Source: Candidatus Saccharimonadota bacterium | GTDB taxonomy: Bacteria > Patescibacteriota > Saccharimonadia > Saccharimonadales > OFTM59 | Assembly (NCBI GenBank): GCA_029260875.1 | Contig: JAJDCL010000031.1 | Coordinates: 1-42,694 of the forward strand | Direction of reading: 5' to 3' | DNA: 42,694 bases | Shown here: positions 1-42,694 of the stretch, in pieces | Layout of the letters: each line of letters begins with the position of its first letter | Numbering within the stretch: the first letter of the stretch is position 1 | The notes under the pieces: model-generated | Told to the model about the DNA's origin: nothing | The model's database searches: none | What the model saw: the letters and a program-made list of their open reading frames with translations, nothing else | Position numbers and translations under genes: made by a program

Positions 1-88
1 CCAGTTCTTCAGCTTTACGAAACCACCCTAAACGGATCCTGGCTCCGTATACCAATAGTTGTTTCTCGCTCATCTTCCTGTATCTCAC
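1..88 (-). CDS. Hypothetical protein, N-terminal fragment cut by window edge
   Basis: The reverse strand reads open from a GTG at 88 to the window edge (29 codons). An AGGAG at 98-94 stands 5 nt before the GTG, which favours it over the in-frame ATG at 73. The fragment reads roughly MRYRKMSEKQLLVYGARIRL and is basic. I do not recognise the family. It is divergent from ftsK, with about 160 bp between them. Confidence 0.4.
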   Translation of the reverse strand, partial: MRYRKMSEKQLLVYGARIRLGWFRKAEEL

Positions 89-159
89 TTTCACTCCTTT
101 CTAGTTTAGTGAAAGTGTCCAAGATGTGTGGTGGGTGGATAGGTCATACAAAAGCGTAA

Positions 160-188
160 TTGACAAAGGTTGTAAAAATTGCTATAAT
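160..188 (+). promoter_or_regulatory. Consensus sigma70-type promoter for ftsK
   Basis: TTGACA at 160-165, a 17-bp spacer and TATAAT at 183-188 preceded by TGC (extended -10). Transcription would start near 195, about 50 nt before ftsK. A second -10 (TGA-TATAAT, 228-233) lies 14 nt before the ftsK start and could give a very short leader. Confidence 0.75.
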
Positions 189-247
189 AATGGAGTGTTT
201 ATTGTTATATCCCCTGGCGATAGATGATATAATTTGAAGAGAAAATT

Positions 248-2455
248 ATGGCCAAAAAAAAGAAAAAATCAGCTAAAAGAAAAAAGACAGCACCAGAAGT
301 CACGGAGCGCTCAGCGTTTTGGCCGCTTGCGGGCGCAATTCTTATGTTCGTTTTGGCGTTGTTTTTACTTCTTGGCGGGTTTGGGGCCGGTGGCCCACTG
401 CCGCTGAGCCTGTTTGAGGCTGCATATGCTGCTCTAGGTTTAGCTGCATACCTGAGCCCTGTAGCGCTCGTGTTCTTTGGCGTCCATAAATTCAAGAACG
501 AGGACTACCAAGTACCATTTAATAAGTTTGTTAGCATGCTGACGCTGCTTATAACTGCTGCAACGTGGCTGCAAATAGCTTTTGGAAAGTATGACTTTGG
601 TGAGTGGGAAGGTGCGCAGGGTGGCGCTATTGGCCAAGGAATCGGCAGCGTAGTCTTAAGCGCCCTAAATCAGGTGCCGGCCAGTGTATTGTTCTTCGTG
701 CTTACGGTGCTGATGTACTTGCTTACCTTTGGCATTTCGCCCAAGGTATTCTTACAGCTATTGGACGGATTTAAGAAAGACGAAGAAACTACCGACCTAG
801 GCGAGCTTAAAGCCAAAGCGGAAGATAAAGGATTTAAATTGAATGAAGGTGTGCCTGTGGAACATCACTCAGGCAGGGACAACTCGCGCCTAAGTAGCTT
901 CCGCAACACGGCAGAAAAATTAGCACCAACCGCTGACCATGAAGCACTGACTACCGCTAATGATCCGAACTGGCAATTTCCGCCCTTAAGCCTATTGATT
1001 CAAAAACAAGATAAAGCCGATGCGGGTAATGTAGAAGCCAACGCAGAGATAATCAAAGAAACCTTTAATAACTTTAATATTGCAGTTGAGATGGAAGGGG
1101 CTAATATAGGGCCACGTGTGACCCAGTACACACTAAAGCCTCCAACAGGAGTTAAGTTAACCAAGATTACTGCCCTGGAAAACAACCTGTCGCTTGACTT
1201 AGCTGCTCATTCTATTCGTATGGAGGCCCCAATCCCCGGAAAAAGATTGGTTGGGGTTGAGGTGCCCAACATAAAGTCCGCCACAGTGCGTATTAGTAGC
1301 TTGCTGCAGTCCTCAACCTGGCAGGACCTCAACAGCCCCTTAGGGTTTGTGATTGGCAAGGACATTGCTGGCGCACCGATTATGGGCGACCTAGTCAAAA
1401 TGCCCCATCTTTTGATCGCCGGACAAACCGGTTCAGGTAAGTCGGTTATGATTAACACCGTGCTGACTAGCTTGCTGTACCACAACAGCCCGTCAGATCT
1501 TAAATTGATCTTGGTGGATCCTAAACAAGTAGAGCTCACCCCATATAATGACATCCCGCATTTATTAACCCCAGTTATTAACGAGCCCGAAAAGTGCATC
1601 AGCGCTCTTAAGTGGGCGGTTGCAGAAATGGAAAGACGCCTTAGGACAATGGCTGAAGTTGGCCGACGCAATATCCAGGAGTACAACAACCTTAAAAAAG
1701 AAGAGGGTATGCCTTATATAGTCATCGTGATTGATGAGCTGGCAGACCTGATGATGATGGCTGCCCGTGACGTTGAGTCGTTAATTGTGCGGTTGGCACA
1801 AAAGGCCCGCGCCACCGGCATACACTTGGTGCTGGCAACTCAGCGCCCTAGTGTAGACGTTATAACTGGTCTTATTAAAGCCAACGTGCCCGCTAGGATT
1901 GCATTTACCACTGCTAGCCAAGTGGATTCCCGTACAATCATTGACCAGATCGGCGCAGAAAAACTGCTCGGTCTTGGAGACATGCTGCTATTGACGGCAG
2001 ATATGCCTAAGCCCAAACGTATCCAGGGTTCGTTTATATCCGACGAAGAGACCATGAAAGTGACTGATTTTATACGCATGCAGCGTCCGCCTCAGTACGA
2101 CGATGAGATTATATCCCAGCCAGTCCAGCTCAATGGTCGCGGTGGAGTAGTTGCGGATTATGGCCAAAACGATGCCGATGACGATATGTGGAAGGATGCT
2201 ATTCGTGTGGTCATAGAAGGCCATAAGGCTAGTACAAGCCTGTTGCAGCGCCGTTTGCGCATTGGTTACGGGCGGGCAGCACGCTTAATTGAAACAATGG
2301 AAGAACAGGGTATTGTGGGCCCGGCAGATGGTTCCAGGCCGCGCGAAGTACTGATTAGCTCACTGGACGAAGTATTCGGCGGCCCAGTAGTTGCGGCTAC
2401 TACTACTGATGATGCGATTTACGAAGAAAACTTCCCCGAAGAGCCTACAGCATAA
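248..2455 (+). CDS. ftsK: DNA translocase FtsK/SpoIIIE
   Basis: 735-aa septal DNA pump that segregates the chromosome termini and activates Xer recombination. A lysine-rich N-terminus (residues 2-13) is followed by about four hydrophobic segments within residues 25-170, a charged linker to about 250, then the RecA-like motor: Walker A GQTGSGKS at 392-399, Walker B with D496-E497 (IVIVIDELAD), and LATQRPSVDVITG. The C-terminus (about 675-710, LLQRRLRIGYGRAARLIETM) is the winged-helix gamma domain that reads KOPS-like sequences. Length is normal for a short-linker FtsK. A Xer recombinase, its usual partner, is encoded at 25671-26579. The start lacks a strong Shine-Dalgarno sequence (only GAAGAG upstream). 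Confidence 0.96.
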   Translation: MAKKKKKSAKRKKTAPEVTERSAFWPLAGAILMFVLALFLLLGGFGAGGPLPLSLFEAAYAALGLAAYLSPVALVFFGVHKFKNEDYQVPFNKFVSMLTLLITAATWLQIAFGKYDFGEWEGAQGGAIGQGIGSVVLSALNQVPASVLFFVLTVLMYLLTFGISPKVFLQLLDGFKKDEETTDLGELKAKAEDKGFKLNEGVPVEHHSGRDNSRLSSFRNTAEKLAPTADHEALTTANDPNWQFPPLSLLIQKQDKADAGNVEANAEIIKETFNNFNIAVEMEGANIGPRVTQYTLKPPTGVKLTKITALENNLSLDLAAHSIRMEAPIPGKRLVGVEVPNIKSATVRISSLLQSSTWQDLNSPLGFVIGKDIAGAPIMGDLVKMPHLLIAGQTGSGKSVMINTVLTSLLYHNSPSDLKLILVDPKQVELTPYNDIPHLLTPVINEPEKCISALKWAVAEMERRLRTMAEVGRRNIQEYNNLKKEEGMPYIVIVIDELADLMMMAARDVESLIVRLAQKARATGIHLVLATQRPSVDVITGLIKANVPARIAFTTASQVDSRTIIDQIGAEKLLGLGDMLLLTADMPKPKRIQGSFISDEETMKVTDFIRMQRPPQYDDEIISQPVQLNGRGGVVADYGQNDADDDMWKDAIRVVIEGHKASTSLLQRRLRIGYGRAARLIETMEEQGIVGPADGSRPREVLISSLDEVFGGPVVAATTTDDAIYEENFPEEPTA

Positions 2456-2485
2456 CATCTCATATAGTGTTGTCAATTTTAGGGC

Positions 2486-2514
2486 TTGCGTATTAATGTG
2501 CGCTTTTTTATAGT
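2486..2514 (+). promoter_or_regulatory. Promoter for the 258-aa hypothetical gene
   Basis: TTGCGT at 2486-2491, 17-bp spacer, TATAGT at 2509-2514. It would start near 2521 and give a 35-nt leader containing AAAGGAAAAGGA before the GTG start at 2556. Confidence 0.5.
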
Positions 2515-2555
2515 TATGCTTAAGAGGAAAATCAAAACGTAGAAAGGAAAAGGAC

Positions 2556-3332
2556 GTGTCGGAAATCCTTATACCCAAAAGTTCTCAGGGTAGGGATATG
2601 TCCCCTTTCGAAGTCCGTACAGGTGTAGTCCTCCCGATATATGCACCCGGTGAAGGCAAGACAAACCGTCACCATCCTCACTTTTATAGGGGGGACTATG
2701 AAACGGGGCCAAGAAAAAATGAAACCCGGGGGTTACGTTATTCGCGCCTGCAACTAATCAGGAAAGGCCCACACAGGGTTCATCACGAAGAATTTGACGG
2801 AACAGCTTTTCCAAGTATCTCAAGGGACTCCTTTATGACCATACTGTTTAACCTTGCCGAATATGTACCGCCTTATGTCATAGATATGAGTGGTGAGACA
2901 ACAAAAATTGTTGAGACTACGCCTGCAATACGAGACTATTTACGTAGACCAGGTACGTTTACTTTAGAAAGCAAGCAATGTTGCCGGGCAGAAATCGGTC
3001 AGTTCTTGATGAGTCATGCTATCTGGCAGGATTTTAGTACTGTAGATCAGGATTGTATAGCTCAGTTTCTTGAAACTACTACCGAGAAAGCTCTTTTGGA
3101 CGAGGATCTTTGGGAAAAGAAAGTCAAGCTTGGCACGAAGCTTATGGATATCGCATTAGGCATGGCGGTGGGCCCTGTTGACGAACAGTTCCGTCAAGCA
3201 TGTAGCGAGCAGGCTGTTTCTTCAGCCGCACCTGAGCGCGCCTTTGGGGTTGTTAAAAAATATGTAGCTGGCTACGAAACTGATTACTTCAGGACACTTG
3301 AAGATAGACTTGCCTATCACACGGCTGCGTAG
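2556..3332 (+). CDS. Conserved-looking hypothetical protein, unknown function
   Basis: 258 aa from a GTG start behind AAAGGAAAAGGA. No signal peptide or membrane segment is visible. The N-terminal half is rich in His and Arg (NRHHPHFYRGD near 38-48; HRVHHEEFD near 73-81), which could bind a metal or nucleic acid. The C-terminal half is predicted mostly helical (about 120-250) with Cys pairs (ESKQCCRAEIGQ). I cannot assign a family. It has its own promoter and stands alone between ftsK and the rpsF operon. Codon use is like its neighbours, so transfer is not suggested. Confidence 0.75.
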   Translation: MSEILIPKSSQGRDMSPFEVRTGVVLPIYAPGEGKTNRHHPHFYRGDYETGPRKNETRGLRYSRLQLIRKGPHRVHHEEFDGTAFPSISRDSFMTILFNLAEYVPPYVIDMSGETTKIVETTPAIRDYLRRPGTFTLESKQCCRAEIGQFLMSHAIWQDFSTVDQDCIAQFLETTTEKALLDEDLWEKKVKLGTKLMDIALGMAVGPVDEQFRQACSEQAVSSAAPERAFGVVKKYVAGYETDYFRTLEDRLAYHTAA

Positions 3333-3361
3333 TTGACTAACAGGGGTGAGTAGGGTATACT
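3333..3361 (+). promoter_or_regulatory. Promoter of the rpsF-ssb operon
   Basis: TTGACT at 3333-3338, exact 17-bp spacer, TATACT at 3356-3361. The start would be near 3368, leaving a leader of about 100 nt before rpsF, unusually long for this genome and therefore a likely place for control. Confidence 0.7.
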
Positions 3362-3421
3362 GATCTCTAGCTTAGACTTAAGCTTCAGGTTACTGCCAAC
3401 TTTAGAGCGAGTAGCCTAACA

Positions 3422-3446
3422 CCCAGCCATCTATAAGATAGCCGGG
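3422..3446 (+). promoter_or_regulatory. Hairpin in rpsF leader, candidate S6:S18 autoregulatory site
   Basis: CCC (3422-3424) and GGG (3444-3446) enclose an inner ATCT/AGAT stem, with AGCC on both sides and a CCG on the 3' side. In many bacteria the S6:S18 complex represses its own mRNA through an rpsF-leader hairpin with a conserved CCG. The position (24 nt before the start) and the CCG fit, but I judged only by eye; a covariance-model search would decide. Confidence 0.35.
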
Positions 3447-3469
3447 CAAGCCAAAGGAAGGAGTTCAAA

Positions 3470-3859
3470 TTGAATCAATACGAAATTGCCGTATTGTACC
3501 ACCCGGACCTGGAAGTGGATTTATCCAAAGCCGAGGAACGGGTCACAAAAATATTTACCTCAAACGGTGGTAAAGTCGTCAAAACCGACAACTGGGGCAA
3601 GCGCAAACTGGCCTACCCAATCAAAAAGCAGGAACACGCCGTATACGTTTTTTATACCGTGGATATGCCCGGCGAGGGAGTTCGTAAGGTTGAGAATACG
3701 CTTAATATTACAGATGAAGTCATCCGCTTTTTGATTACCAAGCCTGATTTAAAGGCCGTAGCTAAAGCCGAGGCAACCAAAGCCGAAAAAGCCAAAAAAG
3801 CAGCGGAGCGTGGCCCTGTCCGCGAAGATGACTCTAGCGACAAAGACGACGAAGAGTAG
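3470..3859 (+). CDS. rpsF: 30S ribosomal protein S6
   Basis: 129 aa from a TTG start fixed by GGAAGGAG at 3456-3463, 6 nt upstream. The S6 fold is plain: MNQYEIAVLYHPDLEVD, then GGKVVKTDNWGKRKLAYPIKK and YVFYTVDMPGEGVRKVENTL. Residues about 97-129 form a charged Lys/Ala/Glu tail ending in acidic residues. S6 binds 16S rRNA with S18 in the small-subunit platform. It heads rpsF-ssb-rpsR, the common bacterial order, with ssb 29 nt downstream. Confidence 0.97.
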   Translation: MNQYEIAVLYHPDLEVDLSKAEERVTKIFTSNGGKVVKTDNWGKRKLAYPIKKQEHAVYVFYTVDMPGEGVRKVENTLNITDEVIRFLITKPDLKAVAKAEATKAEKAKKAAERGPVREDDSSDKDDEE

Positions 3860-3888
3860 AATAAGACACATAACGAGGAGCTAAAGAC

Positions 3889-4368
3889 ATGGCACGAAGC
3901 TTAAACCAAGTAATTTTGATGGGTAACCTCACTAGGGACCCTGAGCTTAGACAAACACCCAACGGTCAGAGCGTAGTTAGTTTTAGTTTGGCGCTTAACC
4001 GTTCTTATAAGGATGCGAGCGGCGAGTGGAAAGAAGCCACCGACTACATAGATATAGTTGCATGGGCCAACTTAGCTGAGCGCGTTGCGCAGTATCTAAG
4101 CAAAGGCCGCCGATGCTTAGTGCAGGGTCGCCTGCAAAGCCGCAGCTGGGAACAAGACGGCCAGAAGCGCAGCAAAGTAGAAGTACTGGCAAATGACGTC
4201 ACATTCCTGGATAGTCGTGGCGGGGCTGGGGGCGACGATAATAGTGGAAGCGACAGCACTCCAGGGGTTGAAGATAAGCCCAAGCCAAGTAAGTCAGCTA
4301 AAAAAGATGATGTAGTCATAGAAGACATCGGCGACGAACCAATTAACCTAGACGACATCCCATTCTAG
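3889..4368 (+). CDS. ssb: Single-stranded DNA-binding protein
   Basis: 159 aa. N-terminal OB fold (about 1-105) with typical SSB motifs: NQVILMGNLTRDPELR, VVSFSLALNR, TDYIDIVAWANLAERV and YLSKGRRCLVQGRLQ. A Gly/Ser/Asp-rich disordered linker follows, ending in the acidic tip DDIPF, the docking tail for replication and repair partners. RBS CGAGGAG lies 10 nt before the ATG. It coats ssDNA during replication, recombination and repair, and lies between rpsF and rpsR as usual. Confidence 0.97.
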   Translation: MARSLNQVILMGNLTRDPELRQTPNGQSVVSFSLALNRSYKDASGEWKEATDYIDIVAWANLAERVAQYLSKGRRCLVQGRLQSRSWEQDGQKRSKVEVLANDVTFLDSRGGAGGDDNSGSDSTPGVEDKPKPSKSAKKDDVVIEDIGDEPINLDDIPF

Positions 4369-4385
4369 AACAATTTCACAATTCA

Positions 4386-4458
4386 CATTTTCCATTAATT
4401 TTACAGATAGCATTTACTGTTGTCTGACAAATGAAAAATGAAAAATTAATGCGAAATG
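4386..4458. repeat. AT-rich imperfect inverted repeat between ssb and rpsR
   Basis: The arm at 4386-4404 (CATTTTCCATTAATTTTAC) is matched in inverse, with about three differences, at 4440-4458. The loop is about 35 nt and rich in AAATGAAAAATG. It resembles the repeat at 4727-4771 on the other side of rpsR. It may be a weak terminator, an mRNA end or a small dispersed repeat. Confidence 0.4.
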
Positions 4459-4500
4459 ATCAATGTAAAATGATAAATCTCAACTGAAAGGAGAACAATA

Positions 4501-4704
4501 ATGGCAAAGATTTTTAAGAATAGAACTGACGTAGCACACTTTGACTACAAGGATGTAAAGACGCTACAACGCTACGTAAACCAATACGGACAGATTGAGA
4601 TCCGTAAGAAAACCGGTCTGCTCGAACACGAACAGCGGCGTTTAGCGACTGCTATCAAGCGGGCGCGTCATATAGCACTGCTGCCTTTCGTCGCCAGCAA
4701 TTAA
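4501..4704 (+). CDS. rpsR: 30S ribosomal protein S18
   Basis: 67 aa, RBS AAAGGAG 6 nt before ATG. Family features are present: FDYKDVKTLQRYVNQYGQI, then LLEHEQRRLATAIKRARHIALLPF. It forms a heterodimer with S6 in the 30S platform. It lies 132 bp after ssb, separated by an AT-rich inverted repeat, so it may have a separate or attenuated transcript. It is slightly shorter than the E. coli protein, within the normal range. Confidence 0.97.
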   Translation: MAKIFKNRTDVAHFDYKDVKTLQRYVNQYGQIEIRKKTGLLEHEQRRLATAIKRARHIALLPFVASN

Positions 4705-4726
4705 GTAAGCGATTTCTCATTGAAAA

Positions 4727-4771
4727 TTTAACATTTCTCACCAGCCAGATTTATAAATGAGAAATATTAAA
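4727..4771. repeat. AT-rich inverted repeat between rpsR and efp
   Basis: TTTAACATTTCTCA (4727-4740) and TGAGAAATATTAAA (4758-4771) are inverted copies with one mismatch, loop 17 nt. No clear T-tract follows. Its sequence style resembles the repeat at 4386-4458. Confidence 0.45.
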
Positions 4772-4822
4772 TAACTGAAAAATGAAAACCGGTAAATAGT
4801 AAATTTCTCTGAAGGAGAAGCT

Positions 4823-5389
4823 ATGGCGTTTGGACCGACAGATTTAAAAAAAGGACAAGTATTTCAACTAGAGGGTGTGCCTTATAGGGTTATTGAGTAT
4901 GGCCAGAAAGTTATGGGCCGGGGCGGCTCGATTGTAAACGTAAAAATCAAAAGCTTAATAGATGGCCGCGTTTTAGACAAAAGATTTAAGGGCAGTGAAT
5001 CTATCGAACAAGCTGATGTTACCCAGAAAAACGTGCAGTATTTGTACAGCGACGGTGCAACGTATTTCTTTATGGATGACGAGACATATGAACAGTTTGA
5101 GCTGCCAGCCAGCGATATGACGCAGCAGGCAGGCTTCTTAAGGGAAGGCGATAGGGTGCAGGCTCAAATGTTTGACGGACGGGTCATTAATATTGAATTA
5201 GCCAAAAACATTCCGCTTAAAGTAACTTATACCGAAAGCGTAGTTAAGGGTGATACCAGCTCGGCTATAACAAAAGAGGCCCAGCTAGAAACCGGTATCA
5301 AAATTAAGGTACCTGCATTTATTAAGCAGGGCGATACCATCAAGGTTGATACGCGTACCGGGGAGTATATTGAAAGAGTTAAAGCGTGA
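4823..5389 (+). CDS. efp: Translation elongation factor P, arginine-loop type
   Basis: 188 aa with three beta-barrel domains: KOW-like N-terminus (1-65), OB middle (QYLYSDGATYFFMDDETYEQ near 75) and C-terminal OB (ITKEAQLETGIKIKVPAFIKQGD). EF-P relieves ribosome stalling at consecutive prolines. The loop that is usually PGKG reads MGRGGS, placing arginine (R33) where a modified lysine often sits. In some Proteobacteria the equivalent arginine is rhamnosylated by EarP; no EarP is visible here. RBS GAAGGAG lies 6 nt before ATG. A seven-proline run in the minor pilin at 22587-23741 is a likely client. Confidence 0.95.
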   Translation: MAFGPTDLKKGQVFQLEGVPYRVIEYGQKVMGRGGSIVNVKIKSLIDGRVLDKRFKGSESIEQADVTQKNVQYLYSDGATYFFMDDETYEQFELPASDMTQQAGFLREGDRVQAQMFDGRVINIELAKNIPLKVTYTESVVKGDTSSAITKEAQLETGIKIKVPAFIKQGDTIKVDTRTGEYIERVKA

Positions 5390-5419
5390 GAACTTGCCAA
5401 TCATTTAGGGTTCACGGAT

Positions 5420-5425
5420 TATAAT
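5420..5425 (+). promoter_or_regulatory. Likely -10 box upstream of tlyA
   Basis: Perfect TATAAT, 68 nt before tlyA. The nearest -35-like TTGCCA is 20 bp away, too far for a standard promoter, so only the -10 is supported. Confidence 0.35.
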
Positions 5426-5493
5426 AGCCCAATAAGTGGCCGGTCATTTCTGTCCACTTTGAAGGTAGCCACAATAACAAAAGGGCCAATAGA

Positions 5494-6216
5494 ATGATAA
5501 CAAGGGAACGGCTAGACATTGCATTAGTAAAAAAAATGCTAGTAACGACAAGGAGTCAGGCTGACAGCTATATACGCCTTGGCAAAGTAGAAGTTAATGG
5601 TCGTGTTGTCACTAAATCAGGCACATTAGTTAACGACGATGACCAGCTAGTGCTCAAAAGTGAGCAATATGTTTCTAGGGCAGGGCTTAAGCTGAGTTCA
5701 GTTGCAGAGGCGCTACACCTGGATTTTAGAGATAAGACAGTGTTGGACGTAGGCTCGTCAACTGGTGGATTCACAGACTATGCTTTGCAGCATGGCGCCA
5801 AGAAGGTGATCGCGGTTGATGTAGGGACAGATCAAATGGCTCCAAGCCTTCGGCAAGATCCCCGAATAGAATTACACGAGCAAACCGACATTCGAAACTT
5901 CCAAACTGATCACGAGATTGACATGGCAGTCATTGATGTTAGCTTCATCAGTTTGCGCGAAATATTACCACATATCACGCAGCTTATTAGCGGTGATGCA
6001 GTTGTGGTCGCGATGGCAAAACCTCAGTTTGAGGTAGGTTCGGGCGCTACGAACAAAGGCGTAATAAAGAACAACAAAATCCGACGCAACACCTTAAAAG
6101 ATTTAGAAAATTGGATACAAAAATTGTTCAAAGTGATACACAAGGCAGACTCTGGTGTTGCCGGGGCGAAGGGCAACCAAGAGCGATTTTACTGCTTAAA
6201 ACTTCTACAAAAATGA
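5494..6216 (+). CDS. tlyA: TlyA-family rRNA 2'-O-methyltransferase
   Basis: 240 aa. N-terminal S4 RNA-binding domain (about 3-60: RLDIALVKKMLVTTRSQADS, LGKVEVNGRVVTKSGTLV), then SRAGLKL and an FtsJ-like Rossmann domain with the SAM motif VLDVGSSTGGFTDYALQHGA and a conserved K in MAKPQFEVG. TlyA methylates ribose of 16S/23S rRNA (capreomycin sensitivity in mycobacteria); some homologues are called hemolysin A. Slightly short (usual 250-275). Its last 12 nt overlap the convergent Crp-type gene. Confidence 0.92.
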   Translation: MITRERLDIALVKKMLVTTRSQADSYIRLGKVEVNGRVVTKSGTLVNDDDQLVLKSEQYVSRAGLKLSSVAEALHLDFRDKTVLDVGSSTGGFTDYALQHGAKKVIAVDVGTDQMAPSLRQDPRIELHEQTDIRNFQTDHEIDMAVIDVSFISLREILPHITQLISGDAVVVAMAKPQFEVGSGATNKGVIKNNKIRRNTLKDLENWIQKLFKVIHKADSGVAGAKGNQERFYCLKLLQK

Positions 6217-6852
6217 ACGTAGTTTCTTAATATCGCAAATCACTACATAGGGTGATTTGGTGTGGATGAAGCCGTGTTTTTCTAATACCGATAGCTCTCT
6301 ACTGGTGGTTTCTCTGGTCGCACTAATAGAACTGGCCATATCCTGCTGCCTGAGCGGTACATTTATTAGTATCCCTTTGGGTGTCTTCTGTCCAAAACGT
6401 TCTGACATACTTAACAAAAATGATATAAGTCGCTCACGAACAGTTCGGTACTCTAAGTTTATAATATGTTCGGAGTGTATGCGGTACATTTCTATTGTCA
6501 TGTCCAGTAGTGGCGAAAGGGGGTTAGACGGGTTCTTGATGTACTTTTCAAAATCTTCTCGTACAATCCGCCAGACGGTAGTCGGTACCATCGCCTGGTA
6601 AATAATATTGCGCTCTTGACCAGTTATAGCCCAGATAAGTGGGAAAATTTCGTTCTCTTTACGGACTATAAGTAAATTTTCCTCGCCGTACTTAGTAATA
6701 TCAAAAGCTTTGACAAGCCCTCGTTCTATAAAAAAAACGCCTGGCGGCGTCTCCCCTGGGCGTATAATAAATTCTCCTTTACGGAACACCATATGAGTCC
6801 CCGCTCGGAATACCTTAACCATTGCCTCTAACTCTTTTCGCGTAGCAAGCAT
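6205..6852 (-). CDS. Crp/Fnr-family transcriptional regulator
   Basis: 215 aa. N-terminal cyclic-nucleotide-binding-like beta barrel (about 15-110: FRKGEFIIRPGETPPGVFFI, ERGLVKAFDITKYGEEN), a dimerisation helix (about 120-150), then the Crp-type winged HTH with PLRQQDMASSISATRETTSR as recognition region (about 166-185). The phosphate-binding RxS signature of cAMP-binding Crp is not obvious, so the ligand is unknown, and there are no N-terminal cysteines for an Fnr iron-sulfur cluster. The gene starts next to Crp-like palindromes at 6861-6931, suggesting autoregulation and control of the divergent gene at 6984. Confidence 0.9.
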   Translation of the reverse strand: MLATRKELEAMVKVFRAGTHMVFRKGEFIIRPGETPPGVFFIERGLVKAFDITKYGEENLLIVRKENEIFPLIWAITGQERNIIYQAMVPTTVWRIVREDFEKYIKNPSNPLSPLLDMTIEMYRIHSEHIINLEYRTVRERLISFLLSMSERFGQKTPKGILINVPLRQQDMASSISATRETTSRELSVLEKHGFIHTKSPYVVICDIKKLRSFL

Positions 6853-6892
6853 AAATTTATTGTGACACGAAACAGCCAGCTCTCAAAGTCGC

Positions 6893-6931
6893 TGTGATGA
6901 AAGTCACACAAGCCTAGTGATGGAAATTACT
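6893..6931. promoter_or_regulatory. Tandem Crp-type operators in divergent intergenic region
   Basis: TGTGA-TGAAAG-TCACA at 6893-6908 matches the Crp consensus TGTGA-N6-TCACA exactly. AGTGA-TGGAAA-TTACT at 6916-6931 is a weaker palindrome centred 23 bp away. A third half-site, TGTGACACGAAACA, starts at 6861. With a -10 at 6953-6958 and a start near 6965, the second site is centred at about -41.5, the classic class II activator position. Confidence 0.7.
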
Positions 6932-6952
6932 GAATAGTCTTAACCGGCAGGC

Positions 6953-6958
6953 TATGAT
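6953..6958 (+). promoter_or_regulatory. -10 box of the Crp-controlled PH-domain gene
   Basis: TATGAT at 6953-6958 without a good -35, as expected for an activator-dependent promoter. It contains the upstream in-frame ATG at 6954, which therefore cannot be the real start of the following gene. Confidence 0.5.
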
Positions 6959-6983
6959 GGGGTTGTTATTGGAGGAGGTCGCC

Positions 6984-7598
6984 ATGGTAACTATGAGTGA
7001 AGTCCTGAGCCAGCTAAAACAGCTTGGTATACGCCCAGGCTTCTGGGCTAAAGCGGAAGTTCATGAATTACCAAGGATCCTTATGCCAGAAGAACGGCTT
7101 AACCAGGTGTCTATGGGCTGGTACAACGGCGGGTTTGCGCTTTTATGCTGCACAGATAAGCGAGTGTTGTTGATCGATAAGAAAATATTTTTCTTAACAC
7201 TGGAGGATTGCCGGTACGATATGATCGCTGAAGTTATGTACCAGCACCGCTTGCTTGATGCAACGTTAACTCTTACTTTTGCATCAAAAACGCTACAGTT
7301 CAAAAGCTGGAACCAGGCAACGCTGCGACGTCTTGCTTCATATATACAACAGCGTGTCATGGAGGTTCGCAGGCGGTACGATGAGCAACAACAGGTAACA
7401 ACGCCATACATACTTACAGCCATAAATTCAGGGCAAGTTAACCAGCCTCACTTTGCCAAACCCGAGCAAAAAATATCAAACTATGTAATGCCACAAATAC
7501 AAGGTGACCCGACCCCGAGCATTAACCCTTATCAGGGCCGACCCTATTTCAGGCGAAGAATCTCTCGGTTTGTCACTACAAGTCAATTGAGCAGATAG
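6984..7598 (+). CDS. Bacterial PH-domain-like protein
   Basis: 204 aa. The start is ATG 6984, since GGAGGAGG (6971-6978) lies 5 nt before it; the upstream in-frame ATG at 6954 sits in the promoter. The centre (about 45-115) looks like a bacterial PH domain of the YokE/bPH type: WYNGGFALLCCTDKRVLLID, then FFLTLEDCRYDMIAEV and a strand LTLTFASKTLQFKSW. A basic, helical stretch and a Pro/Gln-rich C-terminus follow. No membrane segment. Function unknown. Divergent from the Crp-type gene with tandem operators between, so it is probably the regulator's target. Confidence 0.75.
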   Translation: MVTMSEVLSQLKQLGIRPGFWAKAEVHELPRILMPEERLNQVSMGWYNGGFALLCCTDKRVLLIDKKIFFLTLEDCRYDMIAEVMYQHRLLDATLTLTFASKTLQFKSWNQATLRRLASYIQQRVMEVRRRYDEQQQVTTPYILTAINSGQVNQPHFAKPEQKISNYVMPQIQGDPTPSINPYQGRPYFRRRISRFVTTSQLSR

Positions 7599-7610
7599 GT
7601 TAGGGGCGGT

Positions 7611-7639
7611 TTGAGGTTCAGCGCAGGGGAGCCTATGCT
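7611..7639 (+). promoter_or_regulatory. Promoter giving a near-leaderless mRNA
   Basis: TTGAGG at 7611-7616, exact 17-bp spacer, TATGCT at 7634-7639. The predicted start (about 7646) is within 5 nt of the ATG at 7651, and no Shine-Dalgarno is present. Confidence 0.6.
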
Positions 7640-7650
7640 AAACTGCTGGC

Positions 7651-8307
7651 ATGTATTTTAGGAATCGTGCCGATGCAGGACGAAAAATAGCCAATAAACT
7701 AGGCGCTTATAGCAAACATAATGTCTCTGTTGTGTGTCTCAGTAACGGTGCGGCAATAGTTGGCGCGCAAATAGCTATGAGATTGCATGCGAATATGATG
7801 TTGCTGCTAACCGAGAACATTATTTTGCCGGGCGAGCACGAGGCGATTGCCGCAATAAGTTCGTACGGTAATTTTACTTACAACAATATGTTTAGCCCGG
7901 GTCAATTAGAGGAGTTGGCAAATGAATTCCATCAATACATAGACGCTCAACGCCTGGAAAAGATGCATCGTTTAAATGTTTTGATGGGCCGGGACGGAGA
8001 GATCCGCGCAGAATATTTACGGCATCACGTTGTCATACTGGTGTCGGATGGTCTCGTTAGTGGTTATTCGCTTGATATTGCCTACGACTTCTTAAAAACG
8101 ATAGCCATAGACAAGCTTATTATCGCCGCGCCTGTAGCGAATGTTGCTGCAGTTGACCGCATGCATCTAGTGGGTGATGAAATCTGTTGCTTGAGTGTGG
8201 TAGAGAACTTTATCTCAGTTGATCATTACTATGATGACAATACGATCCCAAAGACGGACGACCTGTTCCGCATGATGAATAATATAAGTATTAACTGGAA
8301 GCACTAG
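7651..8307 (+). CDS. Phosphoribosyltransferase-fold protein
   Basis: 218 aa. The N-terminus (YFRNRADAGRKIANKLGAYS; VVCLSNGAAIVGAQIAMRL) and the central VVILVSDGLVSGYSLDIAYD resemble the stand-alone phosphoribosyltransferase-like family that follows the F.DR.DAG..LA pattern. The PRPP loop, normally D-D-G-x-x-T-G, reads SDGLVSG, so one acidic residue and the threonine are replaced; activity may be lost or altered. Substrate unknown. Predicted near-leaderless transcription; followed by a strong bidirectional terminator. Confidence 0.7.
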   Translation: MYFRNRADAGRKIANKLGAYSKHNVSVVCLSNGAAIVGAQIAMRLHANMMLLLTENIILPGEHEAIAAISSYGNFTYNNMFSPGQLEELANEFHQYIDAQRLEKMHRLNVLMGRDGEIRAEYLRHHVVILVSDGLVSGYSLDIAYDFLKTIAIDKLIIAAPVANVAAVDRMHLVGDEICCLSVVENFISVDHYYDDNTIPKTDDLFRMMNNISINWKH

Positions 8308-8343
8308 TTAACAAAAAGGGTCCGATCGGACCTTTTTTGTTAA
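8308..8343. terminator. Bidirectional intrinsic terminator
   Basis: A 36-nt palindrome with one mismatch (GGTCCGA/TCGGACC core flanked by AACAAAAA and TTTTTTGTT). The T-tract on one strand and A-tract on the other make it work both ways, between two convergent genes. Confidence 0.9.
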
Positions 8344-8386
8344 GTGGGCCTATGGCACACAAATTAAGGTGTAGTGTTGATTTTGG

Positions 8387-9469
8387 TTATTTGGACACGT
8401 TAAATCGAAACTCGGCAATATCGTCCGGCATCATTGTGTATGTTTTGCCTTCAGTACGGACTTTGCCTTGTGAGCGGGCGCTGGCTAATGACCTGGCGAC
8501 AAGCAAGTCTGTGTAGGATACGATTTCGGCAGCAATAAAACCGCGTTCAAAATCCCCATGAATTACACCGGCAGCTTGTGGCGCAGTTGAGCCTTTATGT
8601 ATGGTCCAGGCCCGCACTTCTTTTTCGCCGGCGGTTATATAGCTTTGTAGCCCCAAGGTCTCATAAGCTGTATGGATAAGCTGCTCTAGGCCAGAGTTCT
8701 TGATGCCGTAGCTTTCTAAAAGTTCTAGGCGGTCGTTTTCGTCAAGCGCCTGTAGCTCGTGCTCAATCTTGGCACAAACAAATAGAGCGCGCGATCCGGC
8801 CAATAAGTCTTTCAGTCTTTGTCTTTTTTCATCTGATGTGAGCGTTTGTTCATCGACATTGAACACATAAATTACCGGTTTCATAGTAAGAAGCTGCAAA
8901 TCCTCTAACCCTTCAAAGTCATCGCTAGCCATCACGCTATTTAGCGGCTTACCATCGTTTAGTAGTAGGTGAATACGGGTAAGTTTTTCGTGCAGCGGCC
9001 TTAGCTTTGGGTTTGCCTTGATTTCTTTTTCCAGGCGCGGGAGACGCTTTTCAACTGTTTGAAGATCGGCTAAGACCAGCTCGGTATTTATAACATCTAT
9101 GTCGCGCAGCGGGTCGTGTTTCTCATCGACATGTTGGACGTTTGGGTCATCAAAGGCGCGAACCACATGCGCGATTGCGTTACAGCTACGGATATTTGCC
9201 AGAAACTGATTACCAAGACCTTCGCCTTTGCTGGCGCCGGCTACCAGGCCGGCGATATCTACAAAAGTTACCGTGGCAGGCACGATCTTGTTGGTCTTGT
9301 ATAGCTCGCCTAATTTTTTGAGCCGTTCATCTGGAATCGGCACCATACCCGTATTGGGTTCAATTGTCGCGAAGGGGTAGTTTGCTGCCAGAACATTATT
9401 GTTCGTCAGTGCATTAAAGAGGGTAGACTTGCCAACATTAGGTAGCCCAACAATACCTATGCTTAGCAT
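8387..9469 (-). CDS. ychF: Obg-like ATPase/GTPase YchF
   Basis: 360 aa, full length. G1 GLPNVGKST at 8-16, switch region NYPFATIEPNTG, G3 DIAGL near 71-75, and G4 NVDE in place of NKxD, the change that makes YchF prefer ATP. A helical coiled insertion lies near 125-175. The C-terminal TGS-like domain (about 275-358) has VRAWTIHKGSTAPQAAGVIH and GFIAAEIVSYTDL. It binds ribosomes and is linked to stress responses and translation quality. The start lacks a Shine-Dalgarno. Confidence 0.97.
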   Translation of the reverse strand: MLSIGIVGLPNVGKSTLFNALTNNNVLAANYPFATIEPNTGMVPIPDERLKKLGELYKTNKIVPATVTFVDIAGLVAGASKGEGLGNQFLANIRSCNAIAHVVRAFDDPNVQHVDEKHDPLRDIDVINTELVLADLQTVEKRLPRLEKEIKANPKLRPLHEKLTRIHLLLNDGKPLNSVMASDDFEGLEDLQLLTMKPVIYVFNVDEQTLTSDEKRQRLKDLLAGSRALFVCAKIEHELQALDENDRLELLESYGIKNSGLEQLIHTAYETLGLQSYITAGEKEVRAWTIHKGSTAPQAAGVIHGDFERGFIAAEIVSYTDLLVARSLASARSQGKVRTEGKTYTMMPDDIAEFRFNVSK

Positions 9470-9754
9470 CTAACCCAACTTATGTCGTAGCTTAATATGG
9501 TACATATCCTCATACAGTAATTTCTTTCCTTGCCGCGGCAACTTTTTGGACAACTTGCCGCATATTTCTATAACCCAAATCTTCAGCTAATTTTGCCTAT
9601 GGATAAACCCATACTCGGCCTATTGTAGTTTACAGGGGTAATTATAGCAATTAACAACGATCATGTCTGCTGCCAAAAAGTAGGGGTGTAAGCTTTCAAT
9701 TTTATAACGCTTTTGCTAATATTAGACCAAGGTAATAAATGCTAGTGCTAGCTA
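9470..9754. other. 285-bp divergent intergenic region
   Basis: Lies between ychF (minus) and the TPR gene (plus). It holds a GCTAGTGCTAGC palindrome-like stretch just before the TPR start and a candidate plus-strand promoter (9694-9722). I see no ORF, RNA gene or terminator. Confidence 0.5.
9694..9722 (+). promoter_or_regulatory. Candidate promoter of TPR/pilus region
   Basis: TTTCAA at 9694-9699, 17-bp spacer, TAATAT at 9717-9722 preceded by TGC (extended -10). It would start about 25 nt before the gene at 9755. Confidence 0.4.
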
Positions 9755-10324
9755 ATGACTAATATTAATAAAGAAAATAATAACCAGCCCAGGAATAGGC
9801 CACACTCTAACAAATCGGGTAGACTCGTTCATAAATACGCACTCTTTTTCGTCCTGTGTATAATTCTAATTGGAGCGATCTTAGCTTATGGTTCTAGTAG
9901 AACCCAAAAACAAACCGAGCAGCAGATTGCTGGATTTGACGAAACATTCCAAAATAGCGAGGTTTTATTATCAAATAAAAATTATGATGAAGCCCTTCAG
10001 GTGTGGCGCACTTTTATTGAGCACCAAACAGATCCAGAGGAAGAATCTAAGGGGCATTTGGGCTTGGCTTCAGTCTATATGAACAAACAAGATTATGCTG
10101 CGGCCCTAGCAAGCTATCAGCGATCTGAGCAGCTTTCTGCTCAACCAAAACAAAGTATATATAACGGTGTGATTACAATTGCCAGCATCAACAACAACAA
10201 AACTCTAGAAATAGAGTATAACCGTAAAGCTATAGAGGCACTGGACAAAAACCATCCATTATATGAAGCAGATAAGGCCAGTTATGAAAGACGGATTGAG
10301 GAGCTAAATGCTAAAACTGATTAG
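9755..10324 (+). CDS. Membrane-anchored TPR-repeat protein
   Basis: 189 aa. A polar, Asn-rich N-terminus (1-25) is followed by one membrane helix (about 27-46, YALFFVLCIILIGAILAYG), then an outside helical region with TPR-like repeats: NYDEALQVWRTFIEH, HLGLASVYMNKQDYAAALAS, and IEYNRKAIEALDKNHPLYE. It probably scaffolds other proteins at the cell surface. Its last 17 nt overlap the start of the 909-aa secreted protein, so the two are likely co-translated and act together; being next to the pilus genes suggests a PilF- or FimV-like assembly role, but this is inference. Confidence 0.7.
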   Translation: MTNINKENNNQPRNRPHSNKSGRLVHKYALFFVLCIILIGAILAYGSSRTQKQTEQQIAGFDETFQNSEVLLSNKNYDEALQVWRTFIEHQTDPEEESKGHLGLASVYMNKQDYAAALASYQRSEQLSAQPKQSIYNGVITIASINNNKTLEIEYNRKAIEALDKNHPLYEADKASYERRIEELNAKTD

Positions 10325-13037
10325 AGCACGTCGGCTAGGGGTTGCTTTGTTTTTGGTGGGCTCCATCGGTATGATTTTTCTGGCCGTAACCCCCGCTAAA
10401 GCCGGCCATGTCGGCTGCAGCCCGAGTTTTTATAATAGATGCTCGCAACACGGCTACTTTACGAATAGGGAATACCATATGGGTGGGGCTGGTACATATG
10501 TGATGAGTACCGGAGGACCTAATGGAATCGGGGGTATGCCGGTTAATAATGTTAATGAGTTCGTCAGTTTTATCTATAATCGCTTGCATGACGGAAGCCC
10601 AGTCGACAAATACCAGGATACTACCGGAGCCGCCTTTATTATAAACACCATGCTTGGGCGTTGGGGCAGTGACTATGGCTCAAGAGATGCCGGGGTTATA
10701 TATGCCCGCAATAACTTTAGTGAATGGGAAAAACGCGTACGCTGGTATGACTCTCAAAATTTAGTAGATTGGCACACATTTAGGCGTCACGCTAATTTTG
10801 ACAACTCACTTTACGATCGTGCTACGGGTGACGATGTTTTTTATCGCGACAATAGATTAGATGATGACCAGTTTATTGTGCTTTTCTATACTCCTGGACA
10901 CGGTCCAGGCTCGGCTAGCCCGCAACGTGACTTTATTATTAAGAAAAACTGTGGCAACCCTATTGGGTCAACCCCAGGGTTAAGCTCAGTGCCCCAACAG
11001 GAAGGGGTCATCCAGGGTTATAAAGTAGTGAATCCGGGCTTGGACCCGGCAGTTGAACCGCCCCGTAGCGCACTAATAACCTCCTCTCATAAAGGTGGTC
11101 GCACCACCCGTAATAATCCATATTTTTTTACTGATGTACCAGCAGATAATGACGGGCCAGGTGGCCCGAACCGAGCATTTCACCGCGTAACGGCTGAGGT
11201 TCCTGCGGGTTGGAGGGTCGGATATAACGTATGTTACACAAATAACGCAGCTGCTGGCTGGACAAACCCTTGCGATAACGGGAGAGATGGAGTGACTTGG
11301 AGCAACACAGTTGTTGTTGATGTGTACGTAGGCAATCCTGTAAATGTCTGGTGGCATTACGAGCGCCTGCAGCCACCAGCACCAACAATAAGTGCTCAAT
11401 GTACTAACGGAACAGTTACAGCGCAAATTAATTGGAGCGTATCAGCTTTGCCTCCAACTTCGTACGTGGTTGATGTGGATGATGCGAGTAATTTCAGCCA
11501 GTTCTGGAATAAGTCTGTTCCGCAGGGCACATCTTCAACTAATGTCCCTGCTGGCTTTAAGCCCTATCCATCAGGTAGCGCCCCGCTAGTCCTGCAACGA
11601 GGTGGCCAGTATTTTGCGAGAATTTATTATGTAAACTCAAACCAGCACTCACAAGTCGCAAGCTTTACCGCGCCATCTTGTTGGCAGTTTAATATTCCAA
11701 AGCCCACAGCAAGAGCCCAGCTAAATCCAGATGAATCGGACCCTCAGAACACTGATCTTTCTGCTGGGTTTAGTGTGAATTACAGCCCCTCAGGGGCGCC
11801 AAATCCACAAGGTGTAAAGCTGCGGGTCACTAGATCTTTCTTTATAAGAAAAGCAAACGGCACCATAGTTGCTCTCACGCCAAGTCCTAACCCCAATCCG
11901 GACAATCGTTGGTTTAATGGTCCCGATATAAACGGCCATAATTACCGAGAGAACAGAAATATACCAGCAAGCTTTACGGTCGGGGATGAAGTGTGCGTTA
12001 CGATTACGATCAGCCCGGGTTCAGGTAGTGTTGATAGTAATGGAGATGTAACATCGCCTGGCGCTGCAGTAAGCTCGGATGAACACTGTGCTAAATTTAT
12101 GAACAAGTCGTATTTTAAAGTTTATGGTGGCGATATATCTGCTGGGTCAATTGAATGTCGCGGCTGGTCCGCCTTCCGTACCCCAGGAATGATCACCGCT
12201 TATAACAGTACTGCAACCCCGGGCAAGGGGTCGGGTGTTCAGCTGGCAGCGCTTGCGATTGGGGCTATTCACGAATTCAGTAGTGCAACTGGCCGCACAT
12301 CTGCACCTACTTCGCCAAAAGGCCTGACCTTTGCTAATGTCGTGGCTAGTGGGCAATGGGGAGGTGAGATGGTGGCAGGCGGTTCTTGCCCGCATGATTA
12401 CTTCGGTACTCAACCGTCTACACGCGAGTTCTTAGGCCCGGAGCTAAACTTAAGTGGCTGGAACGGTAATTTACGAACGGCCTCAGGAGTAAGAGTTAGC
12501 GGCACGGTAGACGTGAATAAGCGAGTGACTCTCTATGTTGATGGTGACGTGGTAATTGGCAACAATATTTCATATACTGGCGCCTCTAGTGGGTGGAAAT
12601 ATAGCGACATTCCAAACTTTACTTTAGTGGCAAGAGGTAATATATATATCGGCGCTAATGTTACCGAGGTTACAGGTATCTTCATTGCTCAGCCCAAGAA
12701 CATACTTGACCCCAGCACCGGGGGTGGCGAGATATATACATGCGCATTCGGGACAAGCCCACCTTCGGAGGCACAACTCACGAGAATCACCGGTACCCCG
12801 GGTAATGATAATTGTCGCAACCAACTGACAGTCTACGGAGGTTTTATTGCTAAGCGGTTACGACTACTACGCACTAATGGATCGTTGAAAGATAGCGCTC
12901 CAAACGAAAACAGAGACAGCACAACAATCGCTGAGAGGTTTGTCTTTAGCCCAGAGGCCTGGCTAAGCTCGTCAATTGATCCGGTTGGTGGTTTTGAATC
13001 ATATGATTCTATAACTACGTTGCCACCAATACTTTAG
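10308..13037 (+). CDS. Large secreted surface protein, candidate pilus-associated adhesin
   Basis: 909 aa. Signal peptide (about 1-32: LGVALFLVGSIGMIFLAVTP then AKA|G), so it is exported. After a domain rich in Asn, Tyr and Gly (33-260), the centre has a fibronectin-III-like segment (about 355-465, from QPPAPTISAQCTNGTVTA) and a second beta domain (to about 610). The last 250 residues contain repeated short strands (VTLYVDGDVVIGNNISY, FTLVARGNIYIGANVTEV), as in beta-helical polymer-forming or PilX-like surface domains. No LPxTG or C-terminal anchor is visible. It sits just before pilM, so a pilus-tip or cell-contact function is likely but unproven. Confidence 0.75.
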   Translation: MLKLIRARRLGVALFLVGSIGMIFLAVTPAKAGHVGCSPSFYNRCSQHGYFTNREYHMGGAGTYVMSTGGPNGIGGMPVNNVNEFVSFIYNRLHDGSPVDKYQDTTGAAFIINTMLGRWGSDYGSRDAGVIYARNNFSEWEKRVRWYDSQNLVDWHTFRRHANFDNSLYDRATGDDVFYRDNRLDDDQFIVLFYTPGHGPGSASPQRDFIIKKNCGNPIGSTPGLSSVPQQEGVIQGYKVVNPGLDPAVEPPRSALITSSHKGGRTTRNNPYFFTDVPADNDGPGGPNRAFHRVTAEVPAGWRVGYNVCYTNNAAAGWTNPCDNGRDGVTWSNTVVVDVYVGNPVNVWWHYERLQPPAPTISAQCTNGTVTAQINWSVSALPPTSYVVDVDDASNFSQFWNKSVPQGTSSTNVPAGFKPYPSGSAPLVLQRGGQYFARIYYVNSNQHSQVASFTAPSCWQFNIPKPTARAQLNPDESDPQNTDLSAGFSVNYSPSGAPNPQGVKLRVTRSFFIRKANGTIVALTPSPNPNPDNRWFNGPDINGHNYRENRNIPASFTVGDEVCVTITISPGSGSVDSNGDVTSPGAAVSSDEHCAKFMNKSYFKVYGGDISAGSIECRGWSAFRTPGMITAYNSTATPGKGSGVQLAALAIGAIHEFSSATGRTSAPTSPKGLTFANVVASGQWGGEMVAGGSCPHDYFGTQPSTREFLGPELNLSGWNGNLRTASGVRVSGTVDVNKRVTLYVDGDVVIGNNISYTGASSGWKYSDIPNFTLVARGNIYIGANVTEVTGIFIAQPKNILDPSTGGGEIYTCAFGTSPPSEAQLTRITGTPGNDNCRNQLTVYGGFIAKRLRLLRTNGSLKDSAPNENRDSTTIAERFVFSPEAWLSSSIDPVGGFESYDSITTLPPIL

Positions 13038-13047
13038 GCGCTATACC

Positions 13048-13077
13048 TTGAGCCTATCTAAACGCTTATGCTATAAT
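13048..13077 (+). promoter_or_regulatory. Promoter of the pilM operon
   Basis: TTGAGC at 13048-13053, 18-bp spacer, TATAAT at 13072-13077 preceded by TGC. The start would be near 13084, four nt before the ATG of a short upstream ORF (13088). Confidence 0.65.
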
Positions 13078-13087
13078 CGCTTGTAAC

Positions 13088-13189
13088 ATGAACGATGTAA
13101 TAATAGGAAAAAAAACATACTTAAAATTAGGGGTGGGCATACGCGTTCTGAGGAATCACTCAAATCGCACCCATAGAATACGCACATGA
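13088..13189 (+). CDS. Short upstream ORF overlapping pilM start
   Basis: 33 codons (MNDVIIGKKTYLKLGVGIRV and so on), basic, no recognisable family. Its ATG lies 10 nt after the TATAAT box, and its TGA (13187-13189) overlaps the pilM ATG as ATGA. pilM has no clear Shine-Dalgarno, so this ORF may serve to deliver ribosomes to pilM by reinitiation. A TAGAAT box at 13174-13179 could alternatively give a leaderless pilM mRNA. Similar arrangements occur at 22564 and 37142. Confidence 0.4.
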   Translation: MNDVIIGKKTYLKLGVGIRVLRNHSNRTHRIRT

Positions 13190-14226
13190 GTCTAGTTAGT
13201 GGTGTTAGCGACTTTTTTGGGTTAGATATTGGCACGACTGCTGTACGGCTAGTGCAGCTTCGGGGCAACCCTCCTCTTAAAACACTTGTCAAATATGCTT
13301 ATGTTAATCTTGAAGGCAAAACAGGGGTAAGTGATTCTAGGGCAGACCAGCAAAAAGTTGCTCTCCTAATACGTGACATGATAACTGAGGCGCGCATAAC
13401 TACACAGAATGTTGCCGTAGGCTTGCCGTCCTCTCGGGTTTTTACGGCCGTAGTGGATATTGATCGCCTAGAACCAGATGAACTGGCCAGCACTATCCAG
13501 TACCAAGCGGACTCGCTGATCCCTACTCCTTTGGCTGAATCTAAATTGGACTGGGCGCTTTTGGGTGATTCGCCTAAGGACAAGAATAAAGTAGAGGTGC
13601 TTCTGTCTAGCGTCACGAACGAATTCATTGAAAGTCGCCTTGATATGCTTGAATCCATCGGCCTAAATGTAATTGCTTTTGAGCCAGATAACGTTGCGAT
13701 AGCGCGTGCACTAATTGCCACAGAAGCTACTGTGCCACAGATGGTCTTAGATATAGGCAGCAAAAGCACTGATCTAGTAATTGCTATGAACGGATCACCG
13801 AGATTAACCAGGGCTATACCTACCGGCTCAGATGCGATTATCCGGTCAGCTATGCAAAACCTGAGCATAGACCAAAGCCAGGCCGAACAGTTTGTGTTTA
13901 AATTTGGACTCTCAAAAGACAAACTAGAAGGACAGATTTACCAGGCAATTATAGGTACGATTGATCTTTTGGTGAGCGAAATAGACAAATCAATTAAGTT
14001 TTTTCAATCGCGATATGGCGACACAAGACTTGATAGGATTATAGTAACTGGCGGAGCATCGTCGCTACCTGAGTTCCCGGTGTATCTAGCCAACAAATTC
14101 GGTATCAATATTGAAATAGGTAGTGCCTGGCGTAATATTTCGTTCCCAGCAGAGCGTCAAAATGAATTACTGGCGGTGTCTAATCACTTTGGTGTGGCAG
14201 CCGGTCTAGCGGAGAGGACAGAATGA
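13186..14226 (+). CDS. pilM: Type IV pilus assembly ATPase-fold protein PilM
   Basis: 346 aa, actin-like fold: phosphate-1 motif FFGLDIGTTAVRLVQL (about 11-26), phosphate-2 motif QMVLDIGSKSTDLVIAM (about 185-201) and adenosine motif IIVTGGASSLPEF (about 285-297). PilM is cytoplasmic and binds the N-terminus of PilN, linking the motor to the inner-membrane platform. Its stop TGA overlaps the pilN ATG (ATGA), indicating tight coupling. Confidence 0.93.
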   Translation: MSLVSGVSDFFGLDIGTTAVRLVQLRGNPPLKTLVKYAYVNLEGKTGVSDSRADQQKVALLIRDMITEARITTQNVAVGLPSSRVFTAVVDIDRLEPDELASTIQYQADSLIPTPLAESKLDWALLGDSPKDKNKVEVLLSSVTNEFIESRLDMLESIGLNVIAFEPDNVAIARALIATEATVPQMVLDIGSKSTDLVIAMNGSPRLTRAIPTGSDAIIRSAMQNLSIDQSQAEQFVFKFGLSKDKLEGQIYQAIIGTIDLLVSEIDKSIKFFQSRYGDTRLDRIIVTGGASSLPEFPVYLANKFGINIEIGSAWRNISFPAERQNELLAVSNHFGVAAGLAERTE

Positions 14227-14915
14227 TCCAGTTTAACCTTCTGCCCGACATCAAACTTGAGTATATAAAAACACGTCGCACTAAACGACTGATCATGCTT
14301 ATTGTATCTGTTGTTACGGCAGTGTCTATGACTGTTATGATTCTCCTTTTGATCGTCGTAAATGGCTTTCAAAGATCACACCTTAATAATTTATCAGGCG
14401 ACATCGAGCGTGCTAGCACCGCTATTAAAGAGACGGAAGATTTGGATAAAATTTTGACCATTCAAAGTCAGTTAACTAGCTTACCGGCCTTGCACGAACA
14501 GAAGCCAGTGGCGAGTCGTCTTTTTGGCTACATAAGCCAGATAACGCCAGTCAACACAAGCATCGCACGCCTAAACATCAGTTTTACGGATCAGACGATC
14601 AGCATAACAGGCGCGGCTGATACTTTAGGCACAGTCAATAAATTCGTAGACACCCTGAAGTTTACTGAATTTAAGCTTGGGGACACTCAAGACCGGGCGT
14701 TTTTTGATGTTGTGCTCTCGTCTTTTGGTCGTGACGTGCGCGGAGCAAGCTACACTATCAACCTAAAGTTTAAGCCGGCAATATTTGAGTCTTCTACAGA
14801 GGTCGAGCTCGTTGTTCCCAATATAATCACCACTAGATCACAGACCGAAAAACCAGAAGAAGCGCTTTTTCAGCCGTTAACTACACCAGATTCAGAAGGG
14901 GAGATCCCCCAGTAA
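14223..14915 (+). CDS. pilN: PilN-like pilus alignment protein
   Basis: 230 aa. The N-terminus MIQFNLLPDIKLEYIK is the PilN peptide (NLLP) that binds PilM; one membrane helix follows (about 24-45, LIMLIVSVVTAVSMTVMILL), then a coiled coil (about 50-80) and an alpha/beta domain with FFDVVLSSFGRD. It forms part of the alignment subcomplex with PilO. Overlaps pilM by 4 nt; 12 nt before pilO. Confidence 0.85.
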   Translation: MIQFNLLPDIKLEYIKTRRTKRLIMLIVSVVTAVSMTVMILLLIVVNGFQRSHLNNLSGDIERASTAIKETEDLDKILTIQSQLTSLPALHEQKPVASRLFGYISQITPVNTSIARLNISFTDQTISITGAADTLGTVNKFVDTLKFTEFKLGDTQDRAFFDVVLSSFGRDVRGASYTINLKFKPAIFESSTEVELVVPNIITTRSQTEKPEEALFQPLTTPDSEGEIPQ

Positions 14916-14927
14916 GGGGTAGTCACT

Positions 14928-15599
14928 ATGCCAAAGATTACATTTTCAGCCAAAAGACTTCAGATTAACAAAGAGAATACTCGCACAATGGCTATCATGT
15001 CTCTTGCTGCTGTTCTAACTACCTTCTCATTGGTAGCAAGCAACGCATTGCTGAGCCAACGTTCTTATCAAGCGCGCGTCATCGCCGACAAGGAAAAGGC
15101 CGCCAGGCAACTTGAAGATAACCTACAAAATGTAAAAAATCTTAGAGACTCTTACTTGGCATTTGTGGGAACTGCTCAGAACATCATTGGCGGAGATCCT
15201 CAACTTAACGGTGATAGGAACGGTGACAACGCCAAGATTATCCTTGATGCCTTGCCGAGTAAATATGACTTTCCGGCGCTTGCTAGCAGCCTGGAAAAAC
15301 TACTAGACGAGCGCAATTTTAGCGTAGAAAGTATCGCGGGCACAGATGACGAACTTTCGCAGACCGCACAGACAAACCCCAACCCTGAACACGTAGAAAT
15401 ACCTTTTGAATTGACGATTAACTCAAACTACAGCTCGCTTAAATCGCTCACAGAGGTGTTTGAACTTTCGATTCGTCCTATACATATTACTGCTCTTACT
15501 CTTTCTGGCAATAACGATGCGACGCGACTTTCTATCAGTGCTAAAACATACTATCAGCCCGCCAAAAATCTAGACATTACAACAAAGGAAGTAAGATGA
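14928..15599 (+). CDS. pilO: PilO-like pilus alignment protein
   Basis: 223 aa. One membrane helix (about 22-44), a coiled coil (about 45-75), then an alpha/beta domain with a family-like LTINSNYSSLKSLTEVFELS and RPIHITALTLS. This layout and its place after pilN identify a PilO equivalent, although sequence identity to classical PilO is likely low. Its end overlaps the next gene by 4 nt (ATGA). Confidence 0.8.
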   Translation: MPKITFSAKRLQINKENTRTMAIMSLAAVLTTFSLVASNALLSQRSYQARVIADKEKAARQLEDNLQNVKNLRDSYLAFVGTAQNIIGGDPQLNGDRNGDNAKIILDALPSKYDFPALASSLEKLLDERNFSVESIAGTDDELSQTAQTNPNPEHVEIPFELTINSNYSSLKSLTEVFELSIRPIHITALTLSGNNDATRLSISAKTYYQPAKNLDITTKEVR

Positions 15600-15847
15600 A
15601 AAAAAACGACTTTACCACGCTCGCAGTTGCTATAATAGTCAGCGCATTATTCTCGTTCCTCGTGTCTCGCGCGTTTATTAGTTCTCCTAACGACAGGAAA
15701 ACTCAAGTAGAAGTCGTGGGCCCTATTACCACCGATTTTCCAGCGCCTAATAAAAAGTTTTTTAACGAACAATCTCTCAACCCCACATTACTTATCGAGA
15801 TTACCCCAAACAACAACCCGACCCCATTTCAGCAATCAACACAGTAG
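15596..15847 (+). CDS. Small membrane-anchored protein in the PilP position
   Basis: 83 aa. One membrane helix near the N-terminus (about 6-28, FTTLAVAIIVSALFSFLVSR), then a short Pro/Asn-rich outside tail. It starts within the stop of pilO and ends 9 nt before pilB. In Gram-negative operons the gene after pilO is the lipoprotein pilP; this protein has no lipobox and no HR domain, as expected in a cell without an outer membrane. I do not recognise a family. Confidence 0.75.
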   Translation: MKKNDFTTLAVAIIVSALFSFLVSRAFISSPNDRKTQVEVVGPITTDFPAPNKKFFNEQSLNPTLLIEITPNNNPTPFQQSTQ

Positions 15848-15856
15848 GCACCTAAT

Positions 15857-17653
15857 ATGAGTGTCTTATCATCTACTACCCAGAGGCAAGTTGAAGAAAG
15901 CTTGGTTAGTGAGGGGTTACTAACGGAAGAAAAAATCCGTGAGCTGAAAGACAAAGCTGAAAAAAGTGGCACTCCGTTTTTTGGCTTGCTTGTTCACGAT
16001 GGTCATGTGTCAAACGAGGATCTTACAAAAACCGTCGCACATATCAACAAATTGCCTTATGTGAATCTGACCAAAGCAAAAATAAACCCAGATATATTAG
16101 CCTTACTGCCATATGATATAGCCGAACGCTACATGGCTGTGCCACTTGGCGAGATACACCACCGCTTGGTTGTGGCTATGTTAGACGCTGACAATATTCA
16201 GGCTGTAGACTTCTTGTCTAATAAAGTGGCGCGCCCAATCAAGGTCTACGCAGCTAGCGAGGAAGGCATTAGAAACGTGCTCAAGCAGTATGCCAACACT
16301 TTGGATGGAACCGTCAGTGGCAAGTTCACTGAACTAGACATACAAGCCGACGAACCGGTTGCGTCTGAGCCTGCGGGGAGTAGCCAAAGAAGCATGAAAA
16401 CTATGGTGCAGGATTCACCAATTACTAAAACTCTTTCTAATATCCTTGATTATGCTGCCAGGAACCGGGCTAGCGATATACACATTGAGCCTCTAGAAAA
16501 AGAGCTAAAGATCCGCTGCCGTATTGACGGAGTTTTAAGAGAGATCATGAAGCTACCAAAAGACACAGAAGCGCCACTAGTTTCAAGGGTCAAAATTTTA
16601 GCAAACCTCAAAATAGATGAGCACCGCATCCCCCAAGACGGTCAGTTTACAGTCCAGGCAGCCCAAAAAGACATTGATCTACGTATTGCTATATCACCTG
16701 TAGTTTGGGGCGAACAAGTCGTTATTCGTTTGCTTGATAAGACCGGGACAAGCCTGAAGCTTGAAGACATGGGCTATCGTGGCCGGGCGTTACAGATGAT
16801 CCGCAAGGGTCTTGAGCGTCCAAATGGCATGATTCTGACATCCGGACCAACTGGTTCGGGTAAATCTACGTCTATGTACGCTCTCTTGCAGGAGATTAAA
16901 AACGACTCCATAAATATTGTGACCCTAGAGGACCCGGTTGAATACAAAATCAGTGGGGTTAACCAGATCCAGGTCAACCCTGATGTCGGCCTGACCTTTG
17001 CGTCTGGGTTGCGGTCGATCTTGCGTCAAGATCCAGATGTCGTGATGGTTGGTGAGATCCGTGACAAAGAAACTGCACAATTAGCAGTCCAAGCAGCTCT
17101 GACGGGCCACCTAGTGTTCTCTACACTTCACACAAACTCCGCAGCGGGTATCTTGCCTCGTTTACTTGATATGGGGATTGAGCCGTTTCTAATAGCGAGC
17201 ACGGTACATACGGTTATTGGTCAGCGTTTGGTGCGACGTATAAGCCCCGATCACAAAGATAGCTATAAATCTGACGCATCTGTAACCGAGGCTATCAAGG
17301 CAACGCTTGGAAGACTACTACCTACTAAAGAGGAAGATGTAAAACGCGTTGCGCATGATTTAGGTTATGAAAGCTTGCCTCTGGCCGACCAAAACGCTTA
17401 TACTTTGTTCAGGGGCAAAGACAGTCCTGAGACTCCGGCTGGTTATAAGGGACGGATGGGCCTATACGAGGTTTTTGAGGTCACCGAGGCTATCAAGGAA
17501 AAAATTCTCAAACGTGCTCCTAGCTCAGAGATCCAGGAAATTGCCGTCAAAGAGGGTATGGTGAATATGCGAGAAGACGGTTTTCTGAAAGCTCTAGCAG
17601 GGGATACAACCCCAGATGAAGTAAACAGGGTGGCGGCCGTTGATAATGCCTAA
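15857..17653 (+). CDS. pilB: Pilus extension ATPase PilB (GspE family), lacking zinc cysteines
   Basis: 598 aa. N-terminal MshEN-like domain (about 1-150), then the hexameric ATPase: Walker A GPTGSGKS at 330-337, Asp box VTLEDPVEYKI, Walker B VMVGEIRDKETA, His box LVFSTLHTNSAAG. It powers pilus polymerisation. The zinc-binding region that normally carries four cysteines (after VIGQRLVRRI) has none here: HKDSYKS replaces the first pair and LFRGKDSPETPAGYKGRMGL the second. An acidic and helical insertion fills the gap. Confidence 0.95.
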   Translation: MSVLSSTTQRQVEESLVSEGLLTEEKIRELKDKAEKSGTPFFGLLVHDGHVSNEDLTKTVAHINKLPYVNLTKAKINPDILALLPYDIAERYMAVPLGEIHHRLVVAMLDADNIQAVDFLSNKVARPIKVYAASEEGIRNVLKQYANTLDGTVSGKFTELDIQADEPVASEPAGSSQRSMKTMVQDSPITKTLSNILDYAARNRASDIHIEPLEKELKIRCRIDGVLREIMKLPKDTEAPLVSRVKILANLKIDEHRIPQDGQFTVQAAQKDIDLRIAISPVVWGEQVVIRLLDKTGTSLKLEDMGYRGRALQMIRKGLERPNGMILTSGPTGSGKSTSMYALLQEIKNDSINIVTLEDPVEYKISGVNQIQVNPDVGLTFASGLRSILRQDPDVVMVGEIRDKETAQLAVQAALTGHLVFSTLHTNSAAGILPRLLDMGIEPFLIASTVHTVIGQRLVRRISPDHKDSYKSDASVTEAIKATLGRLLPTKEEDVKRVAHDLGYESLPLADQNAYTLFRGKDSPETPAGYKGRMGLYEVFEVTEAIKEKILKRAPSSEIQEIAVKEGMVNMREDGFLKALAGDTTPDEVNRVAAVDNA

Positions 17654-17665
17654 AAGAAGCGATAA

Positions 17666-18751
17666 ATGACAAAGGAACATATGGCAACAGGACAACCACG
17701 GATAGAAATCCTTCTAGAAGAAGTTATAAAAAAGAAGGGCTCTGACCTTCACCTGCAGGTCGGTTTGCCACCGATGCTCAGAGTTGACGGTGCTATAGTG
17801 GCGGTGAGTGGTGCTACTGCATTGACCGAAGCTGCGGTTGAGCAGCTGATATTCGCTGTTTTAGATGAAGACCAGAAGCAGATTTTGTTAAAAGATAAAG
17901 AATTTGATTTTAGCTTTGCCTTTGGCGATCTCGGCCGTTTTCGTGTTAACGCCTTTCACGAAAGAGGCAACCTGGCAGCTGCTATGCGTCTTATCCCGAA
18001 CGAACTGTTAAGTATTGAACAGTTGGGGTTGCCGCAAATAGTCAATAAATTTGCAGATTACCCACGCGGGCTAGTGCTTGTCACCGGTCCGACCGGATCA
18101 GGCAAATCAACTACGCTAGCTGGTATTATAAATAAGATCAATAATGAGCGGGCAACGCACATTGTTACTATTGAGGACCCGATCGAGTTTACGCATAAGT
18201 CTAAGAAATCGGTTATTGTACAGCGCGAGGTTCACTACGACACTTATTCTTTTTCGGCAGCATTGCGTTCTAGTCTGCGTCAAGACCCTGATGTGGTGCT
18301 GATCGGTGAAATGCGCGACCTTGAAACTATTGCAGCCGCAATAACAATTGCTGAAACGGGCCACCTGGTCCTAGCTACGTTACACACCAACTCTGCCTCG
18401 CAAAGTATTGACCGTATGGTGGACGTGTTTCCTCCTCACCAGCAACCCCAAATCAGGACTCAGTTGTCAAATATCCTGATGGCTATTTGCTCGCAGCGTT
18501 TGGTACCGGCCATAGGTGGCGGGCGTATTGCAGCAGCAGAAATCTTGATTGCTACACCTGCTGTACGAAACATTATAAGAGAAGGCAAAACCCATCAGCT
18601 GGAAGCAGTTATCCAAACTGGTACAGAATTTGGCATGCAATCTATGGATAAAACTTTGGTCAGTTTGATTCACAGCGGCACAATATCGTACGAAGAAGCT
18701 CGTAACGTTGCAGTAGATATAGAAGAACTTGACCGCTTAATGAGAACTTAA
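17666..18751 (+). CDS. pilT: Pilus retraction ATPase PilT
   Basis: 361 aa. PAS-like N-terminus (about 10-100), Walker A GPTGSGKS at 141-148, Asp box VTIEDPIEFTH, Walker B VVLIGEMRDLETI, His box LVLATLHTNSA, then AAEILIATPAVRNIIREGKT, the PilT-specific AIRNLIRE-like motif. It depolymerises the pilus, giving twitching and DNA uptake. AAAGGA stands 4 nt before an in-frame ATG at 17681, so the true start could be five codons downstream. 12 nt after pilB. Confidence 0.96.
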   Translation: MTKEHMATGQPRIEILLEEVIKKKGSDLHLQVGLPPMLRVDGAIVAVSGATALTEAAVEQLIFAVLDEDQKQILLKDKEFDFSFAFGDLGRFRVNAFHERGNLAAAMRLIPNELLSIEQLGLPQIVNKFADYPRGLVLVTGPTGSGKSTTLAGIINKINNERATHIVTIEDPIEFTHKSKKSVIVQREVHYDTYSFSAALRSSLRQDPDVVLIGEMRDLETIAAAITIAETGHLVLATLHTNSASQSIDRMVDVFPPHQQPQIRTQLSNILMAICSQRLVPAIGGGRIAAAEILIATPAVRNIIREGKTHQLEAVIQTGTEFGMQSMDKTLVSLIHSGTISYEEARNVAVDIEELDRLMRT

Positions 18752-18767
18752 ATCATAAAATACAGAT

Positions 18768-19985
18768 ATGCTGACATATAAATACATTGCAAGAGACCCA
18801 GCTACTGGCCAGAAGATAAGGGCAGAGGTGCAGGCCGAGAATGAGCAAGCTGCGGGCAAGCTGATCCAAAGCCAGGGGTTTGCGCCTCTGACAATTGAGC
18901 TCAGTGGCGATGCTACAAAGGGGTTGGCAAAGTACTTTCACCGTATACGCACTAAAGATAAGACACTTTTTTCTAGGCAGCTAGCTACTCTTATTAATGC
19001 TGGCTTGCCACTAGTGCAAAGCTTGCGTAGCGTTGGAGACCAAACACCGAGCAAACCACTCAAAATTATTATTAGCCAGGTTATACAAGACGTAGAGTCA
19101 GGACAGAACTTTTCTACGGCACTATCACATCATCCCAATGTGTTTAATCAGGTTTTTATAAGTCTTGTAGCAGCTGGCGAAACCTCTGGAACGTTAGACG
19201 CTGCTTTAGAGAGGTTAGCCAATCAGCAAGAAAAAGATGCTGAGATTATGAGCAAAGTTAAGGGGGCGATGATTTATCCCCTGATAGTTCTGGCTGTAAT
19301 GCTCGCGGTTATAATCTTCATGATCGTAAAGGTACTGCCTCAAGTTGAGGTGCTTTATGACGGCATACCGGGCGCAAACCTACCACCGCTCACCACTATT
19401 ATGTTGGCGGTTTCGCGTTTTATCGTGAATTACTGGGCTTACCTGATCATATTATTGGGCGCAGGCGCTTTCTTTGCTACGCGCTGGGCTAGAACCCTGG
19501 GCGGAAAGAGGGTTGTAGACATGGCCAAAATGCGAATGTGGCCCATCGGACCATTATTTATGAAACTTTATATGGCTAGGTTCTCACGGACCGGCACAAC
19601 TCTTGTGTCAACAGGCGTGCCACTTATTCAAATGCTAGAAGTAACCGCAAGAGCAATTGACAATGTGCATATTGAGTCATCTATAACAGCAGCTATTGAA
19701 AAGGTCAAAGGGGGAAAGTCATTATCCGAGGCGCTTGAGCATGACCCCAACTTTTTAAGCCTGGTGCCGGATATGCTACGTGTAGGTGAGCAATCTGGCG
19801 CTATAGAGCAGATGCTTGCCAAGACGGCTGATTACTACGAAAAAGAAGTGGATAATCAGATAAAAACTATTTCGACAGTGATTGAACCAGTTCTAATGGT
19901 AATACTGGGGATCTTCGCCTTTATTATCGTGGCAGCGGTGCTTTTGCCCATATACAGTTTAGCGGGACAGAATATAATCCGATAG
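18768..19985 (+). CDS. pilC: Type IV pilus inner-membrane platform protein PilC
   Basis: 405 aa with two T2SSF domains (about 70-190 and 275-395): FSRQLATLINAGLPLVQSLR and FSRTGTTLVSTGVPLIQML. Membrane helices near 170-195, 220-245 and 375-400. PilC is the rotor on which PilB and PilT act. No Shine-Dalgarno is evident; the short gap after pilT suggests co-transcription. Confidence 0.95.
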   Translation: MLTYKYIARDPATGQKIRAEVQAENEQAAGKLIQSQGFAPLTIELSGDATKGLAKYFHRIRTKDKTLFSRQLATLINAGLPLVQSLRSVGDQTPSKPLKIIISQVIQDVESGQNFSTALSHHPNVFNQVFISLVAAGETSGTLDAALERLANQQEKDAEIMSKVKGAMIYPLIVLAVMLAVIIFMIVKVLPQVEVLYDGIPGANLPPLTTIMLAVSRFIVNYWAYLIILLGAGAFFATRWARTLGGKRVVDMAKMRMWPIGPLFMKLYMARFSRTGTTLVSTGVPLIQMLEVTARAIDNVHIESSITAAIEKVKGGKSLSEALEHDPNFLSLVPDMLRVGEQSGAIEQMLAKTADYYEKEVDNQIKTISTVIEPVLMVILGIFAFIIVAAVLLPIYSLAGQNIIR

Positions 19986-20073
19986 TAAGCCTTGCTTTTT
20001 ATTGAGAAGCTCATTACTATCTAAACATAAGCATAAAATTGTAAACCAAATTTGCACAAGGGGGCATTGTCAG

Positions 20074-20541
20074 ATGTTAAAAAAATTAAAAGATCAAAAT
20101 AAGGGCTTTACCATCATCGAAGTCTTGATCGTCTTGGCTATTGCAGGGCTAATCATGTTGATTGTCTTCATGGCCGTACCAGCTCTAAACCGCAACAAAC
20201 GTAATACTCAAGCACGCAGCGAAGTATCCAACTACTTAGGTGCTGTCCAAGAGTGGTCCAACAACAACAACGGTAAGGTGCCTGCTAGCGTAGCTGACAT
20301 AAACGGGGTAAACGATCTTGCGAACAGTACGTTCATGCAAGAACCGACATCCGTACAAACAGGTGCCAGAAACAATACAGCACATGCTTTAGTCCTCCAG
20401 CAAATGGAGCTTGTCACGGGGTCTCGTTGTGATACCGCCACAATTGGCAATACTATTGCTGCTGCAGGCAGGGCAGTTGCTATACGTTTCACAGTTGAAG
20501 GGTCTAACGGCAGCGTAATACATCAGTGCCAGGAATCGTAA
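20074..20541 (+). CDS. pilA: Major type IV pilin candidate
   Basis: 155 aa from ATG 20074; an upstream in-frame ATG at 20002 would add 24 residues unusual for a prepilin. Leader MLKKLKDQNKG is cut before FTIIEVLIVLAIAGL: glycine at -1, Phe at +1 and Glu at +5, all canonical. A long hydrophobic helix is followed by a globular domain with one likely disulfide (the two cysteines in SRCDTATIG and IHQCQES), as in the D-region of pilins. It is the shortest prepilin of the locus and the one followed by a strong terminator, consistent with high expression of the main subunit. Confidence 0.88.
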   Translation: MLKKLKDQNKGFTIIEVLIVLAIAGLIMLIVFMAVPALNRNKRNTQARSEVSNYLGAVQEWSNNNNGKVPASVADINGVNDLANSTFMQEPTSVQTGARNNTAHALVLQQMELVTGSRCDTATIGNTIAAAGRAVAIRFTVEGSNGSVIHQCQES

Positions 20542-20567
20542 AAAGGCAATAAATCGTATTAATATAA

Positions 20568-20594
20568 ACAGGCTCCCAAGGGAGTCTGTTTTTG
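20568..20594 (+). terminator. Intrinsic terminator after the major pilin
   Basis: ACAGGCTCCC (20568-20577), AA loop, GGGAGTCTGT (20580-20589) and a T5 run. Ten-bp stem with one G-U pair. Confidence 0.9.
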
Positions 20595-20611
20595 TGTTAG
20601 CATAAACGTAA

Positions 20612-21436
20612 ATGATTATCATCGTACTTATATTATTGGGTCTTTGTTTCGGCAGCTTCATTAGTGCCCTTGTGTGGCGTTTGCACAAGCAGTTTACTGT
20701 AGAAGATAAAAAACATCCGCGGGATTACTCAATGCTAATGGGCCGTTCCATGTGTTCTCACTGTGGCCATCGACTTGCAGCCCGTGATTTAGTGCCAATC
20801 TTGAGCTGGCTTTCACTGAGGGGTAAATGTCGTTACTGTCACAAAAAAATTCAAGATAGTCCGCTCACAGAGCTTGTGACTGTAGCACTTTTTATCGTGT
20901 CGTATATGGCTTGGCCCTACGATTTTAATACTGTGGGTATTTTTCTGTTTATCATATGGCTGCCGATTCTAATATCACTGATAGCACTATTTATATACGA
21001 TCTACGTCATATGCTACTGCCGGACAGGTTGACATTTACCTTGTTTGGATTGACTTTGGTGCAGTTGGGCGGGCTACTAGTATTATCTGGCGGAGAAATT
21101 AATATACTTTGGAATGCACTGCTTGGAGTTATAGCCCTAGCAGGCTTTTTCTATCTGTTGTTTCAGATTTCAGGTGGTAGCTGGATTGGTGGTGGCGATG
21201 TAAAGTTGGGTTTAGGTCTGGGCATTTTGGCAGGTAATTTGGCTGGAGCCTTATTAATTCTTTTCTTGGCATCGGCTATTGGTACGCTAGTTTCAATCAT
21301 TCTCTTGTTAAATGGTAGGGCGTCTAAAAAAACCCAAGTACCTTTCGGGCCATTTCTAGTTACAGCAGCCATAGTTGGCCAGCTTTTTGGGCCTCTACTG
21401 ATCCACTGGTACCAGAACCAGTTCTTATTAATATAA
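20612..21436 (+). CDS. pilD: Prepilin peptidase / methyltransferase PilD
   Basis: 274 aa multi-pass membrane protein. The N-terminal methyltransferase part has two cysteine pairs (CSHCGHRL and CRYCHKK) after GSFISALVWRL. The aspartyl peptidase part shows the two catalytic aspartates in IYDLRHMLLPDRL and GGGDVKLGLG. It removes leader peptides of the pilins coded around it and N-methylates them. A TGT-TAGCAT box at 20595-20603, just after the terminator, lies 8 nt before the ATG, so the gene may have its own leaderless transcript. Confidence 0.96.
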   Translation: MIIIVLILLGLCFGSFISALVWRLHKQFTVEDKKHPRDYSMLMGRSMCSHCGHRLAARDLVPILSWLSLRGKCRYCHKKIQDSPLTELVTVALFIVSYMAWPYDFNTVGIFLFIIWLPILISLIALFIYDLRHMLLPDRLTFTLFGLTLVQLGGLLVLSGGEINILWNALLGVIALAGFFYLLFQISGGSWIGGGDVKLGLGLGILAGNLAGALLILFLASAIGTLVSIILLLNGRASKKTQVPFGPFLVTAAIVGQLFGPLLIHWYQNQFLLI

Positions 21437-21514
21437 AACTAAGATGGCTTGAGTCATCGAGCCGTTTGCTAGCAGGGTAGGCTGTTACTGGGGTCGGTCT
21501 CGTACCCCTTATGC

Positions 21515-21520
21515 TATACT
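21515..21520 (+). promoter_or_regulatory. Extended -10 (TGC-TATACT), leaderless minor pilin promoter
   Basis: TATACT with upstream TGC ends 7 nt before the ATG at 21528, so the mRNA should begin at or next to the start codon. No convincing -35. Confidence 0.6.
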
Positions 21521-21527
21521 GAAGCAC

Positions 21528-22499
21528 ATGATGAGCTTGCGCGCACGTAACCCCCTTGGCTTAAGTCAAGAACGCTCAGCAACGGGCCATTATCCTAGCG
21601 GGTACACGATTGTAGAAGTCTTAATCTTCTTGGCGGTGTCCGGTGCGCTACTGATTAGCGCCATGTCGTTGTTCGGGGGGCAACAGCGAAGAGCCCAGTT
21701 TACCCAGGCGGTCAGGGAGTTTGACTCTAAAATACAAGACATAATTAACGACGTGTCAACAGGATTTTATCCTAACACTGGTTCAATTCAGTGTGCGTAT
21801 GACGGGGGAGCTCCTGGTAATGGTATTAAGCTGACAAGTGGCAGTGGATCTACCCAAGGCGCCAACTCGGACTGTATATTTATAGGCAGGGTTATACAGT
21901 TTGCTCCACAAGGGGTGGGAGAAGGAAGCTTACGTATTTATACGGTAGCTGGCCAAAGACAGGTTGCCGACTCAGTCCTTAGGCGTGAGCCAACCACTCT
22001 CCGGGAAACTAAGTCAATATTGATTGCAGCAAAAGATTCTGCTGACCCAACGCCGAATGCGTTTGAAGACGTGGCTGGTAGCCCTGAAATTAGCATAGGT
22101 AAAGTTTGCTACAAGACATGTTCCTCGGCAGAAGAAATGGGCGGTATTGGGGTATTTTCTACCTTTGGTAGTTACAATGGTAACTCCTTACAGTCTGGGA
22201 CAACAACCGCGCAACTAGCGCCGATTGTTTCTACGCCAACACAGCCATCACGGATCAACCAGCTGCCTTATGAATTTGTGACAAGTGTCAATGAAAAGCT
22301 GAGTGGTACAACTACTGCCTGGTCAGACGCTGCGTATCAGACTTATATTAGAGATGCACAACAATCTGGTATTACGATATGTTTGTTAAGTAAATCCGTT
22401 GACCAACATGCACGCCTAAAAATAGGTGGTAACTCTAGTCAGCTGATTACTGAGTTAACCTTTCATGGTGGCAACAGGGCTAGTGATTGTCGCCTTTAA
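21528..22499 (+). CDS. Minor pilin / pseudopilin
   Basis: 323 aa. Unusually long leader of about 25 residues ending SG before YTIVEVLIFLAVSGALLISA, a class III signal with Glu at +5. A long helix and a beta-rich C-domain with several cysteines (VCYKTCSSAEE) follow. Minor pilins prime assembly and adorn the pilus tip. It is first in a four-gene set (to 25611) that resembles the minor-pilin cluster of type II/IV systems. No leader or Shine-Dalgarno. Confidence 0.85.
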   Translation: MMSLRARNPLGLSQERSATGHYPSGYTIVEVLIFLAVSGALLISAMSLFGGQQRRAQFTQAVREFDSKIQDIINDVSTGFYPNTGSIQCAYDGGAPGNGIKLTSGSGSTQGANSDCIFIGRVIQFAPQGVGEGSLRIYTVAGQRQVADSVLRREPTTLRETKSILIAAKDSADPTPNAFEDVAGSPEISIGKVCYKTCSSAEEMGGIGVFSTFGSYNGNSLQSGTTTAQLAPIVSTPTQPSRINQLPYEFVTSVNEKLSGTTTAWSDAAYQTYIRDAQQSGITICLLSKSVDQHARLKIGGNSSQLITELTFHGGNRASDCRL

Positions 22500-22549
22500 G
22501 ATGGAATGCAAGAGCTGTATGAGTAAAGATTTCTCTGACACCCTTATGC

Positions 22550-22555
22550 TATACT
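22550..22555 (+). promoter_or_regulatory. Extended -10 (TGC-TATACT) before mini-ORF
   Basis: The same CCCTTATGCTATACT block is found at 21506-21520 and 22541-22555, i.e. two minor pilin genes share a near-identical promoter core. It ends 8 nt before the ATG of an 8-codon ORF. Confidence 0.6.
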
Positions 22556-22563
22556 CAAAACCA

Positions 22564-22590
22564 ATGATAGGCGCTACAATATGCTTATGA
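22564..22590 (+). CDS. Eight-codon leaderless mini-ORF coupled to minor pilin
   Basis: MIGATICL then TGA at 22588-22590, which overlaps the ATG at 22587 of the next gene (ATGA). Its start codon would be at the 5' end of the mRNA. Too short to have a protein function of its own; probably a ribosome-loading device. Confidence 0.35.
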   Translation: MIGATICL

Positions 22591-23741
22591 ATAAGCTTCG
22601 CTTTCGCGGTGACACTATTATAGAAGTCCTGATCTCCATAACTGTTGTTAGTGTTATCTTGGGTGGGGCATATGCGTCCAGTAATCGTAGCCTTAGTGCT
22701 ACAAGGCAAGCTCAAGAACGTGGCGAATCGTTGAAGTTGGCAGAAGCGCAACTTGAGCGCCTAAAGACGGTTGCTAGACTGCAGCCCTCCATACTTACTG
22801 AAACCGAGCCGTTTTTCTGTATAAGAGAAGATCTAACATATATCAGATTTACTAGCGTGCCAAATCTTAATGAGTTTGATACCTACGACGAGTGTGCACA
22901 GCAGCCACACGGCGGAGCTGAATATCTGATAGGTGTTGAAAGGACGGGCGTAGGCAGCTTTGTGATTCATAGCACCTGGTATCGGTCCAATGGCCAGGGT
23001 GATGACCATCTGGAGCTTGTGTATAGATTATATCCGGCAAGTACAGCTCCGGTCACCGCTCCGCCGTGCCCCGGTAGTCCAGGGTGTGGTAGCCCACCGC
23101 CACCGCCACCTCCTACAAGCGAGCCTAGTGTTAACTTGACCGCAGATGATGAGCTTATAGACCCAGGTGAGCGTACAAGACTTCGTTGGACGACTGCAAA
23201 CGGCCCATTTGAGTATTGTGATGTCGAAGCTTCATTTGAGCAATCTAACCACCGTAACTGGAACGGCAGATTAGATAGTGGTGACGTCGCCAAAGGCAGC
23301 GGAAGCGCTCGGACAGGTAATATTAATAACACAACTACATTTAGGATTGAGTGTTGGAAAGACGGAGCCCGCAAAAGAGGTTCTGTGACGGTAAATGTGC
23401 GTACCGCTTCTGCCCCCAGCCCTAGTGCTGGGGGGGCCGCTGGGCCAGCCAGCCCCGGGGGGCCAGGCGGTGTCTGCGGGGTAAGTACTTATTTTGCTCA
23501 CCCCGGGCCCGTAGGCCACGGTCATGATGGAGAAGACGCAGTTGGCGGTGCAGGTGGAAGTGGCGCGGGCGGTGACGCATGTGCCGGGAACCAAGGTGGC
23601 AATGGTGCTGATGGCGGTAGCAGCGCTGATGGGGCGAGCGGTGGTTCAAGCGCTCCTAGTGCTCCTTCTGCGCCGAGCTCACCTTCTAGTGGCACGGTAT
23701 GTACTACTATAAATGGCAAAAAAACATGCACCTCCACTTAA
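22587..23741 (+). CDS. Minor pilin with polyproline linker and glycine-rich tail
   Basis: 384 aa from ATG 22587 (an ATG two codons upstream is also possible). Leader ends FRG before DTIIEVLISITVVSVILGG: Glu +5 is kept but +1 is Asp rather than Phe. A PilV/GspI-like helix is followed by a small domain, a linker with seven prolines in a row (codons near 23094-23114), an Ig-like beta domain (about 185-270), then about 110 residues rich in Gly, Ala, Ser and Pro and a C-terminal cysteine pair. The tail codons are much more GC-rich than the surroundings. Such tails suggest a flexible extracellular stalk. Confidence 0.85.
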   Translation: MNKLRFRGDTIIEVLISITVVSVILGGAYASSNRSLSATRQAQERGESLKLAEAQLERLKTVARLQPSILTETEPFFCIREDLTYIRFTSVPNLNEFDTYDECAQQPHGGAEYLIGVERTGVGSFVIHSTWYRSNGQGDDHLELVYRLYPASTAPVTAPPCPGSPGCGSPPPPPPPTSEPSVNLTADDELIDPGERTRLRWTTANGPFEYCDVEASFEQSNHRNWNGRLDSGDVAKGSGSARTGNINNTTTFRIECWKDGARKRGSVTVNVRTASAPSPSAGGAAGPASPGGPGGVCGVSTYFAHPGPVGHGHDGEDAVGGAGGSGAGGDACAGNQGGNGADGGSSADGASGGSSAPSAPSAPSSPSSGTVCTTINGKKTCTST

Positions 23742-24459
23742 GCAATTTAAATCAATGAACAGACAGGTGGGCCAAAGAGGATTTACGATTGTAGAGCTGT
23801 TAATCGCCAGCGCAGTTTTCTCTGTAGTCCTACTTATTTGTGCTGTTGGACTTCTCCAAATCGGCCGAACTTATTATAAGGGCATTACATCAAGCCAGAC
23901 CCAGGAGGCTGCACGCTCAATTATTGAGGAAGTCAGCAAGACTATTCAGTTTAACGGGGGTAACGTGGGTCTTATGATTCACCCCGGCTCGGAACCAAGC
24001 GAGAACCCGGCAACTCCATCGTACATATGTATAGGCAATAAGCGCTTTGCGTTTGTACTTAACCACCAGCTAATTTCTTCAGCCACGCTTGGGCCAAACC
24101 AGTCTAGGCATGCCCTAGGCGTTGATAGTCGCCCCTGTACCAGTGGGGCGCCACAACCACTGAACAATAGTAACCTTTTAGCTGATTCTAAGGAGCTTCT
24201 GCCCCCAAACATGAGATTAACAAAGTTTGAAGTGTCTTGTGTCAAAAATGACGCCACGCCAGATCCCTCAGACTGCCTGACGGACAATCTGTATAAAGTG
24301 ACGGTTAGAGTTGTTTCGGGACATCAAGATGTACTAGCGGACTCAGACAAATCAAGGCCAGGGCCGGACCTGCCCGGAGAGTGTTTGCCCAATTCAATCG
24401 GTGGCCAGTTTTGTGCGGTCGCAGAACTTAGCACAACCGTCCAAAAGCGTGTAAAATGA
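23713..24459 (+). CDS. Minor pilin, PilW-like
   Basis: 248 aa. Leader ending GQRG before FTIVELLIASAVFSVVLLIC (Glu +5). Its first 29 nt overlap the previous gene. A later ATG (23755) directly before NRQVGQRG would give a shorter, more typical leader. The C-domain has pairs of cysteines (SRPCTSG, VSCVKND, DCLTD). Expected to join the minor-pilin complex. Confidence 0.85.
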   Translation: MAKKHAPPLKQFKSMNRQVGQRGFTIVELLIASAVFSVVLLICAVGLLQIGRTYYKGITSSQTQEAARSIIEEVSKTIQFNGGNVGLMIHPGSEPSENPATPSYICIGNKRFAFVLNHQLISSATLGPNQSRHALGVDSRPCTSGAPQPLNNSNLLADSKELLPPNMRLTKFEVSCVKNDATPDPSDCLTDNLYKVTVRVVSGHQDVLADSDKSRPGPDLPGECLPNSIGGQFCAVAELSTTVQKRVK

Positions 24460-24480
24460 TAGCTAAGCATAAGCAAAGTC

Positions 24481-25611
24481 ATGAAGCATTCTACACTTAA
24501 CAAAGACCAAACAGGACTAGTCTCGATCATCGTGACCCTTATTATTATGATCATCTTGACTCTTATAGTTATTGGTTTTGCGCGTATTAGCAGAAGAGAG
24601 CAACAACAAATACTTGACAGGCAATTAAGCGCCCAGGCATTTTACGCAGCCGAAACTGGTGTGAGCGATGCGGTTAAAGTTATGAAAAGTGAGCTTAGAG
24701 ATCCAAGTGCGACCAATCTAAACTTTGATACTGACAGATATGTGGACCAGTGTGAGGGTCCAAATAGTTTTATAACAAAAGGCGGCCTTTCAAACCAAAT
24801 TGGCGGTACAGGCAACACCATATCCTATACCTGCCTGCTTGTTGACCCGGACCCTTTAATGCTGGAATACGGTAATATCGATACTAATGCTTCAAGAATC
24901 GTGCCGGTCTTTGCTAAAGACGGTGGGGCAATACATTCAGTTTCCGTTGGCTGGCAAGATAAATCTGGCGGGAGTGATCTTAACGGGTGTAATGACTCAA
25001 GCACCACTCCGGAATTGCCGGCTACTTGGCCGTCTGATTGCAATACGGGTATGATGCGCGTGGATATTGTACCTGTTGCCGGTAATTCACTTAGTCGCAA
25101 CGCTCTGCTGGATTCTTTATCAACAGTTTATTTATACCCTTGGCCATCAAGCAGTAATAGTGCGACCAACACGGCTTCTTATGTGGGTGGTGGTACTGCC
25201 CGACCTGGATTTGAACGCCAAGGTAGTATTATAAGAGTCAATTGCGGTCCTGGAGCAGTATCAGGGGCTAGTAAACAGTGCAACCTTACTATCACAGGGT
25301 TGCAAAGCTTAAACTCCAACGCTTTTGTGCTCCGTTTGAAGTCTATCTATAAGCCCTCAGTTGCAACCGTTACTGCTACTCGCGGTGCAACCCAACTAGA
25401 ATTAAAATCAGCACAGGCAATGGTTGATGCAACCGGCAAATCTAACGATGTCCTAAGACGCATACAAGTACGTATACCGATAGCAGCAACAGATTTGCCT
25501 TATCCAGAATTTGCACTTGAAACTATAACCAGTCTCTGTAAACGGTTTGCTTTTGCGCCAGGCCAACCTATTGCCTGGGATGGGCGCGAGAACTGTAACC
25601 TACTCGACTAA
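24481..25611 (+). CDS. Minor pilin, PilX/GspK-like
   Basis: 376 aa. N-terminus QTG before LVSIIVTLIIMIILTLIVIG, lacking Glu +5 as in PilX and GspK, then SAQAFYAAETGVSDAVKVM, the PilX N-terminal motif. In pseudopilus tips the Glu-less subunit sits at the very top. The large beta-rich domain has Cys residues likely to form disulfides. Last gene of the pilus region and convergent with xer; I see no clear terminator in the 59-bp gap. Confidence 0.85.
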   Translation: MKHSTLNKDQTGLVSIIVTLIIMIILTLIVIGFARISRREQQQILDRQLSAQAFYAAETGVSDAVKVMKSELRDPSATNLNFDTDRYVDQCEGPNSFITKGGLSNQIGGTGNTISYTCLLVDPDPLMLEYGNIDTNASRIVPVFAKDGGAIHSVSVGWQDKSGGSDLNGCNDSSTTPELPATWPSDCNTGMMRVDIVPVAGNSLSRNALLDSLSTVYLYPWPSSSNSATNTASYVGGGTARPGFERQGSIIRVNCGPGAVSGASKQCNLTITGLQSLNSNAFVLRLKSIYKPSVATVTATRGATQLELKSAQAMVDATGKSNDVLRRIQVRIPIAATDLPYPEFALETITSLCKRFAFAPGQPIAWDGRENCNLLD

Positions 25612-25670
25612 GTCTTGCTCGCCAGAGTTAATTTATGCAAAATACTCCACGATAAACCTAGGGCTATAAC

Positions 25671-26579
25671 TTACTTGTGATGAAATTTTTCATGAACCGA
25701 TTTTAAATGTGGGTCAGTAACGTGCGTATATATCTGGGTTGTCGAAATATTACTATGTCCTAGCAATGCTTGAACTGAGCGCAAGTCGGCCCCGTTCATT
25801 AAAAGGTCGGTAGCGAATGAATGCCTAAGAGTGTGAGGGCTTACATGCTTAGTTATCCCGGCAAGTAATGCATATCTAGCAACCATTCGCTGCACGCTTC
25901 TGGCGGTTAGCCTGTGATAATTACCAGTGGTATCAACCGATTTGCGCCCACTATAGCGTACAAAAAGCGGCTTCGTTGTATCTTGGCGCTTGTCTATATA
26001 TTGCTGAAGCCAGTGAGCGGCCCCCTCGCTAATATAAATAGGGCGGTCCTTTTGTCCTTTGCCACGCACCGTAAACTCTCTACGCTTGAGATTTATATGG
26101 TCCTTATCCAGGCTTACGAGCTCGGATACACGTAGACCAGAAGAAAAGAGGAGCTCTAATATTGCCCGATCTCGCAGGCCGGGCATAGTGTCAATCTTGG
26201 GCTGAGCAAACAGGAGTTCTAGCTCCTCGGGGGTTAGAAAAGTTACTTGTTTTCTGTGAGCGCGGGCCAGCTCGATTTTGTCCGCGGGCAGTGCAGCGAT
26301 ATCGTGCTTGGCGCAGAATTTTAGAAAGCTGCGCAGGGCAATGAGATGGTAATTTTGAGTAGTTTTTTGTAACTCGTCGCTTATGTTTGAGCCCAAACGG
26401 TTAAGCCAGAGGCGCCATTTGCGCACTAGCTCTGCATCAATCTCGCTAACCTTAATTTCTCCTGCAAAATCTATCAATCGTGTTAGGTAATGATCGTAAT
26501 TTTCAATGGTTTTTTGCGAGCGATTTTGCTCAATTTCCATATATTCCAGGAAGTCGGTCTTAGCTTTTGAAAACAACAT
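25671..26579 (-). CDS. xerC: Tyrosine recombinase XerC/XerD type
   Basis: 302 aa from ATG 26579. N-terminal SAM-like core-binding domain (about 5-90) and a catalytic domain with the full set R (SGLRVSELVSLD), K (VRGKGQKDRP), H-x-x-R (SPHTLRHSFATDLL), H (LLGHSNISTTQIY) and Y (IYTHV). It resolves chromosome dimers at dif with FtsK, encoded at 248. GTG 26597 and ATG 26585 are alternative in-frame starts, but a TACAAT box (26591-26586) makes 26579 the likely leaderless start. XerC and XerD cannot be told apart here; the genome may have just one. Confidence 0.92.
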   Translation of the reverse strand: MLFSKAKTDFLEYMEIEQNRSQKTIENYDHYLTRLIDFAGEIKVSEIDAELVRKWRLWLNRLGSNISDELQKTTQNYHLIALRSFLKFCAKHDIAALPADKIELARAHRKQVTFLTPEELELLFAQPKIDTMPGLRDRAILELLFSSGLRVSELVSLDKDHINLKRREFTVRGKGQKDRPIYISEGAAHWLQQYIDKRQDTTKPLFVRYSGRKSVDTTGNYHRLTARSVQRMVARYALLAGITKHVSPHTLRHSFATDLLMNGADLRSVQALLGHSNISTTQIYTHVTDPHLKSVHEKFHHK

Positions 26580-26585
26580 AACCAT

Positions 26586-26591
26586 ATTGTA
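26586..26591 (-). promoter_or_regulatory. -10 box for leaderless xer mRNA
   Basis: TACAAT on the minus strand, 6 nt before ATG 26579. An ACACC-AA-GGTGT inverted repeat lies just upstream (near 26600-26612). No strong -35. Confidence 0.4.
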
Positions 26592-26674
26592 CGACACACC
26601 AAGGTGTATTGCTCATAAAGAAAGAGTTATGTGTGACCCCAACGAAACGCGTAGCTATTCGGTGGCTTATGGGC

Positions 26675-26680
26675 TATACT
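26675..26680 (+). promoter_or_regulatory. -10 box for ndk
   Basis: TATACT; the transcript would start near 26687 and carry a 31-nt leader with TTTGGAG before ATG 26718. The -35 region is weak. Confidence 0.4.
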
Positions 26681-26717
26681 TTGTGCAAATACTTACCTAC
26701 AAATATTTGGAGAATAT

Positions 26718-27227
26718 ATGGAACGAACCCTTGTTGTGTTTAAGCCTGATGCTGTAAAGCGAGCAATTGTCGGAGAAATCTTAACGCGTTTTGAGCGCGC
26801 AGGCCTTAAAATTGTCGGCCAAAAAATGTTGCGCCCTGATTACGATCATTACTATCATCATTACGAGAAGATTGGCAAAATGGTTTCACGACGTGGCGAA
26901 AAGGCTTTCAGCGTGACGCTGGAAATGATGCAACAGGGCCCGGTGATTGCCGTTGTGCTTGAAGGCATTGAGGCGGTTAGCTTGGTGCGAAAGATGGTTG
27001 GCACTACTGAGCCCAAGGAAGCACTTCCAGGTACAATTAGAGGGGACTACGCTCATATGAGTTTTAGCCACGCCGACAAAGAAGGTGTAGGTGTCCCCAA
27101 TCTCATACACGCATCTGGTGATCTAGAAGAAGCTAATTCTGAAATTGCCCATTGGTTTTCCGAAAGTGAGCTGTTTGATTACGATACCGTTCACGAGACT
27201 CATACTCAGGTCAAGCGCCCCAAGTAA
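26718..27227 (+). CDS. ndk: Nucleoside diphosphate kinase
   Basis: 169 aa, transfers the gamma phosphate among NTPs and NDPs. VVFKPDAVKRAIVGEIL near the start, then VVLEGIEAVSLVRKMVG, and catalytic His131 in NLIHASGD. It is longer than the usual 130-150 residues because of an insertion before the active site (IRGDYAHMSFSHADKEGVGV) of about 13-15 residues and a C-terminal extension. RBS GGAG 5 nt before ATG. A minus-strand tRNA-Arg begins 1 nt after its stop. Confidence 0.96.
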   Translation: MERTLVVFKPDAVKRAIVGEILTRFERAGLKIVGQKMLRPDYDHYYHHYEKIGKMVSRRGEKAFSVTLEMMQQGPVIAVVLEGIEAVSLVRKMVGTTEPKEALPGTIRGDYAHMSFSHADKEGVGVPNLIHASGDLEEANSEIAHWFSESELFDYDTVHETHTQVKRPK

Positions 27228-27228
27228 T

Positions 27229-27303
27229 TGGTATCCCCGAGAGGAATCGAACCTCTATCTGCTCCTTAGGACGGAGTTATTCTATCCGTTGAACTACGGG
27301 GAC
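27229..27303 (-). tRNA. tRNA-Arg (anticodon CCT)
   Basis: Cloverleaf on the minus strand: acceptor GTCCCCG/CGGGGAT, anticodon loop GTCCTAA (anticodon CCT, reads AGG), T arm AGAGG-TTCGATT-CCTCT, discriminator A and encoded CCA (27231-27229). The first anticodon-stem pair is an A-C mismatch. Confidence 0.93.
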
Positions 27304-27314
27304 GAATCACGCTC

Positions 27315-27320
27315 AGTATA
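27315..27320 (-). promoter_or_regulatory. -10 box of tRNA-Arg
   Basis: TATACT on the minus strand, 11 nt before the tRNA 5' end, with TTATGA 17 bp further upstream as a fair -35. Confidence 0.5.
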
Positions 27321-27464
27321 GCGTAAAACACCTGTCGTCATAACCCTTAACTTAGTCCACTCTGTTGGGGTAGTGTTATGGCGTGGAAAAACTTAACCAC
27401 CAACTCTTAAATGTAGTGTTTATTCTGTTGCATTTGCTATGAAGGCCAGATAACCTTAAGACGT

Positions 27465-28043
27465 ATGGTTCAGCAGAAAAAAACAGCTACACAAAAAGCA
27501 TCCGAGCCAAGACTGAAGTATTTTGATGATCAGCTTGATGATGAAGAGGTTTTGTTTGTATTCAGGAGGCATCCGGTTGTGATGCGTCGCGGGTTGATTT
27601 TAGGCATGTTGGCTGTGTTGGGTGGCACCATCCCAGCTCTACTTAAGCCTGAATTTATCTATTTTTATGGGGGTCTAGGCGCAGGATTGTTGCTAGGTCT
27701 AGTTTTGTTCTTCCCATCGTGGCTGTCCTGGTACTACAGTGTGTTTATTGTCACCAACCAGCGTTTTATTCAAATTACACAGAAGGGGCTGTTCCATCGA
27801 AGCGTCTCGGATTTAGGCCTACAACACATCCAAACAGTTAATTATGAGGTTAATGGTTTGCAGGAAACTATACTAGGCTTTGGTACAATAGTGATACAGA
27901 CTTACATGGGTGACTTATTCATCCGCGACGTGAACCATCCTGCCAAGACGCAAAAGAAGGTATCCGACATCATGCGCAAGGAAGGCATCGTAGCTGCAAA
28001 TTATCCTCAAAACATGGAGCCAATAGAAGATGAAAAGACCTAG
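27465..28043 (+). CDS. Membrane protein with bacterial PH domain (bPH2/YdbS-like)
   Basis: 192 aa. Two membrane helices (about 43-62 and 66-90, VLGGTIPALL and YGGLGAGLLLGLVLFF), then a bPH2-type domain: YYSVFIVTNQRFIQITQKGL, LGLQHIQTVNYEVNGLQETI, FGTIVIQTYMG. Function unknown for the family; membrane-surface binding is likely. The 3' end overlaps the parvulin gene by 14 nt, so the pair is co-expressed and may act together in envelope protein handling. Confidence 0.82.
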   Translation: MVQQKKTATQKASEPRLKYFDDQLDDEEVLFVFRRHPVVMRRGLILGMLAVLGGTIPALLKPEFIYFYGGLGAGLLLGLVLFFPSWLSWYYSVFIVTNQRFIQITQKGLFHRSVSDLGLQHIQTVNYEVNGLQETILGFGTIVIQTYMGDLFIRDVNHPAKTQKKVSDIMRKEGIVAANYPQNMEPIEDEKT

Positions 28044-29127
28044 AATTAAACATATCGTCACTAAACGGCGCAGACGCAGGGAGGGCAACCCTGAGTTTTT
28101 GCCTAAAGCTGAATCAGTACCACGCATTACTAACGAAACAGTAGCTGCTCATCGCGAAGAGGTTCTGTCTAGCGCTAGAAAGTATATTTATCCGTTGCAG
28201 CACTCAAAGCATCGTATTGTGGTTATATCGGTTACATTATTCATTGTCATGATTGTAGGCTTTTTTACCTACAGTACGCTTGCGTTATACAGATATCAGT
28301 CGTCCTCTACATTTGTGTATCGCGTAACACAAGTTGTTCCATTTCCGATTGCCCGGACCGGAGGGCGCTTTGTGGCCTACGAAAACTATTTGTTTGAACT
28401 GCGCCATTACATGCATTATTACGAAAACCAACAAGAGCTAGACTTTGAGACAGAAGCTGGCCAAAAACAACTAGCCGAATACAAAAGACGCGCCCTAGAT
28501 AAAGTAGTCAACGATGCATACATCAAACAATTAGCTGACCAGAATAACCTAAGCGTCAGCAACCAAGAAGTCGATGATCAACTGAAGATTGTTCGTGCTC
28601 AAAATCGAATAGGCAACAACGAAAATGTGTTTGAGGATGTTTTGAAGAATTTCTGGGGTTGGTCGGTAGATGACTTTAAGCGTAGCTTACGACAGCAACT
28701 TCTCACGCAAAAGGTGTTAGCGACACTAGACACCGAAACCAACCAAAGGGCTATGGAAGCTTTGCAAGAGCTGCAAGCTGGGGCAGACTTTGCTGAGATG
28801 GCAAAGAAATATTCCAATGATCTGGCGACCAAGGAGGTGGGCGGGGAATTTCCTAGCCCTGTTGGACGCTCCGCACCGGAACTGACGGCACAAACGACGG
28901 AAGCGCTTTTCGCGCTGCAGCCTGGACAAATTTCAGAAGTGATCAACATAGGTTATGCGCTGGAAATCCTTAAGGCTATAGAAAAGACTTCGGATCGCGT
29001 ACGTGGCGCACACATCTTATTTAACTTCAAAGACATTAACGTCTACATAAATGACCTCAAAGAGCAACAAAAAGCCCGTACTTATATCACATTGCCCGCA
29101 AGCGAGGACCTAACACCACCCCAGTAA
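28030..29127 (+). CDS. Membrane-anchored parvulin-type peptidyl-prolyl isomerase (PrsA/SurA-like)
   Basis: 365 aa. Basic cytoplasmic N-terminus, one membrane helix (about 60-83, IVVISVTLFIVMIVGFFTYS), a SurA-N-like helical chaperone region (about 110-230) and a parvulin domain (about 240-345: ADFAEMAKKYSNDLATKEVG, GEFPSPVGRS, ALFALQPGQISEVINI). It would fold exported proteins outside the membrane, replacing the lipoprotein PrsA. Client proteins may include the secreted pilus parts. Overlaps the PH-domain gene. Confidence 0.88.
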   Translation: MKRPRIKHIVTKRRRRREGNPEFLPKAESVPRITNETVAAHREEVLSSARKYIYPLQHSKHRIVVISVTLFIVMIVGFFTYSTLALYRYQSSSTFVYRVTQVVPFPIARTGGRFVAYENYLFELRHYMHYYENQQELDFETEAGQKQLAEYKRRALDKVVNDAYIKQLADQNNLSVSNQEVDDQLKIVRAQNRIGNNENVFEDVLKNFWGWSVDDFKRSLRQQLLTQKVLATLDTETNQRAMEALQELQAGADFAEMAKKYSNDLATKEVGGEFPSPVGRSAPELTAQTTEALFALQPGQISEVINIGYALEILKAIEKTSDRVRGAHILFNFKDINVYINDLKEQQKARTYITLPASEDLTPPQ

Positions 29128-29199
29128 GCTATCGGCGGAAACGAGCTACCTTGCAGGCAGCTGATTTTCCGTAACCTATAAAAACGGGGCTGTGTGGAG

Positions 29200-29997
29200 C
29201 TATTCTAAATCTGGGGCTCCTTCTACAGCACCATAAAATGCCGGCGAATCACCTTCGAATAATCCCCACATCTGATCTCCGTAAGAGTAGTGCCAAAATT
29301 CATATGGGTGATTGGCGAAACCCTGATCCTGCATTGCCCAGTACAACACCCTCCTTATGCTGCGCGCTGCAAGGTTGACCGGGGGTCCCTCCACAGAACC
29401 ATAGCCTTCATAATAGTCCGTTGCAGACACGAGTGGATTGCCACGTATGTGGCCAAAATTTATAGCAGAGCCATCTTCTCTAACTAGGTCAACGTCAACT
29501 GCTCCACCTGTCATGTGTGGTGTGGGCGAGGACAAATCGTCAGTTGGTCGGCCAATGACCTTAGGTAATTCTTCTTCTATCTGTCGATCAGACCAGTCTG
29601 GGTTGGCTTCCTTTAGCAATTTAGGCCAAACAACACTGAATAAGTGTGCTTGTAGTCCATGAGATCGAAGAGCGTCTTTCACTGTCAGCTTTGCATGACC
29701 ACCAAGTTCTCGTGTTAATTTTTCGTAACCCCAGAGCACACCTTTTGCATTACTTAGCTTTTCGGCAACTGTGCGACGAACCAGTAGCTCTGGGTTTATA
29801 CCCGGTATTGGTGTACCCGTAGCTCTGTTTGGTTTACTGTAATAACTCGTACCCTCAATACCGTATTCAGAAAGCGGAACCAAGGGTTCATTGTAACGGG
29901 GATCCCTAGTATCAATAGGAAAACTTCTGTACCGATTCTTGATTGCGCGCAGTTCACTTAGATCAGGTACTTGCCTGTCCAAATATACAACACTCAT
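29200..29997 (-). CDS. D-alanyl-D-alanine dipeptidase-like protein (VanX/DdpX, M15D)
   Basis: 265 aa from ATG 29997. Zinc ligands fit M15 peptidases: His and Asp in TPHMTGGAVDVDL, then catalytic Glu and His in EFWHYSYGDQMW (EWWH family motif). The upstream in-frame ATG (30069) would add residues and overlap a leaderless promoter TGC-TATTGT at 30011-30006, so the shorter form is more likely. VanX cuts D-Ala-D-Ala from peptidoglycan precursors; in a host-dependent organism a role in salvaging host wall peptides is possible. No signal peptide is evident, so it may act in the cytoplasm. Confidence 0.85.
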   Translation of the reverse strand: MSVVYLDRQVPDLSELRAIKNRYRSFPIDTRDPRYNEPLVPLSEYGIEGTSYYSKPNRATGTPIPGINPELLVRRTVAEKLSNAKGVLWGYEKLTRELGGHAKLTVKDALRSHGLQAHLFSVVWPKLLKEANPDWSDRQIEEELPKVIGRPTDDLSSPTPHMTGGAVDVDLVREDGSAINFGHIRGNPLVSATDYYEGYGSVEGPPVNLAARSIRRVLYWAMQDQGFANHPYEFWHYSYGDQMWGLFEGDSPAFYGAVEGAPDLE

Positions 29998-30005
29998 AAA
30001 TGTAG

Positions 30006-30011
30006 ACAATA
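30006..30011 (-). promoter_or_regulatory. Extended -10 (TGC-TATTGT) of the dipeptidase gene
   Basis: Ends 8 nt before ATG 29997 on the minus strand, predicting leaderless mRNA. Confidence 0.4.
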
Positions 30012-30114
30012 GCATAAAATGTAACATTGTCCACTCGTGCGTCCGGGTAATGTTAACGTGTTGGTACAAGAATTAAGGTTTTTTCGTTTAGGATTTTTGA
30101 TTAATGGCTCGGTT

Positions 30115-30192
30115 TGGCGGGCCCGACCGGATTCGAACCGGCGATCTCCTCCGTGACAGGGAGGCGTGATAGGCCGACTTCACTACGAGCCC
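30115..30192 (-). tRNA. tRNA-Asp (anticodon GTC)
   Basis: Minus strand. Acceptor GGGCTCG/CGGGCCC, anticodon stem CCTCC-CTGTCAC-GGAGG (anticodon GTC), T arm CCGG-TTCGAAT-CCGG, discriminator G and encoded CCA (30117-30115). Confidence 0.95.
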
Positions 30193-30318
30193 ATCAAACT
30201 GAGTCATTAAAATAATAATTTGTTAAGGTGCCCGATTGGGTATCGCCTCGCAATTGCCTCGCTGCTTGGTAAAATTATGTAAGTAGATTTTACCTCCGCG
30301 GTTTCGTCCGACGAATCA

Positions 30319-30371
30319 GCGATCTCCTCTGCGCCCGTGGTCGCGTGATAGGCCGACTTCACTACGAGCCC
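30319..30371 (-). pseudogene. Decayed partial copy of tRNA-Asp
   Basis: 30343-30371 is identical over 29 nt to 30164-30192 (acceptor 5' strand, D arm and start of the anticodon stem of tRNA-Asp), and 30319-30329 repeats another 11 nt (30141-30151). The anticodon stem-loop between them and the T arm and 3' acceptor strand are lost; the minus-strand 3' side instead forms a short TTCGTC/GACGAA hairpin. It cannot fold as a tRNA. It lies just upstream of the intact gene. Confidence 0.75.
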
Positions 30372-30453
30372 GTATTTGGCCTAGGACTGATTTAGACAAA
30401 GTTCAGAATACCAGCCACAGGGGTAAAAAGCAACATTGCAAGAGAGGGTTTGC

Positions 30454-30459
30454 TATAAT
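30454..30459 (+). promoter_or_regulatory. Extended -10 (TGC-TATAAT) of the tRNA-Thr/tRNA-Gly unit
   Basis: Fifteen nt before the tRNA-Thr 5' end. No clear -35. Confidence 0.55.
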
Positions 30460-30473
30460 CACTCAGTAATTTC

Positions 30474-30550
30474 GCCGAAGTAGCTCAGTTGGCCAGAGCA
30501 CCGCTTTCGTAAAGCGGGGGTCGCGGGTTCGATTCCCGCCTTCGGCTCCA
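30474..30550 (+). tRNA. tRNA-Thr (anticodon CGT)
   Basis: Acceptor GCCGAAG/CTTCGGC, anticodon stem CCGCT-TTCGTAA-AGCGG (anticodon CGT, reads ACG), T arm GCGGG-TTCGATT-CCCGC, discriminator T, encoded CCA. Confidence 0.95.
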
Positions 30551-30551
30551 T

Positions 30552-30625
30552 GCGAGATTAGTACAGTGGTAGTATATCTGCTTCCCAAGCAGGAGACGCC
30601 AGTTCGATCCTGGTATCTCGCACCA
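30552..30625 (+). tRNA. tRNA-Gly (anticodon CCC)
   Basis: Acceptor GCGAGAT/ATCTCGC, anticodon stem TCTGC-TTCCCAA-GCAGG (anticodon CCC, reads GGG), T arm CCAG-TTCGATC-CTGG, discriminator A and encoded CCA. It begins one nt after tRNA-Thr, so both are on one transcript. No T-rich terminator follows. Confidence 0.94.
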
Positions 30626-30801
30626 ATAACTAAGTGATAAGGCAAAACGAGAGCTGCCGTTAGTAACTCTGAAGACAGTTTTCCGATACAGCGTACTTTT
30701 TGCAAGGAAGTCGTCGGGACGTAGGATTCGGCTCTGAAATCGAGCAGCCCCGCAGTCTATATTACTTTCAACTTTTCACTTTAACCTTTAAACTAATAGA
30801 G

Positions 30802-31155
30802 ATGCCAGTCCCCAAAAAATTTTTGCACGACCGTACAATTTTGCTGCTATTAAGCGTTAATGCTTTTTTGACCGTTTTATGTGGCTTATTGATTGTGTTG
30901 AACCTAGAACCCGAGCAGGGCGCCAACTATATCGTTCAGTATCGTTCTAATCTAGGGTTTGACGAATATAAACTCGGTACGTCTAGTGGCATAACGGGCT
31001 TTATCTTGTTTTCTGTGTTTGTTTTGGTTTTTCACACGTTTCTTAGTAAGCGCGTTTACCATCTTAGGAGGCATTTTTCGATTGCGATCCTAGGCCTGGG
31101 GCTGCTTCTTCATGTGTTAGCTCTGATAGTTAGTAATGAGCTGCTCAACTTCTAA
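30802..31155 (+). CDS. Small three-helix membrane protein, unknown
   Basis: 117 aa from ATG 30802; the preceding in-frame part has the look of non-coding DNA. Hydrophobic helices at about 12-33, 64-84 and 90-112. A TAAACT box 7 nt before the ATG suggests leaderless transcription. It ends 18 nt before the glycosyltransferase, so it may be a partner of that enzyme. Family not recognised. Confidence 0.7.
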   Translation: MPVPKKFLHDRTILLLLSVNAFLTVLCGLLIVLNLEPEQGANYIVQYRSNLGFDEYKLGTSSGITGFILFSVFVLVFHTFLSKRVYHLRRHFSIAILGLGLLLHVLALIVSNELLNF

Positions 31156-31173
31156 CCCAATAGGTCACAGATA

Positions 31174-32784
31174 ATGAAAAACATAGAGATTCCATACGTA
31201 AACGAACGTGGCAAGCGCTATAGATTTTTTGAGATTTTGCCGGGCATGCTCAGTTGGACCATACTAATCCTGCCCGCTATCCTGAGCCTCATCAGCCCGA
31301 TAATTACTATATTTTTTATTATTGCCTATCTGTTAATGTGGTTCGTGAAGTCGATTGCGTTAAATCTTAGGGTAATGCAGGGTTACCGTACATTGAAGCG
31401 ACAAATGAAGCTGCCGTGGCAGCAAATGCTTAAAGAACTTGTGTCGGGCAAGGTGGAACAGCCTGATAGCCATATACCAACGTGGCATTATGAAAATATC
31501 AAACGCATCCAGGAAGCGCCAAGCCCCATAAAGGTCAATGAGATTGTTCATGCGCTTATAGTTGCCGCCTATAATGAAAGTATAGAGATACTAGAACCCA
31601 CTATCAAAGCGATACTGGATTCGGAGTACGATATGCAAAACGTGGTTTTGGTTATGGCTTACGAGGCTCGTAACGGTGCTCAATCAGAATCAGCAATCCA
31701 GTCATTGTTAACTAAGTATGGTCACAAGTTCAAGTATGCAATGGCGGTTAAGCACCCGGCGGATATGCCTGGCGAGGTAATAGGTAAAGGAGGGAATATT
31801 ACATATGCGGCTCACGCGCTAGCGAAATGGCTTCATAAACAGCAGATAAACCCTATGAATGTTATCGTAACTACCCTAGACTCCGATAACCGGCCACACC
31901 CCAAATATCTAGCTGCTCTCAGTTATGTTTACGCTATGGTTCCAGAGCCGACCAAGATATCTTTTCAGCCGATTACTATGTACACCAACAACATCTGGGA
32001 TGCGCCAGCACCAATGCGTGTGATTGCCACGGGCAGCTCGTTTTGGAACGTCGTTATGTCCATGCGCCAACATCTCATTCGGAACTTTTCGGCTCACGCC
32101 CAAAGCATGCAAACGTTGATTGACACTGATTATTGGAGTGTCCGAACAATAGTAGAAGATGGGCATCAATTTTGGCGTACGTACTTCCGCTATGACGGTA
32201 ATCACGATGTCTATCCTATATATCTACCGATTTATCAAGACGCCGTACTGTCTAACACCTATAGAAAAACCCTCAAAGCACAGTTCATCCAGTTAAGACG
32301 CTGGGCTTGGGGGGCTTCAGATGTGGCCTATGTGGCAGAAATGGGATTTTTCCGGCATAACCGAGTGCCCAAACTTGATTTATGGTTTAAGTTCCTCAGA
32401 CTACTTGAGGGCCATGTTAGCTGGGCCACAGCGCCTCTTATATTGGCCTTCGCGGCCTTCATACCGTCAACAGTGAACCCAGATAGTTTTGCCGCACAGC
32501 AACTACCTATTATAGCGAGCAGAATTCAAACAATTGCTCTAGCGGGTATCTTAGTTACACTGTTTCTGAGCCTTAAGATGCTACCCCCTAAACCACGTCG
32601 CTATAAGAAGCACCGTACGCTTTTTATGGTTCTGCAGTGGGTGCTTCTGCCAGTCACAACAATACTTTATAACGCTTTATCGGCCCTTTATTCCCAGACG
32701 CGTCTAATGTTTGGAAGATATCTGGACAAATTTGACGTAACTGATAAAGCAGTTGTCACCGAGAACAAACAAAAAATATTATAG
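31174..32784 (+). CDS. Membrane family-2 glycosyltransferase (cellulose-synthase-like)
   Basis: 536 aa. Membrane helices at about 24-42 and 44-62, and again at about 420-440 and 447-470. The GT2 core has ALIVAAYNES near 128-137, the DxD motif D236-S-D238, ED (E328-D329) in the place of the TED motif, and QxxRW at Q373-W377. These four landmarks define processive GT2 synthases. It would polymerise or attach a sugar for a surface glycan; the sugar cannot be read from the sequence. The 117-aa membrane protein precedes it. The 3' end faces nrdR with a 5-bp gap. Confidence 0.88.
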   Translation: MKNIEIPYVNERGKRYRFFEILPGMLSWTILILPAILSLISPIITIFFIIAYLLMWFVKSIALNLRVMQGYRTLKRQMKLPWQQMLKELVSGKVEQPDSHIPTWHYENIKRIQEAPSPIKVNEIVHALIVAAYNESIEILEPTIKAILDSEYDMQNVVLVMAYEARNGAQSESAIQSLLTKYGHKFKYAMAVKHPADMPGEVIGKGGNITYAAHALAKWLHKQQINPMNVIVTTLDSDNRPHPKYLAALSYVYAMVPEPTKISFQPITMYTNNIWDAPAPMRVIATGSSFWNVVMSMRQHLIRNFSAHAQSMQTLIDTDYWSVRTIVEDGHQFWRTYFRYDGNHDVYPIYLPIYQDAVLSNTYRKTLKAQFIQLRRWAWGASDVAYVAEMGFFRHNRVPKLDLWFKFLRLLEGHVSWATAPLILAFAAFIPSTVNPDSFAAQQLPIIASRIQTIALAGILVTLFLSLKMLPPKPRRYKKHRTLFMVLQWVLLPVTTILYNALSALYSQTRLMFGRYLDKFDVTDKAVVTENKQKIL

Positions 32785-32789
32785 TCACC

Positions 32790-33194
32790 CTATTTCAAGG
32801 GGTGGAAAGCTTGATAATGTGTAGCTGCCACTTTATCAAAACGGCTTAAGGTCACATAAACTATCCTAACAACACGGTCTCTATCAACCACCGCATCCGT
32901 CAGCTGTTTATAAAGCGTGCCTAAAATAGTATTTGTGACGCCCTCTGCGTCGCTCAGAGCCGTTTTGCGATGACGCAAGCTGTCATAGACACTTAACAGT
33001 AATTTATCGCGTGAAAAGGGCTCGAGGCTTGTCGCCCGTTTAAAGACCACACTACCCCTTAAGTCAATTATTTCTGTAGTTGTGAAGATACTCTTACAGT
33101 TATCGCAACGGCGTCTTCTCCAGGTGCTGTTTGAACGCCGTTGTGGCCTGGAGTTGATAACTCGAGTCCTACCACCACAATATATACATACCAT
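32790..33194 (-). CDS. nrdR: Transcriptional repressor NrdR
   Basis: 134 aa, slightly shorter than usual (150). Zinc ribbon with C3, C6, C30 and C33 and RRRRCDNCKSIFTTTE, then an ATP-cone domain (VVFKRATSLEPFSRDKLLLS to about 130). It senses (d)ATP and represses ribonucleotide reductase genes through NrdR boxes. No nrd genes lie in the window. Its start codon overlaps a palindrome that fits the NrdR box core, pointing to autoregulation. Likely leader only about 20 nt, without Shine-Dalgarno. Confidence 0.94.
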   Translation of the reverse strand: MVCIYCGGRTRVINSRPQRRSNSTWRRRRCDNCKSIFTTTEIIDLRGSVVFKRATSLEPFSRDKLLLSVYDSLRHRKTALSDAEGVTNTILGTLYKQLTDAVVDRDRVVRIVYVTLSRFDKVAATHYQAFHPLK

Positions 33195-33226
33195 GACAAC
33201 ATATTGTCATAACGCTATAAATTATA
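33193..33226 (-). promoter_or_regulatory. nrdR promoter with NrdR-box-like operator
   Basis: ATGACAA-N4-TTGTCAT is a perfect inverted repeat at 33193-33210 covering the start codon. Read on the minus strand, its middle ACAATATGTTGT fits the NrdR-box core ACwATATnTwGT. A TATAAT (-10) lies at 33226-33221, so the operator falls directly after the transcription start. Confidence 0.5.
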
Positions 33227-33253
33227 CTAGTGGAAAAGCACATATATATGGGG

Positions 33254-33294
33254 AAAACAAAACCCCACTGAAATTAAATATGACTTCAGCGGGG
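33254..33294 (-). terminator. Intrinsic terminator of the 38-aa minus-strand gene
   Basis: On the minus strand CCCCGCTGAA (33294-33285) pairs with TTCAGTGGGG (33272-33263), loop 12 nt, one G-U pair, followed by TTTTGTTTT (33262-33254). Confidence 0.75.
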
Positions 33295-33307
33295 CTATAC
33301 GTTCGGC

Positions 33308-33424
33308 TTAACTATCTGTAGAGACAGTACGCCGTGCGCGTCGTATACGACTTAATGATTTTGCCTGAGTTAACTCTTCGTAGAATAGCTTAAAATCCTC
33401 AAGCGAAATCGAATTGGTACTCAA
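33308..33424 (-). CDS. Small protein, 38 aa, unknown
   Basis: TTG start at 33424 with GGGAGG 10 nt upstream; stop TAA at 33310-33308. The protein (MSTNSISLEDFKLFYEELTQ then a basic SRIRRARR stretch) has an acidic amphipathic helix and an arginine-rich tail, which looks like real coding sequence. It is followed 14 nt later by an intrinsic terminator on the same strand. Function unknown. Confidence 0.55.
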   Translation of the reverse strand: MSTNSISLEDFKLFYEELTQAKSLSRIRRARRTVSTDS

Positions 33425-33600
33425 AACTTGAGCGCCTCCCGTTTAACCGAATAAGCTTACTGTATATAGGCCGTAAGGTCAAGTATGTGTCATAACTTAA
33501 GCGTAATAATAGGAGTTACGACTAAACCAACAGAGAGTGACGCCTTAGAACAATATGAAATGCAGTCAGCTTATAAAATGATTGACCAGGGATTTATCTC

Positions 33601-33677
33601 TGGTGGGCAATATAGGATTCGAACCTATCACCTCCACAACGTCAATGTGGCGCTCTAGCCAAATGAGCTAATTGCCC
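33601..33677 (-). tRNA. tRNA-Val (anticodon GAC)
   Basis: Minus strand. Acceptor GGGCAAT/ATTGCCC, anticodon stem CCACA-TTGACGT-TGTGG (anticodon GAC), T arm ATAGG-TTCGAAT-CCTAT, discriminator A and encoded CCA (33603-33601). Confidence 0.95.
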
Positions 33678-33755
33678 CGAAACAGATAAAAGAATAGCAG
33701 AATTAGGGGTGAAATGTAAATCCACAGCGTATGTGTAAAAATAACAATACAAAAG

Positions 33756-33786
33756 TACTAGCATGATAATGCTAGTATGCTATGCT
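33756..33786 (+). promoter_or_regulatory. Perfect inverted repeat overlapping a -10 region
   Basis: TACTAGCAT-GATA-ATGCTAGTA (33756-33777) is a perfect 9-bp inverted repeat. Two overlapping TATGCT boxes (33776-33781, 33781-33786) follow. It could be an operator at the promoter of a short transcript that ends at 33871. Confidence 0.4.
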
Positions 33787-33833
33787 CTATTGGTAGGTTA
33801 AGTTTTGAGAGGGGTTTTAGGCCCAGGGTGAGT

Positions 33834-33871
33834 ACGGTCGAGTGTCTTTGCGAGAGCACTCGACCGTTTTT
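33834..33871 (+). terminator. Strong terminator hairpin upstream of thrS
   Basis: ACGGTCGAGTG (33834-33844) and CACTCGACCGT (33857-33867), an 11-bp perfect stem with a 12-nt loop and T5. It lies 67 nt before thrS. It either attenuates thrS or ends a separate small RNA of about 80 nt starting near 33793. Confidence 0.8.
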
Positions 33872-33910
33872 CTATTTATAGGTTAGAAGCTGGTTCTTAC
33901 CGAACAGGGG

Positions 33911-33919
33911 TGGTATTAT
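33911..33919 (+). promoter_or_regulatory. Extended -10 (TGG-TATTAT) of thrS
   Basis: Downstream of the terminator. The transcript would start near 33925 with a 13-nt leader containing AGGAGAG before the ATG at 33938. Confidence 0.5.
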
Positions 33920-33937
33920 ATACCCATAGGAGAGACA

Positions 33938-35938
33938 ATGGATCACTCAGTACAAGGCTCTGGCTCGGATGCATCGCAAGGCGCAGATGAGCAGCGGAGT
34001 GAAGGGTATCAACAATACGGAGAGCGAGTAGTGGAATCTGCAACGCAGCGAGGTGCCGAGAGCGCTGTTAGGAGTGGTGACTCTGCTAGTAGCCGTGGCA
34101 GCGCGTCCAGTGACTTGTATGCAATGCGCCATAGCTTGGCACACATCATGGCAACATCTATTGTGCGACTCTGGCCTGGAGCCAAGCTAGGGGTTGGTCC
34201 AGTCGTAGAAAATGGCTTTTATTACGATATTGATTTGGGCGAGGTTAAAATTTCAGAAGAAGATTTTGACCGTATTGAGGCAACAATGCGCAAAATAATT
34301 GCCGAAAATCAGATGTTTGAGCGCCTTGAGAAACCGATTGACGAAGCAATTGATTGGGCCAAGAAAAATAAGCAACCTTATAAAGAAGAATTATTAAATG
34401 ACTTAAAGCGTGCCGGTACTACGGTTGCAAAAGATCTAAATACAGATGAGCTAGGAACAATTACGGAAGGTGACAGCGCGCTCGATAAGGTGTCATTCTA
34501 TCAAAACGGCGAGTTCTGTGATCTGTGCCGTGGCCCACACGTGGAATCCACCGGCAAGGTTGGCGCTTTCAAGCTGATGCGCGTGGCCGGAGCCTATTGG
34601 CGGGGTAAAGAGACAAATCCTCAGATGCAACGGCTGTACGGTGTAGCGTTTGAAACCGAAGAAGAACTAAAAGACCACCTGGCCATGTTAGAAGAAGCTC
34701 AGAAGCGAGATCACAGAAAGCTGGGCCAAGACTTAGACTTGTTCACTTTCTCGGATTTAGTAGGTTCAGGCTTACCGCTTTTTACCCCTAGAGGTACTAT
34801 CTTACGTGATGAGCTAGGTAATTTTAGCCAATCGCTAAGATCGGGCATTGGGTTTGAGAAAATTTGGACACCGCATATTGCTAAAACGGACCTGTATAAG
34901 GCTAGTGGACATTGGGACAAATTTGGCGAGGAGCTTTTTTTAGTCAAAAGCCAAGAAACAGACGATGAATTTGTCTTAAAACCCATGAACTGCCCTCATC
35001 ACATACAAGTATTTGCATCTAAGCCACGCAGCTACCGGGAGCTACCGATTAAATACATGGAAAATGCGGTTGATTATCGGGATGAAAAAACCGGTGAATT
35101 ACATGGGTTAAGCAGGGTGCGTTCATTTACCCAGGACGATAGCCATGTGTTTGCCCGCGAAGACCAAATTCAAGATGTGGCCTCTGAACTGGTAGCGGTT
35201 GCCCAGGAACTGTACCGCCAGTTAGATATGGGGCTGAAGTTTCGTCTGAGCTTCCGAGATGAGGTAAAGGGTTATTTAGGAGACCCTGCGCTTTGGCAAC
35301 AGGCTCAGACAACGATTGAGGAGTTGGCGAAAAACAACGGGTTGGATTATGTTGTGGCCGAGGGTGAAGCAGCGTTTTATGGGCCCAAGATAGACTTTAT
35401 TGTTATGGATGCTCTAAACCGCGAATGGCAAGTTGCTACGGTACAGCTAGACTTTGTTCAGCCTGAGCGTTTTGAGCTTAGCTACACCGCGGAAGATGGC
35501 CAGTTAAAACGACCAGTTATGATCCACTGTGCGCTTCTAGGCAGTATTGAGCGCTTCTTGGCAGTATATATTGAACACACTGGCGGTAGGTTCCCGGTAT
35601 GGTTGGCGCCAGAGCAGGTGCGTTTAATTACAGTTAACCAAGAGGAAAAGACCGTGCAGTTTGCTGAGACAATTCTAAAACAAGCCAAAGAGCTCGGATT
35701 AAGACTTGAGGTAGACAACACTAATGAATCGGTCGGCAAGAAAATTCGTGCGTCCGAGCTGATGAAAGTCCCGTACACGATTGTAGTTGGTGAAAAAGAG
35801 ATTGAATCAGGCCAAGTTACGCCGCGTATCCGCAAAGACCTCTCAGACCGGGAAAACACTCAACCCAGAGCAATAGATGATTTCCTAGGTGCAGTAGCAA
35901 ACGAAGCCAAAGACCGTACGACTAAAACTTCTCTATAA
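33938..35938 (+). CDS. thrS: Threonyl-tRNA synthetase lacking the TGS domain
   Basis: 666 aa. Charges tRNA-Thr. Editing domain HxxxH in HSLAHIMATS (about 65-74) and CDLCRGPHVES (about 194-204). Catalytic core: MNCPHH zinc ligand region, SRVRSFTQDDSHVF motif 2, and HCALLGSIERF motif 3; then an anticodon-binding domain (about 555-640). The usual N-terminal TGS domain is missing; instead residues 1-60 are a low-complexity Ser/Gly/Gln/Arg/Glu-rich stretch. The start is firm because GGAGAG lies 6 nt upstream. tRNA-Thr(CGT) is encoded at 30474. Confidence 0.97.
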   Translation: MDHSVQGSGSDASQGADEQRSEGYQQYGERVVESATQRGAESAVRSGDSASSRGSASSDLYAMRHSLAHIMATSIVRLWPGAKLGVGPVVENGFYYDIDLGEVKISEEDFDRIEATMRKIIAENQMFERLEKPIDEAIDWAKKNKQPYKEELLNDLKRAGTTVAKDLNTDELGTITEGDSALDKVSFYQNGEFCDLCRGPHVESTGKVGAFKLMRVAGAYWRGKETNPQMQRLYGVAFETEEELKDHLAMLEEAQKRDHRKLGQDLDLFTFSDLVGSGLPLFTPRGTILRDELGNFSQSLRSGIGFEKIWTPHIAKTDLYKASGHWDKFGEELFLVKSQETDDEFVLKPMNCPHHIQVFASKPRSYRELPIKYMENAVDYRDEKTGELHGLSRVRSFTQDDSHVFAREDQIQDVASELVAVAQELYRQLDMGLKFRLSFRDEVKGYLGDPALWQQAQTTIEELAKNNGLDYVVAEGEAAFYGPKIDFIVMDALNREWQVATVQLDFVQPERFELSYTAEDGQLKRPVMIHCALLGSIERFLAVYIEHTGGRFPVWLAPEQVRLITVNQEEKTVQFAETILKQAKELGLRLEVDNTNESVGKKIRASELMKVPYTIVVGEKEIESGQVTPRIRKDLSDRENTQPRAIDDFLGAVANEAKDRTTKTSL

Positions 35939-36259
35939 ATGACAAGGGTTGATACGGATTTTAAAGACAGGGTTTACGAATTGGTCGGACAGATTCCTAA
36001 AGGGCGGCTTATGACTTATGGGCAGGTGGCGGCGCTTTGCGGTGCGGCTTGGGCTGCATGGGAAGTAGGGCAGATAGCCCACAGAGGCCCAAAAGACTTG
36101 CCCTGGCAGCGAGTAGTTAACAAACAAGGCGGTTTGGCGCGCAGCTACACCTGGGGCGGATTTGAAGGACACAAACGGTCACTAGAAACTGAAGATATCG
36201 AAGTGTCAAAAGATTACAGGGTAAATTTGGATAAATATCTATGGAACCCCCACTTATAG
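35939..36259 (+). CDS. Alkyltransferase-like protein (ATL, MGMT family)
   Basis: 106 aa, only the DNA-binding domain of O6-alkylguanine transferases. The PCHRV active site reads PWQRV, tryptophan W56 replacing the acceptor cysteine, which defines ATL. ATLs bind alkylated bases and hand them to nucleotide excision repair. Y27 (TYGQVAALCG) is kept, but the arginine finger position (R in ARxVG) reads W (AAWEVG, W41). Starts directly at the thrS stop; ends overlapping miaA by 19 nt. Confidence 0.87.
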   Translation: MTRVDTDFKDRVYELVGQIPKGRLMTYGQVAALCGAAWAAWEVGQIAHRGPKDLPWQRVVNKQGGLARSYTWGGFEGHKRSLETEDIEVSKDYRVNLDKYLWNPHL

Positions 36260-37104
36260 TCGTTGTCGGCGAAACAGCCAGCGGTAAGTCGAAGCTGGCG
36301 ATTAAACTGGCAGAACAGTTTAACGGCGAAATTATTTGTGCCGATTCATGGACGGTCCGCCGCGAGGTGAATATAGGGACTGCCAAGCCCGGTGCCGATG
36401 ACCTAAAACGCGTTCCGCACCATCTATTAGACATTGTGGGCCCGTGCGCCGACTTTACGGCCGCAGTCTTTAAAGGGTTAGCTGAACAACAGATTAAAGA
36501 CATCACCATGCGCGGCAGATTGCCCGTCTTAGCGGGTGGCACGGGGCTTTACATAGATAGCGTGATTTATAATTACGGGTTTTTGCCGGAAGGTAATCGT
36601 GAAGAGCGGCACAATTTAAACCTTCTAAATGTAGAAGAATTGCAGAGCTTAGCTGTATCCAGGGACTTAAGCTTAGAAAGTATTGACGTAAGGAATAAGC
36701 GTCGGATTATACGACTACTGGAAACCAACGGGCAGGCTCCGACGAAAAGTGAAATGCGCTCTGATACCCTGATACTCGGTCTTACAGTGCCGCGAGAAGA
36801 GCTAAGACAACGCGTAACTGCTCGTGTAGATAACATGTTGGCGCTTGGCCTAGAACAAGAGGTTAAGGAGTTAGTCGAAACATATGGCTGGGGCTGCGAG
36901 GCTTTAAAAGGCATAGGTTACCGCGAGTGGCGTGAGTACTTGGTTGGTTCGCAGAGCATAGAGCAAACTCGTGAGCGAATAATTTCAGCTACAATGAACC
37001 TAGCCAAACGCCAGCGTACTTGGTTCAAACGCAACAATAGTATTCAGTGGATAAGCGACCCCAGTAAAGCTGTAGAAATTGTAACAACATTTTTGAACAA
37101 ATAG
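36241..37104 (+). CDS. miaA: tRNA dimethylallyltransferase MiaA
   Basis: 287 aa. P-loop VVGETASGKSKLAIKLA near 6-22, ICADSWTVRREVNIGTAKP, HHLLDIV, and GGTGLYIDSVIYNY. The C-terminus has ALKGIGYREWREYL and AKRQRTWFKRN, the tRNA-contact region. It isopentenylates A37 of tRNAs reading UNN codons. The first residue of the P-loop motif is G-E-T rather than G-P-T. Slightly shorter than E. coli (316). Overlaps the ATL gene. Confidence 0.95.
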   Translation: MEPPLIVVVGETASGKSKLAIKLAEQFNGEIICADSWTVRREVNIGTAKPGADDLKRVPHHLLDIVGPCADFTAAVFKGLAEQQIKDITMRGRLPVLAGGTGLYIDSVIYNYGFLPEGNREERHNLNLLNVEELQSLAVSRDLSLESIDVRNKRRIIRLLETNGQAPTKSEMRSDTLILGLTVPREELRQRVTARVDNMLALGLEQEVKELVETYGWGCEALKGIGYREWREYLVGSQSIEQTRERIISATMNLAKRQRTWFKRNNSIQWISDPSKAVEIVTTFLNK

Positions 37105-37129
37105 CCTGCATCATTGTTCAATTGTCTGC

Positions 37130-37135
37130 TACAAT
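37130..37135 (+). promoter_or_regulatory. Extended -10 (TGC-TACAAT)
   Basis: Ends 6 nt before an ATG at 37142, so the transcript should start with a leaderless short ORF that leads to the winged-helix gene. Confidence 0.45.
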
Positions 37136-37137
37136 GT

Positions 37138-37255
37138 CTTCATGGTTGAGCAATTTTGTTTTCAGGGGAGAACAGCCCGCCAAAATGTATTTCATTTTGC
37201 CGGCGCGATAAGAGGGGATGCTCCCCTCTTGTGGGGGCTTCATGGTTGAGCAATT
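37138..37255 (+). repeat. 100-bp-spaced direct repeat covering two start codons
   Basis: CTTCATGGTTGAGCAATT occurs at 37138-37155 and 37238-37255. Each copy has an ATG followed by VEQ codons. Between them stand two hairpins: CAAAATG/CATTTTG (near 37183-37200) and a 9-bp perfect stem AAGAGGGGA/TCCCCTCTT (37210-37230). Confidence 0.75.
37142..37249 (+). CDS. Leader ORF overlapping start of winged-helix gene
   Basis: 35 codons beginning MVEQFCFQG and ending with TGA at 37247-37249, just after the ATG of the next gene at 37242. Its first codons duplicate those of the downstream gene, so it may be a remnant of a duplicated start or a leader peptide that couples translation across the hairpins. 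Confidence 0.35.
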   Translation: MVEQFCFQGRTARQNVFHFAGAIRGDAPLLWGLHG

Positions 37256-37868
37256 GTTTGGGTCAAAGACGAGGGTTAAGCTGCTACACCTGTTCTATAG
37301 CAACCCAAATCGTTCATTTTATGTGCGTGAGATTACCCGCAAGATAGATGAGCAGATTAACTCTGTCCGCCGTGAACTGGCTAATCTCCTAAGCATTGGT
37401 ATTATTTCCTCTGAGACAAATAACAACCGCTTATACTACGAAGTAAATCAAAAATATCAATACTATCCACCGCTATCTGCTATATTCGGCGGTGGACAAA
37501 CTACCCCTGGTGAGACCAAAGTAGCGCCGGACGAAGATTTACACGATATAAAAACTCTTGGAAATGTGGAGCTAGCGCTTTACACAGGCCAATTCACACG
37601 TGACGAAACAAGTGGCATAGATTTCATGGTTGTAGGTGACGTAAACCCAACTCAGCTAACAAAATTTGTGGCCGAGCTTGAGAAGAAAGAAGGCAAGGAG
37701 ATTCGTTATGCAGTGATGCCGTACGAAGAGTTTGTATATCGTCGTCAGATTAATGATCGGTTCCTTGGGCTTGTTCTGGCAGCTAAGAAGCAAGTACTAA
37801 TAGACAAACAGAATATGATTAGTCCTAAACCCGAAAAAAGCAAAAAGAAAGAAAAAGAAGAGGAGTAA
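37242..37868 (+). CDS. Winged-helix regulator fused to degenerate nucleotidyltransferase domain
   Basis: 208 aa from ATG 37242, with GTGGGGGC as the purine-rich tract in front. N-terminal ArsR-like winged helix (1-80: GSKTRVKLLHLFYSNP, FYVREITRKIDEQINSVRRE). A MNT-like nucleotidyltransferase domain follows (about 100-185: VELALYTGQFTRDETSGIDF, then MVVGDV); the G-S motif is degenerate (TGQF). The tail is lysine/glutamate-rich. Such wHTH-NTase proteins are common in CPR and archaea; the target is unknown. 5 nt before the MBL-fold gene. Confidence 0.78.
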   Translation: MVEQLFGSKTRVKLLHLFYSNPNRSFYVREITRKIDEQINSVRRELANLLSIGIISSETNNNRLYYEVNQKYQYYPPLSAIFGGGQTTPGETKVAPDEDLHDIKTLGNVELALYTGQFTRDETSGIDFMVVGDVNPTQLTKFVAELEKKEGKEIRYAVMPYEEFVYRRQINDRFLGLVLAAKKQVLIDKQNMISPKPEKSKKKEKEEE

Positions 37869-37873
37869 ACGGT

Positions 37874-38503
37874 ATGGAATTGCAATTTTACGGGGCAAAC
37901 TGTATTCGCCTGACAACAAAAAAAGCTACGATAACCATTGACGACAATCTTGATGCGCTTGGCCTTAAGTCACCGAGTAAGGCAGCAGACATAATCCTAT
38001 ATACAAGTATTGATCAAAAAAGGCGCCTCAAGCTACCTAATCCAGTGATTATTGAATCGCCGGGGGAGTACGAAGTATCTGACACGTCTATCCAGGGTAT
38101 TGCAGCACGCGCACAGATGGATGAAGCGAACCAGCAAACCGCCACAATGTTCAAGATTATTGGCGAAGATATTCGTGTAGCGGTTACGGGCCACATCTAT
38201 CCTGAGTTATCAGACGAACAGCTCGAGGCTTTAGGGACTATAGACGTTTTGATTATCCCTGTAGGTGGAAATGGCTATACTCTAGACAGTATAGGCGCAT
38301 TAAAGCTTGTGAAGAAAATTGAGCCGAAGATAATTATACCAACCCACTTTGCTGATAAAGGTATTAATTACGAAGTACCACAGCAGCCTTTAGAAGAGGT
38401 CCTAAAGGGCTTGACTATGGAGCCAAAAGAAACCGTGTCCAAGCTAAAACTAAAAGCCGGTGAAATGGGCGAAATCGCTCAACTAATTATTCTTGAACGC
38501 TAG
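37874..38503 (+). CDS. Metallo-beta-lactamase-fold protein with altered metal site
   Basis: 209 aa. Resembles the Lactamase_B_3/UPF0173-type family: MELQFYGANCIRLTTKKATI, ATITIDDNLDALGLK, then PVIIESPGEYEVSDTSIQGI and DVLIIPVGGNGYTLD, IIPTHFADKG. The metal motif HxHxDH after the second strand is replaced by TSIDQKRR, so several ligands are lost and hydrolysis is doubtful. It may be a binding or regulatory member. It forms a unit with the winged-helix gene. Confidence 0.75.
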   Translation: MELQFYGANCIRLTTKKATITIDDNLDALGLKSPSKAADIILYTSIDQKRRLKLPNPVIIESPGEYEVSDTSIQGIAARAQMDEANQQTATMFKIIGEDIRVAVTGHIYPELSDEQLEALGTIDVLIIPVGGNGYTLDSIGALKLVKKIEPKIIIPTHFADKGINYEVPQQPLEEVLKGLTMEPKETVSKLKLKAGEMGEIAQLIILER

Positions 38504-38612
38504 TAGCTTACTGCGTCGGATTAACAATCTCTACGCTAATTAGGGGAGGGTAATGTTTTACGTAAAAACTTACTACCGTACTTGTACGGGGGTGGTGACT
38601 GATGCTGTAAAT
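38504..38612. other. Intergenic region with short palindromes
   Basis: TTTTACGTAAAA (38556-38567), CCGTAC-TT-GTACGG (38576-38589) and two CTAATTAG boxes near 38535 and 38613. A 23-codon ORF (38553) with GGGAGGG close to the ATG is present but unconvincing. No T-tract; the meaning is unclear. Confidence 0.35.
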
Positions 38613-38831
38613 CTAATTAGCTGATTTTTCGGTGGTCCGAGAAGAAAGTAGCCCTTTTTTCTTTAGGGTCCTGATAGCTTGAGTACTTAATTTCATTGTG
38701 ACTTTGCGACCATCAACTACAACAGTTTTAGTCTGTAAGTTGGGCTTCCAGACCTTCTTGGTGTGTCGCTGAGAAAAGCTGACATTACTGCCATACTGTT
38801 TGCCCTTGCCGGTAAGATCACACTTTTGCAT
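38613..38831 (-). CDS. rpmB: 50S ribosomal protein L28
   Basis: 72 aa. MQKCDLTGKGKQYGSNVSFS, HTKKVWKPNLQTKTV and VTMKLSTQAIRTLKKKGL are L28 signatures. Only one cysteine (C4), so it is the zinc-free form. AGGA lies before the ATG on the minus strand. Stand-alone gene, divergent from the M50 protease. Confidence 0.95.
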   Translation of the reverse strand: MQKCDLTGKGKQYGSNVSFSQRHTKKVWKPNLQTKTVVVDGRKVTMKLSTQAIRTLKKKGLLSSRTTEKSAN

Positions 38832-38906
38832 GGTTAATTCCTAAAATTTATAATAGATTCAGCGCATAATTGTATCTGTTTTAGACTAATAAGTCAACGA
38901 AACAGC

Positions 38907-38915
38907 TGGTATACT
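38907..38915 (+). promoter_or_regulatory. Extended -10 (TGG-TATACT) of the M50 protease gene
   Basis: Ends 10 nt before the ATG at 38926; a start near 38922 gives a leader of about 4 nt. Confidence 0.5.
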
Positions 38916-38925
38916 AATATGGCTT

Positions 38926-39582
38926 ATGGCAGACAGCACAATTTTCCTAATCATAGCGGTGGTTGGTTCAATCTTGGTATCTATGACCTTGCATGAGGCT
39001 ATGCACGCTTTTGCGAGCAACTGGCTAGGTGACGACACGGCAAAGCTGGAGGGGAGGCTAACCCTTAATCCTGTCAAACATATTGATCCGTTTCTGACTG
39101 TTTTGCTGCCGTTAAGCCTAATACTCCTTAATATAAACAGCGTATCTGCCCGCAATCTTCCTATAGTTGGTGCGGCTAAGCCCGTGCCATTTAACCCCGG
39201 CAGGGTAAAGTTTGACGAGTTTGGCGCGGCGATGGTTGGTTTGGCCGGACCCTTAACCAATCTGGTGTTAGCTCTTGTGACAGCCGTTTTGATACGCTTA
39301 GCATTTAATACTGGAGGCGGCGAGACCCTACTTAGTCTATTGTTTATATTCTTGCAGGTTAATGTAGGCTTCTTTGTTTTTAACATGATTCCTTTTCCTC
39401 CTCTGGACGGCTCACGGCTCTTATATGCAGTCGCACCTGAACCTGTTAAAAACGTGATGTATCAGATTGAGGGTATGGGCCTTGCTGGTTTATTTATTTT
39501 TCTTTTTTTGTTTTTCCCGCTCATCAGCCCGCTCATAAGAACAGTCAACATTACAATTTTGAACCTTCTACTTGGCGCTTAA
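38926..39582 (+). CDS. Site-2-type membrane metalloprotease (M50)
   Basis: 218 aa, four to five membrane helices. Zinc motif H23-E-A-M-H27 in TLHEAMHAFASNWLGD, and the second ligand D161 in NMIPFPPLDGSR. No PDZ domain, so it belongs to the short group of M50 proteases. These cut membrane-anchored substrates inside the bilayer; the substrate is unknown. Near-leaderless start. Confidence 0.93.
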   Translation: MADSTIFLIIAVVGSILVSMTLHEAMHAFASNWLGDDTAKLEGRLTLNPVKHIDPFLTVLLPLSLILLNINSVSARNLPIVGAAKPVPFNPGRVKFDEFGAAMVGLAGPLTNLVLALVTAVLIRLAFNTGGGETLLSLLFIFLQVNVGFFVFNMIPFPPLDGSRLLYAVAPEPVKNVMYQIEGMGLAGLFIFLFLFFPLISPLIRTVNITILNLLLGA

Positions 39583-39584
39583 AT

Positions 39585-39593
39585 TGGTATAAT
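39585..39593 (+). promoter_or_regulatory. Extended -10 (TGG-TATAAT) of the non-coding RNA
   Basis: TATAAT at 39588-39593 overlaps the stop region of the M50 gene. The predicted start (about 39600) coincides with the 5' base of the RNA's closing stem (39602). Confidence 0.7.
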
Positions 39594-39599
39594 AAAGAT

Positions 39600-39765
39600 C
39601 TGCTGGGCAGGGCCAGTAAATGATAATCTGAATACTTATCATTAGGGATTCCAATATCCGATAACACTGTGGTGTTATCGTGCGGAGACCCACCTGGGGA
39701 TTTTTAACCAGGTTGTCATCTGGCCCTCCAGCTATTTAAAAAGTCCGAGCAATCTCGGACTTTTT
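39600..39765 (+). ncRNA. Structured non-coding RNA with 6S-like architecture
   Basis: About 165 nt with own promoter and terminator, no ORF. Closing helix: GCTGG (39602-39606) with CCAGC (39728-39732) and GGGCCAG (39610-39616) with CTGGCCC (39720-39726). Apical arm: CGATAACAC/GTGTTATCG (39659-39667/39672-39680), preceded by GGG/CCC (39645-39647/39689-39691) and TCC/GGA. Between these helices lie two facing strands of about 28 nt, each with its own hairpin: AATGATAA/TTATCATT (39619-39643) and ACCTGG/CCAGGT (39692-39713). Closing stem, large central bubble and apical stem is the 6S RNA plan, but the identity is inference; it has no SRP, tmRNA or RNase P hallmarks. Confidence 0.6.
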
Positions 39766-39767
39766 AA
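39736..39767. terminator. Bidirectional terminator
   Basis: TTAAAAAGTCCGAG (39736-39749), loop CAAT, CTCGGACTTTTTAA (39754-39767): 14-bp perfect stem with T and A tracts on the two sides. It ends the non-coding RNA. On the other strand it would have terminated tRNA-Pro before the element inserted. Confidence 0.9.
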
Positions 39768-39768
39768 G

Positions 39769-39775
39769 TGGTCGG
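39769..39775. repeat. Left attachment-site core TGGTCGG (candidate attL)
   Basis: Identical to 42608-42614, which is the 3' end (CCGACCA on the minus strand) of tRNA-Pro. One nt after the bidirectional terminator. Confidence 0.6.
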
Positions 39776-39928
39776 CTTACTAAGACGGCTGTTGAACCTG
39801 TGCTTGTAACCCTTTACGATTTACTAACAAATTATAGCAAACTACGGTCAAGACTTGATACGACCAAGCTACTACTACAAAATATCGTTAAGCCAGATAC
39901 TATGGCAACACTTCAATTCTTGGTATAA
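39776..39928 (+). other. Displaced 3' end of recombinase gene (in circular form)
   Basis: Reading on from CGG of the core, this segment gives 50 sense codons (LTKTAVEPVLVTLYDLLTNY and a helical remainder ending ATLQFLV) and TAA at 39926-39928. In the integrated state it has no start codon of its own in this frame except a late ATG. The composition is that of a helical protein tail, consistent with the coiled coil that ends the recombinase. Confidence 0.5.
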
Positions 39929-39929
39929 T
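39921..39929 (+). promoter_or_regulatory. Extended -10 (TGG-TATAAT), leaderless promoter
   Basis: TATAAT at 39924-39929, 6 nt before ATG 39936. It overlaps the TAA that would end the recombinase in the circular form. Confidence 0.6.
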
Positions 39930-39935
39930 TAGTTT

Positions 39936-40085
39936 ATGAGTGACCAAGATGACACGACCAACGAACCAATAGCTTCACAAGACACCCCTGATAACACTTC
40001 AAATTGGGACGACAGAGTATCAACTGACCCGAATGGCGATACTTATATTAAAAATCCTGACCAGCAAGATATAGTCACAAAATAG
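39936..40085 (+). CDS. Small acidic protein, 49 aa
   Basis: MSDQDDTTNEPIASQDTPDN and on to a TAG at 40083-40085. Strongly acidic, no hydrophobic segment, rich in Asp, Thr, Asn and Gln. A clear promoter exactly placed for leaderless translation supports it as a gene. First gene of the element; could be a recombination directionality factor or DNA-mimic-like protein, but nothing in the sequence proves either. Confidence 0.55.
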   Translation: MSDQDDTTNEPIASQDTPDNTSNWDDRVSTDPNGDTYIKNPDQQDIVTK

Positions 40086-40173
40086 CCGTAGTTTAGATAT
40101 ACGATAACTGTGTTGAACCAGTAGTGACCAACTACCTACCAATAACTATAAACGAATGTTAGGAGTATTGACT

Positions 40174-40584
40174 ATGAGTAAAACACTAGATGAACAACAA
40201 TTTATTGAGTTACGGGCAAAAGGTTATAGTTTTCAGAAAATTGCTGATGAATTAAATATCAGCAAGCCAACACTAATTGAGTGGTCTAAAGACCCCGATA
40301 CTGGCAAAGACATACAAAATCAACGGACGCTGTTGCTTGACGACTTACAAGAACGCTATGCAATCACCAGACGCCACCGTATAGCATTATTTGGTGAGTT
40401 TCTGGACAAAGCCAAACAGGAACTAAATCAGCGTGATATGGCAGACTTACCGACCGACAGATTAATCACAATGGTAATTAAATTAAGCGACACACTAAAG
40501 GCAGATGAAACAGAACTAGAACTTAAAGGCGATTTTGAATTGCCTGTGTATTCGATAGGTGAACAAACTACTTGGAAAATCTAA
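40174..40584 (+). CDS. Helix-turn-helix protein of the element
   Basis: 136 aa from ATG 40174 (AGGAG 8 nt upstream; the in-frame ATG at 40156 comes before that site). HTH at about 12-36: RAKGYSFQKIADELNISKPT, then LIEWSK, as in resolvase-type and terminase-small-subunit HTHs. The rest is helical with an acidic C-terminus. Likely regulates the element or takes part in excision. Its neighbours are the divergent 48-aa gene and the recombinase. Confidence 0.75.
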   Translation: MSKTLDEQQFIELRAKGYSFQKIADELNISKPTLIEWSKDPDTGKDIQNQRTLLLDDLQERYAITRRHRIALFGEFLDKAKQELNQRDMADLPTDRLITMVIKLSDTLKADETELELKGDFELPVYSIGEQTTWKI

Positions 40585-40603
40585 CCAAAAGTTGTCCGAA
40601 ATT

Positions 40604-40750
40604 TTACTGATTAAGTGCAGTTCCGCCTAAGTGGCGTTCTGCTGATTGATGTGCACCGATGTCACTCCAGGTTGAACCTTCTGGTAAACCTAGTTCAGCT
40701 GCCTTTACGACTGCTGCTTCTGCTGATTGATGTGATTGTGGTGTTTCCAT
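40604..40750 (-). CDS. Small minus-strand protein, 48 aa
   Basis: Begins at ATG 40750, METPQSHQSAEAAVVKAAEL; stop TAA at 40606-40604. It holds two copies of a HQSAE motif (SHQSAEAA and AHQSAERH). A consensus promoter sits 7 nt upstream. Family not recognised; transcribed away from the recombinase, it may be the element's small regulator. Confidence 0.6.
   Translation of the reverse strand: METPQSHQSAEAAVVKAAELGLPEGSTWSDIGAHQSAERHLGGTALNQ
40637..40734. repeat. 17-bp direct repeat inside the 48-aa gene
   Basis: TTCTGCTGATTGATGTG at 40637-40653 and 40718-40734. It encodes the repeated HQSAE motif on the minus strand. Confidence 0.7.
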
Positions 40751-40757
40751 AGCAACT

Positions 40758-40786
40758 ATACTAACATAACTGTAATATAATGTCAA
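40758..40786 (-). promoter_or_regulatory. Consensus promoter of the 48-aa gene
   Basis: TTGACA (40786-40781), 17-bp spacer, TAGTAT (40763-40758) with TGT before it. The start falls on ATG 40750. It lies back to back with the recombinase promoter (40794-40802). Confidence 0.75.
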
Positions 40787-40793
40787 GCATCTG

Positions 40794-40802
40794 TGGTATA
40801 GT
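40794..40802 (+). promoter_or_regulatory. Extended -10 (TGG-TATAGT) of recombinase
   Basis: TATAGT at 40797-40802 ends 6 nt before ATG 40809, predicting leaderless mRNA. Only 10 bp separate it from the divergent -35, so the two promoters probably exclude each other. Confidence 0.5.
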
Positions 40803-40808
40803 CATTGT

Positions 40809-42694
40809 ATGGCAAGAAGTGATAAAGAAAAGAAAAATAAAAAAGTCCAGCGAACACCACTAACATTTGAACAGCAACAAAAAGCTGAACAACAAATAGC
40901 CACTAGCCTTGATGGTAACCCTGATCTGTTTAACTTACCTGAAAGCAGGCGTAGTATTGATGAACTGACGGAATACTTTACAAAAGCTAGTGAGGGTAGC
41001 CACCGAATGCTACCCAAAGAAAAACGGCGCTATGTAATGTATTTACGCAAATCCACCGATGATGAAGCAAAACAAGTTCGTTCACTTGATGACCAAGAAA
41101 CTGAATGCCAAACACTAGCAAAACAGCTACAAATAACTGGTCGCAAGGAAGATGTATTAATTGAAAGTGCATCTGCAAAAAAGTCTGGCAACAGACCAAT
41201 TTTTGAACAAATGCTGAATGGCTTTAGAACTGGTAGGTATCAGGGTCTACTGGCTTGGTCGCCTGACCGACTGTCACGCAATATGAAAGAAGCTGGCGAG
41301 ATAATAGAAATGATAGACCTTGAACAAATACAGGACTTACACTTTAAGACTTACCAGTTTGACAACACACCTAACGGCAAAATGTTACTAGGCATACTAT
41401 TCGCTACTTCTAAGCAGTATTCTGACAAATTAGCTGTTGATGTTGCCAGAGGTATTACTGGAAGTATCAAAGACGGCAAGTATATCGGACAGGTCAAAAA
41501 AGGTTACTATGCAGACACTAATACAGGCTATTTTATCCCCGATGCACATAATTGGCAGTTACTCCGACAAGCTGTGGTGCTTAGGCTATATGAGGGCAAA
41601 ACCAACCAAGAAGTTGCTGATTACTTGAACAGTTCGCACTTTAGTTATCGTAAACATCAGGAAGATGAATATAAAATTGCCAAAATGGACAAAAAGACTG
41701 TTGGCTTGATGTTTAGCGACCCTTTTTACTTCGGTATGTATAAGTATGGCGACAATATAGCTAACCTAAATGAATTGTATGACTTTTTACCTTTAATAAC
41801 GCCTGATGAATTTATAGCACTTGGACGCAATATAGCAGATAGCTTCAATGAACAGTTTGTTGGTCGTTCTAGTGATGCTAAAAGGCTAGACTTTGGTTTA
41901 TTGCGTGAAAAAGTCATTTGCGACTATTGCGATAAAATAATGGTATTCCAACGCACCAAGATTACTAAAGGCAAAAACACTGGTCATTATATGCTTAGTT
42001 TTTACTGCCGAAACAAAGAAAACTGCATAAGACATAATGATGCTGAAGCAATCAAAAAATATGGTAAAAAGCTATCTAAGAGTATTAGGGCAAAGTATGT
42101 AGTTTCACACATAGAATGGACATTGCGACACTGCACAAAAGACAGTATTAAGGCTTACAAGCAATATATCGGGCGACTAGAACAAAAATTAGCTGTAGAC
42201 AAGGAAATTGTTAAACGAAAGCTGGCAGATGCTAAGGCAGAATTAAAAAAGCAAGAAAATCTGTATGCAAAATATCAAAATCTACAACTGATTAGTTTAG
42301 CAGACTACAAGAAGCACCATAAGGGCAAACTGGAATATCACCAGAACCTAATTAATGTTTATAACTCTAGTATTGAGCAGTTACAGACAGAATTAGCAAT
42401 AATTAATAAGGGGTTACCGACACGCAAGCAATTTGTTGAACTAATAGGGTCGTATCTGGAAACACTACTAAACACCACAGATTTGATTGAAGAAGATGCT
42501 ATTTACCAAGAGTTAGTGTTGAGCCTACGGGCAGGTGACAATTCTATATCTGTTATAAAGCTAAATCCACCATACAATTTGATGGTGGATTTAGAAAAAG
42601 TTCCTTCTGGTCGGGGTGAAAGGACTCGAACCTTCGACCTCACGGCCCCCAGCCGTACGCGCTACCAACTGCGCTACACCCCGTTGTATTTGAA
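40809..42694 (+). CDS. Large serine recombinase, open at window end
   Basis: At least 628 codons, no stop in the window. After a 75-residue basic N-terminal extension comes the resolvase domain: catalytic S82 in YLRKSTDDE, SLDDQETEC, SASAKKSGNRPIF, and the arginine motif WSPDRLSRN. A recombinase domain (DVARGITGSIKDGKYIGQVK, about 215-330) and a zinc ribbon with C371, C374, C400 and C406 follow, then a long coiled coil (about 440-545). The last codons (from 42615) are the antisense of tRNA-Pro (GERTRTFDLTAPSRTRYQLR), a known artefact-like tail of tRNA-integrated recombinases. It catalyses integration and excision of the element. Confidence 0.92.
   Translation, partial: MARSDKEKKNKKVQRTPLTFEQQQKAEQQIATSLDGNPDLFNLPESRRSIDELTEYFTKASEGSHRMLPKEKRRYVMYLRKSTDDEAKQVRSLDDQETECQTLAKQLQITGRKEDVLIESASAKKSGNRPIFEQMLNGFRTGRYQGLLAWSPDRLSRNMKEAGEIIEMIDLEQIQDLHFKTYQFDNTPNGKMLLGILFATSKQYSDKLAVDVARGITGSIKDGKYIGQVKKGYYADTNTGYFIPDAHNWQLLRQAVVLRLYEGKTNQEVADYLNSSHFSYRKHQEDEYKIAKMDKKTVGLMFSDPFYFGMYKYGDNIANLNELYDFLPLITPDEFIALGRNIADSFNEQFVGRSSDAKRLDFGLLREKVICDYCDKIMVFQRTKITKGKNTGHYMLSFYCRNKENCIRHNDAEAIKKYGKKLSKSIRAKYVVSHIEWTLRHCTKDSIKAYKQYIGRLEQKLAVDKEIVKRKLADAKAELKKQENLYAKYQNLQLISLADYKKHHKGKLEYHQNLINVYNSSIEQLQTELAIINKGLPTRKQFVELIGSYLETLLNTTDLIEEDAIYQELVLSLRAGDNSISVIKLNPPYNLMVDLEKVPSGRGERTRTFDLTAPSRTRYQLRYTPLYL
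42608..42614. repeat. Right attachment-site core TGGTCGG (candidate attR)
   Basis: Coincides with discriminator, CCA end and last acceptor bases of tRNA-Pro. Pairs with 39769-39775. Confidence 0.6.
42608..42683 (-). tRNA. tRNA-Pro (anticodon GGG)
   Basis: Minus strand. Acceptor CGGGGTG/CACCCCG, anticodon stem TACGG-CTGGGGG-CCGTG (anticodon GGG, reads CCC), T arm GAAGG-TTCGAGT-CCTTT, discriminator A and encoded CCA (42610-42608). The gene is intact although the element lies right at its 3' end. Confidence 0.94.

Follow-up and report, generated by a model that had tools for sequence, protein, structure and literature searches.

A large serine recombinase gene with an apparent internal attP site in an integrative element of Candidatus Saccharimonadota

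An integrative element at a tRNA-Pro gene

The stretch of DNA analysed here, referred to as the window, spans 42,694 nucleotides and represents contig 25 of a genome of about 1 Mb held in 32 contigs. Within it, a 2.84-kb element (39,769 to 42,614) is located at a tRNA-Pro gene and comprises a small acidic open reading frame (ORF), a helix-turn-helix (HTH) protein, an antisense ORF and a large serine recombinase (LSR). Judging from its sequence, it is an integrative element that was inserted at the 3' end of the tRNA gene by its own LSR. The original prediction placed a copy of TGGTCGG at each end of the element, and this is observed: the attL core, a sequence repeat, occupies 39,769 to 39,775, and the attR core occupies 42,608 to 42,614, where it is the antisense of the tRNA-Pro 3' end CCGACCA. 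The tRNA-Pro(GGG) gene (42,608 to 42,683, reverse strand) serves as the attB gene and is kept intact on integration.

The recombinase body lies on the forward strand from 40,809 to 42,614 (602 codons including the core) and contains catalytic, recombinase, zinc-ribbon and coiled-coil parts. To its left are an antisense ORF of 60 amino acids (40,604 to 40,786, reverse strand), for which no family match was found, and a protein of 142 amino acids (40,156 to 40,584, forward strand) with weak HTH and terminase-small-subunit-like matches. The acidic ORF encodes 49 amino acids (39,936 to 40,085, forward strand). Promoter and terminator scans gave results no better than shuffle level.

A terminator-like hairpin (AAAAAGTCCGAG..CTCGGACTTTTT; 39,738 to 39,765, no strand assigned) abuts attL on the left. 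Since unoccupied tRNA-Pro and tRNA-Gly genes of congeners are directly followed by hairpins of this type, the hairpin is read as the displaced terminator of the tRNA-Pro gene. In many occupied sites, that of the window among them, an equivalent hairpin is found on the left side of attL, and no empty site with boundaries other than those proposed was encountered among the congener tRNAs. For the window's own insertion, a clean empty site was not found in the sole congener G001. The left flank is shared with that genome (83%), where, however, tRNA-Pro(GGG) and a partial copy follow about 460 bp further on in the opposite orientation, which makes it uninformative as an empty site. The region to the left of the element, from about 39,590 to 39,735, may encode a structured non-coding RNA; it lies within a stretch that is 83% conserved in G001 and has no Rfam match at the gathering threshold.

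As originally described, the recombinase frame that begins at 40,809 has no stop and runs into the antisense of tRNA-Pro(GGG), continuing to the contig end at 42,694, 11 nt past the tRNA. The protein read in the integrated state is at least 628 amino acids long; since the contig breaks off so close to the tRNA, neither the integrated C-terminus nor the right flank of this insertion can be read. When position 42,614 is joined to 39,776, the frame stays open for 50 codons and then meets a TAA (39,926 to 39,928), yielding the predicted LSR of 652 amino acids. The displaced 3' end of the gene, hereafter the tail, would therefore consist of 50 codons and a stop at 39,776 to 39,928 on the forward strand, 7 nt short of the acidic ORF. 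Taken by itself, the join is weak evidence because random joins remain open for at least 45 codons 22% of the time, and for 45 to 55 codons 3.4% of the time. The forward strand of the window holds 15 copies of TGGTCG, and only the TGGTCGG copy at 39,769 has GAAC at the nt-26 position. The junction is considered real because 14 related elements carry homologous in-frame tails, with NAAC at nt 26, at their opposite end. While one join might be due to chance, the family-wide pattern rules chance out.

A conserved tail in related elements

The first four relatives found are at 60-80% identity, and a search of 393 genomes of the same class then gave about twenty. Fifteen elements, comprising that of the window and 14 close relatives with both ends sequenced, form the set compared here. 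Where the right end is intact, the recombinase of close relatives enters the antisense of a tRNA 3' end, with the exception of L049, which continues into an adjacent element. Among close homologues whose right end is intact, none has a stop of its own ahead of the junction. The targets include tRNA-Pro (TGG, GGG), tRNA-Ser (GGA), tRNA-Leu (CAG) and tRNA-Gln (TTG, CTG), with cores of TGGTCGG (Pro), TGGCGGA (Ser), TGGTGC (Leu) and TGGCTG (Gln). A homologous tail of 50-52 amino acids is found at the opposite end of the element, 2.8-11.3 kb away in elements that range from 2.8 to 11.3 kb, and a join mediated by a core of 6-10 nt is in frame in every one of the 15. The integrated form ends in a stop or in antisense-tRNA codons, which add between 1 and about 43 residues. 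These homologous in-frame tails strongly support the claim that attP lies inside the recombinase gene and that integration exchanges the C-terminus; as a statement about anatomy, and on the strength of the sequences compared, this can be regarded as nearly certain and as general in the family. In most close relatives the tail is followed by a counterpart of the acidic ORF, located 7-22 nt beyond the tail stop. A recurrent DTSNWDD-like motif was noted in the acidic ORF of the window (39,936 to 40,085) and its equivalents, directly after the tail stop.

Body and tail also occur contiguously. Joined forms are found in a remnant (L111) and in tandem arrays (L160 and L049/L124); L070 and L080 are further cases, as their left ends continue the body ends of other elements. 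The remnant, in genome G004, retains as one uninterrupted piece the last body codons, TGGTCGA, the tail with its stop, and the acidic ORF. Genome G700 has a tandem pair of elements beside tRNA-Pro; here the outer recombinase reads in frame, with no interruption, into the tail of the inner element, and the inner recombinase ends in the tRNA. An in-frame fusion across families was seen in G113, between a recombinase from the family of the window and the left end of an element from a different family. The search of related Patescibacteria that was originally suggested has recovered the tail at the far end of 14 elements as well as directly attached to a body. When circular or free forms were sought among viral contigs (by single sequence and by alignment), phages and plasmids, distant LSRs were the only matches. 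LSR arrays at tRNA genes in which the outer recombinase is fused in frame to the tail of its neighbour were seen at L160 (605 to 8,389, reverse strand), L049/L124, L070 and L080; such fusions constitute natural tail swapping between families.

The manner in which the two halves have changed argues that they belong to one gene. In ten elements the body enters the core as ..SG(R)| and in five as ..SWS|, and the phase of the tail agrees with this core codon phase in 15 of 15. On a tree of the bodies, which included three further elements, about three phase changes are needed and well-supported branches force at least two. Since the halves are kilobases apart when integrated, paired changes of this kind would be senseless unless body and tail were translated together. 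The tail is also under purifying selection, with pN lower than pS in 105 of 105 pairs (which are not independent of one another), although it evolves faster than the body (median pN/pS of 0.63 versus 0.37). Along the joined gene, synonymous divergence is about 0.8 and near saturation. It drops to 0.26-0.32 over the final codons ahead of the core, is lowest over an inverted repeat at 42,561 to 42,594, and recovers about 12 codons past the core. The dip suggests that the att site imposes a constraint at the DNA level around the junction, while the recovery suggests that the remaining 40 or so tail codons are constrained as protein.

In the window recombinase, matches to Pfam PF00239 and PF07508 and to the integrase family PHROG 95 were obtained; together with an AlphaFold2 (AF2) model and its PDB matches, they identify the Resolvase catalytic domain, the Recombinase domain and the coiled-coil/zinc-ribbon C-terminal part of an LSR. 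The model was made for L049, a native protein in which the body carries a borrowed tail. In it, the LSR fold ends at about residue 600, just before the junction, and is followed by a helical tail of low confidence. Serine integrase complexes are the best PDB matches, with low whole-chain TM-scores as expected for a flexible, multi-domain enzyme. As the fold is complete ahead of the junction, integration would remove an appendage rather than a domain of known fold. According to the model, the LSR fold survives integration and only the appended helical tail is lost.

Attachment sites, tRNA targeting and distant families

In LSRs, the motif bound by the zinc ribbon lies 5 bp further outward in attP than in attB, a rule worked out for LI integrase and observed in most other LSRs (Rutherford 2013, PMC3783163). 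The same displacement is present here. On the element side, NAAC begins 26 nt from the start of the core in 15 of 15 close elements; in the window it belongs to a GAACCT motif in the right half-site of attP (39,794 to 39,799, forward strand), a DNA-level signal that overlaps tail codons. On the tRNA side, NAAC is supplied by the T-arm 21 nt from the core start (GAACC at 42,628 to 42,632 in the window). Since the shifted motif coincides with the T-arm, the match suggests an explanation for the choice of tRNA 3' ends by this family, and a motif that matches the universal T-arm at a 5-bp displacement would be a simple reason for LSRs to target many different tRNAs. Most of the distant elements tabulated also have NAAC at nt 26, as GAAC or AAAC; the exceptions are L077, which has GAAA, and L078, which lacks the motif. 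Inspection of the left half-site by eye revealed no consistent mirrored motif.

A consequence of this layout is that the terminator of the tRNA is displaced on integration. The last body codons contain a 13-nt perfect inverted repeat (42,561 to 42,594, reverse strand) that forms a strong hairpin on the tRNA strand (z of -4.5). The hairpin is partly covarying, with some compensatory changes in relatives, and may serve as a replacement terminator for the tRNA, as part of the left arm of attP, or as both.

More distant LSRs of the class have frames that likewise end in antisense tRNAs, and their elements carry conserved tails of their own at the upstream end; one of these, ELQNLLKLF..(E)LIIY, is shared by seven tRNA-Gly elements. 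When the search was extended to the phylum, antisense tRNAs terminated the frames of 19 of the 23 best matches examined. This share should not be taken as unbiased, the 23 having been picked for their resemblance to the query and a few of them being loci already met in the class search. The layout is not universal, since in at least one remote LSR, L006 (27% identity), the frame is closed by a stop of its own ahead of a tRNA. Three more LSR genes were observed in the window's own genome (G000), namely L003, L005 and L007 on contigs C30, C3 and C21; their frames end inside antisense tRNA-Leu, tRNA-Arg and tRNA-Glu, respectively.

Possible roles of the exchanged C-terminus

The explanation favoured here, and considered reasonably probable, is that of an element with attP in its own LSR gene, whose tail acts as a state-specific regulatory domain and whose C-terminal swap latches integration. 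In the circle, the gene would encode 652 amino acids including the conserved, mostly helical tail of 50 amino acids, followed by the small acidic ORF. Crossover at TGGTCGG would cut the gene after codon 602 or so, leave the tail at the opposite end of the element, and put in its place either a stop or antisense-tRNA codons without meaning. The tailed enzyme made by the circle would be the form selected for integration (attP x attB), and the integrated element would make only the tail-less enzyme, with a bias against further attP x attB recombination that leaves the element latched. Excision could then proceed through the tail-less enzyme and a separate factor, or through tailed enzyme supplied by another copy. 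Tandem arrays would partly undo the swap because the outer element borrows the tail of its neighbour. That an appendage can set the direction of an LSR is known from fusions of a recombination directionality factor (RDF) to the C-terminus of an integrase (Olorunniji 2017, PMC5737554). For the narrower proposition that the C-terminal swap is a functional state switch, on which selection on the tail is the one finding to bear, the chances are about even. The layout also means that the acidic ORF would share a transcript with the recombinase only in the circle; this ORF is a candidate directionality factor or circle-specific gene.

Alternatively, the tail-less enzyme may be inactive, leaving the integrated element trapped until another copy supplies complete enzyme, as has been proposed for the archaeal SSV-type integrases (PMC8371274). 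Purifying selection indicates that the tail matters, and the tandem arrays and multi-LSR genomes could provide tailed enzyme in trans. This alternative is nonetheless doubtful: unlike the archaeal case, the catalytic and DNA-binding parts remain in one polypeptide and only the appended tail goes. It is also conceivable, if unlikely, that the tail blocks attL x attR recombination, and that its loss would allow the enzyme to carry out excision with no additional directionality factor. C-terminal fusions do control LSR direction (PMC5737554) and no obvious RDF is recognizable by family matches in the 2.8-kb element, but integration would then be unstable unless the enzyme were silenced, and the small acidic ORF after the tail could itself be an RDF. 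An extended form of this idea, in which a built-in directional switch operates throughout Patescibacteria, with tailed enzyme integrating, tail-less enzyme excising in the absence of any separate factor, and tandem arrays being reset by the donation of tails, is equally unlikely.

Under a third alternative, placing attP in the 3' end of the gene merely keeps the site with the enzyme and the C-terminus is immaterial. The freely varying integrated extensions (1 to about 43 residues) show no visible constraint and the attP arms overlap codons, as this would have it; conservation far past the att site and the compensated frame changes make it quite improbable. An independent ORF was ruled out for the tail, which has no conserved start and has compensated phases, and the notion of a separate small protein with a fortuitous in-frame join is scarcely credible, for although the tail of L048 starts with ATG at the junction, most tails lack an evident start codon nearby, the phase agrees in 15 of 15 with compensation, and contiguous natural forms exist.

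Among known systems, the phiC31, Bxb1 and A118/LI integrases share with the present enzyme the catalytic/recombinase/zinc-ribbon/coiled-coil fold, the short core and the 5-bp shift of the motif between attP and attB. In these well-known large serine integrases attP lies beside the gene, whereas here it is internal to the gene, with the 3' end of a tRNA gene serving as attB. Target sites in tRNA genes are also used by SSV1-type elements. In the integration-dependent immunity of phages BPs and Brujita, attP is internal to the repressor gene and integration by a tyrosine integrase alters the C-terminus of the repressor. The original prediction drew a parallel to these phages, which holds insofar as the C-terminus of an element protein is changed through an internal attP, but not as the closest comparison, since the protein is a repressor there and a recombinase here; the archaeal 'suicidal' tyrosine integrases of the SSV1, pTN3 and pT26-2 type are nearer (PMC8371274). 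In those integrases, too, the att site is inside the integrase gene and integration splits it. The present gene resembles them in that its att core is internal and parts of the gene are separated on integration, and differs in encoding a serine rather than a tyrosine recombinase with Phage_integr_3, in a bacterial (Patescibacteria) rather than an archaeal host. Moreover, the archaeal split parts an N-terminal portion from the catalytic domain, while here the LSR domains stay together. Artificial integrase-RDF fusions (PMC5737554) are alike in that a C-terminal appendage alters the capability of an LSR; they are man-made and permanent, whereas the present appendage is natural and is removed by the reaction itself.

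A review has termed self-disrupting recombinases exclusive to archaea (PMC8371274), and no serine integrase with attP inside its own gene was found in the literature covered (open-licence papers). The layout therefore appears to be the first of the self-disrupting type both for bacteria and for the serine class; LSR integration and self-splitting are each known separately, and their combination is rated as new. Several LSR families share it within a large and poorly known phylum, and the natural paired forms of one enzyme make direction control in serine integrases testable. The layout also carries a warning for the mining of genome-editing tools: an LSR gene annotated in an integrated element may be missing its genuine C-terminus.

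Shortened recombinase genes were noted as well, at L114 (7,057 to 7,531), L115 (5,109 to 5,559) and L120 (4,081 to 4,776), with coordinates given on the recombinase strand. In these apparent non-autonomous derivatives the catalytic middle of the recombinase is missing, and a short N-terminal stretch and the att-bearing C-terminal part are retained. In L114 and L115 the missing middle corresponds to codons 45 to 455, approximately, and the tail is still present at the other end.
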